From contig OW568882.1 of assembly GCA_938743325.2 (NCBI GenBank), positions 62,001-126,000 on the forward strand: a DNA stretch of 64,000 nucleotides. Reading direction: 5' to 3'. Below, in pieces: positions 1 to 64,000 of this stretch. The position numbers and the translations under genes were made by a program. The notes beneath the pieces were generated by a model. The model was not told the DNA's origin. It searched no databases and saw nothing but the letters and a program-made list of their open reading frames with translations. This stretch comes from Pycnococcus provasolii (Eukaryota > Chlorophyta > Pseudoscourfieldiophyceae > Pseudoscourfieldiales > Pycnococcaceae). Numbering within the stretch: the stretch's first letter is position 1; the number at the start of each line of letters is the position of its first letter.

Positions 1-13
1 ACAAGGAGTCACC

Positions 14-1881
14 ATGTCATGTTATTGCACCTGTTCTGCCGTTTCAGCGACACGCCGTCGAGGGAATTGCCCAGGTAAGGTTAGGGTTAGGGTTAGGGTT
101 AGGGTTAGTACCTCCCGTGCCTGGGTGCAGCGTCCTTCCAGCCTTCCGGGCTTAATACATACCTCTTCCCCCTCTTCCAACAAGGCCACGCAGCAGGGCC
201 CCTTACTCTTACAGCAAGACCTGTGTCTCCCGCGCCAACGACGATGATGACAACAAACGACAAGGACGGGAAGCGTGCAAGTGGTGGTGCGAACGCACAG
301 CTTGCACAACCTGCTCCCGTTGCGCAAGCCAACGACAAGGCAGAAACAACGACGTCAAAACAACAGCCGCCCTTGACCGTCTCGCAGAGGAGGTTGCTGG
401 CCATACAAAAGCTGGCCAAGGTGTTCGGCAACAACAGAACCAACAGGCTCGACATAAGGGAGCTCATCGCGGCCGAAAAACACAGCCTCAGAGCCATCAA
501 GCGCGTCACAAACGAATCGCACATAGCGCAAATATGCCAACGAAGGCTCGCTGTGATTCGGGGGCAGACGTCCGACTTCTTCGACGACTCGGATGACTCG
601 GATGACGAATACCTGGTGGAAGAGGACTCGTTCAAGCTTACGCAACAACAAAGGAAGAAGAGAAGCAAGTTGCGATCGAAGCAGCTGTACAGGTACATGC
701 ATCGTGCCGTCTCTGGCGTGTTGCCAGCCGACTTGGAGCTGCTTACGGAGGAATTCTGGCTGCAGGTGTCAAAGTGGGAGGAAATCTACGCAGAGGAAGC
801 CGAAGCCGCGCAACGCGAGGGAGCACCTTACGCCGCAGCAGCAGGTTCCCGCGAAAACTTGATTCGGCACGGCTACTGCGTTGCGCCTCCAACGACCTCG
901 GGTTGCGCTCCTGAAGTTGCAGCCATCACACGTGCTATCGACATGCTTGCCGAAAATGGCTGGCATCCCGCGTTCGTCTGGATGCTTCCCGGGACTTGGA
1001 AATACGCCTCGCGGATGTTTGACCTCGCTAATGAGCTGACAGCGCCGGGCGAGACGCAAGTCTCCGGTGACGTGACCATGGAGCCAACGCCATTTGCGTG
1101 GAAGTTGCGGCCGGGTGGGCGCACGAAAACGGACAGGGGTGGCAACTTCCCGCTGCCGCACCGTGACTACGCGCACGACGAGGTGTTTGAGCCAGGCGTA
1201 CAGGCACCCGCCGTGCTTTCTGTTTGGATTCCCGTTGTCGACGTCAACGCGTCGAGCGGCTGCATGTACATGCTGCCTCGCGGCGACGATGTGCTGTTTG
1301 ACAAGCCAAATCACGCCGCTCACATGCGAGCAGCCTTGCCGGCGGATGACGATGACAGCGACGCCGAACGCGAAGCTGCAGAAGGGACGAGCGACGACGA
1401 CAGCAAAGAATCTGGTCAGGACGCGACGAATGCGGACTCATTCGTCGACGACCCCGAGGTGATTAAGACGATCGAGACGCGCTTTCCGTTCCACCGCTGC
1501 GTTCCCGTCGCGCCGCTAGGTGCAGGCACTGCCGTCGCATGGGCGGGAAACACATTGCATTGGGGTTCGTCGTGCGCGGCAGAGCCACCGCCGCATGTGT
1601 TTCCACCCGCGCCGCCGCGCCGCTCCATTGCGTTCACGTTTCGTCGCAGTGGTGCCAAGGTGCATCGTGCAAGCTCGCGCGAGGGTCCCATCACGCGTTC
1701 GGAGGCGGAGGCGGGCGTACCGGACATTGAAAGGAGGTTTCGCATCGTCATGCAAAGCATTGTGCTGTACAGTCAGTGGATAGACATGAGCCTCTGCGTT
1801 CCAAGGGAGTACTGCCTAGAGACGAGTCTGCACGAATCGGAACAGTTGAGACATGCCCGATTGCGTGAACCATCCATGTAA
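14..1881 (+). CDS. Phytanoyl-CoA dioxygenase-like 2OG-Fe(II) oxygenase (two exons)
   Basis: Proposed join of 14..74 and 215..1881, giving 575 residues. Exon 1 starts at ATG 14 (context CACCATG) and ends in CAG before GTAAGG; exon 2 follows a pyrimidine-rich CTTACAG at 214, and the split codon keeps the frame. Without the intron the first in-frame ATG is at 244. The second half has the double-stranded beta-helix iron signature: HRD near residue 336 (metal His and Asp), a distal His in LHWGS near 469, and a basic RRS that could hold 2-oxoglutarate. An acidic Ser/Asp insert lies between the metal ligands (about 390-435). The N-terminal 200 residues are low-complexity or unknown. The family hydroxylates small molecules or proteins; the substrate cannot be read from sequence. 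The fold is fairly sure, the exact family less so. Confidence 0.75.
75..214 (+). other. 140-bp spliceosomal intron carrying a telomeric array
   Basis: CAG|GTAAGG donor at 74/75 and CTTACAG|C acceptor at 214/215 flank a stretch that begins with about four and a half TTAGGG units. Removing it joins an upstream ATG-started exon in frame to the dioxygenase. This is inference from splice consensus and frame; no transcript was seen. Confidence 0.6.
81..108 (+). repeat. Interstitial telomeric repeat (TTAGGG)4.5
   Basis: Four exact TTAGGG units and a partial fifth, G-rich on the plus strand, directly after the proposed splice donor of the dioxygenase gene. Confidence 0.95.
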
Positions 1882-2245
1882 ATCATTCATTCATCTTTGT
1901 AAACTACATGTAATTGTGGTGGTGCGGCTTCACCTCTACACGCCGTTCGTTGAGGTTGAAGTCGTACTTTGCGTTGCCTCGCCCGCGCTTGGTGCCATTT
2001 AACGCATTCGTCAGCGGGTGGCGCGACGGGGGACGGCTTGCACGTTCGCCAACTGGGGGATCCCAAAGGTTTGTCCCCGCCAAAAATCATGCATCTGCGA
2101 CGGATCCCCTAAACCTGACAAGCTCCTCTAATCTTTTACGCATTACAACAGCAGACAACAGCAGACAAAAAACAACACGGAATCTCACTGACGCCAACGA
2201 GGCGCACTGGTAAAATAAGCGCCTTGTAATTGAGCGTGTCATTGT

Positions 2246-2653
2246 TTACACCTTCATTTTTCCCTGTAGGAATCCCTCCAAGAACGAGCTTGCGTTCTTG
2301 CCCCCCGCCACTTGAACGTGCGTCGGCGCCACCTTGACGCCCTTCTCGACGTACCTCGTGAGTATGTGGTGTCGCTGCGTGTGGTGTCCGAGTAGGTTTG
2401 TGATTTCTGCGTTCGCCTTGAAGAGCAGAAGGTCAATCATCTGCTTGTCTGTAACTTGTACGTTCTTTCGAAACTCTCCCGCGACAACTTTTCTGAGTCC
2501 CGCGACGTTCGTGACGTCCTGTAGCTGGTAGTTGCGCACGACCCACGGGAGTTCTCGGCACACCTGTCTGAAAAGGCTCCTCGACCTGAATTGCGCTTCC
2601 GCGAGGGTTTGGCTGATCCGAGGCGCGGCGGCGTTCGCGAACGCGGACGACAT
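2246..2653 (-). CDS. NDUFA6: NADH:ubiquinone oxidoreductase subunit NDUFA6/B14 (LYR family)
   Basis: 135 residues from the first ATG at 2653; the open frame runs further upstream but without an ATG. The chain matches the LYR-motif family: a variant LYR triplet (SLFRQ) near the N-terminus, a conserved RELPW segment, KNVQVTD, and the H(T)QRHHI stretch typical of NDUFA6. NDUFA6 is an accessory subunit of mitochondrial complex I; it works with the acyl carrier protein at the matrix-arm/membrane junction. Length matches the usual 120-140 residues. The neighbours (dioxygenase and eIF2D) are unrelated. An alternative is another LYRM protein, but the KN.(H/Q)VTD segment favours NDUFA6. Confidence 0.82.
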   Translation of the reverse strand: MSSAFANAAAPRISQTLAEAQFRSRSLFRQVCRELPWVVRNYQLQDVTNVAGLRKVVAGEFRKNVQVTDKQMIDLLLFKANAEITNLLGHHTQRHHILTRYVEKGVKVAPTHVQVAGGKNASSFLEGFLQGKMKV

Positions 2654-3099
2654 GGAATACAATAGACCGTAGAGATAAAGAAAACCACCCACCGTAGAGA
2701 TGACAAAGAGCCGCACAAAGAGCACGCTAATCCCTTATTATTAGGAGGAGTGAAAATTCCAGGAATGGGAATGGGCAGGGAAAAAAAAGTAAAAAACCCT
2801 CCCTCCTCCTGAAATCCGTCCTGAAGTCTCCCTCCCCCCCCTAGTGAAATGATGGAAGGCGAGTTCGAAGAAGACGACGACTTGATTTGGATCTGACAAC
2901 GACAATGGTGGATCCCCCGGCAACGGCATTGGATCCCGGATTAGGCCAGGCCGTCCTTTCTTCCCGGGGTCTTCCGGAAGGCCCCACCCGGCTACCCCCC
3001 TAAATCATTCAATACGCGCAGTCCGGCGCATCCTTATTAGTGGCGGCTAATAGTATTCAGTAAGCACAGGGCTTATAATACCCATAAGCAGAAACCATC
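2654..3099. other. Divergent intergenic region, NDUFA6 / eIF2D
   Basis: 446 bp between two divergent starts, so it should hold both promoters. It has short TTATTATTAGG tracts and a C-rich stretch. I see no coding signal or RNA gene. Confidence 0.6.
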
Positions 3100-4908
3100 A
3101 TGTTCAAGAAGGGTGTGAAGATCAAGGCGGAAAGTAAACTCGGAGAAGCTCACGTGAAAACGCTTCGGCGGGATCTTTTGGAGTCGCTGCCGTTCTTAGA
3201 TGAAACCATGCTGGATACCATCATGCCGCGCAAAACGCCCATACACATCGTCAAACTCTCCAACAGGACGTTCGTCTTCAAAGCAGGAGCGGAGGGAAAC
3301 CCAGTCTTCTTTGACCCGGAGGGGAGAGGGGTGTACCTACCCACGCTGTACGCCATCTGGAAAATGCCAACGGGAACCGTACCCGCCGTGTGCACGTACA
3401 GCGAAGTCTCCAGAAAACTACTGCACGGAGCAGACCTCATGATGCCCGGGGTCGTCGCGAGCGACACGCTCGGAGAATTCAAGTTGGGTGACGTGCGCGC
3501 GGCGTACGTATGCGCACCTGACGGAACGAGAAGGCACACGCAACCCTTCGCTGTCGGTACCATGGAGACGGACAGCGACACCGTCGCCAAAAACGGGCTC
3601 AAGGGGAAGGGACTACGAAATATACACGTGTTTGGAGACCTCATCTGGGAAATGGGCGACAAGTCAAAGCCGCACGTCAGCTTCCAAAAAGATCGGTGCT
3701 TCCTCGAGGATGACCCGAGCCTACCTGAGGAGGATCCTGAGCCCGCGGCGCCGGCGCCCGCGCAGTCCAAACAAGCCGCTGCCGCCGCTGAGTCGTCCGA
3801 CTCGTCCGACTCGGAGGACGACGACGACGACTCGGAAGATGACATTGACGAGGTTGTCGACGGTGTGAAGGCGATGAGTGTGAAAAAGGAGCTCACGATC
3901 GACGAGAAGGTGGAGCTCGCGCTGAAGAGAGCACTTCTTGCGGTTGCCGACGGCGACCTGCCCATCCCCAGCGACAAATTCTTCAACGATCGCATGAAGC
4001 CGCACTTGAACGAACTCGACGCCGACGTGAAGAAGTCGTCGTACAAGAAGGCTTCGAAAATCTTCTCCACATTCGAAAAGAAAAAGTGGCTCAGCCTCAA
4101 GGCGATCCACAAGGTGGAGAATCTTGTGGCAGTCAATCGCGATGCCGCGCCTCTGCAGGAGCTGATGCAGGAGGAGGGCGTCTTGGGAAGCGCGTCGGGT
4201 GCTGCTTCTGGTGCTGGCGGCGGGGAATCTGCCGCTGGAGGCAGCGCGGAGGGGGAAGGGCGAGGGCGCGTCATCATCTCCACGCACTACAAGGTGGGTA
4301 GCATGCTGCGTCCCATCTTCGGTGCGGCGGCGCAGATGGACCGCGATCGCACATTCAGCGAGACGGACGTGAGAGAAAACCTGAACAACTACCTCACGCA
4401 GAATCAGCTATGGATAGACGGGGGCGACCGGTCGAAGGGGTGCAAGATGGACGACCTGCTTCTCGACGGACTCGTGAATAAAAAGGAGAAAGAGGAGATG
4501 GCAGATGCGACATTCTCGCTGGACGAAATGATCTCCAAGCTCATCGCAAAGCTGCAGGCGCTCACGCACGTTCGCCGGTTCCCTCCGGATGGCGGCGAGC
4601 CGCTCGAGAACACGAGAAAGGGCCAGTGCAAGCACGTCTTCATCCAAGTGGAGGATCGTCACGCGGGGCGAAAATTCATCACTCGCATTTCAGGGATGGA
4701 GTACTTTGCCATGGAACCAGAGGAGCTGGCGAACAGCCTTCAAAAGGTGTACAACGCGAGCTCGAGCGTCGCAAAGCTTCCTGGTAAGCAGGAGACGGGA
4801 AAGGAAATTTCGATTCAAGGCAATCTGCTCACGGAAGCTGCGACGTACCTGCGCGACGTGATGGGTGTTCCTGAGCAGTACATTGACCGGAATGACAAGC
4901 GAAAGTAA
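3100..4908 (+). CDS. EIF2D: Eukaryotic translation initiation factor 2D (ligatin)
   Basis: 602 residues from ATG 3100, close to the usual family length. The order is the eIF2D order: an N-terminal DUF1947-like domain starting MFKKGVKIK (about 1-95), a PUA domain (about 98-180, with PGV and LGEFKLGDVRAAYV), an acidic Ser/Asp linker (about 225-255), a winged-helix/SWIB-MDM2 region (about 390-480), and a C-terminal SUI1/eIF1-like domain (about 500-595) rich in basic residues. The protein binds the 40S subunit and delivers or releases tRNA at the P site in non-canonical initiation and post-termination recycling; it acts in the cytosol. Uninterrupted by introns. Confidence 0.95.
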   Translation: MFKKGVKIKAESKLGEAHVKTLRRDLLESLPFLDETMLDTIMPRKTPIHIVKLSNRTFVFKAGAEGNPVFFDPEGRGVYLPTLYAIWKMPTGTVPAVCTYSEVSRKLLHGADLMMPGVVASDTLGEFKLGDVRAAYVCAPDGTRRHTQPFAVGTMETDSDTVAKNGLKGKGLRNIHVFGDLIWEMGDKSKPHVSFQKDRCFLEDDPSLPEEDPEPAAPAPAQSKQAAAAAESSDSSDSEDDDDDSEDDIDEVVDGVKAMSVKKELTIDEKVELALKRALLAVADGDLPIPSDKFFNDRMKPHLNELDADVKKSSYKKASKIFSTFEKKKWLSLKAIHKVENLVAVNRDAAPLQELMQEEGVLGSASGAASGAGGGESAAGGSAEGEGRGRVIISTHYKVGSMLRPIFGAAAQMDRDRTFSETDVRENLNNYLTQNQLWIDGGDRSKGCKMDDLLLDGLVNKKEKEEMADATFSLDEMISKLIAKLQALTHVRRFPPDGGEPLENTRKGQCKHVFIQVEDRHAGRKFITRISGMEYFAMEPEELANSLQKVYNASSSVAKLPGKQETGKEISIQGNLLTEAATYLRDVMGVPEQYIDRNDKRK

Positions 4909-5179
4909 CGCTGAGATCCCTTTCAGTAATGGAGTGTGCTATACTTTGTCCAACGGTCGTCCATTCACACCATTCACGTTCATCATACAGCCCATGCAGC
5001 GCGTAATTTTCGTATCGCCGCCGCCGCCACCACCACCGCCCGAATCGACGTACTTTCCCGACGATTAGGACCTAATAGAGCGTACGATGGGGTCGTGAGA
5101 TCTAAAAATTTTGTTTCACACATGAATACGAATAACCGAGCGGCGACGACACCAACACGATAAGCCGCCCATGCCATCG

Positions 5180-8100
5180 TCATCGCCCTGTACTCGGCCG
5201 ACTAGATGCACGCGGTGCACTGAAGCGAGCAGGCCGTGCGCTGCCTCCTCGCCAGCCGCCAATCGACGGTGCATGCACTGGACTCGGAACGGCGGTTGGT
5301 ATTGCGGAGGGTGCCGTCTGCGTGCCGTGCTGAGCCACCGGCGCAGTGGAAGGACGCGCGGACGAATATGGAGGAGCAGGAGATGGCGGGTACTCCGCAT
5401 GGGATGGTGGATCCGCGACACCATGCGCGGCGCGAAGAGACGCAAGCTCTTGATCGCGACGCTCAATCTCGCGATGGCTGAGCTCCAGACGGCCAAGCAG
5501 CTCTTCGATGCGCTCACGTTCCCACTGTACGATCTCGTTCAAGGCTCTCGACGTGCCACCCGTGCGTAGCGATCCCTTCAAAGCTGGCTGGAATCCGCCG
5601 CCCGCCGCCGTGCTCGGGCGAGATGCCGACTCTGAGCGACTCACCGGGGGACTGCGAATGGCCTTGCTCGCTCGGAAGGCACCTCGTGACTCGTACAGTG
5701 GGTGCTTCGATCCTGCCGACGACCCTCGGTCAGCTGCGGGTGTCGATGGTGTCGAGGATGATGGTCCACCCTTTGCCGAGGAACGCTTGCTGCCCTCCAG
5801 CTGGAAGATGCGCGTCTCCAGCTTATTGAGCTTGTCTCCCAGCGTTTTATTTTCCTTGCGAAGCTCGGCATTATCCTCGAGAAGAGCCTCGTTCTGCCGC
5901 ATCATGTCGCCGTTGCTCTTCACGCGTCTGCGCTCGGCGCGATCCACGCGCGCCTCGAGGGCGGAATTCAACCCCTCGAGCATATTCCTTTGCCGCAAAA
6001 GCTCTGACTCCGAGCGATCCTTGTCTGCGATGAACTCAGGGTCTAGGTCGGAATTGTCGCGGAAGCGGTTCAGTGTCTTCTCCACCTTAATTGCAATCTC
6101 GCGAAGAACGGCGTCTTTGCTGTGACCTGCCGGCGCGGTGAGAGCGCGGGCAAGCTCGTTGGAGTAGTTGCTCAGACTGCGCTCGCAGTCTGATTTCTTC
6201 ATGCGAATCTCCGAGAGTTCCTTTCGCAGCGATCTGTTAGCCGTCTTTTCGCGATCCAGCACTCGTTCGAGCATCTCGTTGCGCTCAGCCTCCTTCATGA
6301 AGTCCGAGTCCATCTCCTGAGCCGCCTTCTTCAGGCGTGCCAGCTCCTCCTCTCGCGGCGCCACCTGCTCTCGCATTTCAGCTTGCCAGTGGTCGAGCAC
6401 AACACGGTGCTTCTCAAGCGTATCGTTCTTTCTTTTCAGCATCAGAATCGACTGCTCTTTCTGCCCAATCACATTCTCACGCGCCTGCAGCTCGCTCTGC
6501 AGCTCCATGATGCGTTTCTTGTGACCCTCAATTTCCTCCTGCAGAGACTTGTTCGCCTTGACGACTTTCTCGTGCTTCTTGTCAGCCTCGCTCTCTCCCT
6601 TGCGCGCGCGCTCGACGTTTCTCCGCGCGACGCTCATCTCCGCGCGCAAGTTCTGAATTCGCATGATCGCGTTTTTCACCTCAACGTGCTTTTGGTGGTG
6701 GAATGCGTCAAAATCCTCCTCGTCCACCTCGTCTGTCACCGTCAGCAGATCCTGCATCTCCTGCGCGTCATCTTCAAACTTCGTCCTTTGATTAGCCATC
6801 TCCTCGACAATCTGGCGCACCTGCTCGACATGCCGGCTCTCAACCTCCGCCTCGCGAGCTTGGTTGTCACGCACAATCGTGGCGATCTCATCCTTAAGCG
6901 AGGTGATGCGCTCGTCCGTCTCTATTTTCAGTGCCTGGTACCGCGCCACCTCGATCGCAAGCTTGCGCTCGTACAGAGTCTCGAGCTCCTCCGCCGCCGT
7001 GAGGTGCGCGCCCTCAAGCGCCCGCATTGCACCCGTAGCCTCGAAGTCGCGCATGTTGTGGTCCTCATTCGTGAGGCGCAGCTTTTCCTCATACTTACTG
7101 CGCACCTCGTCGAGCGTCTCCTCGTACTTTGCGGCGAGATCCTTCTGCGCCTGCGCGTTGATGAGTTCCTTGAACTCAATCTCGCTCTTCAGATCGTCAA
7201 TCGCCGCCGTCCTGTCCACAATCTCTCTCGCCGTCTCTTCAATGTCCTCCTTCAGCATGTGAACAACCGTGGGAACCATGGCCCAGTCCATGCAGTCCAT
7301 CACCTTCGGCACGGCACCCACGAGCCCCTTGCGTATCGGCGACGGAAGCACGGATCCGTACAGCAGCACGGAAAGAGATGAGACGAAGATCTGGCCGTGC
7401 TCGTCGCACGAGACGTATATGTCTTGGTCCGCCGACACCGCGGAACACGTGACACCGCTGATGTGCAGCTGCATCTCGCGACGATGGTTGTGCGCTGTGC
7501 TCTGCACTTTCGATGCCAATGCGATGTCGCCATTTCCGACCCACGGGACGCTGATCAGACTCCCCGTGGTGGACGCGGTTAGGCATACGCGCCCATTGCC
7601 TAGCAGATTGATGCATCTTGCTTGTGTGAAGTCCCTGATTTCAGTGTGCGTGTGTGTATGTGTGTGTGTGTGCGTGTTTAGATTGGCCAGTGAGTTGTGC
7701 TTACGAGCCATGCCCAGCTTGATGGTAGGTAGTTCGAGGTAGACGTACTTGTCCTGAACGTAGTGCGACCCTCCACGCTCAAATCCTTCTTCCTTGCCCC
7801 CATTCATATCGACGCCGACTAAGTTCAGCGCTCTTTGGGACACTTTTTTGAAAGATGCCGATATGGACATCTTGAAGTCGCCGTTGCCATCCTTGAGAAA
7901 TCGCAGGGTGGAGTCCGCGTTGTTGATCACCGTCAAGCAAACGGGGTGTCGAGGTGGCAGAGCCACCGGCGCTGCCGCAGGGGCACTTTCATATCCGTAG
8001 CCGCCCGCCTCCGCCTCCTCCTGATCCTCCTTTTTCTTGTGATCTGCGAGACGCGCGTGGGAGAGGTAGTTGCTATCTTCGTACGGCTCACACGTGATGA

Positions 8101-10093
8101 CATCCAAGGATCCATGGCTTGAAATCTCGAGTGACTTTGACACGTAGTCGTGGTCAATGATGCGCTGGCCGAATGCGACGTTCCATTCGTAAACGGCGCC
8201 GCCCTTGTCGCCCGAGTACAGCGCAAGGTCGTCCGCGCGCCACTTCAGCGAGTAGACCTGGTTGAAGTGACCCTTCAGCACATGCAGTGCTTCCACCTGC
8301 CCACGAGGGAGAAGGCACTCCGTGGTAGAGTATATTTGAATGACGCTCTGGCGCGCGATGGCAAACAGATGGCCGTGGTTCGAAAATGCAACCGCGCGCA
8401 CATTCTGGTACTGAATTTCATTTCGCACGAGCAGGTCGTTGCCCATCAGCTCAAGCAGCGTTACCTTCCTGCCCGCGACGAGCACGAGATTGCCGTCCGG
8501 GTGCATGGAAGTGCAGTGCAATTCCTCGGGGAAGCGTTTTGTGAGTATCGCTCGCTTCAGCTGATAGTTCCAGATGCGCACGGCGCCGTCTCTTCCCACG
8601 GTAGAGAAGAAGGGTAGATTTCTGCATATGCTGACGCTGTTCACGGCACCCTCGTGAAAGCCTCCAAATGCCTCCGCGAACTTTGGGCGTTGCAGCGGAT
8701 CCGCTGGCAGCGAAGCTGCCATTAGCTGACTGTCGTTGCGCACGAGAACAAGCGACGTGCCGCCACCGTTGATGCTGATTCCCGAGACGCGCACCGCCGC
8801 GCCCGCGACGAAGTTAGGATCGCGCTGCGCCTCGTTGAACGAGTCGCTTTGCGTGAGAAAGTCGGCACCCGCTGCCCCCGCTGCGCCGTTGCCGCCACCT
8901 GCTCCTGTTGATGCGGCGGCGGCGGCGGCGGCGGCGGTTCTCTTCGACGAAGGTGCGTCCTTGTCGGAATTCGATGCAGCTACCATCGCATCGACGGGAA
9001 CGTCAATCGACCGTCCGATGTTCCACCCATATCCTGAGTACGCCGCGGCGTCGAGGCCGCCGTCATCATTCGCCTCGCCGTCGCCAGCTTTGCTTTTGTT
9101 CGTTCCGGCGTTCTCGCCTTCGTCGCCGCTCTCTCCTCCATGGTACTCGAAGCAAAGCACCTTCGTACCTACACCGGCGACGACGAACCCGTCGACGGAG
9201 TAGCTGATGTGGTTGGGCACGAGCAGTTCGCCCGTCTCGTTGGGAAGCCTGACTTTCGCGGCGAGGTTCTGCCCCTTGAAGATGAGCACGAACGGCGGAA
9301 CGTTCTCCTCCGTGTCGCTTCCTCCGCACGTGACGGCAAGTTGCCCGCTGAGAAGGTACGTGGCTGCTCGGAACGGTCGCACGGTGGTGAGTTTGGGCGC
9401 AAGGACGGAGCTTCGGCACACCTCCGTTTGCCTTTCGCTTCTTCTCCACCCTCTGACGAAGTTGTCGCTGATGGTGGCAAAGTCGTACAGCGCGTCCTCT
9501 TCTGTCGACAGGCTGCTGCACATGGCGAACGCCGTGTTATCCGGGTTCTTGACGACGAGCGTCGGCTTAAGGCTGTCCTTTGGGTTCCAGAATGTGATGA
9601 GAAAGTCCGGCTCTCCGGACATGACGATGAGCGTGCTTGAGTCTCCTGAGAAGCTCGCTGCGACGACTTCCGTCGACTTGACGTGGTCCGCGACGGGAAA
9701 CTTGAACGTCGCCACGCGCGGCACGGCGTTGAACGCCCCGCCGGCAGACTCCGGCACGGCTGCATTTTTCAGCAGTTTTGCGAGCGAGTACACGGCGACT
9801 CTCGACGGCTTCGTCGCGCCTGCTCTTCTTTCCAACGACGCTAGCAGTTTTTTGTTCGGGTCCGGCGTGACTGACGTGACTCTCCATCGCCGCGCCTTGT
9901 CGAGTTCGTGCACGGTGGATTCGGACGAGGCTGTGTTAAGGAGCGCGAAGTGCGCGCCGACGGGGTAGAGCACGGAGGTATCGTCGACGTGCAGGAGTGC
10001 TTTGTGCACGTGCGAGTTGACTCCCAGAGCGAACAGCGGGGATAACAGCGCGCCCGTGTCTGGATACGACGTGCGGTCGCCGGCGTGCGCCAT
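5180..10093 (-). CDS. CFAP57: Cilia- and flagella-associated protein 57 (WD40 plus coiled coil)
   Basis: Open from ATG 10093 as 1637 codons; removing the 84-bp in-frame intron at 7621..7704 gives 1609 residues. The first ~640 residues form a WD40 beta-propeller region with repeats such as DGAVRIWNY and GDKGGAVYEWN; the next ~800 are a long heptad coiled coil rich in E, R and Q; the last ~150 are Ser/Pro/Arg-rich and disordered. This layout and the opening segment (HALLHVDDTSVLYPVG) match CFAP57/WDR65, an axonemal protein that helps dock inner dynein arms. A poly-Gly/Ala insert lies inside the propeller. With the CFAP44-like gene at the far end it indicates a flagellated life stage. The gene ends 272 bp from convergent eIF2D. 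Confidence 0.9.
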   Translation of the reverse strand: MAHAGDRTSYPDTGALLSPLFALGVNSHVHKALLHVDDTSVLYPVGAHFALLNTASSESTVHELDKARRWRVTSVTPDPNKKLLASLERRAGATKPSRVAVYSLAKLLKNAAVPESAGGAFNAVPRVATFKFPVADHVKSTEVVAASFSGDSSTLIVMSGEPDFLITFWNPKDSLKPTLVVKNPDNTAFAMCSSLSTEEDALYDFATISDNFVRGWRRSERQTEVCRSSVLAPKLTTVRPFRAATYLLSGQLAVTCGGSDTEENVPPFVLIFKGQNLAAKVRLPNETGELLVPNHISYSVDGFVVAGVGTKVLCFEYHGGESGDEGENAGTNKSKAGDGEANDDGGLDAAAYSGYGWNIGRSIDVPVDAMVAASNSDKDAPSSKRTAAAAAAAASTGAGGGNGAAGAAGADFLTQSDSFNEAQRDPNFVAGAAVRVSGISINGGGTSLVLVRNDSQLMAASLPADPLQRPKFAEAFGGFHEGAVNSVSICRNLPFFSTVGRDGAVRIWNYQLKRAILTKRFPEELHCTSMHPDGNLVLVAGRKVTLLELMGNDLLVRNEIQYQNVRAVAFSNHGHLFAIARQSVIQIYSTTECLLPRGQVEALHVLKGHFNQVYSLKWRADDLALYSGDKGGAVYEWNVAFGQRIIDHDYVSKSLEISSHGSLDVITCEPYEDSNYLSHARLADHKKKEDQEEAEAGGYGYESAPAAAPVALPPRHPVCLTVINNADSTLRFLKDGNGDFKMSISASFKKVSQRALNLVGVDMNGGKEEGFERGGSHYVQDKYVYLELPTIKLGMARKHNSLANLNTHTHTHTHTHTEIRDFTQARCINLLGNGRVCLTASTTGSLISVPWVGNGDIALASKVQSTAHNHRREMQLHISGVTCSAVSADQDIYVSCDEHGQIFVSSLSVLLYGSVLPSPIRKGLVGAVPKVMDCMDWAMVPTVVHMLKEDIEETAREIVDRTAAIDDLKSEIEFKELINAQAQKDLAAKYEETLDEVRSKYEEKLRLTNEDHNMRDFEATGAMRALEGAHLTAAEELETLYERKLAIEVARYQALKIETDERITSLKDEIATIVRDNQAREAEVESRHVEQVRQIVEEMANQRTKFEDDAQEMQDLLTVTDEVDEEDFDAFHHQKHVEVKNAIMRIQNLRAEMSVARRNVERARKGESEADKKHEKVVKANKSLQEEIEGHKKRIMELQSELQARENVIGQKEQSILMLKRKNDTLEKHRVVLDHWQAEMREQVAPREEELARLKKAAQEMDSDFMKEAERNEMLERVLDREKTANRSLRKELSEIRMKKSDCERSLSNYSNELARALTAPAGHSKDAVLREIAIKVEKTLNRFRDNSDLDPEFIADKDRSESELLRQRNMLEGLNSALEARVDRAERRRVKSNGDMMRQNEALLEDNAELRKENKTLGDKLNKLETRIFQLEGSKRSSAKGGPSSSTPSTPAADRGSSAGSKHPLYESRGAFRASKAIRSPPVSRSESASRPSTAAGGGFQPALKGSLRTGGTSRALNEIVQWERERIEELLGRLELSHREIERRDQELASLRAAHGVADPPSHAEYPPSPAPPYSSARPSTAPVAQHGTQTAPSAIPTAVPSPVHAPSIGGWRGGSARPARFSAPRASSRPSTGR
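7621..7704 (-). other. Probable 84-bp in-frame intron with (CA)n tract inside CFAP57
   Basis: On the coding strand GTAAGC at 7704 is the donor and CACAAG at 7621 the acceptor. Between them lie 84 bp (28 codons, no stop) with a CA dinucleotide run encoding alternating His-Thr. The tract interrupts a conserved propeller stretch; removal restores a continuous strand (LGMAPRCINLLG). Inference from splice signals and composition. Confidence 0.65.
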
Positions 10094-10722
10094 CGAGGAG
10101 AGCTCTTACTAGACTAAGAGTGCACTACAGTATTGACACTAATGAAATGAAGGGAAGGTGTCGGAACTTGACGGAAGGTGAAGTGTGTTTTGACTGGCAA
10201 GAACCAGCAATACTTATTAGAGTCTGGGGACAAAAAAAGGGCAATCCAGTCCAGTCCAGTCCGGTAAGGGGAGGGCTTGCAAGGGGTTGCCCGGAGAGAG
10301 AAATAATTGGTCGGGGGATCTGGTCTTAAAAGGGGTGTTTCTTGCAAGTCAACAAACAAAAGGTTAAGGGTTCACCCCCCTGTTACACGGGGCCCCGGCA
10401 GACAGGTCCAGGTGGGGTGGGGCAGATTATTATCGTAGCGTTGACCAAATGCTCCGCCCTCCGCACGAAGACTCTCTCTACCGGGCTGTCGGGTACACAG
10501 TCTATCGACCTATCGTGAGGAACGAACTTCGGGAACGTCCCTTTCCTTCGGGGAAACCCTTTAGACGTTAGACTAGGGTTTCCAACGTTAGGGTTAGGGT
10601 TAGGGTTAGGGTTAGGGTTGGGTTCGTGGCGTTCATCCCTGAAGATCTATGTTCTTTTTTTGGGATTCCTCCCCCCCCCCCCCTTCCATGGAATCTGCGC
10701 TCATCCACCATAGTTAGCATCA
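10094..10722. other. Intergenic region between divergent CFAP57 and MAPDA genes
   Basis: 629 bp. It holds a tandem CCAGT run near 10247-10263, a telomeric array at 10588-10617, and a C13 tract just before the plus-strand start. It should contain both promoters. No coding signal seen. Confidence 0.6.
10588..10617 (+). repeat. Interstitial telomeric repeat (TTAGGG)5
   Basis: Five exact TTAGGG units followed by TTGGG, about 105 bp upstream of the start of the adenosine deaminase-like gene, with the G-rich strand the same as its coding strand. Confidence 0.95.
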
Positions 10723-11772
10723 ATGCGTGCTTCTTTCCCGATCCCGCACGTCGAGCTTCACGCGCACTTGAACGGCTGTGTTCGCACGTCAACACTTCTT
10801 GAACTACTGCCCCGGGGAGAAGTTGCGGGAGATCAAAATCACATTGGGCGACGACCCGCACGCACGCTCTCCGACTGCTTTCTCTTCTTTAGCCGTGTGC
10901 ACTCATGCGTGAAAACCTTTGAGCATATCCGCAGAATCGCACTCGAAGCTATACAAGACTTCGCCGCTTCAGGCGCCGTGCACGTCGAACTACGCACGAC
11001 GCCGAAAAATTTAAACGACACGTGCAACAAGCGCGCGTACGTCAAGGCGGTTCTCGAAGGCATGCAAGAGGGAATGCAAGCAGCCTCTCAACGACTGTGG
11101 TGTCGCCTCGTACTATCAGTCAACCGCGCTGACACTCTCGACGAAGCGCTCGATACAGTCCAAATCGCCGACGAATTTCGACGAAGCACGCGCGGTTTCG
11201 TCGTCGGCGTCGAACTTTCAGGAAACCCGCTCATTGCTGGCGCGTGGGAACGACTCAAGCCAGCCTTTGACGAAGCCAGGCAAAGAGACTTGCGAGTCAC
11301 TCTGCACTGTGCGGAAGTTGATGAGCAGGTCACTTCGGGCGAGGCGATTGACATGGTGCGCTGGCGCCCAGACAGACTTGGGCACTGCGTGCGCACAGAC
11401 ACGGCGTTCGAGGCGCAACTGCTGATGTCGCAAATCCCTGTGGAAATCTGCCTCAGCTCGAACATGACCACCGAGGCTGCCGAAAAGCTACCAAACGGCG
11501 ACGTTGCCTCAGATCACATCTTTCGTCTTCTCAACGATGCCCAAAGTCCCGTCTGCATATGCACGGACGACCCGAGTCTCTTCGATGTCACGGGCCCTTC
11601 GGAAATGCAGCTTGCTCAAAGAAGCTTCAGCCTTGACCCAAAGCACGATTTCGCACGCCTACTTCGCAATGCAGCCGCGGCAGCCTTCTTCGCGCCAGAC
11701 GACGACGACGATGCGGCGGCAATGCGTGCAGAATTAGAGCGCCGCCTTGACGAGTTTGTAAGTCAATATTAA
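10723..11772 (+). CDS. ADAL: Adenosine deaminase-like protein (N6-methyl-AMP deaminase, MAPDA/ADAL)
   Basis: 349 residues from ATG 10723, matching the ~350 of the family. The TIM-barrel metal-hydrolase signatures are all present: HAHLNG at residues 13-18 (zinc ligands His13 and His15), HCAE with His195 and the proton-shuttle Glu198, RLGHC near 224, and the CTDDPSLF segment with Asp282 and Asp283. The HAHLNG form, rather than HVHLDG, is typical of the ADAL/MAPDA subgroup, which deaminates N6-methyl-AMP to IMP in purine salvage. The tail is acidic. The stop lies only 64 bp from the stop of the convergent DUF1853 gene. Confidence 0.93.
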   Translation: MRASFPIPHVELHAHLNGCVRTSTLLELLPRGEVAGDQNHIGRRPARTLSDCFLFFSRVHSCVKTFEHIRRIALEAIQDFAASGAVHVELRTTPKNLNDTCNKRAYVKAVLEGMQEGMQAASQRLWCRLVLSVNRADTLDEALDTVQIADEFRRSTRGFVVGVELSGNPLIAGAWERLKPAFDEARQRDLRVTLHCAEVDEQVTSGEAIDMVRWRPDRLGHCVRTDTAFEAQLLMSQIPVEICLSSNMTTEAAEKLPNGDVASDHIFRLLNDAQSPVCICTDDPSLFDVTGPSEMQLAQRSFSLDPKHDFARLLRNAAAAAFFAPDDDDDAAAMRAELERRLDEFVSQY

Positions 11773-11836
11773 AATATGTAATGTAATGTAACAGTACAGT
11801 ATCCATAGACAAAATTGTACAGTAACCTAATACCAA

Positions 11837-13117
11837 CTATAACCTTCTCGTTGGGACGGGGGAGAGCGACCTCGCGTCCGACGAAGGCACTTTGCCGCCG
11901 TTGGCATGAGGCCAGCCATCTTCCACTACCATACCTCGCGACTCCTCAACCCACCAGCCGTTGTGGGCATTGCGCACCAACTCGACGACAAACTTGCGAT
12001 TCGCGCGATCTCGACGAGCGGGCGACTCGTTCGCCGCCTCGTCGGCAATGGCGACGAGACGCCTGTGCAGCCGGTGCGCGTCGTCGTACACCTCGATGTT
12101 CTTCGCATCCATCGCGTAATTGCCTGGGACAAGCACGACGGGCGTCAGCCACGATGCTGTGTTTGGTAGGATGGCGAACTTTCTTCGCGTGCGATCGCCT
12201 CCGAGGAGAACCTCGAGCCGTGCAGATTCCGCCCGACGCACCCACCAGCCTTGCCAACCTCCAAGACCACGTGCGACGGACGATCGCCGCCGTGTGCTAT
12301 CCGAATAGCATGCCATGGGCAGAAGCACGAATCCACGCAAGGCTCCAAGGCTGCCCGCGCATGTTGCGCGATCAGCACCGAGGGCACGACGTGCAGCTGC
12401 GACCGCCTCTTGCGTGCTTCCAAAAGCGAGCTGGTTGGAGACACGTCGCGCGGCGTCCACGAGTCTCTCACGCTTGTGCGGTCCACTCGTCCTGCACATT
12501 GCCCAAGCTTCCCCTTCGAATAGCTCTGGCACAGGTTTCGAGACGAGGTGCGTTGGCAGCTCGGTGGATTCGTCGTACACGAGGAACACCTTGCAGCTAA
12601 GCTCAAGGTGGTGGTATGTCGTTATTTTCTTCGCGAGGAGCAGGACGTCCATCTCTCCCAGCGTATTTTTTTTTTCGAAAGCCTGCACTTGCACGCGAAA
12701 TGCGGCACTTTCGTGCGTGCGGTATCTTTGGATGGCGTATGCGATGCACCATTCGAAGAGCGCACCTAAGCTCTGTTTGTTGTTCGCTTCGTTAACGAAC
12801 GCCGGGTCGGGCGCGTTATCAAGTCTGCGCAGCCATCGTTTGCTAAGTGTCCCCTTGTAACCCGCGCCAATCCATTCGAGCGGCACAGCCTTCAAGCGTC
12901 GGCATTTATGTATAAGCGGCGGCATGAACATGGCCGCTGCGAGCGTTCTGACAGCCGGGTTTTTTAAAGTGGTCGCGAAACGAAGCCACTGTCCCTTCAA
13001 AGATTGACGACTAAAGAAGGGAAAGGAAGTGCGCAGGAGGATCCATAGAAGAATAAAAAGAACCTCAGGAGGGCACATGCACGCCATCATCACGAGATGA
13101 TCATGATGGCTTGACAT
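11837..13117 (-). CDS. DUF1853-family protein (PD-(D/E)XK nuclease-like)
   Basis: 426 residues from ATG 13117. After a hydrophobic N-terminal stretch, residues 50-340 follow the DUF1853 (PF08907) pattern: NPAVRTLAAAMFMPPL near 53, LGALFEW with Glu122, TLGEMDVLL with Asp157, HLELSCKVFL with Glu172 and Lys176, a GPHKRERL...QL block, and GWWVRR followed by LPNTASWLTP. The E...D...E-x3-K set fits a PD-(D/E)XK nuclease core, so the catalytic residues look intact. I know this family mainly from bacteria, where its role is unknown. The N-terminal 45 residues could be a targeting or membrane segment. Base composition resembles the neighbours, so any transfer is old. Function not assigned. Confidence 0.72.
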   Translation of the reverse strand: MSSHHDHLVMMACMCPPEVLFILLWILLRTSFPFFSRQSLKGQWLRFATTLKNPAVRTLAAAMFMPPLIHKCRRLKAVPLEWIGAGYKGTLSKRWLRRLDNAPDPAFVNEANNKQSLGALFEWCIAYAIQRYRTHESAAFRVQVQAFEKKNTLGEMDVLLLAKKITTYHHLELSCKVFLVYDESTELPTHLVSKPVPELFEGEAWAMCRTSGPHKRERLVDAARRVSNQLAFGSTQEAVAAARRALGADRATCAGSLGALRGFVLLPMACYSDSTRRRSSVARGLGGWQGWWVRRAESARLEVLLGGDRTRRKFAILPNTASWLTPVVLVPGNYAMDAKNIEVYDDAHRLHRRLVAIADEAANESPARRDRANRKFVVELVRNAHNGWWVEESRGMVVEDGWPHANGGKVPSSDARSLSPVPTRRL

Positions 13118-13660
13118 GCGAGAGGAGACTAGGGAGGGCGCGGGCGAGGAGGGAGAGAACAGTTCGGGTTCGGGTTTGGGTTTGGGTTAGGGTTTAGGGC
13201 ATCTATCCAAGTTCTGTGGGACCGTCCCTAAACCTGAATCGTTTCTTGGGCTGTTTCTTGGGTCCCGGGAAACCAACCCAACCCCTGGGGGAAATGGAAC
13301 GTAATGTCGGCGAGCCTCAGCTGAGGTCGAAGAAACAACCACTCACGGAAGAAACAGCCACGGGGGATCCCTTGCAAAACCTGAGGACTGGACTAGGAAG
13401 GCCTACTGCCTAAAAGCCTGCCATGACATGCGACGAAGTGAAGTGGTTGAATGGAACCAACCACCTTCCACCTACAAGCTTGCACTTGAACTTCACGCCA
13501 TTTGGAAAGGCCTCATGCCTCCGAAACATTTCCCCCTCCTGAGAGATGTCGGATGAAGGAAGGGATGATGAGGTGGCATGGGCATGACCGGCAACCTTGA
13601 GTAAAGTACCCGTAAGGTCAAGTTTACTTTTCGTTTTTCGACGAGTTCCGGTTTCCATGA
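13118..13660. other. Intergenic DNA left of the fold-back element
   Basis: 543 bp upstream of the DUF1853 gene. It holds a degenerate telomere-like tract (13159-13200, GGGTTC/GGGTTT/GGGTTA mix) and short GGGAAACC-type repeats. No coding signal is supported. Confidence 0.5.
13159..13200 (+). repeat. Degenerate telomere-like repeat
   Basis: Six-base units drift from GTTCGG through GTTTGG to GTTAGG, G-rich on the plus strand, 42 bp upstream of the DUF1853 start. It looks like a decayed interstitial telomeric array. Confidence 0.7.
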
Positions 13661-14407
13661 GGGCCGTCCTATGCGTTGGGAAAAACCTCCCAGGGGAAAC
13701 CGGTTTTCGAGGGCTACGCATAGGAAGCTTTTTTTGTGCGGTTGGGTTGCCCGGTTGCCCCCTGTCTCGACAGTTTGTCTCCACCGGGAAGGTGGTACGG
13801 CTTGTGAGCTTGCCATGACGTCAGCGCCATGGCACCGTCGCAGGCGGTGGTGGTGCGCGTAGCGGCGCAGCCTGAGGCGTTGGGCTTGAAGGCTGGCTTA
13901 CTGGGTGACTGGTGGGTGTGAGTGTGCCTCATGTAAGAACATGTAACAACTTTCTCAACATCAAACCAACATGGAGGGTAAAGGCGACCTTAAGGGAGAG
14001 TGGGTTGACCTTAAGGTTGTATACAACGAGATGTTGTTGACGATGTTACAACATTAACTTACATGAGGTATACTCACGCCTCACCAGTCCACCAGCTCAC
14101 CAGCCCAACGCCTCAGGCTGCGCCGCTACGCGCACCACCACCGCCGGCGACGGCGCCATGGCGCCGACGTCATGGCAAGCTCACAAGAGAGGGAGGTTTT
14201 CAGAAAAGGTCGAGAACCTAGGTCGGGAGGGAAACCTGGAAAACTAGTTTTCGCCAGAAAACCAAAAAAACGCGTAGCAAAAAAACCTACACGTTTTTTG
14301 TGGAAACTAGTTTCCTCCCGGAAACCGGTTTCCACAAGTCGAGATTCTACAACGGGGCTGGGAAACCGGTTTTCCCGGGGGTTTTCGGGCAACGCATAGG
14401 ACGGCCC
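13661..14407. mobile_element. 747-bp fold-back / MITE-like element with terminal inverted repeats
   Basis: The ends are exact inverted copies (GGGCCGTCCTATGCGTTG at 13661 and its complement ending at 14407). A second pair of arms is longer: about 84 bp at 13801-13883 and 14104-14187 are inverted copies with only a handful of differences. Both sides are flanked by TGA (13658-13660 and 14408-14410), which could be a 3-bp target duplication. The centre lies near 14034. There is no transposase; it is a non-autonomous DNA element. GGGCC-type ends with 3-bp duplications recall PIF/Harbinger MITEs, but the superfamily is not proven. Confidence 0.72.
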
Positions 14408-14729
14408 TGAGACCGTTTTCCCCATAGTCTAAGTACCTCCCACCGTCCCACCGCGACACCGCGTCAATACGTTGTCCCTCCGTTGTCCCTGTCCCTGTCC
14501 CTGCCCGAAAACGAAAAGGAACAACCCTTGTTGGAAGGAACCCTTGCTTCACTTGTCTCAGGATAACCTTATCTCTCCCGCTCGTCTCGTCTCGTCCAGT
14601 TCCCCTCTCCCTACCTTTAAGGTTTTTATTATTAGGATAACGTATCCTATCCCTTATTATTAATAAGGTAGATACTTAAGTGCCTCGTCTACTCATAGTC
14701 TATTAATAGCCTGTTCTCTTCTACTGGCT
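14408..14729. other. Promoter-side intergenic region of the first coiled-coil gene
   Basis: 322 bp with pyrimidine-rich tracts, TTATTATTAAT and repeated short CTCGT units. Probably the promoter of the downstream gene; no clear TATA box was singled out. Confidence 0.45.
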
Positions 14730-17700
14730 ATGCGCCTTCAGTCATCTTCCCCTTCTCAGGCTTGCACAAGTGCACATGTCGGAGCTGCAAGGGCATCATC
14801 ATGCTCTGCACTGCTCTCTGCACCTCGAAGTCGTCGGGGCGCAAGCTCGAGAGAGTCGTTCGTCTTGACGGCGACGTCCATGCCTCTCTCGCAGTCAGCG
14901 CAGGAGGATTTGACGTCGGCGTCGTCAACTTCAACTTCTTCTCCTTCTGTTTCGTTCGCATCTGAACGTGAGGCTGAAATTGCTCGACGCATCGTCGACG
15001 CGTGGAAACAGGCGGCTTCGGGAACGTCTTCAAAAGTTCTCCAAGGCAAGAACCATTCGCAACCGGCTTCCCAGGCCTCCTTGCTCGCTCCGCTCGAGGT
15101 GGTGGCGGAAACACTCGAGGAGGATAACCCGCAGGGAAAGTCGTGGAGAGAGGGGAACTGGAAAAGCACTACCGCCACAGCCGTGCCAGTCACCGCCGCA
15201 CTCAAGCCAGCCATCGTCGTGCCGCCGCCGAGAACAGTCAACGCACACCCAGCCACGGTCTCTGCAGCTGTAGCGGGAGTCGGGGCAGTCATCGCCGCGG
15301 GCGTGCCAATGGCACGCAGGTGGCTCAGAAAATTCAAATACGCGGAAGAGAACCTTAAATTAGTCAACGAGCACTGGAGCGTGGAACTCGACGGCGCACG
15401 CGCGGAGGCGGATCGACTGCACAAGCAACTCAGAGTCGAAAAAACCAAGGCACGCGAACAGAACATGATGATGGAAAAACTCAGCCAGGAAATCATACAG
15501 GTGTCGCGCGAGTCGGATGCGATGCGCACGCAACTCGCACGCAAGAAGGACCGCGAGAAGAAGACGGCCGATTCGCTCGCGGACGCGCGCAGGCGGCTCG
15601 CGGAGCTGTCGAGCTCCACCCAGGAGGAACGCGCAAGCTTCAAAAAGCAAAGCGAGTCGTGGGCGAGCACGGAGGCGGTCATGAACGAGCGCATCGAAAC
15701 GCTGCGACGGCGCGCGGAGGTGCTCGAGCAGGATGTCGAGCGCACGCAGAGCCTGGCGACGCAGTACGAGCAGCAGTACGTCGACCTCGCGCAGACGGGC
15801 ACGGAGGATCGCACGGTGATCGTGGACGAGCTGCGTCGAAGCGAGGAGCTGCTCTTGGAGCGCCTGAATGCCATACAGGTGGAATACAAGGAGAAGTGCC
15901 GCGTGGTGGAGAATCTGCAGAAGGAGCTGGACGGCGCCAAGTCTCAGACATTGGAACGATCGGATAGCATGAATGCGCGTATTGCGGACCTCGAGCAGCA
16001 GCGAAAGGCTGCCGAGGAAACGAAGACAGAGCAGCAGCGCGAAATTCAGATGCTGCGAAACGAGATGGAGATGAACCGAAGCCTTCTGAAGACGTCGGCA
16101 TCTGATATCGAAAACAGCCAGGAGAATATTGCTGAACTGTCTGAACTCGTGGACGGCGCTAAGAATGAGTTGGCAAAGGCACGAGTGGAGCTCGACGAGA
16201 TGATGCAGAGACGCGATGAGGCGGAGCAGCAGGTGAAAGCGAGCTATGCCATGATTCAACATGAAAAGGAAAAGGCGATGGCTGCTGTGCAGGCTACCGT
16301 CGACGAGCTGAGCGCCGAGCACGAGGGTACGGTTCAGCAGGTTGCTACGTTGAAGCAGGAGCTCGCGGTGAAGGGTACGCAGCTGTTTGACACTCAGAGA
16401 GAGAAACAGGAGACGCTCGAGGTGTTCCGCCGCTACGAGAAGGAGAAGCGCGAGGAACTTGCGGATGCAAAATCAAATCTGGATGAAATGATGCAGAGTC
16501 GCGTGGAGATGGAGCAACACGTCAAGCAAATGAAGAAGCGCGGCAAGATCATGCAGCAGGAGAAGGATCGGGCGGTGGCAGCACTGCAGGCGCGTGTCAA
16601 CCAGCTGAGCGTTCAGTACGACACCATGTCGAGAAAGGCTGAGAAACTTAAGTCTGAGAAGAAATCGGCACTCGAGGTGTTCCGCCGCTACGAGCAGGCT
16701 AAGCACGCCGAGCTCGCTTCGGCACGTTCCGAGCTGAAGGATATGATGCTGAAGCGTGATCTCGCTGAGGAGGAAGTGAAGGCGCGCAGTGCCCTGATGC
16801 ACCGTGAGAAGGAGCAGGCTGTGGCTGCACTGCAGTCTCGCATCGATAGCCTAAGCAAGGAGCATACTGGTATGAGGAACGAAATCACGACGCTCAAGGG
16901 CGAGCTGATGGCGAAGGGCACGCAGATCGAGGCGATGAAGGAGGAAAAGCGATCGGCGCTCGAGTTTTCCAAGCGCGTGGTCGAAGCCAAGCACGTGGAG
17001 CTCGTCGCGAAGAATGATAGCGTGTCCAAGGAAGCGGCGACGCTGAAGGGCGAGCTCGCCGACAAGAATGTGCAGCTCGCCAAACTGCAGAATGAGAAGC
17101 GCGTTGCGATCGAACACTCGAAGCGCGTCGCGCAGGAGAAGCACGTGGAGCTCGCGACGGCAAAGCAGGAGCTCGAGCAAATGGTGCAGAAGCGTCGTGA
17201 GGCGGAAGAGGACATGGAGGCACGCAGTGCGATGACGCAGAAGGAAAAGGAGCGAGCAGTGGCGGCATTGCAAGCTCGTGTCGACGAGCTGAGCAAGAAG
17301 CATGATGGCAAGCTCGAGCAGGTTGAGTCGCTCAAGCGCGACCTCGCTGGCAAGGGCGCGGAGATCGCGGATGTGCGCGAGGAGAAGCGAGCAGCGCTCG
17401 AGTTCTCGAACCGCGTCGCACGCGAGAGCCGCGAGGAAATCGGCCGTCTGCATGACGAGATGGAAGTCGCGCAACAACAGCTCGACGAGCTGAGCAAGAA
17501 GCATGATGGCAAGCTCGAGCAGGTTGAGTCGCTCAAGCGCGACCTCGCTGGCAAGGGCGCGGAGATCGCGGATGTGCGCGAGGAGAAGCGAGCGGCGCTC
17601 GAGTTCTCGAACCGCGTCGCACGCGAGAGTCGCGAGGAAATCGGCCGTCTGCATGACGAGATGGAAGTCGCGCAACGTCAGCTGCAGGAGTCTGTGCTCG

Positions 17701-19952
17701 ACGCGAGGGATACACATGAGCAGATGGAAGATCTCTCGTCGCTCGCTCGTCTTGCTCAGGAGGAACTCGCGGCTGCGCATGCAACCATGGAAAGCACGAT
17801 TGATATGCACAGCGAGACGGAGGAGCAAATGCAAGCCAAGGTTGCAGATATGCGCGAGGAGAAGCGAGCGGCGCTCGAGTTCTCGAATCGCGTCGCACGC
17901 GAGAGCCGCGAGGAAATCGGCGGTCTGCATGACGAGATGGAAGTCGCGCAACAACAGCTCGACGAGCTGAGCAAGAAGCATGACGGCAAGCTCGAGCAGG
18001 TTGAGTCGCTCAAGCGCGACCTCGCTGGCAAGGGCGCGGAGATCGCGGATGTGCGCGAGGAGAAGCGAGCGGCGCTCGAGTTCTCGAACCGCGTCGCACG
18101 CGAGAGCCGCGAGGAAATCGGCCGTCTGCATGACGAGATGGAAGTCGCGCAACGTCAGCTGCAGGAGTCTGTGCTCGACGCGAGGGATACACGCGAGAAG
18201 ATGGAAGATCTCTCGTCGCTCGCTCGTCTTGCTCAGGAGGAACTCGCGGCTACGCATGCAACCATGGAAAGCACGATTGATATGCGCAGCGAGACGGAGG
18301 AGCAAATGCAAGCCAAGGTTGCAGATATGCGCGAGGAGAAGCGAGCGGCGCTCGAGTTCTCGAATCGCGTCGCACGCGAGAGCCGCGAGGAAATCGGCCG
18401 TCTGCATGACGAGATGGAAGTCGCGCAACGTCAGCTGCAGGAGTCTGTGCTCGACGCGATGGATACACACGAGAAGATGGAAGATCTCTCGTCGCTCGCT
18501 CGTCTTGCTCAGGAGGAACTCGCGGCTACGCATGCAACCATGGAAAGCACGATTGATATGCGCAGCGAGACGGAGGAGCAAATGCAAGCCAAGGTTGCAG
18601 ATATGCGCGAGGAGAAGCGAGCGGCGCTCGAGTTCTCGAATCGCGTCGCACGCGAGGAAACTGGCCGTCTGCATGACGAGATGGAAGTCGCGCAACGTCA
18701 ACTGCAGGAGTCTGTGCTCGACGCGAGGGATACACACGAGCAGATGGAAGATCTCTCGTCGCTCGCTCGTCTTGCTCAGGAGGAACTCGTGGCTGCGCGT
18801 ACAAACTTGGAAAGCACGATTGAGATGCGCCGCGAGGCGGAGGAGCGAATGAAAGCTGAGTATGCAGTGATCCAGCGAGAAAAAGAGGAGGAGGTGGCAA
18901 CGATGCAAGCTCGCATTGATGAGCTCGGCAGAGAACACGATGCCATGAACTATGAAGCGGAGAAGCTGAAGTACGAGGTTGTTGATCAGGGTGCTCATTT
19001 CGCTGAGGCGCGCCAGGAGAAGCGATTGGCTCTGGAATACGCGGGCCGAATCGTGCTGGAGAAGCAAGCAGAGATTGCTGATGCACGTGCAAATCTGCAG
19101 CAAATCGTCAAGGAGCGAGATGAGGTGGAGGGGCAAATGCGTCGAGAGAAGGATGAGTTAGTGGCTGCTATGCAGGCGCGCGTCGAAACGTTGAGTGCGG
19201 AACATGACGGCATGATACAGGAGGTTTCCTCTCTGAAGCGCGAACTTGAGGCGAAGGGTGCGCAGATTACGACTGCGCAGGAGGAGAAGCGATTGGCCCT
19301 TGAGGACATACGTCGCGTTCGAGAGGAGACGCGTTTGGAGCTGGCATCTGCGCAATCGGAGCTCGAGATGCAAAGGAAGAAGGAGGATGCAGAGGCGAGG
19401 GCGATTGCATTTGCACAAGAGAAGGCTCGAGCAGAGCTAAAGGTGATCCGGCAGCGTGAGGCGGAGGCTCGTGCGAAAGCTTTCTCGCAGGCAAAGGAAG
19501 CAGTCTCTGCTGTGGCGAAAGCGCGGAAAGAGTCGATGGACCAGGCAAGGGTGCAGGCAGAACGACAGTCGGATGTGGCAAGGGTGCAGGCACAACGACA
19601 GGCAGATGCGGATGCTCGTGCGAAAGCGTTTGCCCAAGAAAAGGCGATAGGTTATCGCAATAGCTTGCGGCGGAAGGAGGCGGAGGAGAGGGCGAAAGCG
19701 TTTGCACAAGAGAAGGCGGCGCATCTGAATGGCGGAGCCGCGATGTCTGGATCGGAGAAGCTGAGGGCGTTGGAGAAGGACGCGGAGGAGAAGGCTCGTC
19801 AGGAGCTCCGTTTGATTCGGCAGAGAGAGATGGAGAAGCGTGCGCGTGCATGGATGGAGGCGAAAGCAACGATGAACAACTCTAAGACTGACGACGCCGA
19901 CTCTGAGACAGAAGTTGGTGGTGAGCATTCCTCAACTTTCGCTCGCCACTAA
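14730..19952 (+). CDS. Plastid-type membrane-anchored giant coiled-coil protein
   Basis: 1740 residues from ATG 14730. Residues 1-60 are rich in Ser, Ala and Arg and nearly free of acidic residues, like a plastid transit peptide. A short block shared with the next gene follows (PLEVVAETLEEDNPQG, then WREGNWKST; about 121-148), then one predicted transmembrane span (about 176-199), then ~1500 residues of charged heptad coiled coil. Part of the coil consists of near-identical repeats (see 17289..18760). The C-terminal 150 residues are E/K/R/A-rich helix. There is no catalytic domain. By layout it is a structural tether or scaffold anchored in a plastid membrane, comparable in form to MFP1- or SAGA-type coiled-coil proteins; homology to either is not shown. 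Paralogous to the gene at 21143. Confidence 0.8.
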   Translation: MRLQSSSPSQACTSAHVGAARASSCSALLSAPRSRRGASSRESFVLTATSMPLSQSAQEDLTSASSTSTSSPSVSFASEREAEIARRIVDAWKQAASGTSSKVLQGKNHSQPASQASLLAPLEVVAETLEEDNPQGKSWREGNWKSTTATAVPVTAALKPAIVVPPPRTVNAHPATVSAAVAGVGAVIAAGVPMARRWLRKFKYAEENLKLVNEHWSVELDGARAEADRLHKQLRVEKTKAREQNMMMEKLSQEIIQVSRESDAMRTQLARKKDREKKTADSLADARRRLAELSSSTQEERASFKKQSESWASTEAVMNERIETLRRRAEVLEQDVERTQSLATQYEQQYVDLAQTGTEDRTVIVDELRRSEELLLERLNAIQVEYKEKCRVVENLQKELDGAKSQTLERSDSMNARIADLEQQRKAAEETKTEQQREIQMLRNEMEMNRSLLKTSASDIENSQENIAELSELVDGAKNELAKARVELDEMMQRRDEAEQQVKASYAMIQHEKEKAMAAVQATVDELSAEHEGTVQQVATLKQELAVKGTQLFDTQREKQETLEVFRRYEKEKREELADAKSNLDEMMQSRVEMEQHVKQMKKRGKIMQQEKDRAVAALQARVNQLSVQYDTMSRKAEKLKSEKKSALEVFRRYEQAKHAELASARSELKDMMLKRDLAEEEVKARSALMHREKEQAVAALQSRIDSLSKEHTGMRNEITTLKGELMAKGTQIEAMKEEKRSALEFSKRVVEAKHVELVAKNDSVSKEAATLKGELADKNVQLAKLQNEKRVAIEHSKRVAQEKHVELATAKQELEQMVQKRREAEEDMEARSAMTQKEKERAVAALQARVDELSKKHDGKLEQVESLKRDLAGKGAEIADVREEKRAALEFSNRVARESREEIGRLHDEMEVAQQQLDELSKKHDGKLEQVESLKRDLAGKGAEIADVREEKRAALEFSNRVARESREEIGRLHDEMEVAQRQLQESVLDARDTHEQMEDLSSLARLAQEELAAAHATMESTIDMHSETEEQMQAKVADMREEKRAALEFSNRVARESREEIGGLHDEMEVAQQQLDELSKKHDGKLEQVESLKRDLAGKGAEIADVREEKRAALEFSNRVARESREEIGRLHDEMEVAQRQLQESVLDARDTREKMEDLSSLARLAQEELAATHATMESTIDMRSETEEQMQAKVADMREEKRAALEFSNRVARESREEIGRLHDEMEVAQRQLQESVLDAMDTHEKMEDLSSLARLAQEELAATHATMESTIDMRSETEEQMQAKVADMREEKRAALEFSNRVAREETGRLHDEMEVAQRQLQESVLDARDTHEQMEDLSSLARLAQEELVAARTNLESTIEMRREAEERMKAEYAVIQREKEEEVATMQARIDELGREHDAMNYEAEKLKYEVVDQGAHFAEARQEKRLALEYAGRIVLEKQAEIADARANLQQIVKERDEVEGQMRREKDELVAAMQARVETLSAEHDGMIQEVSSLKRELEAKGAQITTAQEEKRLALEDIRRVREETRLELASAQSELEMQRKKEDAEARAIAFAQEKARAELKVIRQREAEARAKAFSQAKEAVSAVAKARKESMDQARVQAERQSDVARVQAQRQADADARAKAFAQEKAIGYRNSLRRKEAEERAKAFAQEKAAHLNGGAAMSGSEKLRALEKDAEEKARQELRLIRQREMEKRARAWMEAKATMNNSKTDDADSETEVGGEHSSTFARH
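15563..15907 (+). repeat. Tract nearly identical to 22864..23208 (paralogue copy A)
   Basis: About 345 bp of the first coiled-coil gene are almost identical in DNA to a segment of the second, with about two differences over the first ~320 bp and a few more at the right edge. Flanking DNA of the two genes is far more diverged. Confidence 0.9.
17289..18760 (+). repeat. Higher-order in-frame tandem repeats in the coiled coil
   Basis: Two module types recur with very few changes. One is a ~201-bp unit (starts near 17289 and 17490, again near 17970) encoding ELSKKHDGKLEQVESLKRD. The other is a ~270-bp unit (starts near 17690, 18160, 18430 and 18697) encoding LQESVLDARDTHEQMEDLSS. All are multiples of three. 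The low divergence points to recent unequal exchange. Confidence 0.9.
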
Positions 19953-21142
19953 CTGAAAGCTGTGGCGGTGGTTGAAGAACTTGGTGATTTTTGTTGTTTC
20001 TTTTCGCTCAATTGAGCACCATTTTAAAATTTGTTTGTGAGTTTAACTTGTTTTGTTTTGTTTTGTTTTTCTTTCTTCAAGTTTCTCTTGTTTGTTTTTT
20101 TCAATTGAAACAACATAAAAGAACCTCTCTCTATCTAAGTTGTTGTTTTGGTCACATGAAAGATATCTTGGAGATAATAATAACGGTGTATTATACGCTA
20201 ACACATTTCTTTCTTTCTGCCACCACGGGCTTACGGATTATAAAAGGATTGACTATCTATGTCACCGTGGATCGGTGACCTATGCTGAACCCCTAACCAT
20301 TCAAACCCCTGCGGCGTACCAGAACTAGGAAGGATCCCCACTTGCCTGATGTGGGAACCTGCGCAGTGCTTGAGCTGGCACTTTTCGAATCGGCTGTCCG
20401 TGTCGGCCTCCAGGCTCGAGGTGAGAGGCTCGAAAGAATGAGCGATGGGAATGTGCTAGAGCACACAAAGCTCCGCACGGATGGATCAATCAACGAACCT
20501 GACGTCAATGAAATCAACGACGCGTCCGCGTCGACAGTCGACACCGATGGATCGTTTGGAATCGTCAATGAGCCTCCTCAATGAGCCGTCAGGAGACGAC
20601 CACCCCCCCAATTCCCCAATTCTTGTGCATACGTCGAATCCAGCAAGACTCCAACCGCAATTCTTGCATGGAAGGAACGACAAATAATTTGTCGTGAAAC
20701 TTCTACGATACGATACGAGGTACGAGACGAAAGAACGCGACGAAAACGCGACGAAAACGCGACGAAAACGACACCCTTGGAAGGGAAGGGAAGGGAGAGA
20801 CCGAACGCATTGCATTGCCTTGATTGCCTTGATTGCATTGCCGTATGGAAGGGGAAGTTGACAACCAAAAGGAAAGGGGCCAAACACTCCATTTTTCTCG
20901 AAGCAACTGGCGCCATCATCACGCACACCACAGCACTGCACATTTTAGTTTAGTTTAGTTTAGTTTGTGTGCATTGTGGTGTGCACTGTGTTGTGCATTG
21001 TGTTGTGCATACACTCCCTGGCTTACTCTTACTCTTACTCTTACTCTTAAGAGGGAAGACCCTTAACTTATTCTTTTGGATTCGTTTCTTTCCGATTTGT
21101 CTTTTTGACGTTTACTGTACCTGGCCGGCCTTTTCTTTAAAT
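19953..21142. other. Intergenic region between the two coiled-coil paralogues
   Basis: 1190 bp. It holds T-rich runs (TTTTG repeats near 20050), an 11-bp tandem CGACGAAAACG near 20738-20770, TTAGT repeats at 20944-20967 and CTTACT repeats near 21023-21050. An 80-codon open frame at 20342-20584 has no recognisable family and I do not call it. AT-rich DNA just before 21143 may be promoter. Confidence 0.5.
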
Positions 21143-24100
21143 ATGGTCGCACACGCACAAACCTCGAGCTTTCAAGGTGGCCTCGGCGCAAGTTCGTCGG
21201 CGAGCAAACGAACGCCGACCGGCGCAAAGACAAAAGCGGCCAGCGGATACGCAAGGCGCAGAGGGGCTGCCGGGGTCACGGCGGCGACGCCGGAGGCGAA
21301 CGTCGCGTCGTCGTCGTCGTCGTCGTTCGCCTCGGAGAGGGAGGCGTCCATCGCGAGGGACGTCGTGGACACGTGGATGCAGGTGAGCAACGTGCAGCCT
21401 TACCTCGACCCGCTCGAGGAGGTGGCGGAGACACTCGAGGTGGACAACCCCAGCGGATCGACGTGGGTCGAGGGAAACTGGAGAAGCACGCCAACGGATC
21501 TCGAACCACACGCCGCGGCCACAGCCATCCAGCCAGCCATCGTCGTGACGCCACCTAAAACCACGCACCCCGCCGTCGTCGCGCTCGGGGTTGCGGGTGC
21601 CGGCGCGCTGCTCGCCGCGGCTGTGCCGTTCGGCCGCAAGTGGATTGCCGACAAGAAGGCGGAGGCGGAGAGCCTCAAGCTCCTGAACCAGCAGACGAGC
21701 GCGGAGGCTGCGCTCGCGCGCGAGCAGGCGGAACGGCTGTCGTCGCAGCTCAAGCTCGAGCAGAATCGGCTGCACGACCAGGGCATGATCATGGAGCGCA
21801 TGACGCGCGAGGCGAGGAGCGACGGGCTCACAATCAGGCAGCTCGGCGTCTATCAGCGGCGATGCCGAAAGCTGTTCAACGAGCTCATGCAACTTAAGGA
21901 CACGACAACCGCCGTGGAGCGCGAAAGCCGCGCGGAGCTCGTGGGCTCGCGGCGGCGTGTGCGAGAGCTCGAGGAGCTCGTGCTGCAGCTTAAGGTGGAC
22001 ATCGACGTCGCGAATCGCGAGAAGGGGTCTGCCGAAGAGCGCACCGAGGAGTGGCGTGACCTCGCGCGACGTCTGCGCGAAGATCTCAACGCGCTCGTGC
22101 AGGAGCTGGACCAGTTCAACGGTTGGCTCGAGGAAAAGGAGCAGACGTTCGACGTGCTCGAGTCAGCGCGGGAGACGCTCGACTACCAGATGATGGACAA
22201 GGACGACGTGACGTCGAGCGAGGATCTCGAGTCGCGCGTGCTCGAGCTGCAGGGTGAGCTTCGCGCCGCGGGAGACGGGCTCGACTATCTGATTGCGAGC
22301 GCGCTGAAGCTGGAGGAGATGAAGCAGAGCGATGTCAGCAAGCTTCGTGACCAGTACGGCCGCATTCTCGGGGAGGTTCGCATCCTCGAGGACAATCTCA
22401 AGGAGAAGGAGGGTGCTCTCAGGAGCATGAAGATTCCAAAAGGAGCTGTCGTATCCGCCGCCGTCGAGCGAGCGTACACGCAGCTGAAGTCGGACTGGAA
22501 CGAATTGCTGGAGGAGCGCAACTCGCTTGCCGGCCAGGTGAACGATCTGAGTGGCGAGCTCTCGGACGCCAAGGAGCGCGTCGACAGCGTTCAGACTGCG
22601 CTCGCGAAGAGCGAGGAGAGCTCGACGGAGCAGGCGGCGAAGCTTCTGTCCGAGCTCGAAGCGGCACGTGGCGCGCTCGCGGAGCACCAAATGACCGCGG
22701 CCGCGATTCGTCGCGAAAACGACGCGAGGATCGCCTCGATGAAGCAGGAGATCCTGCAGTACAAGAATGCGCACGCCGAGCACGAGAGCAATATCCGCAA
22801 CGTCGCGCGGGAGATGAACACACTGCGGGCGCAGCTTGCGGAAAAGACGCAGGCGTTCGACACGACGGCCGATTCGCTCGCGGACGCGCGCAGGCGGCTC
22901 GCGGAGCTGTCGAGCTCCACCCAGGAGGAACGCGCAAGCTTCAAAAAGCAAAGCGAGTCGTGGGCGAGCACGGAGGCGGTCATGAACGAGCGCATCGAAA
23001 CGCTGCGACGGCGCGCGGAGGTGCTCGAGCAGGATCTCGAGCGCACGCAGAGCCTGGCGACGCAGTACGAGCAGCAGTACGTCGACCTCGCGCAGACGGG
23101 CACGGAGGATCGCACGGCGATCGTGGACGAGCTGCGTCGAAGCGAGGAGCTGCTCTTGGAGCGCCTGAATGCCATACAGATGGAGTACAACCAGAAGTGC
23201 CGCGTGGCGGAATTCCTTAAGATGGAACTGAACAAGGCAAAATTCCAGTCGGAGCGATCGGCGAAGATCAAGGAGGTGGCTGACAGCTTGAATGCGCGCG
23301 TGGCGGACCTCGAGCAGCAGAGGGCTGAGGTGGAGGAGACGAAGCTGGCGCAGCAGCGCGAGATTGACATGCTTCGCGAAGAGATCGAGATGAGCCGACG
23401 GCTGCTCGAGGACTCGATGGAGGACATCGAGACGAGCCAGCAGCGCATGGCGGACCTGAGCGCTCTCGCGGACAGCGCGAAGAGCGAGCTCGCGACGGCG
23501 AAGCAGGAGCTCGAGGAAATGGTGCAGAAGCGTCGAGAGGCGGAGGAGGACATGGAGGCACGCAGTGCGATGACGCAGAAGGAGAAGGATGAGGCGGTGG
23601 CGGCTCTGCAATCTCGTGTCGACGAGCTTGTGGCGGAGCACGACACGATGACGAAGGAGGCTGCAACGCTGAAGGGAGATCTCGCGGTGAAGGGTGCGCA
23701 GCTTTCTGTGATGCAGAGGGAGAAGCGATCGGCTCTGGAGGACTTCCACCGCGTGTCGCAGGAGAAGCGCGAGGAGATGGAGAAAATGCGCGGCGAGATG
23801 GAGTCGCAGCTGAAGTACCGCCAGGAGGCGATGTCGAAGGAGAAGCAGCGTGCGGAGGATCTGATGGCGGAGGTGGCTTCGCTGCGCATGCAGCTTGCGC
23901 GGTCGGAGAGTGACAGGGAGGTGGAAGGTGCCAACGCGCTCGCGGATCAGGCGCGCGCGTACTCCGCGGCTTTCGAGGAGCAGAACGAACGGCTTCGCGG
24001 GGCGCTGAGCCAGAACTCCGCTCTCGAGTCGAAGATCTTCCGCCTGAGCATGATGCTGCAGGAGCGATCGTCGCTCGCTCGGCAGCGTGGAGGCATGGCG

Positions 24101-24841
24101 GGTGCCTGGCGTGGTGACGGCAGCGGCTTCATCGACGTTGCATTTCGCATAGACTATCGCACGGAGATGGGTGAGGAGATGTGCGTTTGTGGCGGCGGTG
24201 ACCACATGGGCAACTGGGATGTGGCAAAGGCGATTCCGATGCGCTGCATCGATGGCGGGCATGTGTGGAGGGCTGAGGTGGAGATGCCCGCCGGGTCGAT
24301 CCGCGAGTACAAGTACGTGATTCGAAGGTGCGACGAGAAGTGGAATGCGGTTCGTTGGCAGGTTGGAAACAACCGCGTGCTTGCGTTGCGCACCATGTCG
24401 CGATATCCCGAAGGTGCTAAGGTGTTCTGCTCAGACAACTGGGCAGGTGAGCCAACCGCGAGCTATATCGCTGAGCACGAAGGTGGTGTGACGATGAGCT
24501 ACGTCGAGGAGCACCTCGAGCTCATGGACAACCACGAGCTGTTTGACAGCGGAAAGTATCTCGTGGAGGCGCTGGAGCCTGGTGAAAGTGACGACGAGGA
24601 GGAGTTGGAGGGCGACGAACTGATGACGGACATCGCGGCGAAAAACAATGCACAGACTCGAGTGGTGAGTGGTGTCTCGCAGTTCCAGGAGGTGGCCAGC
24701 AGCATGTCGAGGAGGATCTCATCTGCTTTTGACAAGGAGCATGAGGAGTGCGATTTGCAACGAGGCGAGTGTGACGAGGAGGAGAACATGAGGAGGAAAA
24801 GGCTTGGAGAGATGAATTCTCAAGATGCAGATGTCATTTGA
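21143..24841 (+). CDS. Plastid-type membrane-anchored coiled-coil protein with C-terminal CBM20 starch-binding domain
   Basis: 1232 residues from ATG 21143; the open frame extends upstream but without an ATG. The order is a Ser/Ala/Arg-rich transit-like N-terminus (1-65), the block PLEEVAETLEVDNPSG plus WVEGNWRST (about 90-116), a predicted membrane span (about 142-165), ~830 residues of coiled coil, then a CBM20 module (about 996-1095) and an acidic tail. The CBM20 marks are clear: CVCGGGDHMGNWD, a conserved VWRAEVEMPAG, EYKYVIR and WQVGNNR, with the aromatic residues that stack on alpha-glucan. The likely job is to link a plastid membrane to starch. Its paralogue upstream lacks CBM20. Functional role is inference. 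Confidence 0.88.
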   Translation: MVAHAQTSSFQGGLGASSSASKRTPTGAKTKAASGYARRRGAAGVTAATPEANVASSSSSSFASEREASIARDVVDTWMQVSNVQPYLDPLEEVAETLEVDNPSGSTWVEGNWRSTPTDLEPHAAATAIQPAIVVTPPKTTHPAVVALGVAGAGALLAAAVPFGRKWIADKKAEAESLKLLNQQTSAEAALAREQAERLSSQLKLEQNRLHDQGMIMERMTREARSDGLTIRQLGVYQRRCRKLFNELMQLKDTTTAVERESRAELVGSRRRVRELEELVLQLKVDIDVANREKGSAEERTEEWRDLARRLREDLNALVQELDQFNGWLEEKEQTFDVLESARETLDYQMMDKDDVTSSEDLESRVLELQGELRAAGDGLDYLIASALKLEEMKQSDVSKLRDQYGRILGEVRILEDNLKEKEGALRSMKIPKGAVVSAAVERAYTQLKSDWNELLEERNSLAGQVNDLSGELSDAKERVDSVQTALAKSEESSTEQAAKLLSELEAARGALAEHQMTAAAIRRENDARIASMKQEILQYKNAHAEHESNIRNVAREMNTLRAQLAEKTQAFDTTADSLADARRRLAELSSSTQEERASFKKQSESWASTEAVMNERIETLRRRAEVLEQDLERTQSLATQYEQQYVDLAQTGTEDRTAIVDELRRSEELLLERLNAIQMEYNQKCRVAEFLKMELNKAKFQSERSAKIKEVADSLNARVADLEQQRAEVEETKLAQQREIDMLREEIEMSRRLLEDSMEDIETSQQRMADLSALADSAKSELATAKQELEEMVQKRREAEEDMEARSAMTQKEKDEAVAALQSRVDELVAEHDTMTKEAATLKGDLAVKGAQLSVMQREKRSALEDFHRVSQEKREEMEKMRGEMESQLKYRQEAMSKEKQRAEDLMAEVASLRMQLARSESDREVEGANALADQARAYSAAFEEQNERLRGALSQNSALESKIFRLSMMLQERSSLARQRGGMAGAWRGDGSGFIDVAFRIDYRTEMGEEMCVCGGGDHMGNWDVAKAIPMRCIDGGHVWRAEVEMPAGSIREYKYVIRRCDEKWNAVRWQVGNNRVLALRTMSRYPEGAKVFCSDNWAGEPTASYIAEHEGGVTMSYVEEHLELMDNHELFDSGKYLVEALEPGESDDEEELEGDELMTDIAAKNNAQTRVVSGVSQFQEVASSMSRRISSAFDKEHEECDLQRGECDEEENMRRKRLGEMNSQDADVI
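22864..23208 (+). repeat. Tract nearly identical to 15563..15907 (paralogue copy B)
   Basis: Partner of the tract in the upstream paralogue, in the same reading frame and register of the coiled coil. A second, shorter and less perfect match covers about 23490-23600 versus 17150-17270. Confidence 0.9.
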
Positions 24842-24951
24842 TGATCATGGAGTCTGTGTGTCTGCGGAGGAGGAGTGAAGAGGAGTGAGTTTTTTGCGTG
24901 CGTGCGTGCGTGCGTTCGTGCGTGCGTGCGTGCGTGGGGGTGGTGTGTGGA

Positions 24952-25017
<66 letters not shown>

Positions 25018-25250
25018 AATTCAACACACGCACACAGTCACACACACAAAGCAACAACAGCAACAACAACAACAACAACAACAACAACACTCATACGTAC
25101 ACACAATCTAATCTGAGCACTTGTTATAAATCAAATCTATTTTTTTTTAATGTTATATTTCTCTACTGTTGGTAGTGTTGTTGTCATGTATCTTTGCTGT
25201 ATGAAGATTGAAGTGGCTTGTGAATACGTCCCATCGTCCTGGCTCGTGGA
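24842..25250. repeat. Microsatellite-rich 3' region
   Basis: Downstream of the CBM20 gene are a (GTGC)n-like run (24895-24934), a long (TG)n run (24955-25014), CA-rich DNA and a (CAA)n run (25048-25088). The rest is AT-rich with no coding signal. Confidence 0.9.
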
Positions 25251-25817
25251 GTGGCATGGGTGGCGACGGGCGGGTGGAAGATGATGGCGAAGAAAATCCA
25301 CCCCATCAACCCGCGCTTCATGAGGTACGCCGAGAAGAACATCGAGGCGGTGTACAAAGAACAGCCGACGAGCGGGTTCGTGTGCGCGGTGATGCTCATG
25401 CACGTGTGCGAGCGCGTCACCGCGTACGGCTTCACGGCGGGCAAGACGCTCAAGGCGTGGTACTTCGACAAACGGCCGAAAAACAAGAATGGGCCGCACA
25501 AGGGAAAGAAGTTCTGGCTGCGCAACAAGTCGTGGCAAATCGACCAGTGGCGTTTCGCAGACATGTCGCCTGCCGTCGACGTGAGAAAAGGAGGTGGAGG
25601 TGGCGGTGGCGCGCGGAAGGAGGCGGCGGAGGAGCGGCGGCGGAGCTTAAGTCCCAGCGAGCGCTCAAGCCAACGAGGTGAGGAGCAGGACGACGAATAT
25701 GGAGGATCCGATCTATCGCCTATCACGCGCCGCTCTCGCACGTTGCTGCACAACATGAAGGGTGAGCGCCGATGCATAACCGACTTGGCGAACCACGGAC
25801 TGCTCACCTTGCTGTAG
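25251..25817 (+). pseudogene. GT29 (sialyltransferase-like) glycosyltransferase fragment
   Basis: An open frame of ~188 codons (first internal ATG at 25281; none at the edge). Residues 13-90 resemble the C-terminal half of family GT29: KIHPINPRFMRY, then PTSGFVCAVMLMHVCERV-AYGF, the small sialylmotif-like block, and a WYFDKRP segment. The N-terminal half of the domain, with the large motif and the membrane anchor, is not present upstream, where only microsatellite DNA lies. The tail becomes Gly/Arg/Ser-rich. It is either a truncated copy or the last exon of a gene whose earlier exons I cannot see. No frameshift is evident within the part that matches. Confidence 0.55.
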
Positions 25818-26328
25818 AGTGCAGTGCTTGCCTGATGTTGAACATTGGCATTGTTGTTCATTTTTTCAAATTAATAATTGCGTGTATCAATATTTTACGA
25901 ATAATACATTACATTACATTACATACATATTGCTTATTTGCTTCCTGGCTGGTATGAATTCGTGTCCGTGCTCATCGGGCGGTCGCCCGCCGAACGAATC
26001 GATGTGACGTTAGAACGGCTGGCATCACGCATTCTTTGCCGCTGAGATGAGGCGTCGTGCGTAAGCCAGCTCTCCAGCTTATATACGTATTGTATACATA
26101 CAGTAGTATGAAAAACGCAAAGTTGTTTCGCCTCAAGATTCGTCAGGACTTCCTCTTGCCTGGGGGGATATGTATGGACAATTCGTCTAATAAAACCTTG
26201 GGATTTCTAACTTTCTAACTTTCCTTTTTTAAAAGTGAGTGCTCGTTACACTCCCAAACAATTTTAAAAACTGCACCCAACCCCCCGGGGCGATTCTTGG
26301 CAGGCTCCCAGCACCACGTTAGCTTCTG
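25818..26328. other. Intergenic region between convergent genes
   Basis: 511 bp of AT-rich DNA with ATTACATTACATTACAT repeats near 25905-25925. No gene, RNA or clear repeat element seen. Confidence 0.5.
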
Positions 26329-28842
26329 CTACGGCTTCTTCAAGGTGCACTTGTTGTTTTCGCACGACGCTGTGATTTTTTGGTTTTTGTTGAAGGCGTC
26401 GGCACCGAAGAACATTTCCATCATGTCCGTCACCTGTGACGTATCCCACCCGCTGATGTCTTGATTGAAGGACGTGGCATCATAGAACATGGCACTCATG
26501 TCCGTCACCTTGGACGTATCCCACCCGCTGATGTCTTGATTGAAGGACGTGGCACCATCGAACATATATCTCATGTCCGTCACCTTGGACGTATCCCACC
26601 CGCTGATGTCTTGATTGAAGTCCGTGGCACCGCTGAACATTTCTACCATGTTGGTCACCTTGGACGTATCCCACCCGCTGATGTCTTGATCGAAGGAGAA
26701 GGCTGAACTGAACATGGCACTCATGTCCGTCACCTGCGACGTATCCCACCCGCTGATGTCTTGATTGAAGGACGTGGCTGAACTGAACATGCGTTTCATG
26801 TTTGTCACCTTGGACGTGTCCCATCCGTTGATATTCTGCTTGAAGGCAGAGGCACCACTGAACATATAATTCATGTCCGTCACCTCTGCCGTATTCCACT
26901 TGCTGATGTCTTGATTGAAGGCCTCGGCATCATAGAACATGCTGTTCATGGTCGTCACCTTGGACGTATCCCACCCGCTGATGTCTTGATTGAAGGAACC
27001 GGCTGAACTGAACATGGCACTCATGTCCGTCACCTGCGACGTATCCCATTTGCTGATATCCAGGTTGAAGTCTACGGCACCGCTGAACATTTCTACCATG
27101 TTGGTCACCTTGGACGTATCCCACCCGCTGATGTCTTGATTGAAGGAAAAGGCAAAATCGAACATGCTCTTCATGCTCGTCACCTTGGACGTATCCCACC
27201 CGCTGATGTCTTGATTGAAGGAACCGGCTGAACTGAACATGGCACTCATGTCCGTCACCTCTGCCGTATTCCACTTGCTGATGTCTTGATTGAAGGATCT
27301 GGCATCATAGAACATATGATTCATGTCCGTCACCTTGGACGTATCCCACCCGCTGATGTCTTCATTGAAGAATTCGACGGCAGGATTCTTGTCACGGCTG
27401 AACAGGTGACTCATGTCAGTCACCTTGGACGTATCCCACTCAGAGATCTCACCAAACAGAATAGTGGCAAGTTTTTGATTCCAAATCCACGCTCCAACAC
27501 GTTCTTTCAATTCATCATTATCTGCCACGACCAACTTAGATTGTGCAGCCTCGAGACAATCCTCGTTGGCGGGGAGGCCCTGCTTGAGCTTGGAAATCTC
27601 ATCATCCTTGGCGGCGAGGTCCTCCTCGAGCTTTTTGATTTTTTCATCCTGATTCTCAGTAGGGCAATCTGGGCCAGGCGCCTCCTCAGAATCAGTTTCA
27701 TCTGTCGACGTGGATGTTGACCCGCCCGTCGACGCCGTTTCTCCAGAAATACTTTTATCACAGTAGCACCAGTCGTTTTCGGTGAGGCACCAGTTTCCTT
27801 TGGGGTCGCTGTCGCAGTTGGTACATCCACTCTGTTTTTCAACGCCGCAAAACTGCGTGTCCGTCCACTCAGCCAGGCATGCCGTTAACACTGAAGCGGG
27901 GCCATTGAAATTGCACTTGCCAGTGTTGCCACTGTCGAGAAGGCGCCGGCGGCGAGACTTCTCAGCCACGACGGTGTCAGTCATCACGATCGTTCCATCC
28001 TCCTTGGTCACATTCAGCGACGTTGCCGTAACGTTGATGACATCGCCACGCGCCGAGTAAAACGCGACGGCGTTTGCCTTGCCTGGCGCGCCACCGTGTG
28101 TCTCCGCGCCGGTGATGGTGTAGAACAGGGAGGAGCCGTCCGGCTTATCGAGCGTCAGCGAGTCGATCGCGCGGAGAGCCGACGCTGACTTCTTCACCGC
28201 GTTGTAGATGGAATCCGTCTTCGTCACCTTTGCTGTCGCCGAAGGCTTGCTGGACCCCTTCGCGTATGTGATGCCAGTCTTGCTGTCCGTCTTCGTCTCC
28301 TTGCTATTCTCGACGACCACCGCGACGAGGCCGACGATGACGCCCACGAGGGCGCACAGGATGAGCAAGAGAACACCGCTGAAGGTCGTGAGTCGCTTGG
28401 CTGTCTTCTTGGAACCTTTGTAAAGCTCCGCACCACGAGCAAGCTCCATGGGCGCGACCGTTCCGTCACCGTCGACGTCGAAGACCTTGAGCGTTGGTTG
28501 GATCTCCTTGGGCAGCGTCTTGATGGCGATAGAGCCCTCCTTGTTCGCCTTCTTCAACTCCACGTATGTGATAGCCATCTCCGTGAGCTCACCCATCTCG
28601 AGTTTCCCGTTTCCCTCCTCGTCGATCTCACGCAAGAAAGGCTGCACGTTCTCCGGGAACGCCTTGATGGAGATGCCGTCGTCGTTCGCAATGGGCAGCT
28701 CGTCCGGGTCAATGATTCCGTTTCCGTTCTTGTCAAACTTCGCCAACATGGTACGTAGAAGCGCCGGGCACTCGTCGAGTTTGATCCCGTGTAGCATTTC
28801 GCGCACACTGCCAAGCGGGGCGGCGGTACCGCCGGTAACCAT
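26329..28842 (-). CDS. EF-hand, single-pass membrane protein with DUF285 (BspA-like) repeats
   Basis: 837 residues from ATG 28842. Three canonical EF-hand loops lie at residues 37-48 ([12 protein letters not shown]), 74-85 ([12 protein letters not shown]) and 122-133 ([12 protein letters not shown]). One membrane span follows (about 152-177). The rest has N-glycosylation sequons, a Cys-rich patch, a short coiled coil, then 14 tandem 25-residue units of the type [15 protein letters not shown] + SFNQDI, which is the DUF285 (mycoplasma lipoprotein/BspA) repeat. Topology is probably type II: EF-hands in the cytosol, repeats outside. This would let a surface protein respond to internal calcium. 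DUF285 repeats are common in some algae and protists; their ligands are unknown. The longer upstream frame runs through a CA microsatellite and is not used. Confidence 0.85.
26380..27460 (-). repeat. 14-unit in-frame 75-bp tandem array (DUF285)
   Basis: Units of 75 bp encode W(D/N)TS(K/Q)VT(D/N)M..MF...SFNQDIS. Several units are nearly identical in DNA, so the array probably changes in copy number by unequal exchange. Confidence 0.9.
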
Positions 28843-29699
28843 ATCTATATGGTGCGTGTATATTCTTCTTAAGGCAGGAAACACACACACACACACACAC
28901 ACGTACAGTATGCACTCGCACACTCGAGAGGGACGAGCGAAGAATGACGAGGCGTCGACGAGGGCCAGGCGAGGGCGAGGCGAGGGCAAGGCGAGCTGAC
29001 GAGGCGAGCTGACGAGGCGAGGGCAAGAAGGCCCTCGAGGGCCAGCTAGGCGAGGTTGCTAACCTTATTCGCCCGTTGGTTGCCCAAGGGGGGGACCCAG
29101 CACAGCAGGCCAATGAGGCCACCACCACACCACGTGGTCACCGCTTTAAAAAGGCCGGCCGGGTCCCCCAAACCACTATAACACAACAAGGGTACACGGT
29201 CTGACTCGGAGTCTCGGCTTTAAACAGTCGGCTTGGTGTCGCTCGCTCAAAGTCCGAAGCCCGCTTCGCCTTAGAACTGTGGTTGGGGCCCCACGAGAAA
29301 CAAGCATCAGGGGGGGCCGCCTTTCTCGAACAAAATCATGCCGAATCCCCACAAAGATCCGCCTTACCAAATATCCTCGGGTTTGTTCGGGGGTTACTGG
29401 GCCCCAGTTGGGAATCCCTCACAAATAGTCCTATACACGAGTTCTAATATTCCGTTTTTTGGCAAACCCCGAAAACCTCCTTTTTTTTACGACCATTCTG
29501 GTCCAGCCAGGGCTACCCAGTACGGTACGGTCCAGTACGGTACGGTGTCACCGTACCGAACTTTAACCGTACTTCTCCATATATATAAGAAAGTACGGTT
29601 AAAGTACGGTCCGACCATTTAAGTCGGCGCCGACCATTCTGGTCGGGATTCGGAGTTGGATTCGGGGTTTGGTTCGGGTGAAACCCCCAACTGTTACTG
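28843..29699. other. Intergenic region with small repeats
   Basis: 857 bp. It contains a (CA)n run (28880-28902), tandem GCGAGCTGACGAG-type repeats (28970-29030) and a cluster of inverted repeats at 29491-29644. The first part should hold the promoter of the EF-hand gene. No coding signal. Confidence 0.6.
29491..29644. repeat. Short palindrome-bounded inverted-repeat cluster
   Basis: GACCATTCTGGTC, itself almost palindromic, stands at 29491-29503 and again at 29632-29644. Between them are AGTACGGT-type repeats and a perfect 14-bp inverted repeat (CTTTAACCGTACTT at 29561-29574 with its complement at 29591-29604) around an AT-rich 16-base loop. It may be a tiny MITE. Confidence 0.6.
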
Positions 29700-30970
29700 T
29701 CTGTTGACGCTGTAACTAGTATGGGTACCTGCGGTCAGCTTCTCCAGCGAAATCGGCATCCACATAGGCGCGCATGTTGGGGATACCGGCCATTGCAGGA
29801 TAGAAGATTCCATAATCGACCGTGGTGCGTAGGTGGCCGATAATGCGCTCGACCATCTGCCAGTCGGCTTCAGTAGGACTTGCCATGCCTTGAGCAGCGG
29901 CTCGTGTGGCATAGGCGAGGTCTGGACGGCTGAGATTGACGAGGTAGAGCAGCATGCCCACAGCTTTGCGAAATTGGCCAGCGCGAGCGTCAGAGAGCGA
30001 AGGAGACGGCATCGGGGGAGGTTCACTGCGCGTAGGCGTAGCAAAGGAACCGAGTACATCAGGAAACGTATCTAAGATACGTTGGGCGTATGCGGTCTGG
30101 TGTACGCGCACCCCGGATGTCGTGCGGCAGAGTTGTAAACCAATAATCTGGGTAAGCTCGGCGCCATCCTGCCGCGTGATCTTATCGAAGGCGGCGCGCA
30201 ACGACTTATAAGCCTCCTCCACATCAGCGGAGCGCTGAGCGAAAACGCTGATGTCATCGACATAAGTCGCAAGACAGATGAGAGAGCCGGCAGAGAAGCT
30301 CCCTTTGAAAAATAGACAGGGATCGGCGGTTGATTGCGTATGGCGTTGTAAGCTGACTTGGCGTCGACGGAGGCGTGCACCACGCGTTCGAGTTGAACCC
30401 GGTCAACGGCTGGTGCCACCTTTACGTGCTTCCCGAAGTGTTGCGTAGTTGAGACCGACTCCTTGATGATGCGAAGGGCAGTCGCGGCACGCGAATTCTT
30501 GGTTGGATCGCTGCTCTCGTGCGTGAGGTTGAGCAGCTGGTAGTGCGCGAGGTAGGTGTCCAATGCGCCCTTGAATATCGGCCAGTCGCCGGCGTTTCCT
30601 GTGCACTGTGGCTTGGCGGGCGATGGTAGGTCCTCGTACGGCTTAGTCGAGTTCGACGTGTCCGAGAACTTGCCTTTTCCAATGTACGCCAGTCGTTCCG
30701 CACGAGTGGCGTCGAGGACGTCCTCAAGGTTCTGCTTGATTGCGTCGAAGGCCGGATCAGTTCCACCGTTTTCGTTGTCGGCCGTCGAGCTGCGTTCGGG
30801 TAAACCGCGACGCGCGCGCAGGTAGAGTTGTCCGGGTGAGGCCTGCTCTGCAGTGCGCTCCTCCAGCTCCTTAAGAGCGGCTTGCGCTTGCGTACGCTCC
30901 TCCTCGTTTGATGAGTGCGCAGCTAGGCGTTCGAGGTCAGCTTTGACCTCTGGTGTGAGGCTCATGTGTT
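29700..30970 (-). mobile_element. Broken Ty1/copia-type LTR retrotransposon relic
   Basis: A fossil copy on the minus strand. A gag-like part with a capsid-type GDWPIFKGALDTYLAHY segment lies on the 5' side (about 30400-30960). Reverse transcriptase with a YVDD motif and RNase H-adjacent sequence (LSRPDLAYATR) follow (about 29716-30350). Most of pol between them, including protease and integrase, is absent, and I could not define LTRs. It is clearly broken, with a large internal loss and probably one or more smaller breaks. Age cannot be judged without LTR pairs. Confidence 0.75.
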
Positions 30971-31001
30971 CCATTTTTCCAGGCTTGGCCAGGCGGTGAA
31001 T

Positions 31002-31421
31002 ATGGCACCTTGCCATTTACCAGGCGTGGATGGAACAATTGACGGTTCGTTACTACGCGACGTCTGGCAATGCCACGGCTGCAATGGGAACCAGGACAAG
31101 AGCAAAATGCTGATCTGCGAAGGGTGTGGAAAAGCTTGGCATATGTGGTGCATCACGCCGCAACTGAAGGTGGCACCGAGAGGTACATGGGTGTGCCAGG
31201 CGTGCCAGGATAGCGGCTACGAGGCGCAGATAGCCGGCGGAAGTAGTGGTGACTACAAGCCACCACCCACAGTGGCAGCGCGGCTGAGGGATGAGCGTGG
31301 TCAGCAGCTGCACGGCATGGCACAGTGCCGTGCCCAGGGCAGCGTGACAGCTGTCGTGGCGCATGATGGTGGGTGGCGTGGCGGTGTTGAGGTGAGGAGA
31401 AGAGATGTGTTTGGGGTTTAA
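31002..31421 (+). CDS. Small PHD-finger protein or exon
   Basis: A 139-codon frame from ATG 31002. Residues ~20-67 form a PHD zinc finger with the spacing C-x2-C-x11-C-x2-C-x4-H-x2-C-x14-C-x2-C, including MLICEGC and the conserved Trp two residues before the seventh ligand. PHD fingers usually read histone H3 tails. The rest is unremarkable. TTTTTCCAG at 30975-30982 upstream could be a splice acceptor, so this may be one exon of a larger gene. It abuts the retroelement relic on the opposite strand; some retroelements carry PHD fingers, so it may be element-derived. Whether it is expressed is unknown. Confidence 0.45.
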   Translation: MAPCHLPGVDGTIDGSLLRDVWQCHGCNGNQDKSKMLICEGCGKAWHMWCITPQLKVAPRGTWVCQACQDSGYEAQIAGGSSGDYKPPPTVAARLRDERGQQLHGMAQCRAQGSVTAVVAHDGGWRGGVEVRRRDVFGV

Positions 31422-31881
31422 GGAGAGGAGAGGAGGCGATAGGAGATGGTGTTTTGGTTTCCCCCAACCCCAAGGGCTTTTGCCTGGCGAAGGTTGGTTG
31501 AGGTTTGGGACCCTCCCCCAAGGTGTCGGGAGTTTGTTAACAAAGGGACCGTTAGGTGGGGGGTTGGGTGTTGCCCTCCCCTTGGAGTGGGACGACCGAC
31601 TTTAGTTGTCGACGCGTTTTTGTGTACGTCTGTGGCGTACGCTGACGACAAGGTGTGGTGTGGTGTTGGTGTTTACTTGTTACAGAACTTCTTGACTCTA
31701 CTTGGCTTGGTGAACACACACGTGGTACAGGTGGTGCCTTAAGTTGTGGTGTGGCTGACGGAGAAAACAAAGGAGATCTAAGGCGAGTTGAGGTGCGGTG
31801 GTGGAGGTGGCGTGGTGCCGTGGCGAGGTTTTAGAAGTAAGTATGCAGGTGGCACAGTGCCGTGCCCAGGGCAGCGTGACA
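31319..31881. repeat. Pair of identical 31-bp direct repeats 532 bp apart
   Basis: The same 31 bases (beginning GGCACAGTGCCGTGCCCAGG) occur at 31319-31349 and 31851-31881. The first copy lies inside the PHD-finger frame, the second in non-coding DNA. Part of the unit is palindromic (GGCACAGTGCCGTGCC). The origin is unclear. Confidence 0.8.
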
Positions 31882-32180
31882 CCTCACGAGGCTCGCCCTT
31901 CCCTTTTTCCCCCACTGTAACTTCATTCTACACTTTTGGTTTATTTTCACGTCGTCACTCGTTTTTGACGTTCGTGCTTACTAAGAGTTGTGGAGTTCTT
32001 TAGTCGGGCCGCGACGAAGCTTGCGCCGTCGCGTCGAACAACGCCGCGGAAGCAGGCGGCACTGTACCGAGATGCGCAGTTCGCGCAAGATAGAGCATCG
32101 CTGAGTTCGCGCACGATATAGATGCGCTCGCATGCACCTTGGTTAGCGGTCAGGATTGTTTCTTGCCACAACGCCGGAGC
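31422..32180. other. Non-coding stretch between the PHD frame and the permuted tRNA
   Basis: 759 bp, G/T-rich in the first half, with the second copy of the 31-bp repeat. No coding or RNA feature could be supported. Confidence 0.5.
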
Positions 32181-32189
32181 AAAAAAAAA
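32181..32189 (-). terminator. RNA polymerase III T9 terminator
   Basis: Nine T residues on the minus strand, four bases after the end of the 5' half of the permuted tRNA gene. Placing the terminator after the 5' half, not the 3' half, supports transcription in permuted order. Confidence 0.75.
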
Positions 32190-32193
32190 TTAA

Positions 32194-32286
32194 TAGGAGG
32201 GAAACGCTCTATCCACTGAGCTAGACGGACTGGTGAACAAACACCGATTGTATCCGACGTGGGGTTCGAACCCACGACCGTTTCCT
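32194..32286 (-). tRNA. Permuted tRNA-Arg(CCU): 3' half precedes 5' half
   Basis: Reading the minus strand, the 3' half (32286 to 32251, 36 nt, positions 38-73) comes first, then a 20-nt spacer (32250 to 32231), then the 5' half (32230 to 32194, 37 nt, positions 1-37). Joined in biological order they give a 73-nt cloverleaf: acceptor stem with one G-U and one U-U pair, T8-A9, D arm GCTC-AGTGGATA-GAGC, anticodon stem TTTCC/GGAAA, loop CTCCTAA with anticodon CCU, 5-nt variable loop, T arm GTGGG-TTCGAAC-CCCAC, discriminator A. The break falls at 37/38, the canonical tRNA intron site. CCA is not encoded. Sequences outside the two ends (AAAAT and ATTTT) can pair, as a bulge-helix-bulge needs. Ordinary tRNA scanners would miss it. 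Confidence 0.88.
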
Positions 32287-32330
32287 CGCGAGATTTTGAA
32301 CCGGTATCCCCAGAATTCCATGGTGACACT

Positions 32331-32340
32331 GTATATAAAT
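32331..32340 (-). promoter_or_regulatory. TATA-like element upstream of the permuted tRNA
   Basis: ATTTATATAC on the minus strand, about 45 bp before the 3' half. Upstream TATA elements occur at algal and plant Pol III genes. It could also serve the divergent DSN1-like gene. Confidence 0.4.
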
Positions 32341-32502
32341 TATGTCGCAAGCAATTATACGAGACTTCGCATGGACGATCGAGGTATCCCCCTTTGTCCT
32401 TTTTTTCCGCTTCTTCGCGCGCCCCGTTATTTCGAATTCGCCAAAGGAGAAAAAAACACAACAACAACGCTCGTCATTCTTCTTTTCGCATAGTAGAAAT
32501 AA

Positions 32503-33588
32503 ATGTCCGACCCGCGCAAGTCGCTCATGTTCAGCCGCACGCCTGTGGTGAAAGCTCCTGCTACTGCTACTGCTACTGCTACTGCTGCTCCCGCCTCCGT
32601 CCTGCGCCCGTCCAACAACATCTCTGAGCCCTCCTCCATGAAAGCGTCTCAGCAGCAGCAGGAGCCGCCTTCTGAGCCGCCTTCTTCCGAAGTCGTCACC
32701 GACGGCACATTCACGTTCAAACGCAAGCGAAAACAAGCAGCAGCCCCAGAACCTGCTGCGACAAACACAACAGCAAAAATGCACAAAAAGTCCGCACCGT
32801 CCACAACAACAACAACAAAAAAACCCTCTACTGCTACTGCTACTGCTACTGCTACATACAACATCGCCAACCTTCCGCCGTACCCGCAGTCGCAGCACCT
32901 GTACCCGCACGCGCAGCCTCTGCACACAGCATTAAACGTCTGCCGCCCAGATTCTCAGCGCCTCACTCAGCTCATAAAGCGCATCGCGGACGAGGAAGTC
33001 GCACGGTGCCGCAACACGTTCCACAACCACCCGTTCGTCACGAAGGAAGTTGAGCACATCCTGAAGGACTTTGCGGTTGCCGCCGAGCAGCTCGTGCTGG
33101 ACGGAACTGTCGCGGTGGCGCAGAATACACCCGAGGAGGCTGTGGGTGAAATACTGCAAGCGCGTCTCGCAACGCTCAACGAGCAGAAGAGACGCTTCGT
33201 CAAGGAGGAGAAGGAGTGGCACGAGCTTGCCGTGCGACGTGACGAAGGTCCGTCAGCCACGATTCCTACGCCGACGCCGTCCGTCGCTGACGCCTCGGCT
33301 GCGAATGCACAGGCTGCCTCAGAAAGCGCCGTGGGAAAGCTCGCCGAAGCGCAGACAAGCGCGCAGACGTCGCTGGAGATTCAGGTGGACCGTATCTGTG
33401 CTATGGTTCAGGGATGCGAGTCGTTGGTGGCAAGTGCGGAAGAGCGCGCTGGACAGCTCGCGAGCCGATTCCACCGAGAGAGCTTTCGCATGCTCCCTCA
33501 CGTCGACAGCCCTGCGGTGCTCATCAAGAGTTTGGCGGCAACGAGCAGGGCTTTGGCGGCGGTGGCGGCGGAGGCGACAGCGTCGTGA
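32503..33588 (+). CDS. DSN1: DSN1/Mis13-like kinetochore protein
   Basis: 361 residues from ATG 32503. The first ~130 are low-complexity (Ala/Thr, Gln, Pro, with a basic KRKRK patch). The rest is helical and follows the Mis12-complex subunit DSN1: a block ending LVLDGT, a helix ending EKEWHELAV (the Trp-containing segment seen in DSN1), a second coiled helix, and a C-terminal DSPAVLIKSLA motif like the conserved DSN1 tail. DSN1 links the Mis12 complex to Ndc80 and Spc24/25 in the outer kinetochore. The match rests on spaced short motifs, so a profile search should confirm it. Divergent from the tRNA, 217 bp away. Confidence 0.55.
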   Translation: MSDPRKSLMFSRTPVVKAPATATATATAAPASVLRPSNNISEPSSMKASQQQQEPPSEPPSSEVVTDGTFTFKRKRKQAAAPEPAATNTTAKMHKKSAPSTTTTTKKPSTATATATATYNIANLPPYPQSQHLYPHAQPLHTALNVCRPDSQRLTQLIKRIADEEVARCRNTFHNHPFVTKEVEHILKDFAVAAEQLVLDGTVAVAQNTPEEAVGEILQARLATLNEQKRRFVKEEKEWHELAVRRDEGPSATIPTPTPSVADASAANAQAASESAVGKLAEAQTSAQTSLEIQVDRICAMVQGCESLVASAEERAGQLASRFHRESFRMLPHVDSPAVLIKSLAATSRALAAVAAEATAS

Positions 33589-33820
33589 CGACGGAGCAAG
33601 GAGGAAACCAATCAATAGAGAGCACAACCAACACGTTTCAATCTTTCTTTTTTTCTCTTTCGAACAACAGAAAAGAAAAAACTAAAAAAAAAACAGGGTA
33701 AAAAAGAAAAAGAAAAAAAGTACACGCGATATTTGTTTTCCGCTTTAAAATCCAACCTTTTGTTGTTACTTCATCTACACATTGTGTACGTGTGTGTGTG
33801 GTCAAAACAACAACGCGGTA
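33589..33820. other. Convergent 3' region
   Basis: 232 bp of A/T-rich DNA with runs of A between the convergent DSN1-like and Ycf54 genes. No gene seen. Confidence 0.5.
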
Positions 33821-34432
33821 TTAGTTGACATTCTCCGGCAGGAACTTCTCCCACCACCCCTTGGCGTACGGCGAGTACGGCGCAATCCACTTCTGCGGCG
33901 GGAAGTCTGGGATCTTCTCGCTGTCTCCCTTGGTCGCCTCTTCCCACGTTGCGTTGAACGATCCCGAAATCACCCGGTCGAGGCGCAGCCTCATGAACAC
34001 CATCCAGTCCTTCTCCGTGCTGACGAGCGCCACCGCGGGCCTACCGAGTTTGGCGAGTTGATCTGCGGGAACGTTCTTTTCTAACCACTCCGGTTCGCAG
34101 ACGAGCGCAAAGTCGACGGCATATTCCATTTCCCCGTAGTACCTAACGCGTTCACGCAGTTGCTCCGCCATGGATTCGTTCTGCACGTCGTTGAGCATGA
34201 AGTTGGCGTTCGCCACCAAGAACTGGAACTCGTGTGCAGAGCCGTCGCGCGGGTTGACGGGCGGCGTCGGTCGCACGGTTCCCTGCTGCTGCTTGCTCGT
34301 TGCCTGCGCAGATACAGCGGCATGTATCTGCTGGCGCCGAGACAAAACACGACAAGGACGAGACGACAATGATGAGCGAGACGACAATGAAGAAGACATC
34401 CCTAAGGACATCGAGGACGAGAACGACGACAT
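33821..34432 (-). CDS. LCAA: Ycf54/LCAA, chlorophyll aerobic cyclase assembly factor (nuclear, plastid-targeted)
   Basis: 203 residues from ATG 34432; no ATG lies further upstream in frame. Residues 1-55 are Ser/Arg-rich with almost no acidic residues, a typical transit peptide. The rest is Ycf54/DUF2488: EFQFLVANANFML, LRERVRYYGE, the acidic/hydrophobic DFALVCEPEWL, PAVALVSTEKDWMVFMRLRLDRVISGSF, and a C-terminal extension. Ycf54 is needed for the Mg-protoporphyrin IX monomethyl ester oxidative cyclase step of chlorophyll synthesis at plastid membranes. In red-lineage algae the gene often stays in the plastid genome; here it is nuclear with a simple transit peptide, as in plants and green algae. 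Confidence 0.93.
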   Translation of the reverse strand: MSSFSSSMSLGMSSSLSSRSSLSSRPCRVLSRRQQIHAAVSAQATSKQQQGTVRPTPPVNPRDGSAHEFQFLVANANFMLNDVQNESMAEQLRERVRYYGEMEYAVDFALVCEPEWLEKNVPADQLAKLGRPAVALVSTEKDWMVFMRLRLDRVISGSFNATWEEATKGDSEKIPDFPPQKWIAPYSPYAKGWWEKFLPENVN

Positions 34433-34941
34433 GACGACGACGAAGTGCGATGGGATGGGATGGGAAAACACGCAGGAATTCTATCGATACCCTGTATGTG
34501 TCCCGGTGGAAAACAACCAGAAGGAGGTCGGGGTCCCTACGAGGGAGATCTCTCCCCTAGGAAGTAGGTGGGGCGGCTCCCCCTACCCTAAATTAAGATC
34601 GGGATAATACGCGTTGTTTGTGAAAGGATTTTATCCGGGAAGATCTGCAGACGTCTAATTAGCAGGCAACAGGGCCCCTTTGCACAACAGAACAGCTCTA
34701 GAGTCCTCCCGAGTCCCGGGACCCTAACCCTAACCCTAACCCTAACCCTAACCTAAACCCTAACCCTAATCCTAACCCTAACCCTAACCTAAACCCTAAC
34801 CCTAATCCTAGCCTAAACCCTAACCTAAACCCTAACCTGAGTCAGACCGGTTAGTTACGTGCGGGTTCCAATCCAAGCGACGTGCCACGGAGGCGCATCG
34901 CATCGCATCGCATCATACGTACATCCTCTGATGGCATATTT
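34433..34941. other. Divergent intergenic region, Ycf54 / ankyrin gene
   Basis: 509 bp, largely taken up by a C-rich telomeric array. It should contain two promoters. A short ATG-started frame at 34931 (six codons) lies just before the ankyrin start and could be an upstream ORF. Confidence 0.5.
34721..34837 (-). repeat. Interstitial telomeric array, C-rich on plus strand
   Basis: About 19 units of CCCTAA with scattered CCTAAA and CCCTAAT variants, the longest telomere-like array here. It sits between divergent genes. Confidence 0.95.
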
Positions 34942-36092
34942 ATGGTGAGAGCTCCTTTCAAGCATTCCTTTCTTTTCAAGCGTTCTATGGCGTCCAATCC
35001 TATGGTTTCCCCGTGGAGTTTCATTACAACCACCACATCGGTCACCACATCGGCCTCTCTCTCTGAGACTTCAGGACTCGTCGACGACTACATCTCTTGT
35101 AGTTCAGAAGAAGTCTTGCTGGAAAAACAACCTCGCTCTTTGAACTCTGTCGCACACGGACTCGCGTTCTCCAACGCTGCCTCCTCTAGCTCACTCCTGA
35201 AGAAGTTCCTACACGCATGTCCCGCTTTAAACAACCAACCGAACGTTCACGGAGACCTGCCCATCCACATGGCTGTCGCGTCGAAGTCCATCGCATCACT
35301 GGCTGTCATACTTAGTAGCGTGACCACCTCTCATTCTCTCATCTTCGCGCGCAACCTCGATGGCGCGACGCCTACGCACGTTCTGGCAGACACATGTGAA
35401 GACAACTTGCAAGAGCAAACAGCCGTGCTTATCATCAAAATGTTGGCAAAGTGTTTGCTCAAACAGAATCACAATAGTGATGTCTCGGATATCGCACGCG
35501 CGAAAGATTCGGTCGGGCGCACGCCAATGCACGTCGCGGCACATGCGGGGAAACCGCTCATCTTGCAGGCGCTCTTGGACACATTTCAAGAGGATGACGT
35601 TGACGCTAAAATAAACGCAATCTGCGCGAGGTGTCAACGAGGAAGAGACGTGCTCGCTGAGGCGAAACGCACCAAGAACAACGACGCGTGCTTGTCGATA
35701 TGCCTCGACGTGCTCTCCAAGAAAACAACGAGCGCCGACGATGACAGCATTCTGCACACCTCCACCACCAACACCAACACCACCAAAACAAAAAAAAACA
35801 AAAACAAAAAGAAGAAACCACCAAAACAAAAAACGAAGAAAAATGACAAACATCAAGTCAAAGCTTCCGCGCAGCGCTCGTCGTCGTCGTCAGAAGAAGA
35901 AGAAGAAGAAGAAGAAGAAATATCTTCGCCAGAAACAATACCACATCCACCAGAGCCCGTATATGACAAAGACGACGACGACGACGACTTTCATGTGGTT
36001 GTGTCAGCTCGTCGACGACGACAACAACGAGCACAGTCACGCATCGACAACGACAACGACAACAACCACAATTTGCCATCACCGTCCCATGA

Positions 36093-36129
<37 letters not shown>

Positions 36130-36426
36130 ACCAAAATTCCGCAATCACCGTCATCGTCAGCCTCCTCCTCCACCACCACCACATCATCATCCTTAGTTGC
36201 GCGTCCTGATGTCGTTAGCGCAACAACACGTCGCAGTGCTCATTTGCTTGACCTGGAGGTGACCTTAAGCCAAATTTTAGGCCTTTCGTCTGGTCGAAGT
36301 CTCAGCCCGGCGCAGGCTGATGCTCTGCGACTTTACCACCAGAGCGCTCTCGCAGAACTTGACGAGGCGCAGACAGAAACAGAGCTTGCAAATGAGGCAG
36401 AATGGCGCGCGGAACAGTACATGTAA
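34942..36426 (+). CDS. Ankyrin-repeat protein with acidic low-complexity tail
   Basis: 494 residues from ATG 34942, the first in-frame ATG. Two ankyrin-type units are clear (NVHGDLPIHMAVASKS near 100 and DSVGRTPMHVAAHAGKP near 195) with a weaker one between them (NLDGATPTHVLAD). The following ~180 residues are low-complexity: Asn/Thr/Lys, poly-Glu, poly-Asp (13 in a row) and poly-Ser, coded by trinucleotide runs. The last ~60 residues form a helix-rich segment (LLDLEVTLSQILGL). Ankyrin repeats bind other proteins; no partner can be inferred. Confidence 0.7.
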
Positions 36427-36617
36427 AACAATACTCGTCAGAATGAGAATGGCGCGCGGAACAGTACAGTACATGTAAAAAAAAAATACCAGCATCATTG
36501 GCAGCTAGCTCCACAGTACATGTACATCTAAAATTGTAAAAAAATATCTTTCTTCCAACCCATCTCTCTTACATCACAATCAAAACAACAACAACTTCAA
36601 CAACTAGTCTCTACTTT

Positions 36618-37971
36618 CTAACCAGCGGCTGCAACACCGGCAATGCCCTGCTCGATTTGCCTCCAGGCTCTCGCTGTGTCGCTCGCCAACCTGGCTTCGC
36701 CAGCCGCGAGCGAACGCATCGTCATCGCCAGCTCCTCCGTTCGGCTCTTCTGGAAGCGCGCAACCTCCTCCGCCATGCGAGCTGCTAATGCCTCGTGGTC
36801 ACCGCGAAGCTGCGCGCTCAGCGTGATTGCCTCCTGCAGCCTGAAGTCCTCCTCAGCCGCACGTCCCTCCTTGCCCGGCGTCGCCTGCAACTTCGACACG
36901 CTCACGCGTAGACGCGCGATGAGCGCGTCCGTGCCCTTCATCCGCCGAACGAGTGCGCTGCGGTCCTCCATCACGCTCTTCAGGCTGGCGACGGCGCGCA
37001 GCCACTCGCTCATGGTTGGCTGCACCGCGTCTGCAAGCTGCGAAGTCTGCGTGCGCGTGTCCTGCGACAGCTCCAGGCACCTGCGGCTTGCAAGCAGCAG
37101 GCACCTGGCGGCGACAGGTGCAGCCTCCGCCTGCGCGTCAGCAGTCACCTCGTCGACTTGGTAATCTGGCCCACCCTCCATGCCGCAGAGCGCTCGGAAC
37201 GAGGCTGCGAGCTCGGCGAGCTGGTCAGCCTGCCTCGACTGCCGACGAAGCATGCGGCCCATCTGCCTCTCCGCCTCCGCAAGCGCGTGGTCGAGCTGCA
37301 TGACGTACTGCCGAAGTCGAACGTACTCGGGATCGTCGTTCTCGTCCTGGCTGTCAACATTCGATGCCGGGCTGCCTCCTCTCGCGACGTCCTTCATCAC
37401 AGCCGTTGCCGCCGTCTCGACTCCGTTGAAGAACGTCTCGAGACTCCTCAGCGTTCCCTGCAGCCCACCCCCTCCCGTGGACGCGGCGCCTGGCGTTGGC
37501 GTGCTCGGCGTCCTGGCGACAGCCGCCTTCCAGTCCTCCTCAGTCGCCTCGAGGAATAGCTGAAGGTCGCGCGAGTACGCGAGTACGGGATGCGAGACGA
37601 CGCGTGTGAGAAACTTCTGCAGAGCCGCCCGTCGCTGTTCGATGAACGTTCGTTCGTGAACCGGCGTGTTCTGCGACGATGACCCGGTGGCAGCTGCCAC
37701 CTTGCTTCCTACGTGCTGGACGTGAGACTTCCTCGGCAGTGGTGGTATGATGATCCCCATGTTCGTGCGGCTCAGCCTGTTGGCGAGCCACTCAAAGTCG
37801 CGGTATCGGCGTATGACGGTGCTGTGTGTGCTTGCGTACTGTGGCAGGTCCGTCTGCGTCGTGACGCGGTACGTGACGTACGCGCCCACCCCGTCCCCTT
37901 GCATGGCTGGGTCACTGACGGTGACAACGAACTCGCCGTCGACCGTCTCGGGTGTCGGTGCCGCTGTGGGA

Positions 37972-38011
<40 letters not shown>

Positions 38012-38459
38012 ACGACGACGACGCGTGCTGCATCGTTTCGTACGCCGGCGGTGGTTGCATATCGTTCACGGGCATGGGGGGGTTGTCGTTGAGCGCCAAG
38101 CTTGCGAACGCCGACTCGTTCGGCGCTGCAGCCGTTGCGGTGGACGTCGCTCCTCCGGACGCAGACGGTTGTTCCGTTTGATCCTCCTTCGAGCTGAACG
38201 GGTTATCCTCGTTGTCTGAGGAAGATTCGCCGTCCGCAAAGAGCGACCCATGAGCCGTCCCATGAGCAGCCAGCGGGTCTGACCCCGACCCCGACCCCGA
38301 ACCACCACCACCACCAGCGAGCGGGTCTGAAAAAGAACCAGAATCATCACCACCACCATTAAGGGCATCGTCACGAGCATGCAAAGGATCATCATCTAAG
38401 GCAAAGAGAGGTTGCGCAGAGGACCCAGCATGCATGGACAGTGAAGTGTTCTCCGCCAT
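36618..38459 (-). CDS. PX-BAR sorting nexin (SNX1/SNX2 type)
   Basis: 613 residues from ATG 38459. The N-terminal 190 residues are low-complexity (Gly/Ser, acidic, poly-Ala of 15) and disordered. A PX domain spans about 175-315: GEFVVTVSDP, the RRYRDFEWL block that binds PI3P, PPLPRKS, and RRAALQKFLTRVVSHP. A helical C-terminal BAR region (about 345-610) follows. This is the layout of SNX1/SNX2, the membrane-bending part of retromer on endosomes. SNX5/6 or Vps5-like proteins are possible alternatives. Confidence 0.85.
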
Positions 38460-40074
38460 ACTGTAAGGTACTCCTGCTCCACGGGAAAAAAACAACACGC
38501 GAGAAATAAATGAATGCCAGGGGGCTGACGCGTCGCGGGACGCAGAATAGTGCGACGAGGCTCGACGAGGGGGAGGGGGAAGGGGGAAGGGGGAGACCGA
38601 AAAATGCAAACACACAAACGGCCAAAGCAGAAGCTCGAGTAGGCCCACCAGGGAGGGAGGTGTCCCACCTAGGGGGGGCGTGGCCCTATCGTAACCCCTA
38701 ACCCTAATGTAACCCTAATGTAACCCTAACGCGTGTGTGCGTGTTAGGGGTTCGGGTTCGGGGTTCGGGGTTCCTGTTTCGGGTTTCCGAGTTTCGGGGT
38801 TCCTCATTGGTGTTCCTCATCAGGGGGTTGGTTTTCTCTGCAAGGTTCCTCTGCGGCTCTGCAAGTCCATTTGTTCTGACTTCTGAGCAACACGATTCGT
38901 CCCTTCTTCGAATCCTCTCTCCTCTTGCCCTCCTTCTCTTCTAGTCTTCTCTTGCTGTCTCTCTCCCATGGTGAGCCATGGTGTTCGGGCTGGTGCTTTG
39001 CTCAGGCACTCCCCTCCTTTCACTGGGCACTGGCATGCGAAGTTTGGACCACGTGCACGGTAGGTAGGATTCCACCTAGGTGGGCTGCCTGACTGCCTAA
39101 GGCCTAAGGTAGGCCTTGGAAGTGGGGGGGAATCATAACGCACGTCAGAACGTTCTTTGGTAGTACTAGTACTACCGTTTCCGGTTTCACCAGGAGGTTT
39201 CTATGTACCGGTCAGGTTAACCACTTAAGGTGAACTTCTGCCTGCGAGAGTAATAAGTCCCTCCCAATTTCCCAAACAAACTGCTTTCCCAAACTGTTTC
39301 TTGATTTCAGACCGAAATATTTGCCCAATGCACTTAAGGGAACAAGGGGGCCCATCAAACCCCCCCACCTGGAGGAGGTAAAACTCAAATCGTCTTCGGC
39401 CTACCTTTAAGGCTTCACCACCCTGCCCAGCCCCCAAAGCAGGCCAGTTTTGCCTGCTTCATCAATCAATGCCCGTCAAATAATTCATAATACGTACGTG
39501 CACAGTAGACATTTATTTATTACGGGAGTGTGTGCGTGTGCGTGCGTGTGCTCGTCCTTGGCTGCCTGCCTCGTCCTTGTTATTGTGCTGGCTGGCTGCT
39601 ATTGTTATTTGCGCTGCTTGGATTTATCGTGTTCTTGTTATAATAAGAGCTGCTTGGGGAGCGCTCTTGAGCTTGGAGCAACTTGGTGGACTACATTGCA
39701 TTGCATTGGGTTGGGGAGTATCGCGCCTTGCCTGGCCTGGCCTGGCCTTGCACGTTTTGCAGAGACGTTTGCAGCAGTAGATTTTTTTCTCTCTCTCTCT
39801 CACCGTCGTCGTCGTGCGTGCGTGCGTGCATGCCGGTGTGTGTACCTGGTGCACACCTATTAGCACACCTAACGTCTCCTCCTGCGCATGAGCAGCGGCC
39901 TCGGGCGTGCTGACGACGTCGCCATCACCTCAACCAGGCTATAGGCAGAGCGTCGCGCGGGCAAAAACTCGCCATCACCATAACTCGAATTCAACACAAA
40001 CTCGCGCGTCGTGATACCTGACCACGCGCGTAGGAGCAACGCAAACGTGAAATCACAAAACGGCGGAAGGAAGC
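38460..40074. other. 1.6-kb intergenic region
   Basis: Between the divergent sorting nexin and channel starts. It has a degenerate telomeric array (38691-38730), GGGTTCGGGG repeats (38745-38800), CCTAAGG-type short repeats (39085-39120) and a GTGTGCGTGC run (39526-39550). No gene is supported. Confidence 0.5.
38691..38730 (-). repeat. Degenerate interstitial telomeric repeat
   Basis: CCCTAA units separated by TGTAA variants, followed by G-rich GGTTCGGG repeats. It lies about 230 bp upstream of the sorting nexin start, with the G-rich strand the same as its coding strand. Confidence 0.8.
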
Positions 40075-43000
40075 ATGAACATTGCAAACTTGCTCGCCAA
40101 GAAGTCGGGCGGCGGCGGCGGCGCCGCAGAAGTGTCGGAGGACATGTACGCGGAGTCCACCTTGACGCCACTGCAGAAGTCGTGGCGCGTTAAGGTGCTC
40201 CGCGGCCTCAAGCGCAAGGTGCAGGAGAGACAGGAGCTGACGTCCGTGGACGTGGGCACAGGTGCGAAGATGAACGGCTCGGCATTCGGAATCCTCAGCG
40301 ACGAGAACAGATTCCGAATCACATTCTTCAAATTGACTTACAGCCAGCCGTTCGAGTACTTCCTCTTGGCGGTCATCTTCCTGCACCTGTGCGTGCTGAG
40401 CCTTCGCAGCGGCGACGAAGATCGCGCGGTGCGAGGCGTGGAGACGGACTCGCTGCGGCTTGCGGACATTGCGTTCAATGCATTCTACACGATAGAGATG
40501 GTGATGCGGTGCATCGCGCTGGGCGTGGGGCCGGAGTCGAAGGACACGTACCTGCGCGGCAGCGGCGCGGGGTACAACCGCCTCGACTTCGTGGTGGTGG
40601 TGCTCGGCTGGTTCTTCATCATCGCGAAGGAGCCGATCCGCCTCGCCTCATTTCGCATCTTCCGCTCGCTGCTCGCACTCAAGTCGTTCCGATTCATTTC
40701 CGCCATCATCGCCATCACCGACGCGCTCTCCGCGTCGCTCGAGGTTCTCGTCGACGTCTTCGCGTTCAGCGCCGTCTGCCTCGCATTCTACGGACTCATG
40801 GGCATGAACCTCTTCGCCGCCGTGCTGCAGCGACGATGCGTGCTTCCCGTGGGTCCGGTGAACGCTACGTACGCCAACCTCATGCAGCCGTACCAGTCTT
40901 TGGCAGAACTGCCAACGCGGTATGGCAGCAACGTGAACGCCACGTTTGCGTTCTCCTCACCCGAGAACACGTGCGGCAGCGACATGGTCACCTCGTACGC
41001 CACGGCTACGCCAGGGCACGCAACGTTCGGTGACGGGTACTGGTGGTGGGGTCTTGCGACGAACCAGAGCTACGACTACGAGAGACAGACGAACACCGCG
41101 ACGGGCTCCTTTTCAAGTCTGGAGGCTGCGGACAAGGGATTCACGTGTCCCTCGAAGCATCTCGTGGACATGGGCCTACCGCCGATGGTGTGCAGCCGAT
41201 ACGTAGGAAACATCGCGTACGAGGCAAACTCGTTCGACGATTTTCCTCATGCTCTCATCACCATGTTCCAGGTAATCACGCTCGAGGGATGGAACATCGT
41301 CGCGCAGGCGACGATTGACGCCGAGTACAAGATCTCCGTGTGGTACTACATCACGCTGATCATTCTTGGCACGTACTTTCTCGTCAGCGTGTTTGTGGCG
41401 GCGGTTAGCGGCGTATTCCTTCGCCTCCGTCGTGAGCACCAGGCGCTCATCACGATGAAGAACAAGCGAGAGGACCTCAAGGCGAAGAGTGGCTTGCAGA
41501 GCGCGCTTGCGCTGATCAATGCTCTCGAGGGCAAGGGGGGGAACAGTGCTTCGGGAGCACGAGGCAGCGTTGCGTCTGGTGGCATCGCGCAGGTGATCCA
41601 GCTTGCACTGGCAAAACGAAAGGCACGACGCATCATGGAAAAGTCGGGCGACCCGGAGGCATCAGTTACAGGCGTAAATAGCGAGGGTGGCGCCGAAGAA
41701 GAGGTGGCTGAGCCTGAGCCCAAGCCGATGCTGGCCATAGCCGAAAAGGCTGTTACCTGGAAGCATTTCGGACACGCTTCTGGCTTTTTCGTGGTTCTGA
41801 ACACACTTGTGCTGTGCGGATACTCGTACGAGAACGAGAAGTCGACGAACGACTCGATCGACGGGTTCGCCTACCTGATGATTGCGGTTTTCGTGATCGA
41901 GACGTTTCTTCGCACGCTCGCATCCCCGACGCTGCTTGGGCACATTCGCCAGAGCCATGAGGCGGTAGACATTGCAGTGGTGATCCTCGCCGTGATTGGC
42001 GTGTACGGCGGCATGTTCCCGAACATCACGCCACTTCGCATGCTCAGGTGGTTCCGTCCACGAAAAGGGGTGAAGCAGAGCGAGCAGACGGTGCTTGAGA
42101 AGGTTCTAGCATCACTTGACGTCATGGTGACGCTGTTCCTCTTCTTGTGCCTAACAACGTTCGCGTTCGCGGTCATGGGCATGCAGCTACTTGGCGGTCG
42201 CTTCACTACATTCCAAGAGGGAAATCCACGTGACAACTTCGACACGCTTCCTGAGGCGTTCATGACGATGTTCTTCGTGACCACCGGAGAACGCTGGGTG
42301 GACATCATGTGGAACAGCATTCGTGTCGGAGGGTGGACAGGCGGAATCGCGCCCTTCTTCTTCGCCGTGTTCTTCGTGCTGACCAACTACGTCACGCTTA
42401 ACCTCATTATCGCCGTCATTCTCGAGAACATGGAGCTTCCCGATTACGTGAAGCGCATGCTGCAGCGCGAAGAGATCGAGAAGAGAGCTGTGAATCGCAG
42501 GGCGAGCACGGTGGCCATTGCCACGCGCGCATCGACGTTGAAGAACATGGTTGCCTTCGTGCTAGGCGGCTTCCGGAAGCCGGGCGCGGGTGCGAAATCC
42601 GTAGCGCCTGAGCCGCCTGAAATTGAAAGCCCGGAAGGATCGCCAGAGGTGCCGGTGCGCCCGAAGAGCCATGGCCGCGTCAAGATGACGCAAAGCATGC
42701 TTGAGGGCACAGATGCCATGGAGCGCGCATCCACGCCGACGCAGCAGGAGATGGAAGAGCGGCGCAGATCCTCGCGTGTTGCCCGCAAGAGCCTTGCACC
42801 GGGATCAGTGGATGCCATGTCGATCATGACATCAACTGCTGCACCATCCGGTGGCGGATTTCGACGATTCCGTCGCGCGAGCCTTTCGATGTCGAGCGGC
42901 CTTTTGGTGGACGTGTATGGTACAGGCGGTGCAATGGGGAACAAGCCGAATGCGGACGAGGTGATGGCTGTCGCCGCGGCAGCCTCGGGGGTTGGTAAGG

Positions 43001-45306
43001 GTTCCGGTGCGGATATCGAGAAGGGCATGGCTTACGAGAGCCCGGTGAAGCCGTCCGCGCGCCAACGCGCGTCGGGTGATGATTCAGACGTCCTGCCGGC
43101 GTGGATTCGCAACGATGTGTCGTTGCACATGTTCCCGCCCGGCCATCCAGTGCGCATGCAGTGCCTGGAGATCCTGTCGAGCAAGATCTACAGGTACAGC
43201 TCGATCGTTGCCATCGCGCTCAGCTGCTTCACGGTGATGATGATGGAGCCCGTTGGCGTGAAGTCGGACTACGATACAATGATTCTGTCCGTAAATGCCG
43301 CCGTGATGGTGTACTTCCTTTTCGACTTTCTCATCAACGTGATTGCGCATGGCTTCATCTTCACGTTGGAGCCTTACATCTTGAACGGGTGGAACACTAT
43401 GGACTTGGTCCTGCTGATCATCGACGTGCTGGCGCTTTTCAAGTGGGCCAAGTACTACGAGTACGGCATTCGCGCCGCCCTGTCGCTGCGTCCGCTGCGC
43501 CTGCTGAATCGATTCGAGAGCATGCGAGAGCTGTTCGGCGCAATCATCAAGACGATGCCGAGCATCGTCAGCGTCTTCATGCTCAGCGCGGTCGTCTTCC
43601 TCGCCTTCGACGTGTTCGCCGTGCAGCAGTACTCGGGCAAGTTCTTCAGCTGCAATGATGACTCCGTGAATGGACGGTACGACTGCGTCGGCACGACAAT
43701 CGCCGCCATTGAGGGCGCGCCGTCAGCGTTCGGGATTGCCGTTCCCAAGGTGTGGGATACGCCGTTCCACAACTTCGACGACGCGGGACGAGGCATGCTC
43801 ACTCTCGTGGAGGTGGCCTCTCTCGACGAGTGGGTCGATGTGATGTTCGACGCGATGGACGTGACGAAATTGTACGAGCAGCCGCAGACGAACAACTCGT
43901 GGGGCGGCGCCATCTTTTTCATCCTTTTCGTGGCCATCGGCAGCTTTTTGGTCGTGCGCACCTTCATTGGCGTTTTCATCGACCAGTTTGGATTCATCAG
44001 CGGATCGAAGCTGCTGACGGAGCGGCAGAAGCTTTGGCGTGACATGCGCCGAATCATCGAGACGATGAAGCCTCGTCCTGCACGCCTCCGACCAACCAAC
44101 CCGTTCAAAAGGCTGTGCTACGATATCACAGAGCACCCTCGGTACCCTACGGTGGCACTTGTGGTGATCACGCTCGACTGCGCGCTGCAGATGACGTACA
44201 CCGCCGGCCAGAGCAACAACTGGGCGCAGCTGCTCAGGAGCATGGATGCGCTGTTCACGATCGTATACTTTCTCGAGATCATCGTGCGCTTTTTTGCGTA
44301 CCGGCGATTCCGCCGCTGGGTGAGCTACAACTGGAATCTGTTTGAGGTGGTGATTGCCGTGGGAAGCCTGTTTACCATCTACGCGGAGGAGGGAAGTGGA
44401 AGCCACAGCGCAGGCCGTCCCTTCCGCTTCCTGCGCACGTTCCGCGTGATCCGCTTCGTTCCCGGTCTCAACACGCTGCTCAACACCATCATCATCTCAA
44501 TGCCATCTCTCATTTCGGTTGTCGGCCTTCTCCTGATTGTGATGTTCATCTACGCCGGCGCGGGCACGCAGCTGTTTGCGGACGTGAAGTACGGCGAGAG
44601 CCTCAACAGGCACGCGAACTTCAAGACGTTTAGCAGTAGCGGCAAGCTGCTTTTCCAGGTGATGACGGCGGAGGGATGGCGCGGTTTGATGAATGACGTG
44701 GGAGTCGATTATCCGTACTGCACAGCAACGCCGGAGCTCAACGACTGTGGGTATCCGATGAGCTCGACGTCCTATTTCGTCAGCTTCGTCATCGTGTGCA
44801 CGTACATCTTCACCAACCTTTTCGTGGCGGCAATATTGGACAACATCACATTCGGCCTGCTGAACGAGGCGGCGATCGTGCAACCCAGGGACCTCATGAA
44901 GTTTCAGGAGGTTTGGGAGAGCTTTGACATCAGCGCCACGGGATATCTGAAGATTCACCGTCTCGGTGACTTCATGGAGGGTCTCGGCGCACCACTCGGC
45001 AGAACACGGCCTTTCCCCGTCGGATTCCTGCAGCCCGTTTACTACGAGGCGCACTACATGCACGTTGAGGGCAAGGGTGTCCCATTCACGCCGTTGTGCG
45101 AGACGGTGCTAAATGCTCGCCTCGGCCTCACGGCGCTGACGTATGACGTGCGCAAGCTACGAGAGGCTGAGGTGGAGGAGATATTCGAGTACGGAGCTTC
45201 CGTGGTCATCCAAAAGTTTGCACGCGGCTTTCTCGTGAGAAGTCGCCTTGCCCGGTTGGCGAGTATAAATGCCGCCGCACGTAGTGCTGGCAGCGGCGAG
45301 CTTTGA
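40075..45306 (+). CDS. Four-domain voltage-gated cation channel (CaV/NaV superfamily)
   Basis: 1743 residues from ATG 40075, no introns. Four six-helix repeats begin near residues 95, 560, 1045 and 1365. Each has an S4 helix; repeat IV is most complete (RPFRFLRTFRVIRF). The pore filters read TLEGWN (Glu404), TGERWV (Glu739), SLDEWV (Asp1251) and TAEGWR (Glu1533), an E/E/D/E ring that favours calcium. After the last pore there is a degenerate EF-hand region (about 1605-1640) and an IQ motif (VVIQKFARGFLVRSR, about 1708-1722) for calmodulin. In algae such channels work in flagellar and plasma-membrane calcium signalling. It is not the single-domain BacNaV/EukCat type. Confidence 0.93.
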   Translation: MNIANLLAKKSGGGGGAAEVSEDMYAESTLTPLQKSWRVKVLRGLKRKVQERQELTSVDVGTGAKMNGSAFGILSDENRFRITFFKLTYSQPFEYFLLAVIFLHLCVLSLRSGDEDRAVRGVETDSLRLADIAFNAFYTIEMVMRCIALGVGPESKDTYLRGSGAGYNRLDFVVVVLGWFFIIAKEPIRLASFRIFRSLLALKSFRFISAIIAITDALSASLEVLVDVFAFSAVCLAFYGLMGMNLFAAVLQRRCVLPVGPVNATYANLMQPYQSLAELPTRYGSNVNATFAFSSPENTCGSDMVTSYATATPGHATFGDGYWWWGLATNQSYDYERQTNTATGSFSSLEAADKGFTCPSKHLVDMGLPPMVCSRYVGNIAYEANSFDDFPHALITMFQVITLEGWNIVAQATIDAEYKISVWYYITLIILGTYFLVSVFVAAVSGVFLRLRREHQALITMKNKREDLKAKSGLQSALALINALEGKGGNSASGARGSVASGGIAQVIQLALAKRKARRIMEKSGDPEASVTGVNSEGGAEEEVAEPEPKPMLAIAEKAVTWKHFGHASGFFVVLNTLVLCGYSYENEKSTNDSIDGFAYLMIAVFVIETFLRTLASPTLLGHIRQSHEAVDIAVVILAVIGVYGGMFPNITPLRMLRWFRPRKGVKQSEQTVLEKVLASLDVMVTLFLFLCLTTFAFAVMGMQLLGGRFTTFQEGNPRDNFDTLPEAFMTMFFVTTGERWVDIMWNSIRVGGWTGGIAPFFFAVFFVLTNYVTLNLIIAVILENMELPDYVKRMLQREEIEKRAVNRRASTVAIATRASTLKNMVAFVLGGFRKPGAGAKSVAPEPPEIESPEGSPEVPVRPKSHGRVKMTQSMLEGTDAMERASTPTQQEMEERRRSSRVARKSLAPGSVDAMSIMTSTAAPSGGGFRRFRRASLSMSSGLLVDVYGTGGAMGNKPNADEVMAVAAAASGVGKGSGADIEKGMAYESPVKPSARQRASGDDSDVLPAWIRNDVSLHMFPPGHPVRMQCLEILSSKIYRYSSIVAIALSCFTVMMMEPVGVKSDYDTMILSVNAAVMVYFLFDFLINVIAHGFIFTLEPYILNGWNTMDLVLLIIDVLALFKWAKYYEYGIRAALSLRPLRLLNRFESMRELFGAIIKTMPSIVSVFMLSAVVFLAFDVFAVQQYSGKFFSCNDDSVNGRYDCVGTTIAAIEGAPSAFGIAVPKVWDTPFHNFDDAGRGMLTLVEVASLDEWVDVMFDAMDVTKLYEQPQTNNSWGGAIFFILFVAIGSFLVVRTFIGVFIDQFGFISGSKLLTERQKLWRDMRRIIETMKPRPARLRPTNPFKRLCYDITEHPRYPTVALVVITLDCALQMTYTAGQSNNWAQLLRSMDALFTIVYFLEIIVRFFAYRRFRRWVSYNWNLFEVVIAVGSLFTIYAEEGSGSHSAGRPFRFLRTFRVIRFVPGLNTLLNTIIISMPSLISVVGLLLIVMFIYAGAGTQLFADVKYGESLNRHANFKTFSSSGKLLFQVMTAEGWRGLMNDVGVDYPYCTATPELNDCGYPMSSTSYFVSFVIVCTYIFTNLFVAAILDNITFGLLNEAAIVQPRDLMKFQEVWESFDISATGYLKIHRLGDFMEGLGAPLGRTRPFPVGFLQPVYYEAHYMHVEGKGVPFTPLCETVLNARLGLTALTYDVRKLREAEVEEIFEYGASVVIQKFARGFLVRSRLARLASINAAARSAGSGEL

Positions 45307-45460
45307 TTGGCACACCACATATGAAAATATTAGTAGTTGTTTTGTTTTTTTTTTCCCACGCCGTTTTTTCAAATAGGAAAATTATTGATGAGATGATTTG
45401 AATGGAAAAGCGTGATTACATGCCCGTTTCCCCCCCACACACACACCCATTGTTTTTTTT

Positions 45461-47686
45461 CTAAAGGCGTGCCATTTGCGTGCCAAGCGCAGACCGTCCG
45501 TCCGCGAGCGTCACTCCCGCGCGCGCGCACGACTGCAGGTAGTCGCACGGCTCAAAGAATCCGCCAAGTCCAACCGGTGTGAACATCGCCGCAAACGAAG
45601 CGAGGCGATCGCGCACGGATGCGGCACCGCGCAGATCTGCCATCTTGATCGGGCCTCCGCGGTACGGAGGGAATCCCATGCTGAGCACGCTCGCAATGTC
45701 GAGGTCGCTGGCCTTGTCGACAATGCCCTCCGCAACGACGCGGCTCGACTCGTTCACGACGGGGAGCATGATGAAGTCGACGATATCCTTGTCGGAGAAT
45801 GAGCGAACCTTCTGCTTGATCTGGCGAAGCTGAGCCGCGGTATTCGCCGCCTTGGCGTCGAGCGCGGCGCCGGATGCCGCAAGGATCCCCTCAACGTCGC
45901 GTCCGGCTGGCGTCGCGCGCCGCTTGGCGTCGTAGTTGTAGAATCCCTTCTTGTTCTTCTCGCCGAGCCTGTCCCCGTCACGCATGCGGTGCATGAGCTC
46001 GCTCGCGTACGTGCGATCGGAGAAGTTCTGCACGAACTGCCCGCCAACGTGAACGCCCACCTCGATTCCGACGAGATCCGCGAGTCGGAGCGGTCCCATC
46101 GGCATGCCAAACGCCTTGATCACCTTGTCGATGCGGTAGGGATCGACGCCGAGGTCGACGAGCAGGCAGGCTGCCATGGTGTAGGGGAAGAACACTCGGT
46201 TCACCGCGAAGCCTGTGCAGTTTCCGACGACGACGGGAACCTTCTTGATTGCCTTTCCAAAAGCGATGGTGTCCAAGATCACCTGCTTGTCCGTGCTGTC
46301 CGTCTTAATAATCTCGAGCAGCTTCATGATGTGCGCGGGGCTGAAGAAGTGGTTGCCAATGATGCGGTTGATCGCGTTCGTCTTCGCACCCACGACGTTG
46401 ATGTCGATCGTCGACGTGTTTGTCGAAAGAATGCAGTCCTTGCGGCACACCTGCTCGAGTTCGGCGAATATCTTCTGCTTCAGTCCGATGTCCTCGAGTG
46501 CCGCCTCGATCACCATGTCCGCGCGATCGAAGCCTTCGTACGTGATGGTTCCCTTGAGTCGGCTCATGCACTGCTCGTACTTCTCCTTGGTCATGCGTCC
46601 CTTCTTGACTGAGCTCATGAGGTTTGCGGCTACGCGCTGCATACCGCCCTCGAGGAACTTCTGGTTCACCTCCTTCAGCACGACGTCGATGCCGTTGAGA
46701 ACGCACGCGGTGGCGATTCCGCTTCCCATGAGTCCGCCGCCGATGATGGCGACACACTTCATCGGGCGCGGTCGCAGTCCCGAGTCGGTGACTCCACGAA
46801 TCTTCGACGTGAGTCGCTGCGAGAGGAAGACGTGCACGAGAGACTTCGAGACGTCGTGCTGCACGACTTCTGCGAAAACCTCCGCCTCCTTTTTGATTCC
46901 CGCCTCAGGACCTTCGGTGGCGCCAACCAGGATGGCGTCGAGGCACATGGACGGGTGCTTCATTCCAGGCGGCGTGTTCTTGGCGACTTGCATGCGTCCG
47001 AGCTGCACCATCGCGCGTGCCGCCATGGGCGGTCCGATTTTGTCTGTTTTCGAGAGTGCGCACGTTCGTGGCGTGGTCCCGTTCGCCATCGCGAGTGCGA
47101 GCTGCTTGGCGGCTGGCAGAAGGTCGTCGTCGTTCGCGACGACGACGTCGACGAGTCCCCTATTTTTCGCCTCGACCGCCTTGAGTGGTTTCGACGTGAG
47201 CATCATCTCCATGGCTTTTTGTATGCCCACGAGACGGGGGAGACGCTGCGTTCCTCCGAATCCGGGTATGATGCCAAGCTGCAGTTCCGGAAGTCCGAGA
47301 ACGGACTTGGCGGTGGCGACGCGTGCGTTGGTCGCCATGGCGACTTCGCATCCTCCCCCCAGTGCGGATCCCTTGATTGCTGCGACGGTAGGTTTCGGTC
47401 CGTTTTCCACGAGAGCTGTAAGCATGGCGTTAACGTCAGGTAGTTTCGCCCCTGATCCTGACTGAGTTTTCACAAACTGAGGAATATCAAATCCCGCACT
47501 AAATGCTGAAGGACCGTCGCCCGTTATGATTATGGCTTTCACCGACGCATCGGCTTGAAGGAGCGCCATATTTTCCGCGAATGATGACAGGAGAGATGGG
47601 TGGAGCGCATTCACAGGCGGGTTGCTTAGGTACAGCAAAGCAACGCCAGACTGTGAGTCTATGGAGTAATACGTGGACGGCGCCAT
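45461..47686 (-). CDS. MFP2: Peroxisomal multifunctional beta-oxidation protein (enoyl-CoA hydratase / 3-hydroxyacyl-CoA dehydrogenase)
   Basis: 741 residues from ATG 47686, the plant MFP2/AIM1 length. The N-terminal crotonase domain (1-190) has SAGFDIPQF, SALGGGCEVAMA and LPELQLGIIPGFGGTQRLP, with both catalytic Glu residues. An NAD-binding Rossmann domain starts near 310 (VAIIGGGLMGSGIA); the dehydrogenase core has NHFFSPAHIMKLLE and ends in two C-terminal 3HCDH domains (FGMPMGPLRLAD; GFPPYRGGP). The last residues, ARL, are an accepted plant-type PTS1 variant, so the protein should be peroxisomal. It hydrates enoyl-CoA and oxidises 3-hydroxyacyl-CoA in fatty-acid beta-oxidation. Two further in-frame ATGs lie upstream (47818 and 47989) and could add an N-terminal extension. 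Confidence 0.93.
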   Translation of the reverse strand: MAPSTYYSIDSQSGVALLYLSNPPVNALHPSLLSSFAENMALLQADASVKAIIITGDGPSAFSAGFDIPQFVKTQSGSGAKLPDVNAMLTALVENGPKPTVAAIKGSALGGGCEVAMATNARVATAKSVLGLPELQLGIIPGFGGTQRLPRLVGIQKAMEMMLTSKPLKAVEAKNRGLVDVVVANDDDLLPAAKQLALAMANGTTPRTCALSKTDKIGPPMAARAMVQLGRMQVAKNTPPGMKHPSMCLDAILVGATEGPEAGIKKEAEVFAEVVQHDVSKSLVHVFLSQRLTSKIRGVTDSGLRPRPMKCVAIIGGGLMGSGIATACVLNGIDVVLKEVNQKFLEGGMQRVAANLMSSVKKGRMTKEKYEQCMSRLKGTITYEGFDRADMVIEAALEDIGLKQKIFAELEQVCRKDCILSTNTSTIDINVVGAKTNAINRIIGNHFFSPAHIMKLLEIIKTDSTDKQVILDTIAFGKAIKKVPVVVGNCTGFAVNRVFFPYTMAACLLVDLGVDPYRIDKVIKAFGMPMGPLRLADLVGIEVGVHVGGQFVQNFSDRTYASELMHRMRDGDRLGEKNKKGFYNYDAKRRATPAGRDVEGILAASGAALDAKAANTAAQLRQIKQKVRSFSDKDIVDFIMLPVVNESSRVVAEGIVDKASDLDIASVLSMGFPPYRGGPIKMADLRGAASVRDRLASFAAMFTPVGLGGFFEPCDYLQSCARAGVTLADGRSALGTQMARL

Positions 47687-48656
47687 ATTCGCTAATAAAA
47701 CCAATGAAACCAAAGCAGCAGAAGCAGAGCCAGAGCCAGTGAACTTCTTCAGGGAATGGACTTCGAAGCGAGAGGAAAATGACAAGTGGGCAAAGGTTGG
47801 GGACGTGGCAGTTTTCATGCGCGTGTGCCCTTTTTCAGTTCCGTCCGCCTCCCTTTCCTCGGGACGTCCCTCGGTGGTCTCGGTGGTCTCGGGCGGCGGA
47901 AACAACACGTGAGGGAATTGGATTCGGTTTGTTTCGTAGTCCTCGGACGGATCCCCCTCCCTCTGACCAAAAAAGATCTCAATTCTCATTAACCCCCAAT
48001 CAATTTAATTTTTATCTTTTTACTTTTTTCAGTTTTTTTCCAACCCCCATTTCTTCATGTGGGCCACAGATCCACGGGAACGGTGTTGAAACCGGGGATA
48101 CCCCTTCCTCCTCTCTGGACCGGTTGGCACCGCCGCCGTTTGCCTTCTTGCGCCTGGGCCATTGCGACGCCACACCAGCCTCATTCCGACGCCGACGAAG
48201 GACTTCTTCCGGTTCGACGGGTACGTGCTCTCTTGTGTTTCTTGCGAGTGGTGGTGCTTTCGTGTGTGTGTGTGTGTGTGTTGATGCTGCGGCGTGGTGT
48301 GGTGTCCTTCACCTCATGGTGCTCTTGTCTTGGTTGGAGCTCCATATAAGGGGGCTTTTATATAAGTTGTTGTTCTGCGCGCTGATGATGGGGGGGGAGG
48401 GGCGGACTTTCTTTTTGCAGCGCCGGTTTTGCACGCGACGCGCGACGCGACGCGATCGGCAGTGCCGAGACGATCCTCGTCAGCGCGACATCAGAAGAAA
48501 CGCGCGCACGCACGCACTCGGGGGAGAGGGACGGGAATGGGATGGGGTCCCTTGTTCTACTCCGACTTCACGAACACAACGAAACATATAGACTCACCAT
48601 ACCCAACTGTCCCCAACCCCTCAAACAAAAAACAAACAAACAAATAGTCAGCAAAG
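47687..48656. other. Divergent intergenic region, MFP2 / eL32
   Basis: 970 bp holding both promoters. It has T-rich DNA near 48001-48050, a (GT)n run at 48259-48280 and a CGACGCGACGCGACG repeat near 48436. A GGGTACGTG at 48215 and an AAATAG just before the eL32 ATG could bound a leader intron, as is common in ribosomal-protein genes; this is a guess. Confidence 0.4.
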
Positions 48657-49055
48657 ATGGCGCCGATTAAGAAGGTTAAGAAGGAGGTGAAGAAGAAGAC
48701 GAAGTTCTTCCGCAACCAGAGCGACACGCAGATGCGCGTGAAGCCTTCATGGCGTCGCCCGCGCGGTATCGACGGGAGGTGTCGCCGTAAGTTCAAAGGA
48801 TGTGTTCCCATGCCAAACATCGGATATGGCACGAACAAGAAGCACAGGCACATCTTGCCGAATGGCTTCATCAAGTTCGTCGTGAACAACGTGTCTGACC
48901 TGGAAATGCTCATCATGCACAACCGATCGTACTGCGCGGAGGTTGCGCACAACGTCGGCGCCGCGAAGCGCAAGGACATCGTGCAGCGCGCCAAGGAGCT
49001 GAACATCGCGCTGACGAACGGCAAGGCTCGCCTGCGCAGCCAGGAGGATGACTAG
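48657..49055 (+). CDS. RPL32: 60S ribosomal protein eL32
   Basis: 132 residues from ATG 48657 (AAAGATGG), the normal eL32 length. Conserved blocks are plain: [63 protein letters not shown] and [14 protein letters not shown]. It is a structural protein of the large ribosomal subunit. The coding part has no intron. Confidence 0.97.
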
Positions 49056-49387
49056 ATACAGCACTTTGTGTATGTCTGTAACTACTTCCGAGGAAGGCCA
49101 CCGTAATACCATCCTCCCTATCGTAAAGGTTTTTGTTACCGTAGGGAACAAGAGTTGGGAGTTTCGCGAAACGTCCGACCTGTGAGCAGGTTGTGTCCCA
49201 ACGGGGTTTCGGAATTCCGGGACTTAATGAACCGACCTTTTTCCCTCGAAGGCCTCGATCCCCGCCCTCCACGAACGCCTCCGCGATCCCTCTCCCCCCC
49301 CTCTGCCCCTCCCTCGGGCTCCGGTGACGAATCTTCCTTCATCTTCACGCGTGCTTGTGCGTGCTCGTGCACTGCTGGCTGTGGTTC

Positions 49388-50335
49388 ATGGGCTCTCCGT
49401 TGTGGTTCATGGGATCTCCATGCCGTGGTACCGTGGTACTGGTGATCGGTAGCATGTTGGCTGTGATGGCTCTTGCCGTGATGGTTCCCTCGGCATCAGC
49501 AGCAGCAGCGTCGTCGTCGTCGTCGTCGTCGTCGCGTTGCCTCGCACGCGGTGGTCGGTTCCTGCCGTACGCGCGCGATGACAAACCGGCGTTCGCGGCT
49601 GACCTCACGTACTGCACCAATTACCAATCAGAGACGTGCTGCGGACGCGCGAACAGCGATCAGGCGCGACTGGACATGCGCAACCTCGCGCTGAACGGGG
49701 CGCCGGAGAATTGCCCCGAAACGTGGGCGATGCACTTCGCGTGCTCTGGGTGCGATCCCGCGGTGTCCGCGAAACCGGCACCCACCGTGATGTGCCGAAG
49801 AGCGTGCGACGCCGTGTACGACGCGTGCGGATCCGCATACGTGGGAATCGACCCGCAGGCGGACGTTCTCGCGCCGTGCTCGCTCGAAAGACGTGACTTG
49901 CTGTGCTCGCGACTCAGCGAGTTTGTCTCCGACGGTGCGGAGCTGTGCCGAGAGGCTGGATTTGCTGTCGCGGAGGCGGGAAACTGCTTCGAGGGACAGC
50001 CTGAGGGCGTGAAGAGATCGAAATCATCCAAGTCGTCGTCGTCGTCCAAGTCGTCGTCGTCGTCGTCAAAGAAGTCGCCGTCCAAGAAGTCAAAGGGTGA
50101 CCAGAAGCGGCGTCAGAAGCAGTGGTTCGAGGCGTACCTTGCCGACTTAAAACGACGCTACAGGCATCTTCGCAAGCGATATGGCGTGGTGGCTGACCTC
50201 ATTTTGGTCGCCCCTTTCCTCAGCTTGACGCTCACTCTCGGCAAGACGTTCAGCCGCCGTCTCGCTCGCGCGCGTCGCATTGCGCACGTCCGCGAGGCGG
50301 CCGCCGTCGCCGCCGAGCAGAGACGTCGCCTGTAA
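49388..50335 (+). CDS. Folate-receptor-like secreted or membrane protein
   Basis: 315 residues from ATG 49388, the first in-frame ATG; another is at 49409 in a duplicated GGTTCATGGG(C/A)TCTCC. A signal peptide (VVLVIGSMLAVMALAV) is followed by poly-Ser, then a Cys-rich domain (about 50-205) that fits the folate-receptor family PF03024: CLARGGRFLPYA, YCTNYQSETCCGRANSDQ, NCPETWAMHFACSGCDP, MCRRACDAVYDACGSAY, and later Cys in LCRE and NCFEG. A Lys/Ser-rich linker, a second hydrophobic span near the C-terminus (about 265-290) and a basic tail follow, so it is probably a type I membrane protein. Folate binding is not established for algal members. Confidence 0.75.
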   Translation: MGSPLWFMGSPCRGTVVLVIGSMLAVMALAVMVPSASAAAASSSSSSSSRCLARGGRFLPYARDDKPAFAADLTYCTNYQSETCCGRANSDQARLDMRNLALNGAPENCPETWAMHFACSGCDPAVSAKPAPTVMCRRACDAVYDACGSAYVGIDPQADVLAPCSLERRDLLCSRLSEFVSDGAELCREAGFAVAEAGNCFEGQPEGVKRSKSSKSSSSSKSSSSSSKKSPSKKSKGDQKRRQKQWFEAYLADLKRRYRHLRKRYGVVADLILVAPFLSLTLTLGKTFSRRLARARRIAHVREAAAVAAEQRRRL

Positions 50336-50684
50336 CAAACACCTCTGCAAAAAAAGAAGATTTGTGTTCCTACAGTAAAAGTTACCATAAAAGCTCCTCC
50401 TCAGGACTCCATTTATTGTTTACTCCCAATCATTGTGGACGCCGCCATAACTAACCTCGGATCTAGGGTTAGGGTTAGGGTTAGGGTTAGGGTAACGCCC
50501 CCTTTTTTTCTCCCCTTCCCCTTCCCCTTCCCCTTCCCTCCCTCGTACCTCGTTCAGTCACGGACCGGACCGGACCGGACCGGACGGGGGTGGGGTGACC
50601 CCTTTGTTTTTTTCCTCGCTCGCGTCAACAATAATAAGGGTCCTTCCTCCTCCTCCTCGCCTCGCCTCGCCTTTTTATAAGCAA
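50336..50684. other. Intergenic promoter region of the RING-CH gene
   Basis: 349 bp with a telomeric array (50465-50493), CTTCCC repeats (50510-50540) and GGACC repeats (50563-50585). TTTTTATAAG lies at 50671-50680, only four bases before the first ATG, so translation may start at a later ATG (50715). Confidence 0.55.
50465..50493 (+). repeat. Interstitial telomeric repeat (about 4.5 TTAGGG units)
   Basis: Exact TTAGGG units, G-rich on the coding strand of the RING-CH gene and about 190 bp upstream of its start. Confidence 0.95.
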
Positions 50685-52889
50685 ATGCGTGACGTCAATA
50701 CTACGGGTAATTCCATGTCGTCCCCGGAGGAGGCACCTGCTGGTTTTCTTCCACGGGACCCCGTGACCGTGACTGCGGTCGTGACTGCCTCTATCCCGCG
50801 ACGTACTAGTACTACTATGGAGCCTGAGGAGTTCAGTGGTGGTTTTCATAGGCTGCCCAGTGCCAGTGGTATTGCCGCTACTACTACGGGGCAGCCATCT
50901 GGTGGTGGTGGTGGTGGTGCCATGATGCTTCTAGCGGATGACGGTGGTGGTAATGGTGGTGCTCGTGGTGGTGATGCCATGATTGCGGCGGCGAACACGC
51001 CTACCTCTGCCTCCCGTGGTGGTGGGGGTGATGGTGACGAAAATGATGATGATAACCCAGCGCTCACGAACGACGATTCAGGCGGCGCAGATGAAGAACA
51101 CGCCGCCGATGATGCAGCTTTCGCGGCAAATCGAGGAGGAGCAGCAAGAGCAGCAGCAGCAGCAGCAGCAGATGAAGATGGTGGTGACGCAGATGACGAA
51201 AAGCAAGACGGCGACTCAGAAGGAGGAAGAGGAGGCGACGGCTCGGAGGAGGAGGAGGACTCCTCCAACAACAACAACAACAATGCAATTCATCCGCATG
51301 CGCAGCTCCAGAAGACGCCGCCGCCGTCGTCACGAAACAGTAGCAGAAACAGCAGCAGCCGATTCTCCACGACGTCGTCAATCAATTCTGACTCATTCCA
51401 GTCACCGCCGTCGTCTGCCGTATCCGGCGACAGAAGACTTCGAAAATACAACAGCGGCAGCAGCACCAGAATTTGTCGCATCTGTTTTGAAGAGGAGGAC
51501 TCAACATCAATCGCTAAGAAACTTGTCGCACCATGTCTCTGCCGTGGTTCGCACAAGTACGTGCACATCGGATGTGCGAGGAGGTGGGCCATGGAGGCTG
51601 GACACTTTCGATGCAGCGTGTGCAATGCAGAGCAGCAAAGCGGCAGCGGCGGACGTGGAGGAGAAGATAATAATGGCGACGACTCCGCAGCGCTGTTCCC
51701 GGAAACGCTACGGGCTTACATCGCGCAAGTCGCTCAGAGAAGAGAACTCGCGCAGCGACGGTCGCGGCATACTACTGCACGATTTGACGACGACGGTATG
51801 GACGACGTCGATGCTGATGTGCTGCAACATGCTGCTCTCGCATTTGACATAGATGATGACATCCTCTACCGCGATTGGCCGAACGACGATCACCACCGCC
51901 ATTCGCCAGTTGGTGGTGGTAGTCAATCAAGTAGTAGGCACCACCATCATCACCACCACGTCCACGGCGGCGGCGGCAGGCATCCGCGACGGGTGAGAAA
52001 TTGGGATCGTCGTCATCGTAGTGCACTACTGCCTATGCATCACTACTTGGAGGGCGCAGCAGCAATGACTGCAACTTCATCACCACAAGCTGCTGCTGAA
52101 GAACCAACAACAGCAGCAACAACAACAACAACACGGAGACGGTCGGCACGCGCTTGTTTGCTGTGGCTATGCACAGGAATGTCTCCTGGACAGCCGTGGA
52201 CATGCCGGAGAATCGTGCAGGCTGTCGTGTCTGCATTCCTCATTGCCATGTTTTTCACGCTATTCGCCTTCCTCGCATGCAGTTGGATCATCACCATCGT
52301 CCGTCCGTGGTCGCCGCCGTCATCTTCTTCTCCATCTTCAGCAATACCAAATGCCGTCGTCATCAACGCCGACGACGAATTGTCTTCGCTCGCTACGTTC
52401 AGCAGTGATGGTGCGAACAACAAAACCAACAACAACAACGAATTTGACGGTTTTCACCTGGATGCCGCCACTGGCATGTTTTCCTCCACAGCAGCAGCAG
52501 GCACCGCCGCTCTTGCATCAAATTCGTCGTGCTCGTCATCAACTGGCTGGGTGTGCGCCATCTCGCACATGCATTTCGCGGGAGGGATAATGTTCGAGCG
52601 TGGAGGTTGCGAGACTGGAAGCTATTTCAATGCACCTTGCGGACGATGGGGGCGCTACTCGGTGGAGCGAGGCTGCGGTGATGGCATTGGATCGAGATGC
52701 ATGCTTCGCCTGCTTCCATCACGCGATCGAGACGACGATAACAGCAACGAAAGAGGAGGTGGATTTTGCAATCGCCGACAAGAATGCCAACATGGAGGGC
52801 TGCGCTCGATCATTCCTCTGGCGCTCGGAGGAGCGTGGCACGTCGAGGGCATCTGCCAGTGCCCAGCATCGGAAACAGACTCAGACTAA
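50685..52889 (+). CDS. RING-CH (MARCH-type) membrane E3 ubiquitin ligase
   Basis: 734 residues from ATG 50685. The first 260 residues are Gly, Ala, Asp, Glu and Ser runs. A RING-CH finger spans about 262-312: CRIC, then CLCRGSHKYVHIGC and CSVC, the C4HC3 order with CxC and VHxxC typical of MARCH proteins. A His-rich patch lies near 425-435. A membrane span (about 510-540, VVSAFLIAMFFTLFAFLACSW) comes late. The last ~130 residues are Cys-rich with paired CGRW/CGDG segments and end in CQCPAS; they lie after the span and are probably lumenal or extracellular. MARCH ligases ubiquitinate membrane proteins. The Cys-rich tail matches no family I can name. Confidence 0.85.
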   Translation: MRDVNTTGNSMSSPEEAPAGFLPRDPVTVTAVVTASIPRRTSTTMEPEEFSGGFHRLPSASGIAATTTGQPSGGGGGGAMMLLADDGGGNGGARGGDAMIAAANTPTSASRGGGGDGDENDDDNPALTNDDSGGADEEHAADDAAFAANRGGAARAAAAAAADEDGGDADDEKQDGDSEGGRGGDGSEEEEDSSNNNNNNAIHPHAQLQKTPPPSSRNSSRNSSSRFSTTSSINSDSFQSPPSSAVSGDRRLRKYNSGSSTRICRICFEEEDSTSIAKKLVAPCLCRGSHKYVHIGCARRWAMEAGHFRCSVCNAEQQSGSGGRGGEDNNGDDSAALFPETLRAYIAQVAQRRELAQRRSRHTTARFDDDGMDDVDADVLQHAALAFDIDDDILYRDWPNDDHHRHSPVGGGSQSSSRHHHHHHHVHGGGGRHPRRVRNWDRRHRSALLPMHHYLEGAAAMTATSSPQAAAEEPTTAATTTTTRRRSARACLLWLCTGMSPGQPWTCRRIVQAVVSAFLIAMFFTLFAFLACSWIITIVRPWSPPSSSSPSSAIPNAVVINADDELSSLATFSSDGANNKTNNNNEFDGFHLDAATGMFSSTAAAGTAALASNSSCSSSTGWVCAISHMHFAGGIMFERGGCETGSYFNAPCGRWGRYSVERGCGDGIGSRCMLRLLPSRDRDDDNSNERGGGFCNRRQECQHGGLRSIIPLALGGAWHVEGICQCPASETDSD

Positions 52890-53088
52890 GATCGTTCATT
52901 CCTGTCAGTAAGATGGCGTTGTTGTTGTCCGTCGCCACTCGCCACCATGCGGCATCAACAACATGACTCATGAGTCAGTCACATTAAGAGACAGTAATAC
53001 GACCAGAAGAAGAAGAACAACAAATTTTCTTTACATTTGCAAACTAACTTACACAATAAAGCCCATTACGAAAATCATCTCGTCGACC

Positions 53089-55200
53089 TCACCCCATGTA
53101 ATCGTCGTCATCCAGACCTTCGTCATCCTCTCCCACGTCGTCCTCCAGACCTTCGTCCTCCTCGTCGACGTCGAAGACCTCGTCGTCCTCGTCGTCCTCC
53201 AGGCCTTCGTCCTCCTCCTCAATCACGTCGTCCTCTTCCTCGTCATCCTCCTCGTCGTCCTCCTCCTCCGCATCGGCAATCTCCTCGCCACGAAGGAGTC
53301 GCTCTGCTCGCTCCAAACCCGTCGAAGCCTCCGCTAATCCCGGGGAGATTGCAAGCGCTCTCTGGTACGCGGAGACAGCCTCACCATAGTCCATCACCTT
53401 GACGAGCACCGCGCCAAGCTTAGCGTGCAAGCTCGCGTCGCGCGCTGTGCACTCCAGCTGCTTCTCCAGAACCGAAACGGCCGATCGGGCGTGGCCCTCT
53501 GCAATCAACACGTCGGCGATTCCCGCGGCGGCGCGTGCACACCCTCGCGTCGCTGGGCTTGCGCGCAGCGCAGACTCGTAGGCGCCCCGTGCGCGTGCAC
53601 GGTGCGTGGCACCGCCATTGTGAAGCAGGCTCGCGCCCGCCGCGGCGGCGTGCGCATCGCCGAGAAGGCACAGCGCGAGCGGAGATCCCGGCCGCCGGCT
53701 TGCCGCTTCTTTCGCCGCGAGTAGCGCCTCCTTCACACGCGAGACGGTTCTCGGCGCGCAAAGGCACGCCCTGACGAGTCCCTCGCGCGCCGCCAGGTTC
53801 CACGGTGCGAGGCGAAGCGCTCTCCGAAAGGACGCTGCCGCGGTGTCACCCATGCCTCCGAGTCGACGCAGCCTGCCGAGCTGAACGCGCGCGGTCACGC
53901 AAAGCGGATCTGCCGCCACCGCGCGCTCCGCATGCCTGACGGCGCGAGGTGGCGGGCGCCACCCTCGCCCTTGCTTCCTTCTCGTTCGTGTGCTGCGCCG
54001 ATGTTCCGCTTCCACGTGCAGGCTGGCGGCAACCCACCCAGCCGCCTTGGCGGGCCCTTCGTGATTGAGAAGGTCGCGCGACAGCGCGGCGAGCTCCGCC
54101 TCCGCCTCGGGTGGCGGCGCGTCGTCCCACTGCGGCGCGGCAAGCCGCCTCCTCGCGCTCACCGCCTGCGTGGCGTCGCCCGCGCTCCACCCGACACCTG
54201 CGCCGTTGCACGACGACAGCAGAAGCGCGTAGTCAGCCATTCCGTCGGCACGCAGCGGGTCGATGCGTCGAATTTCCGCGTACGCCGCGAGTGCCCCAAC
54301 GCCGTCGTCGTCATCCGCGAGTGCCTGAGCTTGGTGTGCGAGCAGCGTTGGACTTTTTGTGAGCGCGCGTCGCCGTCGCATGGATTCGAGCAGGCTGGCG
54401 GCGTCGTTTGCGGCACCCATGCGGTGCGCCGCGAGCGCCTCGTAGAGTTCGTGCATGACGTCGCCGCTGCTTGAGGTTGACTCTCCACGTGCTGGCAGGG
54501 GAACGCCGTGTGCCTGCGCGTACGTGGTTGCCGCCGGCGCGTTCTCTTCGTCGTCTTCTGCGGATGTGTCGATGGCGCCGTATGCCGCCGCGAGTGAAGC
54601 TAGTTCAGGTATCGCCTCGACAGCCACAGGGCACTGTTTGAGTAGAGCCCGGTACGCCTGAGCCGCCTCCATGGCTGCTCCAGCCGCCGTGGCGGCTTGC
54701 GCGAGTCTCGCGAGCGCCTGCACGGATCGTTGTTGTTGAGGTATGAGCAGTACTTCCCGCATGGCTGCTTCGTGTTCTCCGAGCATTTGGAAGCACTCCG
54801 AGCACTTCTCGCGTAGTGCGTATTGTTTCTCTAGTGACGCTGCGGCGTCACTACTGTTCCCCGCGAAGCTGATGGCGTTTCTGTACTTGGCGAGTGCCCG
54901 TTTTGGCAGTTTTAATTTCACTAAGATGTCCCCGTACATGACCATGTCGTCATATCTTTGGAGGCTTTCCGAAAGGAGGGTAGAATCAGAATTCATGGAT
55001 GTCAAGAAGCACATCCAAGTCTCCGCGGATTTCAACAATCCCAGGGAAGCGCACAATAAAGCAGATTGACGCAGGTGAGAAGGATCCAGATTGAGAGTGC
55101 CATATTGCGCCTGATCATGATCCTGATGTGTCTCCCCTCCTAGAGGAGGAGTAGGAGTAGAATTGTTGTTGTGTGAAAATAATAAATGGCGAGACGCCAT
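53089..55200 (-). CDS. APC7: Anaphase-promoting complex subunit 7 (TPR protein)
   Basis: 703 residues from ATG 55200. Residues ~30-190 track APC7 closely: YGDILVKLKLPKRALAKYRNAI, REKCSECFQMLGEHEAAMREVLLIPQQQRSVQALARL, then YRALLKQCPVAVEAIPEL, which matches the VLRQCPLALDAI block of animal APC7. About a dozen tetratricopeptide repeats follow, and the C-terminus is a long acidic tail (E/D with regular L, V), as in other APC7 proteins. APC7 is a scaffold TPR subunit of the APC/C ubiquitin ligase that drives anaphase and mitotic exit. APC7 is missing from some lineages, so its presence is informative. Confidence 0.88.
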   Translation of the reverse strand: MASRHLLFSHNNNSTPTPPLGGETHQDHDQAQYGTLNLDPSHLRQSALLCASLGLLKSAETWMCFLTSMNSDSTLLSESLQRYDDMVMYGDILVKLKLPKRALAKYRNAISFAGNSSDAAASLEKQYALREKCSECFQMLGEHEAAMREVLLIPQQQRSVQALARLAQAATAAGAAMEAAQAYRALLKQCPVAVEAIPELASLAAAYGAIDTSAEDDEENAPAATTYAQAHGVPLPARGESTSSSGDVMHELYEALAAHRMGAANDAASLLESMRRRRALTKSPTLLAHQAQALADDDDGVGALAAYAEIRRIDPLRADGMADYALLLSSCNGAGVGWSAGDATQAVSARRRLAAPQWDDAPPPEAEAELAALSRDLLNHEGPAKAAGWVAASLHVEAEHRRSTRTRRKQGRGWRPPPRAVRHAERAVAADPLCVTARVQLGRLRRLGGMGDTAAASFRRALRLAPWNLAAREGLVRACLCAPRTVSRVKEALLAAKEAASRRPGSPLALCLLGDAHAAAAGASLLHNGGATHRARARGAYESALRASPATRGCARAAAGIADVLIAEGHARSAVSVLEKQLECTARDASLHAKLGAVLVKVMDYGEAVSAYQRALAISPGLAEASTGLERAERLLRGEEIADAEEEDDEEDDEEEDDVIEEEDEGLEDDEDDEVFDVDEEDEGLEDDVGEDDEGLDDDDYMG

Positions 55201-55503
55201 GGATACTTGCTTCCAACAAATGGGACTTGTGAGAAACCTGAGAAATGGCGGGCCGGGGGGAGAGATTCAAAAGTCTCAAAACACGCTATGCCTAATCGTA
55301 ACCCCGAATTCCGAATTCCTAATCGTAACCCCGAATCAGAAGCCGCTCTCACTCTCTCCTCCGGGTGTTTCTTACTCGACGACATAAGGCGGCGGCGGCG
55401 GTGGTCATTCTTCCCAGTTCTTCGGAGGCGACCGTGTGTGTCGTCATTATTGGTTTACACTTGAGTCGTCTTAGTGCACTCACTCTCATCTTTCTCTCAT
55501 CTC
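55201..55503. other. Divergent intergenic region, APC7 / SF3A1
   Basis: 303 bp with a duplicated CCTAATCGTAACCCCGAAT (near 55291 and 55319) and a GGCGGCGGCGG run. It should hold both promoters. Confidence 0.5.
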
Positions 55504-57774
55504 ATGTCGTCCTCACGCGCACTTGTCACGACTGGTGATGACGCTGACGACGGTGATGGAAACTTCAAGTCCGTTTCGTTCAGTCTTCCGAAACCGTCGT
55601 CGTCTTCAGTCATGTCATTCTTGGGAGCCATCCCATCGGGAGTCATCGTACCACCTTCGGATTTGAGATTAATCGTTGATAAAACTGCACGATTCGTCGC
55701 GAGAAATGGACCCGCGTTCGAATCCAGAATACAACAACAACAGGCGAATAACGCGAAGTTCTCGTTCCTACTGCCGACGGACCCGTACCACGCGTACTAC
55801 AGATACATGGTCGCCATCGGAGACGCCGTGCCCGCAGAGTCGTCGGACGCTAAGCAAAAGTCGCAGCAACAACAACAACAACCTGACGCCCAGCCCGCCC
55901 AGGCTCTACCGCCACAGCCACCGCGAGAAATGTACACCGTCCACACGCCGGAGGGACTCACCGCAAGAGACGTCGACATCATACAGCTTGCGGCGCAGGC
56001 GAGCGCGCTCAACGGACCCGAGTTCACGCAGGCACTCATGAGAAGGGAGGCGGCCAACCCGAGGTTCCTCTTCCTCAGACCAACACACTCACTTCACAGC
56101 CTATTCCGACTCATGCGCGACGCGTACGCACGCGTGCTCAGACCGTCAAACGAAACGGTCGAACAACTCAAGGAAGATGCGAACAATCCCGCGGCAATGC
56201 TGCAGCGCGCACTCAAAAGACTCGAGTACGATCGCGCCAAGGCGAAGGAAACGTCGGAAATCGAAAACGAAATTGCTAGAGAACGCGAAATCATGAGCGC
56301 CATCGACTGGACCGACTTTGTCGTCGTCGAAACGATCACCTTCGACGTTGACACGACTGGACTGCCGCCACCCGTGACGAAGAAAGACGTGCTTCGCCAG
56401 GCACGCGAGGCGCTTGATGCCATGGCGGCGGAGGAGGCTCAGAGGGAAAACGAAGATGCGGAGCCACAGCCACACATCCTCGACGACGAAGAGCGCGCGA
56501 TGGTCGAGGAAGCAAGGGCTACCGAGGCGTGCGAGCAGCAGCTGGCCAAGCCCACCGTGAAGATTGTGGCGGACGCGCCACCTGGAATGAAGGTTGTGAC
56601 AAATTACATTCCAAAGGCAAAGCGTGCCGCGGCGGCGGGAGCTAGCGCAGCTGCTGGCGCGGAGGCAACGGTCGTCTCGCCCATCACAGGTGAAGTGATT
56701 CCAATGAGCAAGATGGCGGAACACATGCGCGTGTCGTTGCTCGATCCGAGGTGGAAAGAACAGAAGGATGCCATGTTCGCAAAGCTCAAGACGACGGGAC
56801 GCGCGGACGACGACGAGGTGGCACGCAACCTCGTTGCACTCGCAAGCACGCGCCCGGACATTTTCGGATCAGCGGAGGACGAGCTCGCGGTTGCCGTGCA
56901 GAGTGCGATGGGTAGCGCCGCCGCTGATGATGCCCCGGCAGCGCCAGCACCTCCTGCGGCGGCGCCGCAGGCTGGTCCAGCCGCAATGGCACCACCACCA
57001 CCACAACTGCAACCACCGCCACCAGCCATGCCACCACCACCGTCGCAGCAGCAGCAGCATGCGATGCTGCCGCCGGGAATGGCTCTTCGAATGCCGCCGG
57101 CGATGCCCCCACCGCCGATGCCGCCACCACCTCAGCCCATGCCACCGCCGATGCCGATGGCGCCGCCACCGCAGCCCATCCCACCGCCGATGCCCCCACC
57201 GCCTCCACAGCCCTCATTCATGCCTCTTCCCATGCCACCGCCACCCCCCGGCGTCGCGGTGGAGGGATCGTCGGGTGCACCGGCACCACCAACGCAGCCG
57301 CCACCGCCAAGCATGCCCCCGCCTCCATCCACAACACCACCTCCGCCGTCGACCATGCCGCCAATCGGGTCCATGGCCCCGCTGCCCCCCATCGTACCGC
57401 CACCGCCGCTCATGCCACCATTCACGCAGATACCACCTGCCGCGGCAGGACAAGTTGCGATGGCACCTCCAGCGACACATCAGATGACAGACGATCAGTT
57501 TATCGCAGCGCATCCTGGACAGGTGACGGTGGCGATCCGCGAATCGTCGAGCGGGCGCACAGCGACGATTGTCGCGCCGAGCGTCGGCACAACGGTGAGC
57601 GAGCTCAAGGCACTTGTATCCGCGGAGTTTGGCATTGCAGCAAACAAGCAGAAGCTGAGTGTCGAAGGACATGGATTTCTCAAGGATGCTCAGACTCTCG
57701 CGTCGTATCGCATCGCATCGCCGAGCGTTGTCGTCGAGCTTGCGACGAAAGAGCGCGGCGGACGTCGAAGGTAA
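55504..57774 (+). CDS. SF3A1: Splicing factor 3A subunit 1
   Basis: 756 residues from ATG 55504. Two SURP modules lie near 55-110 (TARFVARNGPAFESRI...FSFLLPTDPYHAYY) and 160-215 (LAAQASALNGPEFTQALMRREAANPRFLFL). The PRP21-like region follows (DWTDFVVVETITF) and includes the SPITGEVIP...HMRVSLLDPRW block. A ~200-residue Pro/Met-rich linker leads to a C-terminal ubiquitin-like domain (about 660-756) ending in basic residues. SF3A1 is part of U2 snRNP and binds U1 through the ubiquitin-like domain. This fits a genome that still splices introns although few are seen here. Confidence 0.95.
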   Translation: MSSSRALVTTGDDADDGDGNFKSVSFSLPKPSSSSVMSFLGAIPSGVIVPPSDLRLIVDKTARFVARNGPAFESRIQQQQANNAKFSFLLPTDPYHAYYRYMVAIGDAVPAESSDAKQKSQQQQQQPDAQPAQALPPQPPREMYTVHTPEGLTARDVDIIQLAAQASALNGPEFTQALMRREAANPRFLFLRPTHSLHSLFRLMRDAYARVLRPSNETVEQLKEDANNPAAMLQRALKRLEYDRAKAKETSEIENEIAREREIMSAIDWTDFVVVETITFDVDTTGLPPPVTKKDVLRQAREALDAMAAEEAQRENEDAEPQPHILDDEERAMVEEARATEACEQQLAKPTVKIVADAPPGMKVVTNYIPKAKRAAAAGASAAAGAEATVVSPITGEVIPMSKMAEHMRVSLLDPRWKEQKDAMFAKLKTTGRADDDEVARNLVALASTRPDIFGSAEDELAVAVQSAMGSAAADDAPAAPAPPAAAPQAGPAAMAPPPPQLQPPPPAMPPPPSQQQQHAMLPPGMALRMPPAMPPPPMPPPPQPMPPPMPMAPPPQPIPPPMPPPPPQPSFMPLPMPPPPPGVAVEGSSGAPAPPTQPPPPSMPPPPSTTPPPPSTMPPIGSMAPLPPIVPPPPLMPPFTQIPPAAAGQVAMAPPATHQMTDDQFIAAHPGQVTVAIRESSSGRTATIVAPSVGTTVSELKALVSAEFGIAANKQKLSVEGHGFLKDAQTLASYRIASPSVVVELATKERGGRRR

Positions 57775-57845
57775 CAAGAAATTTCTTTCCTTTTTTTTTT
57801 TTTTGTTTTTACAAGAAACGAATGATACACTGATATTGCTTCCCT

Positions 57846-58937
57846 TCACAACTCGCGGAGTCCTTCGAGTGCATTTTGCACAGCACTTCTCATGTCAACC
57901 GTTGTGCTTCCAGCCCACCACCAATTCACCGCGACACAGAGATCGTCGTCTGGCGATGGACCACGTTGCGTGACACGGTGCAACCACTGCGGCGGTAGAT
58001 AGAGAATGTCTCCGGCATTCACATCCACGGTGACGAATTTCCCACCACACTCGTCTCCGTCGTCCGTTTCCTCCATTGCACGTCGTTCGTCGTCAGGTTG
58101 AATCCAGAGAACGTCGTGATCGTTTGTGAGTTTTGGCACACACGTACCGTCCTGTTCCATAGCCCATCGCGCGTTCGGGAACGGTTTTCGCGGAACGAAG
58201 TAGGCGTCGGTGGGAGGGAGCAGGTGAAACGTCTTGGTTCCTCGAAGCACGGCGTACACGTTGTTGTAGTGATCTCTGTGCGCGGATGTGACTGACGCTG
58301 AGCACCCCGCCCAGAAGTTGCGTGCTTCTGGCGGTTCTCCGAACGCTTTCCGAGCCCAAGACGGCCCATCTAGTGGGATGGCATCCAGCAGTTGGCTAAA
58401 GTCTTGTTGGAGGTTGTTGTCCTGATGTTGTATGTACGGCACTGGCGTATCTTCCGCAATTCCGTTATTCTGTTTCATTTTCAGCGCGACTTCGTTAAGT
58501 TCTGCGTGAAACTGCTCGAACGTCATGTGCGTGACGAACGGCTGTGCGAATACAAACGTCGCTTCAGGTCCGGGTGCACGCACGACGGCATCCGCGAGTC
58601 CTCCCCCTGCAATGTCAACTTGAACTTTCGCCCCTTTGAGCGACGCAGCGAGTTGGTTTGGTTGTGCTTGGATTTGCCACTCGTTTGGCGCGGCATTTCG
58701 TATCAAGAGAGGTCTTGCGGGCGCAACGAATTCACGCACGAAAGATAATGGCTCTAAAACCAAGAGAGCATCATCATCACCAACAAGATCAACAGTCTCC
58801 ACAGTCCATGATATTGAGTGGTTGGATCCATATAAATGATAATGATGAGACTTCAATAAAAGGTCACGCACGTCACGTGACAACCTGTGCATAATAGACG
58901 TTGATGTTGACATCGCTATTGAAGTTGACATGGACAT
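57846..58937 (-). CDS. JMJD7: JmjC-domain hydroxylase, JMJD7-like
   Basis: 363 residues from ATG 58937. After PLLIRNA and a segment with PYIQHQDNNL, the JmjC core has NFWAGCSASVTSAHRDHYNNVYAVLRGTKTF (metal His and Asp in HRD), LLPPTDAYFVPRKPF, and LYLPPQWLHRV with the third metal ligand, ending CVAVNWWW. This set, and the length, fit JMJD7, a 2-oxoglutarate and iron dependent lysyl hydroxylase; the known target in animals is DRG GTPases. A cupin_8 relative of other specificity is possible. Divergent from the pseudouridine synthase gene with a minisatellite between them. Confidence 0.85.
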   Translation of the reverse strand: MSMSTSIAMSTSTSIMHRLSRDVRDLLLKSHHYHLYGSNHSISWTVETVDLVGDDDALLVLEPLSFVREFVAPARPLLIRNAAPNEWQIQAQPNQLAASLKGAKVQVDIAGGGLADAVVRAPGPEATFVFAQPFVTHMTFEQFHAELNEVALKMKQNNGIAEDTPVPYIQHQDNNLQQDFSQLLDAIPLDGPSWARKAFGEPPEARNFWAGCSASVTSAHRDHYNNVYAVLRGTKTFHLLPPTDAYFVPRKPFPNARWAMEQDGTCVPKLTNDHDVLWIQPDDERRAMEETDDGDECGGKFVTVDVNAGDILYLPPQWLHRVTQRGPSPDDDLCVAVNWWWAGSTTVDMRSAVQNALEGLREL

Positions 58938-58994
58938 GTTGTGATCAGCACATTGACAACATGACAAGTGTTTTAACTCTCATAGTTCTGGTCA

Positions 58995-59086
58995 GGGGTT
59001 GGGAATTCATTCGGGGTTGGGAATCATTCGGGGTTGGGAATCATCATCATTCGGGGTTGGGAATCATTATTATTCGGGGTTGGGAA
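58995..59086 (+). repeat. Minisatellite in a divergent promoter
   Basis: Five copies of CGGGGTTGGGAA separated by TCATT-type spacers of growing length (ATT and ATC expansions). It lies between the starts of the JMJD7-like and pseudouridine synthase genes. Confidence 0.85.
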
Positions 59087-59167
59087 AGAATCTTGACCCC
59101 AAAGAAGACGGCGCAACCTGACTGACGGCGCATCGTGAACTCCGGCATCGCCCCCTACCTCTTCGCC

Positions 59168-60730
59168 ATGGCGTCCCCCAGGCTCGCAAGAATGGCAAAA
59201 GCCCTGCGCTCGAATGCGTCAATGTCATCACCAACAAGAAACACCATGTTGTTGTTCGCACCTTCAAGAGGGCGTCCTTCCCCTTTTCAGAGCTTTTCTC
59301 GGCTCATTCACGGGTACGTGCAAGTCGCACCTACCGTGCCATCTTCATCGTCATCAGCTTCATCAGATTCGTCGTCGCGGTTCTCTCCTTCAGGAGGGTT
59401 AGGATTTGGGTCATCATCCTCGTCGTCGGCCTCATCGGCGTCATCCATCTTAGCGTACGCGCGTCGTCACGGATCTTTCCCTTTAAGTGTGATTCTTAGA
59501 GCAGAGAAAAAAAGAAGACTGAGAGTCACTACACCTCATGTTGATGGTGATAATAATAACGAGCACAGAAGATCCAACGACGACGTGGAAGATGAAGACA
59601 GATTAGCTGAAGTGTCAACAAGCAAGTGGGGACGGCGTGTGCGCATAACCGCGCGCGTTGAACCAGGCATGCGCATATGGGTGCCGCAGTCATTCGTCGC
59701 CGACCACGCGCCGGCAACGTCGTACGCAAACATACTTAACGACCCATCCGCGGATAACAGCAACAGCACAGCAAAGCACAGAAAAGCCGTGTCTGCAGCA
59801 ACGAAACGACTCAAAGAACGAGTCCTGTACCAGGACGACGACTTCGCCGTCATCAATAAGCCCGCAGGCATGGCGTGCCAACCCGGTGGACGACACGGGG
59901 TCAACGGAAGGGCGTGCGTTTCTGAGGTGCTGAGCACAGGACGCCTCTTCGACGAAAACAACGCCAACACCACAACGTCTGAAGTAAGACCGAGACTTGT
60001 GCACCGCTTGGATGCCATGACCACAGGCGTTCTCGTCGTCGCGCGTTCTGACGAAGCGTCGAACTTCTTCACGCACGCATTTCGTGCACAGACGGCGGCA
60101 AGTACAGAAGGCAATCTGCTGAAAGAGAAGCACGACGACGAACATGCCGCCGCGGTGGAGAAGTGGTACGTAGCGCTCGTTCGCGCAAAGGACAATGCCA
60201 ACGGCCGATTGCGAAACGAAACTCCCGCGAGGCGTCTGCTCGCACAAGTTGACGAGCGAGCCATCAAGCTAAGGTCGAGCGTGCCAGCCCGCTCTGGCAG
60301 CGGAAGTTCCACGGCAAGGGCAGATGTGAGGGTGATTGCTGCCACGGGCTGTCCAAGCCGTGAGTGCGGATGCACCATCGGGCTCGTGCAGGTGAAGCTA
60401 GATACAGGGCGCAAGCATCAGATTCGACGACAGCTCGCGCGAGAGGTGAGATGGCCGGTGATTGGTGACCATCCCGAGTTGTGGCGCGGCGCGGACAAGG
60501 CTGTACGATCAGCAGACGCGGAAATTGGACGATGTCCTCGTGGGAAAGGATGCTTTTTTTATGGCGCTGGTGGCGAAGATGCGCCGACCATGCCACTGTG
60601 GCTGCACGCCGAACGAATTGCCGTGCACATCCCCGGATCGCGCGAGCCGGTGGTGGTACGAGCTCCGCTACCTTCGCACTTCAACGACGCAATTGAGTGG
60701 CTCAAATTCAAGCGCGTGCGTTTTCCGTGA
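59168..60730 (+). CDS. RluA-type RNA pseudouridine synthase, organelle-type N-terminus
   Basis: 520 residues from ATG 59168. The first ~45 residues are rich in Arg, Ser and Ala, like an organelle targeting peptide, then Ser/Ala/Gly-rich filler. An S4-like basic segment near 160-190 (RVRITARVEPGMRIWVP) precedes the catalytic domain: FAVINKPAGMACQPGG, LVHRLDAMTTGVLVVA with the catalytic Asp282, a GLVQVKLDTGRKHQIRRQLA block and a final LPLWLHAERI-type motif. The enzyme isomerises uridine to pseudouridine in rRNA or tRNA. Plastid or mitochondrial location is inferred from the N-terminus. Confidence 0.85.
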   Translation: MASPRLARMAKALRSNASMSSPTRNTMLLFAPSRGRPSPFQSFSRLIHGYVQVAPTVPSSSSSASSDSSSRFSPSGGLGFGSSSSSSASSASSILAYARRHGSFPLSVILRAEKKRRLRVTTPHVDGDNNNEHRRSNDDVEDEDRLAEVSTSKWGRRVRITARVEPGMRIWVPQSFVADHAPATSYANILNDPSADNSNSTAKHRKAVSAATKRLKERVLYQDDDFAVINKPAGMACQPGGRHGVNGRACVSEVLSTGRLFDENNANTTTSEVRPRLVHRLDAMTTGVLVVARSDEASNFFTHAFRAQTAASTEGNLLKEKHDDEHAAAVEKWYVALVRAKDNANGRLRNETPARRLLAQVDERAIKLRSSVPARSGSGSSTARADVRVIAATGCPSRECGCTIGLVQVKLDTGRKHQIRRQLAREVRWPVIGDHPELWRGADKAVRSADAEIGRCPRGKGCFFYGAGGEDAPTMPLWLHAERIAVHIPGSREPVVVRAPLPSHFNDAIEWLKFKRVRFP

Positions 60731-61127
60731 TTAAAATGCATATATTTTATAGAGAGAGAAAACGGGCGCATGCATTTATTTTTATCATTATTAGGAAACA
60801 CACATATGCAAGTAGCTTTTTCACTCGTTACATGTAACTTAAGTTTATACTACTTCTGTGTAACCTTTTCAGCATTTTTCGTGTGTTCAGCCTTGTTAAG
60901 CACAACACAACACACACAAAAAGCACCCTGTTAACACCTCCCTTGTGGAACGCCCACATGCCGCCATCACCGCCATCACCTTTAGCCAAAACAACGTAAA
61001 ATCCATAGCACGGTCCCAGTATTGTGTGTATACAGCACGCGACACAGCCCGGTAAGTACAGGCTGCAAAGCGAATAGAAAAAAAGAAGAAGTAAGCTCGC
61101 GGCATTATCATGGGCAGTGCCTCCAGT
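60731..61127. other. Convergent 3' region
   Basis: 397 bp of AT-rich DNA between the convergent pseudouridine synthase and CFAP44-like genes. No gene or structured repeat seen. Confidence 0.5.
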
Positions 61128-64000
61128 TCAGCCGGCGAACAGCTGGGCGCCCTTGCTTCGCAGAAGCAAAATCTCGCCCTTGAGACTCTCAATCTCGCCC
61201 GCCTGCGCGTTAACGAGCTGCACGAGCTGGTCGCGCTGCTCAGCCTCGCGGACGCGAGATGCCTTGTTGTCGCCTAGCAATGTTCCCGCGGCGTCATTCA
61301 GGCCTCTCTCCAGCTCGCGCTGCGCGCGCGTTAGCCCAGCAACCTGCTCCAGGCAACCGGTGTTCTCACGCATGAGCGTAGCAAACTCGTGGCGCTTCGA
61401 ACGTATTACGTTCTCCGCCTCCTTGAGCTCGCGCGCTTGCCTCGCTTCTTGAAGCTTGAGTTGATCCTTCAACTCTTCCGCAGCCTTGTTAACACCCGCC
61501 TTGTCGAGCAAGCTCAGATTGATCAGCTGACCAAACTTGAGCATCTGCACGTCGCGCGCCTTCGTCTCCAGCTCCGCAATGCGACGCTCCTTCTCCTGAC
61601 GGCCACGTGCCAGCTGCATGTGTTCCTTCTTCAGCTCACGCTGCTGCTGTCGCAGAGCCGCCTTCTCAGACGCAAGCTCCTTGATGCGCTCGCGAAGGCG
61701 TTGCAGGGTTTCGTGCGAGAAAACAAGACCTCCCTCTAGTCTCTCTGGGAGGCGGTCGTCCACCAGATACATGATCTGGTGCATGCGAAGCGTAACCACG
61801 ACGTCAATTTCGTTCAGCTTCGACTGCTTCTCCTTCTGAAATTCCACAATCTCGCCGTCGATCGACTTAAGCGCCGTCTCAACGAGCTTCTGCTTCTTGC
61901 TCAGGCTATCCCTCTCCTTCTTGAGCGTGTCGATCATTTTCTGAAGTTCGGTAGCCACCTCGTCCTGGTCCAGGCGTCTCTCGCGCAGGTCGCACACCTT
62001 CTCGTACAGCGCCTGGTCGCAGCCGAGCGGGCACACCTCCTCCTCCTCTTCGTCGTCGAAATCCTCGTCGTCATCTTCGTCATCGTCGTCATCCTCCTCC
62101 TCCTCCTCCTCGTAATCCTCGTCGTCATCGTTACGCGTCTTTTTCTTCGCTCGCTTGATGCGACGCAAAAAGATCTTCTGCAGAGCATCTCTGAATGGAT
62201 TGCTGTCCTCCACGAGCGAATCAAACTCTTCCGAAAGCACCTTTTTCCGCTCGGCAAGCTTCTCCACATCCTCCTTCTTTGTCTGAAGACGATCCTGGCA
62301 CTCCTCGATTCGGCTCAGTGCATCCGATTTCTCCTGCAGCTTGAGGTCGAGCTTGTTCTTCAGCGTCATGTCTCTCTTCTCGAACTCCTTCAGAAGCAGA
62401 TACTCGCGGAACAGAACGACGCGACGAAGGTCGGCACTGAGCAGGTCAGTGTCGAGCCGCAGCTTCTCACGGCGAAGCTCGCCGAGCGCCTCGTCGAACG
62501 CGGTGACCGTTTCGTCGAGCTGGCGAAGGATACGATCCTTCTCGTACGAGAGCGATCGCCGGAATGCCTCACGCTCCTGTCGCTCAAGCTCGGTGGCATT
62601 GGGGAGCAGCAGCGCGTTCTCGCGAACATCCTCGGTATTCGCGCCCTTCTTTGCCGGCGCAGCTGTCTGCTTCTTCGCCGCACCTGACGCGGCAGCAGCC
62701 TTCGTGGCGTCCTTCGACGCGTCGCCACCCGTGGCGCCTGCGGTAGATGCCTGCGCACCGCTGTCATCACTCATGCGCTTTTGCAGGTCCTCCTCCGTCA
62801 CAACGTCGCGAAGCTCAGGCTCTTCCTCCGGGCTCAGCGTAGGCTCGAACGTCATCGCCGTCTCGCCGAGCAGAGCCGCAATCTCACGAAGTCTAACGTT
62901 GTCGCGGACGACGTCGGAACAAATGCGCCTCTTCACATCGCGAAGCGCAATCAGGCGCGTGTTGAACTCGTTTTTGATTGAATGCACCGACTCCTCAAGG
63001 AGCACAATTTGTCTGCGCTTCTTCTCAGCATTCACGCGTTGTCCCTCGGGAACGACGTAGTTCGGGTCGCTCTTAAGCTTGAAGTCGCCCATCGTGCGAG
63101 CCGCCTCCTCGATCGCTAGCACATCATCCGGATTTTCGTAATTCTCGTCCGGGCGCGTTTTGTTGAAAGCTTCCCACTCTTCTTCCCGCTTTTGTCGCTG
63201 AAGGCGCCGCAGCTCCTGCTTCGAGAGCTGACTATCCGCCAACTCATCGTCGCCCTTCGCCAACTCCCCGGCTCCTGCCTGCGCCTCTCCCGGCTTCACC
63301 ACCGAACCATCCGCGCCATCAGCGGCGTCGGCAGCGTCGGCAGCGTTGACGTCGAGCTCGTCGAGCAGCTCGTGCACGGCATTGATTTCAAGCTGCAGCT
63401 CTTCAGGCAGACGCGTGACGCGGAATGACGGGCACTTGATATTTGCCTTCAGGCCCTTCAGCACTATGCGCTCCATCTCAACGTTATCGAGGAACCATGC
63501 GCGGATCTTCCGAAGCGCAACGCGTCGGCGCTCGCTCTCCCACTGCAGTTCAAGTCGCGCGGTCTCCACTTTTTGTGCGGTGTCCGCTGCGACCATCTCG
63601 CGCAGGCCGATATCAACCTCCAGCTCTGTGGAATCGAGGCGAACACCTTGCGGCAGCTTTTCGTTGTCCGCAATAATTTTGTTGAATTCATCTCGCAACT
63701 TTGCGATGTGATCGCGGACCGAAAGCTTCTTCTCCTCTGCGAGCGCGATGAGTCTGTCTTCTTCACGCCTCTGCTTATCCTCCTCGATAGTGTAGTGCGC
63801 GTCGTCCGTGATGTCATCAACCCCGGGAGATGGCTCGCTTTCCATATGCGGTGGTTGGTTGATCTCACCAAACTCGACCGATCGCTTCTCCTTGAAGAGC
63901 GAATCGTCAACGCTCATCACAGCCACGGTGCCATCCTTCGCGGCTGACAGGAGAGTCATATCGTCGTACGACACGCTCACACTTGTCACCGCACCGCGCG
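61128..64000 (-). CDS. CFAP44: CFAP44-like flagellar protein, C-terminal part (cut by window end)
   Basis: The frame is open to base 64000 on the minus strand, so the N-terminus lies outside; 953 codons follow from 63989. The start is the end of a WD40 propeller (LLSAAKDGTVAVMSV). Then comes DDITDDAHYTIEEDKQRREEDRLI and a block with LPQGVRLDSTELEVDIGLREM and LELQWESERRRVALRKIRAWF, the conserved linker of CFAP44. Long coiled coils follow with an acidic D/E-run insert near 63% of the visible length. CFAP44 and CFAP43 form the tether/tether-head that holds the dynein f motor domain in axonemes. CFAP43 is the main alternative. Confidence 0.8.
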   Translation of the reverse strand, partial: RGAVTSVSVSYDDMTLLSAAKDGTVAVMSVDDSLFKEKRSVEFGEINQPPHMESEPSPGVDDITDDAHYTIEEDKQRREEDRLIALAEEKKLSVRDHIAKLRDEFNKIIADNEKLPQGVRLDSTELEVDIGLREMVAADTAQKVETARLELQWESERRRVALRKIRAWFLDNVEMERIVLKGLKANIKCPSFRVTRLPEELQLEINAVHELLDELDVNAADAADAADGADGSVVKPGEAQAGAGELAKGDDELADSQLSKQELRRLQRQKREEEWEAFNKTRPDENYENPDDVLAIEEAARTMGDFKLKSDPNYVVPEGQRVNAEKKRRQIVLLEESVHSIKNEFNTRLIALRDVKRRICSDVVRDNVRLREIAALLGETAMTFEPTLSPEEEPELRDVVTEEDLQKRMSDDSGAQASTAGATGGDASKDATKAAAASGAAKKQTAAPAKKGANTEDVRENALLLPNATELERQEREAFRRSLSYEKDRILRQLDETVTAFDEALGELRREKLRLDTDLLSADLRRVVLFREYLLLKEFEKRDMTLKNKLDLKLQEKSDALSRIEECQDRLQTKKEDVEKLAERKKVLSEEFDSLVEDSNPFRDALQKIFLRRIKRAKKKTRNDDDEDYEEEEEEDDDDDEDDDEDFDDEEEEEVCPLGCDQALYEKVCDLRERRLDQDEVATELQKMIDTLKKERDSLSKKQKLVETALKSIDGEIVEFQKEKQSKLNEIDVVVTLRMHQIMYLVDDRLPERLEGGLVFSHETLQRLRERIKELASEKAALRQQQRELKKEHMQLARGRQEKERRIAELETKARDVQMLKFGQLINLSLLDKAGVNKAAEELKDQLKLQEARQARELKEAENVIRSKRHEFATLMRENTGCLEQVAGLTRAQRELERGLNDAAGTLLGDNKASRVREAEQRDQLVQLVNAQAGEIESLKGEILLLRSKGAQLFAG

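Follow-up and report, generated by a model that had tools for sequence, protein, structure and literature searches.

A circularly permuted tRNA-Arg(CCU) gene in the prasinophyte Pycnococcus provasolii, and a mostly permuted readable set of sister genes with apparent spliceosomal introns

The stretch of Pycnococcus provasolii DNA analysed here, 64,000 nucleotides in length and hereafter called the window, carries on its minus strand the two halves of a tRNA-Arg(CCU), with the 3' half lying upstream of the 5' half. Read along that strand, a TATA-like stretch is followed by ACAGTGTCACCATG, GGGGATACCGGTTC, a short leader, nucleotides 38-73 of the tRNA, a spacer, nucleotides 1-37, four further nucleotides and a run of nine Ts, as listed below:

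32333..32340, minus strand: ATTTATAT, a TATA-like stretch directly upstream, recognised by eye
32319..32332, minus strand: ACAGTGTCACCATG, a candidate upstream promoter element with 4 exact places in the genome
32298..32311, minus strand: GGGGATACCGGTTC, an element in the leader region that is genome-wide and not tRNA-specific
32289, minus strand: the G at leader position -3, a possible pairing partner of C32 (32199)
32251..32286, minus strand: 3' half of tRNA-Arg(CCU), nucleotides 38-73, comprising the 39-43 strand, the variable loop (CGGUC), the T arm that holds box B, the 3' acceptor strand and A73
32231..32250, minus strand: spacer of 20 nt between nucleotides 73 and 1, probably removed by RNase P and tRNase Z
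32194..32230, minus strand: 5' half of tRNA-Arg(CCU), nucleotides 1-37, comprising the 5' acceptor strand, the D arm that holds box A, the 27-31 strand and the loop nucleotides CUCCUA, which include the anticodon CCU
32181..32189, minus strand: T9, 4 nt past A37, probably the terminator for RNA polymerase III

When the halves are joined after A37 and before A38 they give a 73-nt sequence that ARAGORN calls tRNA-Arg(cct), with the anticodon loop CUCCUAA and 20 of the 21 stem pairs formed; U6-U67 is the sole mismatch, and G1-U72 is a wobble pair. Inspection by eye adds the consensus features U8, G15-C48, the GG of the D loop, U33 and the UUC of the T loop, and finds no encoded CCA, A73 being followed by CAATC. 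The initial annotation of this DNA had described a minus-strand order of T-arm half, 20-nt spacer, D-arm half and T9, with the B box ahead of the A box, and a 73-nt cloverleaf with a single acceptor-stem mismatch on joining at 37/38. The order is exact (32286-32194, with the T run at 32181-32189), box B does lie upstream of box A in the letters, and the cloverleaf and its one mismatch are as described. In the unjoined window DNA, ARAGORN reports 0 genes and Rfam 0 matches at the gathering score. Covariance scoring, which the annotation had proposed as a check, was carried out with a permuted-order model of nested structure (R2) trained on 12 permuted tRNAs from elsewhere in the genome, with the Arg(CCU) gene left out. 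R2 scores the gene at 68.7 bits (E 1.8e-20) and finds nothing else in the window at E up to 10; an earlier model (R1), whose training included the gene, gave 69.6 bits.

The same-strand position of the 3' half upstream of the 5' half, the 37/38 junction and the complete cloverleaf fit the type II class of permuted tRNA genes, and the 20-nt spacer falls within the 1-74 bp range given for intervening sequences in the available text of a 2014 review (PMC3978253). The window's own Arg(CCU) gene contains no GT-AG intron. The codon AGG is in use, with 25 occurrences among the 4946 codons of four window ORFs. The kinship with permuted-tRNA algae suggested by the annotation agrees with the source of the DNA, P. 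provasolii CCAP190/2 being a prasinophyte of the class Pseudoscourfieldiophyceae, and the assignment of the gene to the permuted, green-algal type (junction 37/38) is supported.

We searched the assembly (32,333,900 bases in 46 contigs, among which contigs of 24,277 bp and 80,243 bp bear mitochondrial- and plastid-type tRNA genes) for sister genes by means of box-B and D-arm motifs followed by a cloverleaf scanner, a procedure whose yield depends on the motifs tried. The readable, incomplete set comprises 30 nuclear tRNA gene types, 26 of them permuted at 37/38 and 4 in ordinary order and interrupted at 37/38. The permuted genes are spread over many chromosomes and divide into 13 intron-free types, 12 intron-bearing types (see below) and one locus on C9 of uncertain identity. 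The intron-free types are Arg(CCT), Ser(TGA), Ser(CGA), Leu(TAG), Leu(CAA), Leu(TAA), Asn(GTT), Gly(TCC), Val(CAC), Val(AAC), Thr(TGT), Lys(TTT) and His(GTG). The four interrupted types in ordinary order are Tyr(GTA), Trp(CCA), Met(CAT) with A1-U72, and Gly(GCC); the reading of Gly(GCC) (locus L079) rests on relaxed donors with two tied solutions, and that of Met(CAT) (L084) on one relaxed donor, GTTCGT. The C9 locus (L060, C9:7832) was considered as Met(CAT) and reaches 66 bits with R2 unspliced, but it has a T-T at 31-39 and T37, and this identity was rejected. By eye, the same locus minus a 32-nt non-GT-AG stretch would read Arg(TCG), and it is counted as one permuted gene of uncertain identity. 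A further locus (L054, C7:455184) shows a well-formed T arm and a T run behind it, but yields no cloverleaf in either order.

A search with the Rfam tRNA family, in which 63 of 587 first-look candidates were scored and from which intron-broken copies could escape, yielded 27 matches. Of these, 24 lie on the organelle contigs; the nuclear remainder consists of Tyr(GTA) and Trp(CCA), the latter in two copies, and all three have a 60-64-nt interruption at 37/38. Genes for Glu, Asp, Pro, Ile and other tRNAs were not found in the motif-based reading, which does not imply their absence, and a D-arm pattern for Glu/Asp-like tRNAs returned no clear tRNA. Two box-B variants showed no excess over the control (GGTTCAAWYCC, 21 against 24; GGTTCRAGYCC, 41 against 108); nevertheless, these variants were the source of Leu(TAA), Cys(GCA) and Lys(TTT). 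ARAGORN assigned the expected isotype to 26 of the 27 mature tRNAs that were joined, leaving His(GTG) unnamed. The tRNA identity rules were applied to nucleotide 73 of these joined tRNAs, and G73 is found in all four Ser, A73 in all three Leu, and U73 in both Gln and Cys. The G3-U70 pair, which is the identity pair of tRNA-Ala, occurs among the 27 in the two Ala tRNAs only, and there it appears after intron removal, one Ala gene having an intron adjoining the acceptor stem and the other an intron inside it.

The breadth of this set bears on the possibility that the Arg(CCU) locus is an assembly artefact or a chance adjacency of two tRNA fragments, such as tRNA-derived repeats. Halves of tRNAs do occur as repeats in many genomes. 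Here, however, the same half order recurs in another 25 tRNA gene types, which are spread over many chromosomes, and the Arg(CCU) halves pair with each other and not merely within themselves. The gene is single copy in the genome DNA search, and the CCAP190/2 assembly is built from long reads with a QV of 58, according to the accessible text of its report (PMC11130579). An origin by artefact or chance is thus scarcely credible.

The pair between nucleotide 32 and leader position -3 is what we take to be the A-I pair read by the eukaryotic tRNA-splicing endonuclease. If, as a premise, the leader and trailer are cut like a 37/38 intron, the partner expected for nucleotide 32 is the nucleotide three places ahead of nucleotide 38. 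Such a pair is Watson-Crick in 21 of the 24 permuted genes tested (15 C-G and 6 T-A, covarying, with C32-G in Arg(CCU)); other leader positions within -1 to -8 can pair with nucleotide 32 in 2 to 10 of the 24 with G-T counted, and shuffled partners gave 21 or more pairs in 2 of 100,000 trials. The pair fails in Leu(CAA), Thr(TGT) and Val(CAC); inspection by eye shows it missing from the permuted Met(CAT) and the C9 locus as well, hence 21 of 26 overall. The strict central helix of a bulge-helix-bulge (BHB) motif does not form at Arg(CCU), where 32:-3 is the one pair made out of its 4 (by eye); the junction types described in the available review text include relaxed and 'no H' BHB forms (PMC3978253). 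The catalytic domain of the tRNA endonuclease (PF01974) is found in two ORFs. The covarying pair points to the tRNA-splicing endonuclease as the enzyme that would act at 37/38.

These results also bear on whether the Arg(CCU) gene is a dead relic, that is, a rearranged pseudogene in a genome where AGG is read by another tRNA. The U6-U67 mismatch in the acceptor stem would suit such decay, and an Arg(UCU) gene, permuted and with one intron, exists on C37; its product could read AGG by wobble. A relic would nonetheless have kept all but one of its 21 stem pairs, a T loop and a D loop that are both intact, the T9 terminator and the C32:G-3 pair, and indispensable sisters such as Phe(GAA) share the same build. 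The initial annotation had held that an ordinary Arg(CCU) gene elsewhere would speak against function; a search of the genome DNA with the 93-nt gene, from which an intron-broken copy could escape, returned the gene itself alone. A scan of viral contigs with the 5' half gave no match. Decay to a pseudogene is accordingly judged very unlikely. We infer that the gene is functional, because no other copy was found, the endonuclease pair covaries across the sister genes and the T9 terminator is present; on this sequence evidence the locus is, with high probability, a working circularly permuted tRNA gene.

The elements upstream of the gene differ in their genomic distribution. With up to one mismatch, GGGGATACCGGTTC occurs at 230 places in the genome, against 4 for the backward pattern; it is found upstream of several permuted tRNA genes, often 12-40 nt ahead, and is, judged by the first 100 of the 230 places, a strong genome-wide element (C1-C44) and not a tRNA signal as such. 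Three of the four exact matches of ACAGTGTCACCATG lie at tRNA genes, namely Arg(CCU) and the two Trp(CCA) copies, but once a mismatch is permitted the element is no commoner than its control allows for (26 places against 21). A looser TGTCAC-like form is present within 90 nt upstream of 14 of 24 permuted genes, and a T run of at least 7 follows the 5' half in all 24 permuted genes tested, both being counts without a control. The Arg(CCU) gene itself has both a TATA-like element upstream and a T run downstream. The upstream element in the form ACARTGTCACYATG was likewise tried as a tRNA promoter and rejected: at one mismatch it occurs at 26 places against 21 for the control, with tRNA genes only among its exact matches.

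Twelve of the permuted sister genes form a cloverleaf only once one to five GT-AG introns are removed, 31 introns of 69-81 nt in all. The numbers per gene are Cys(GCA) 1, Phe(GAA) 4, Ala(AGC) 5, Ala(CGC) 3, Arg(ACG) 4, Lys(CTT) 3, Ser(GCT) 2, Ser(AGA) 1, Arg(TCT) 1, Gln(CTG) 2, Gln(TTG) 3 and Met(CAT) 2. With its four introns removed Phe(GAA) forms 21 of 21 pairs, and the shortest exons measure 3 nt in Arg(ACG) and 6 nt in Ala(AGC). The solver used here imposed GT-AG borders and allowed introns of 45-115 nt, two later ones being sought within 62-92 nt. Its best-scoring reading differed from the adopted one in 5 of the 12 genes. In four of these, Ala(CGC), Lys(CTT), Ala(AGC) and Arg(ACG), that reading had fewer introns and a different anticodon; in the fifth, Ser(GCT), it placed the anticodon elsewhere. 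The adopted readings were chosen by judgement, on a purine at 37, known loops, a fitting identity and, for Ala, G3-U70. A length of 75 nt for the Ser(AGA) intron, derived from an open-frame rule unsuited to a tRNA gene, was discarded for the 69 nt of the cloverleaf reading.

Permuted cloverleaves of at least 19 pairs were obtained for 20 of 115 real loci, some of these being overlapping records or gene copies, but for none of the 115 reversed loci; 300 dinucleotide shuffles, made from five of the intron-bearing loci, likewise gave 0. An intron family of about 73 nt is common to the tRNA genes Ala(CGC), Ser(AGA) and Arg(TCT) and to protein genes, and its 25-nt motif occurs at 68 genome places (up to 3 mismatches) against 0 for the backward pattern. 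All 16 non-tRNA copies studied (including those on C24, L158; C37, L162; and C4, L163) start with GTAAG, and splicing them out, with the acceptor chosen among the first three AGs, extends the open frame in 15; the sole copy whose frame was not lengthened is L154. A Pfam domain runs over the splice join in all five fragments scanned, of ten translated: dynein twice, RNA polymerase Rpb2, exostosin GT47 and a FAD-binding domain. The 73-nt intron of Ala(CGC) has an exact counterpart in the intron that interrupts a dynein heavy chain ORF at the C24 locus, where the match of the spliced frame to the AAA_9 ATP-binding motor region of dynein spans the join.

The GT-AG stretches might alternatively be introns of the endonuclease (BHB) type, or chance matches. 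Cyanidioschyzon tRNAs do have BHB introns at odd places, as the accessible review text describes (PMC3978253), and the borders here are partly imposed, GT-AG having been sought by the solver. On the other side, the lengths cluster at 69-81 nt within the wider ranges allowed, the shuffled and reversed controls are empty, and the intron family, with no backward matches, includes the perfect dynein copy; we consider a non-spliceosomal nature of these stretches unlikely. Since the Ala(CGC) intron is identical over 73 nt to the dynein-gene intron, spliceosomal introns of the introner kind appear to have invaded the permuted tRNA genes.

Several further features of this DNA were observed in passing. 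Many nuclear tRNA genes form inverted pairs 3-8 kb apart, some near chromosome ends (C9, C7, C26). The second copy was read at the pairs C9:7832/14282, C25:286897/289842, C3:1025215/1032128 and C23:393796/400365, and was deduced from motif matches for C7:989303-994860, C15:143929/152197, C26:15093/22930 and C34:484526/490765. Four elongator tRNAs, Val(CAC), Val(AAC), Ala(AGC) and Ala(CGC) (L102, L103 and the joined C7 and C16 loci), have the T loop AUCGA with A54, a nucleotide typical of initiator tRNA. Elsewhere in the window there are an 886-aa ORF with DUF285 repeats and EF hands (26329-28989, minus strand), a 1743-aa ORF with four ion-transport domains (40075-45306, plus strand), and a 1740-aa open frame without a Pfam match and with strong AT and GC skew (14730-19952, plus strand).

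We propose that maturation of the Arg(CCU) transcript would proceed as follows. RNA polymerase III would start upstream at an external promoter, which is suggested because the A and B boxes stand in the wrong order, and would stop at the T run. The linear transcript would fold so that both its ends meet in the anticodon loop, where the tRNA-splicing endonuclease might remove leader and trailer, at 38 and 37, and a ligase would circularise the RNA. RNase P and tRNase Z could then excise the 20-nt spacer, after which CCA would be added. For sister genes such as Ala(AGC), Phe(GAA) and Lys(CTT), an earlier step would be needed, in which the spliceosome takes introner-type GT-AG introns out of the same transcript. 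This path is likely to be the one outlined for Cyanidioschyzon and Ostreococcus in the available review text, with circle formation by endonuclease and ligase and opening by RNase P and tRNase Z (PMC3978253).

The same text counts 34 permuted tRNA genes, of which the sole Arg(CCT) is in C. merolae, the green algal ones being mostly joined at 37/38 and none of them an Arg(CCT) (PMC3978253). The permuted genes of prasinophytes resemble those of P. provasolii in their nuclear location, 37/38 junction and downstream T run, and their tabulated spacers of 11-64 bp are similar in length to the one described here. The tabulated species, however, have 3 to 6 permuted genes each, with one intron-bearing case and no Arg(CCT) (PMC3978253), whereas in P. 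provasolii 26 of the 30 types read are permuted and 12 have GT-AG introns. C. merolae shares with P. provasolii the permutation, an external TATA-like promoter, the T run, a permuted Arg(CCT) and a missing ordinary set, tRNAscan-SE seeing 30 of its 43 tRNA genes (PMC3978253). It differs in that 11 of the 43 genes are permuted, with variable junctions, BHB-type introns and few spliceosomal introns genome-wide, and its Arg(CCT) is joined at 59/60 and has a BHB intron at 14/15 (PMC3978253). Auxenochlorella is likewise a green alga with an incomplete tRNAscan-SE set in which permuted genes were then found; the accessible part of that report gives no number of permuted genes and mentions no GT-AG tRNA introns (PMC12633428). 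The introners of Micromonas are similarly near-identical families of spliceosomal introns throughout a prasinophyte genome, but the word tRNA does not occur in the available text on them (PMC9860276), while the P. provasolii family lies in both tRNA and protein genes. In the literature searched, as far as its text was accessible and with subscription journals mostly outside it, there is no report of permuted tRNA genes in Pycnococcus or of spliceosomal introns in tRNA genes. What is new here is the Arg(CCU) gene as a further member of the permuted class and, together with its sister genes, a variant of it.

Where described before, permuted tRNA genes are a minority, 11 of 43 in C. merolae and 3 to 6 per prasinophyte in the review text available (PMC3978253). 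A mostly permuted readable set makes the persistence of permutation testable, because the loss of ordinary tRNA genes seems near complete in P. provasolii; almost the entire nuclear tRNA repertoire escapes standard tRNA finders. Spliceosomal introns in tRNA genes would tie tRNA supply to mRNA splicing. If this is true, P. provasolii would offer a natural case of the spliceosome acting on short, T-run-ended transcripts with exons of a few nucleotides, and protein synthesis in this alga would hinge directly on splicing of the mRNA type acting on transcripts made by RNA polymerase III.
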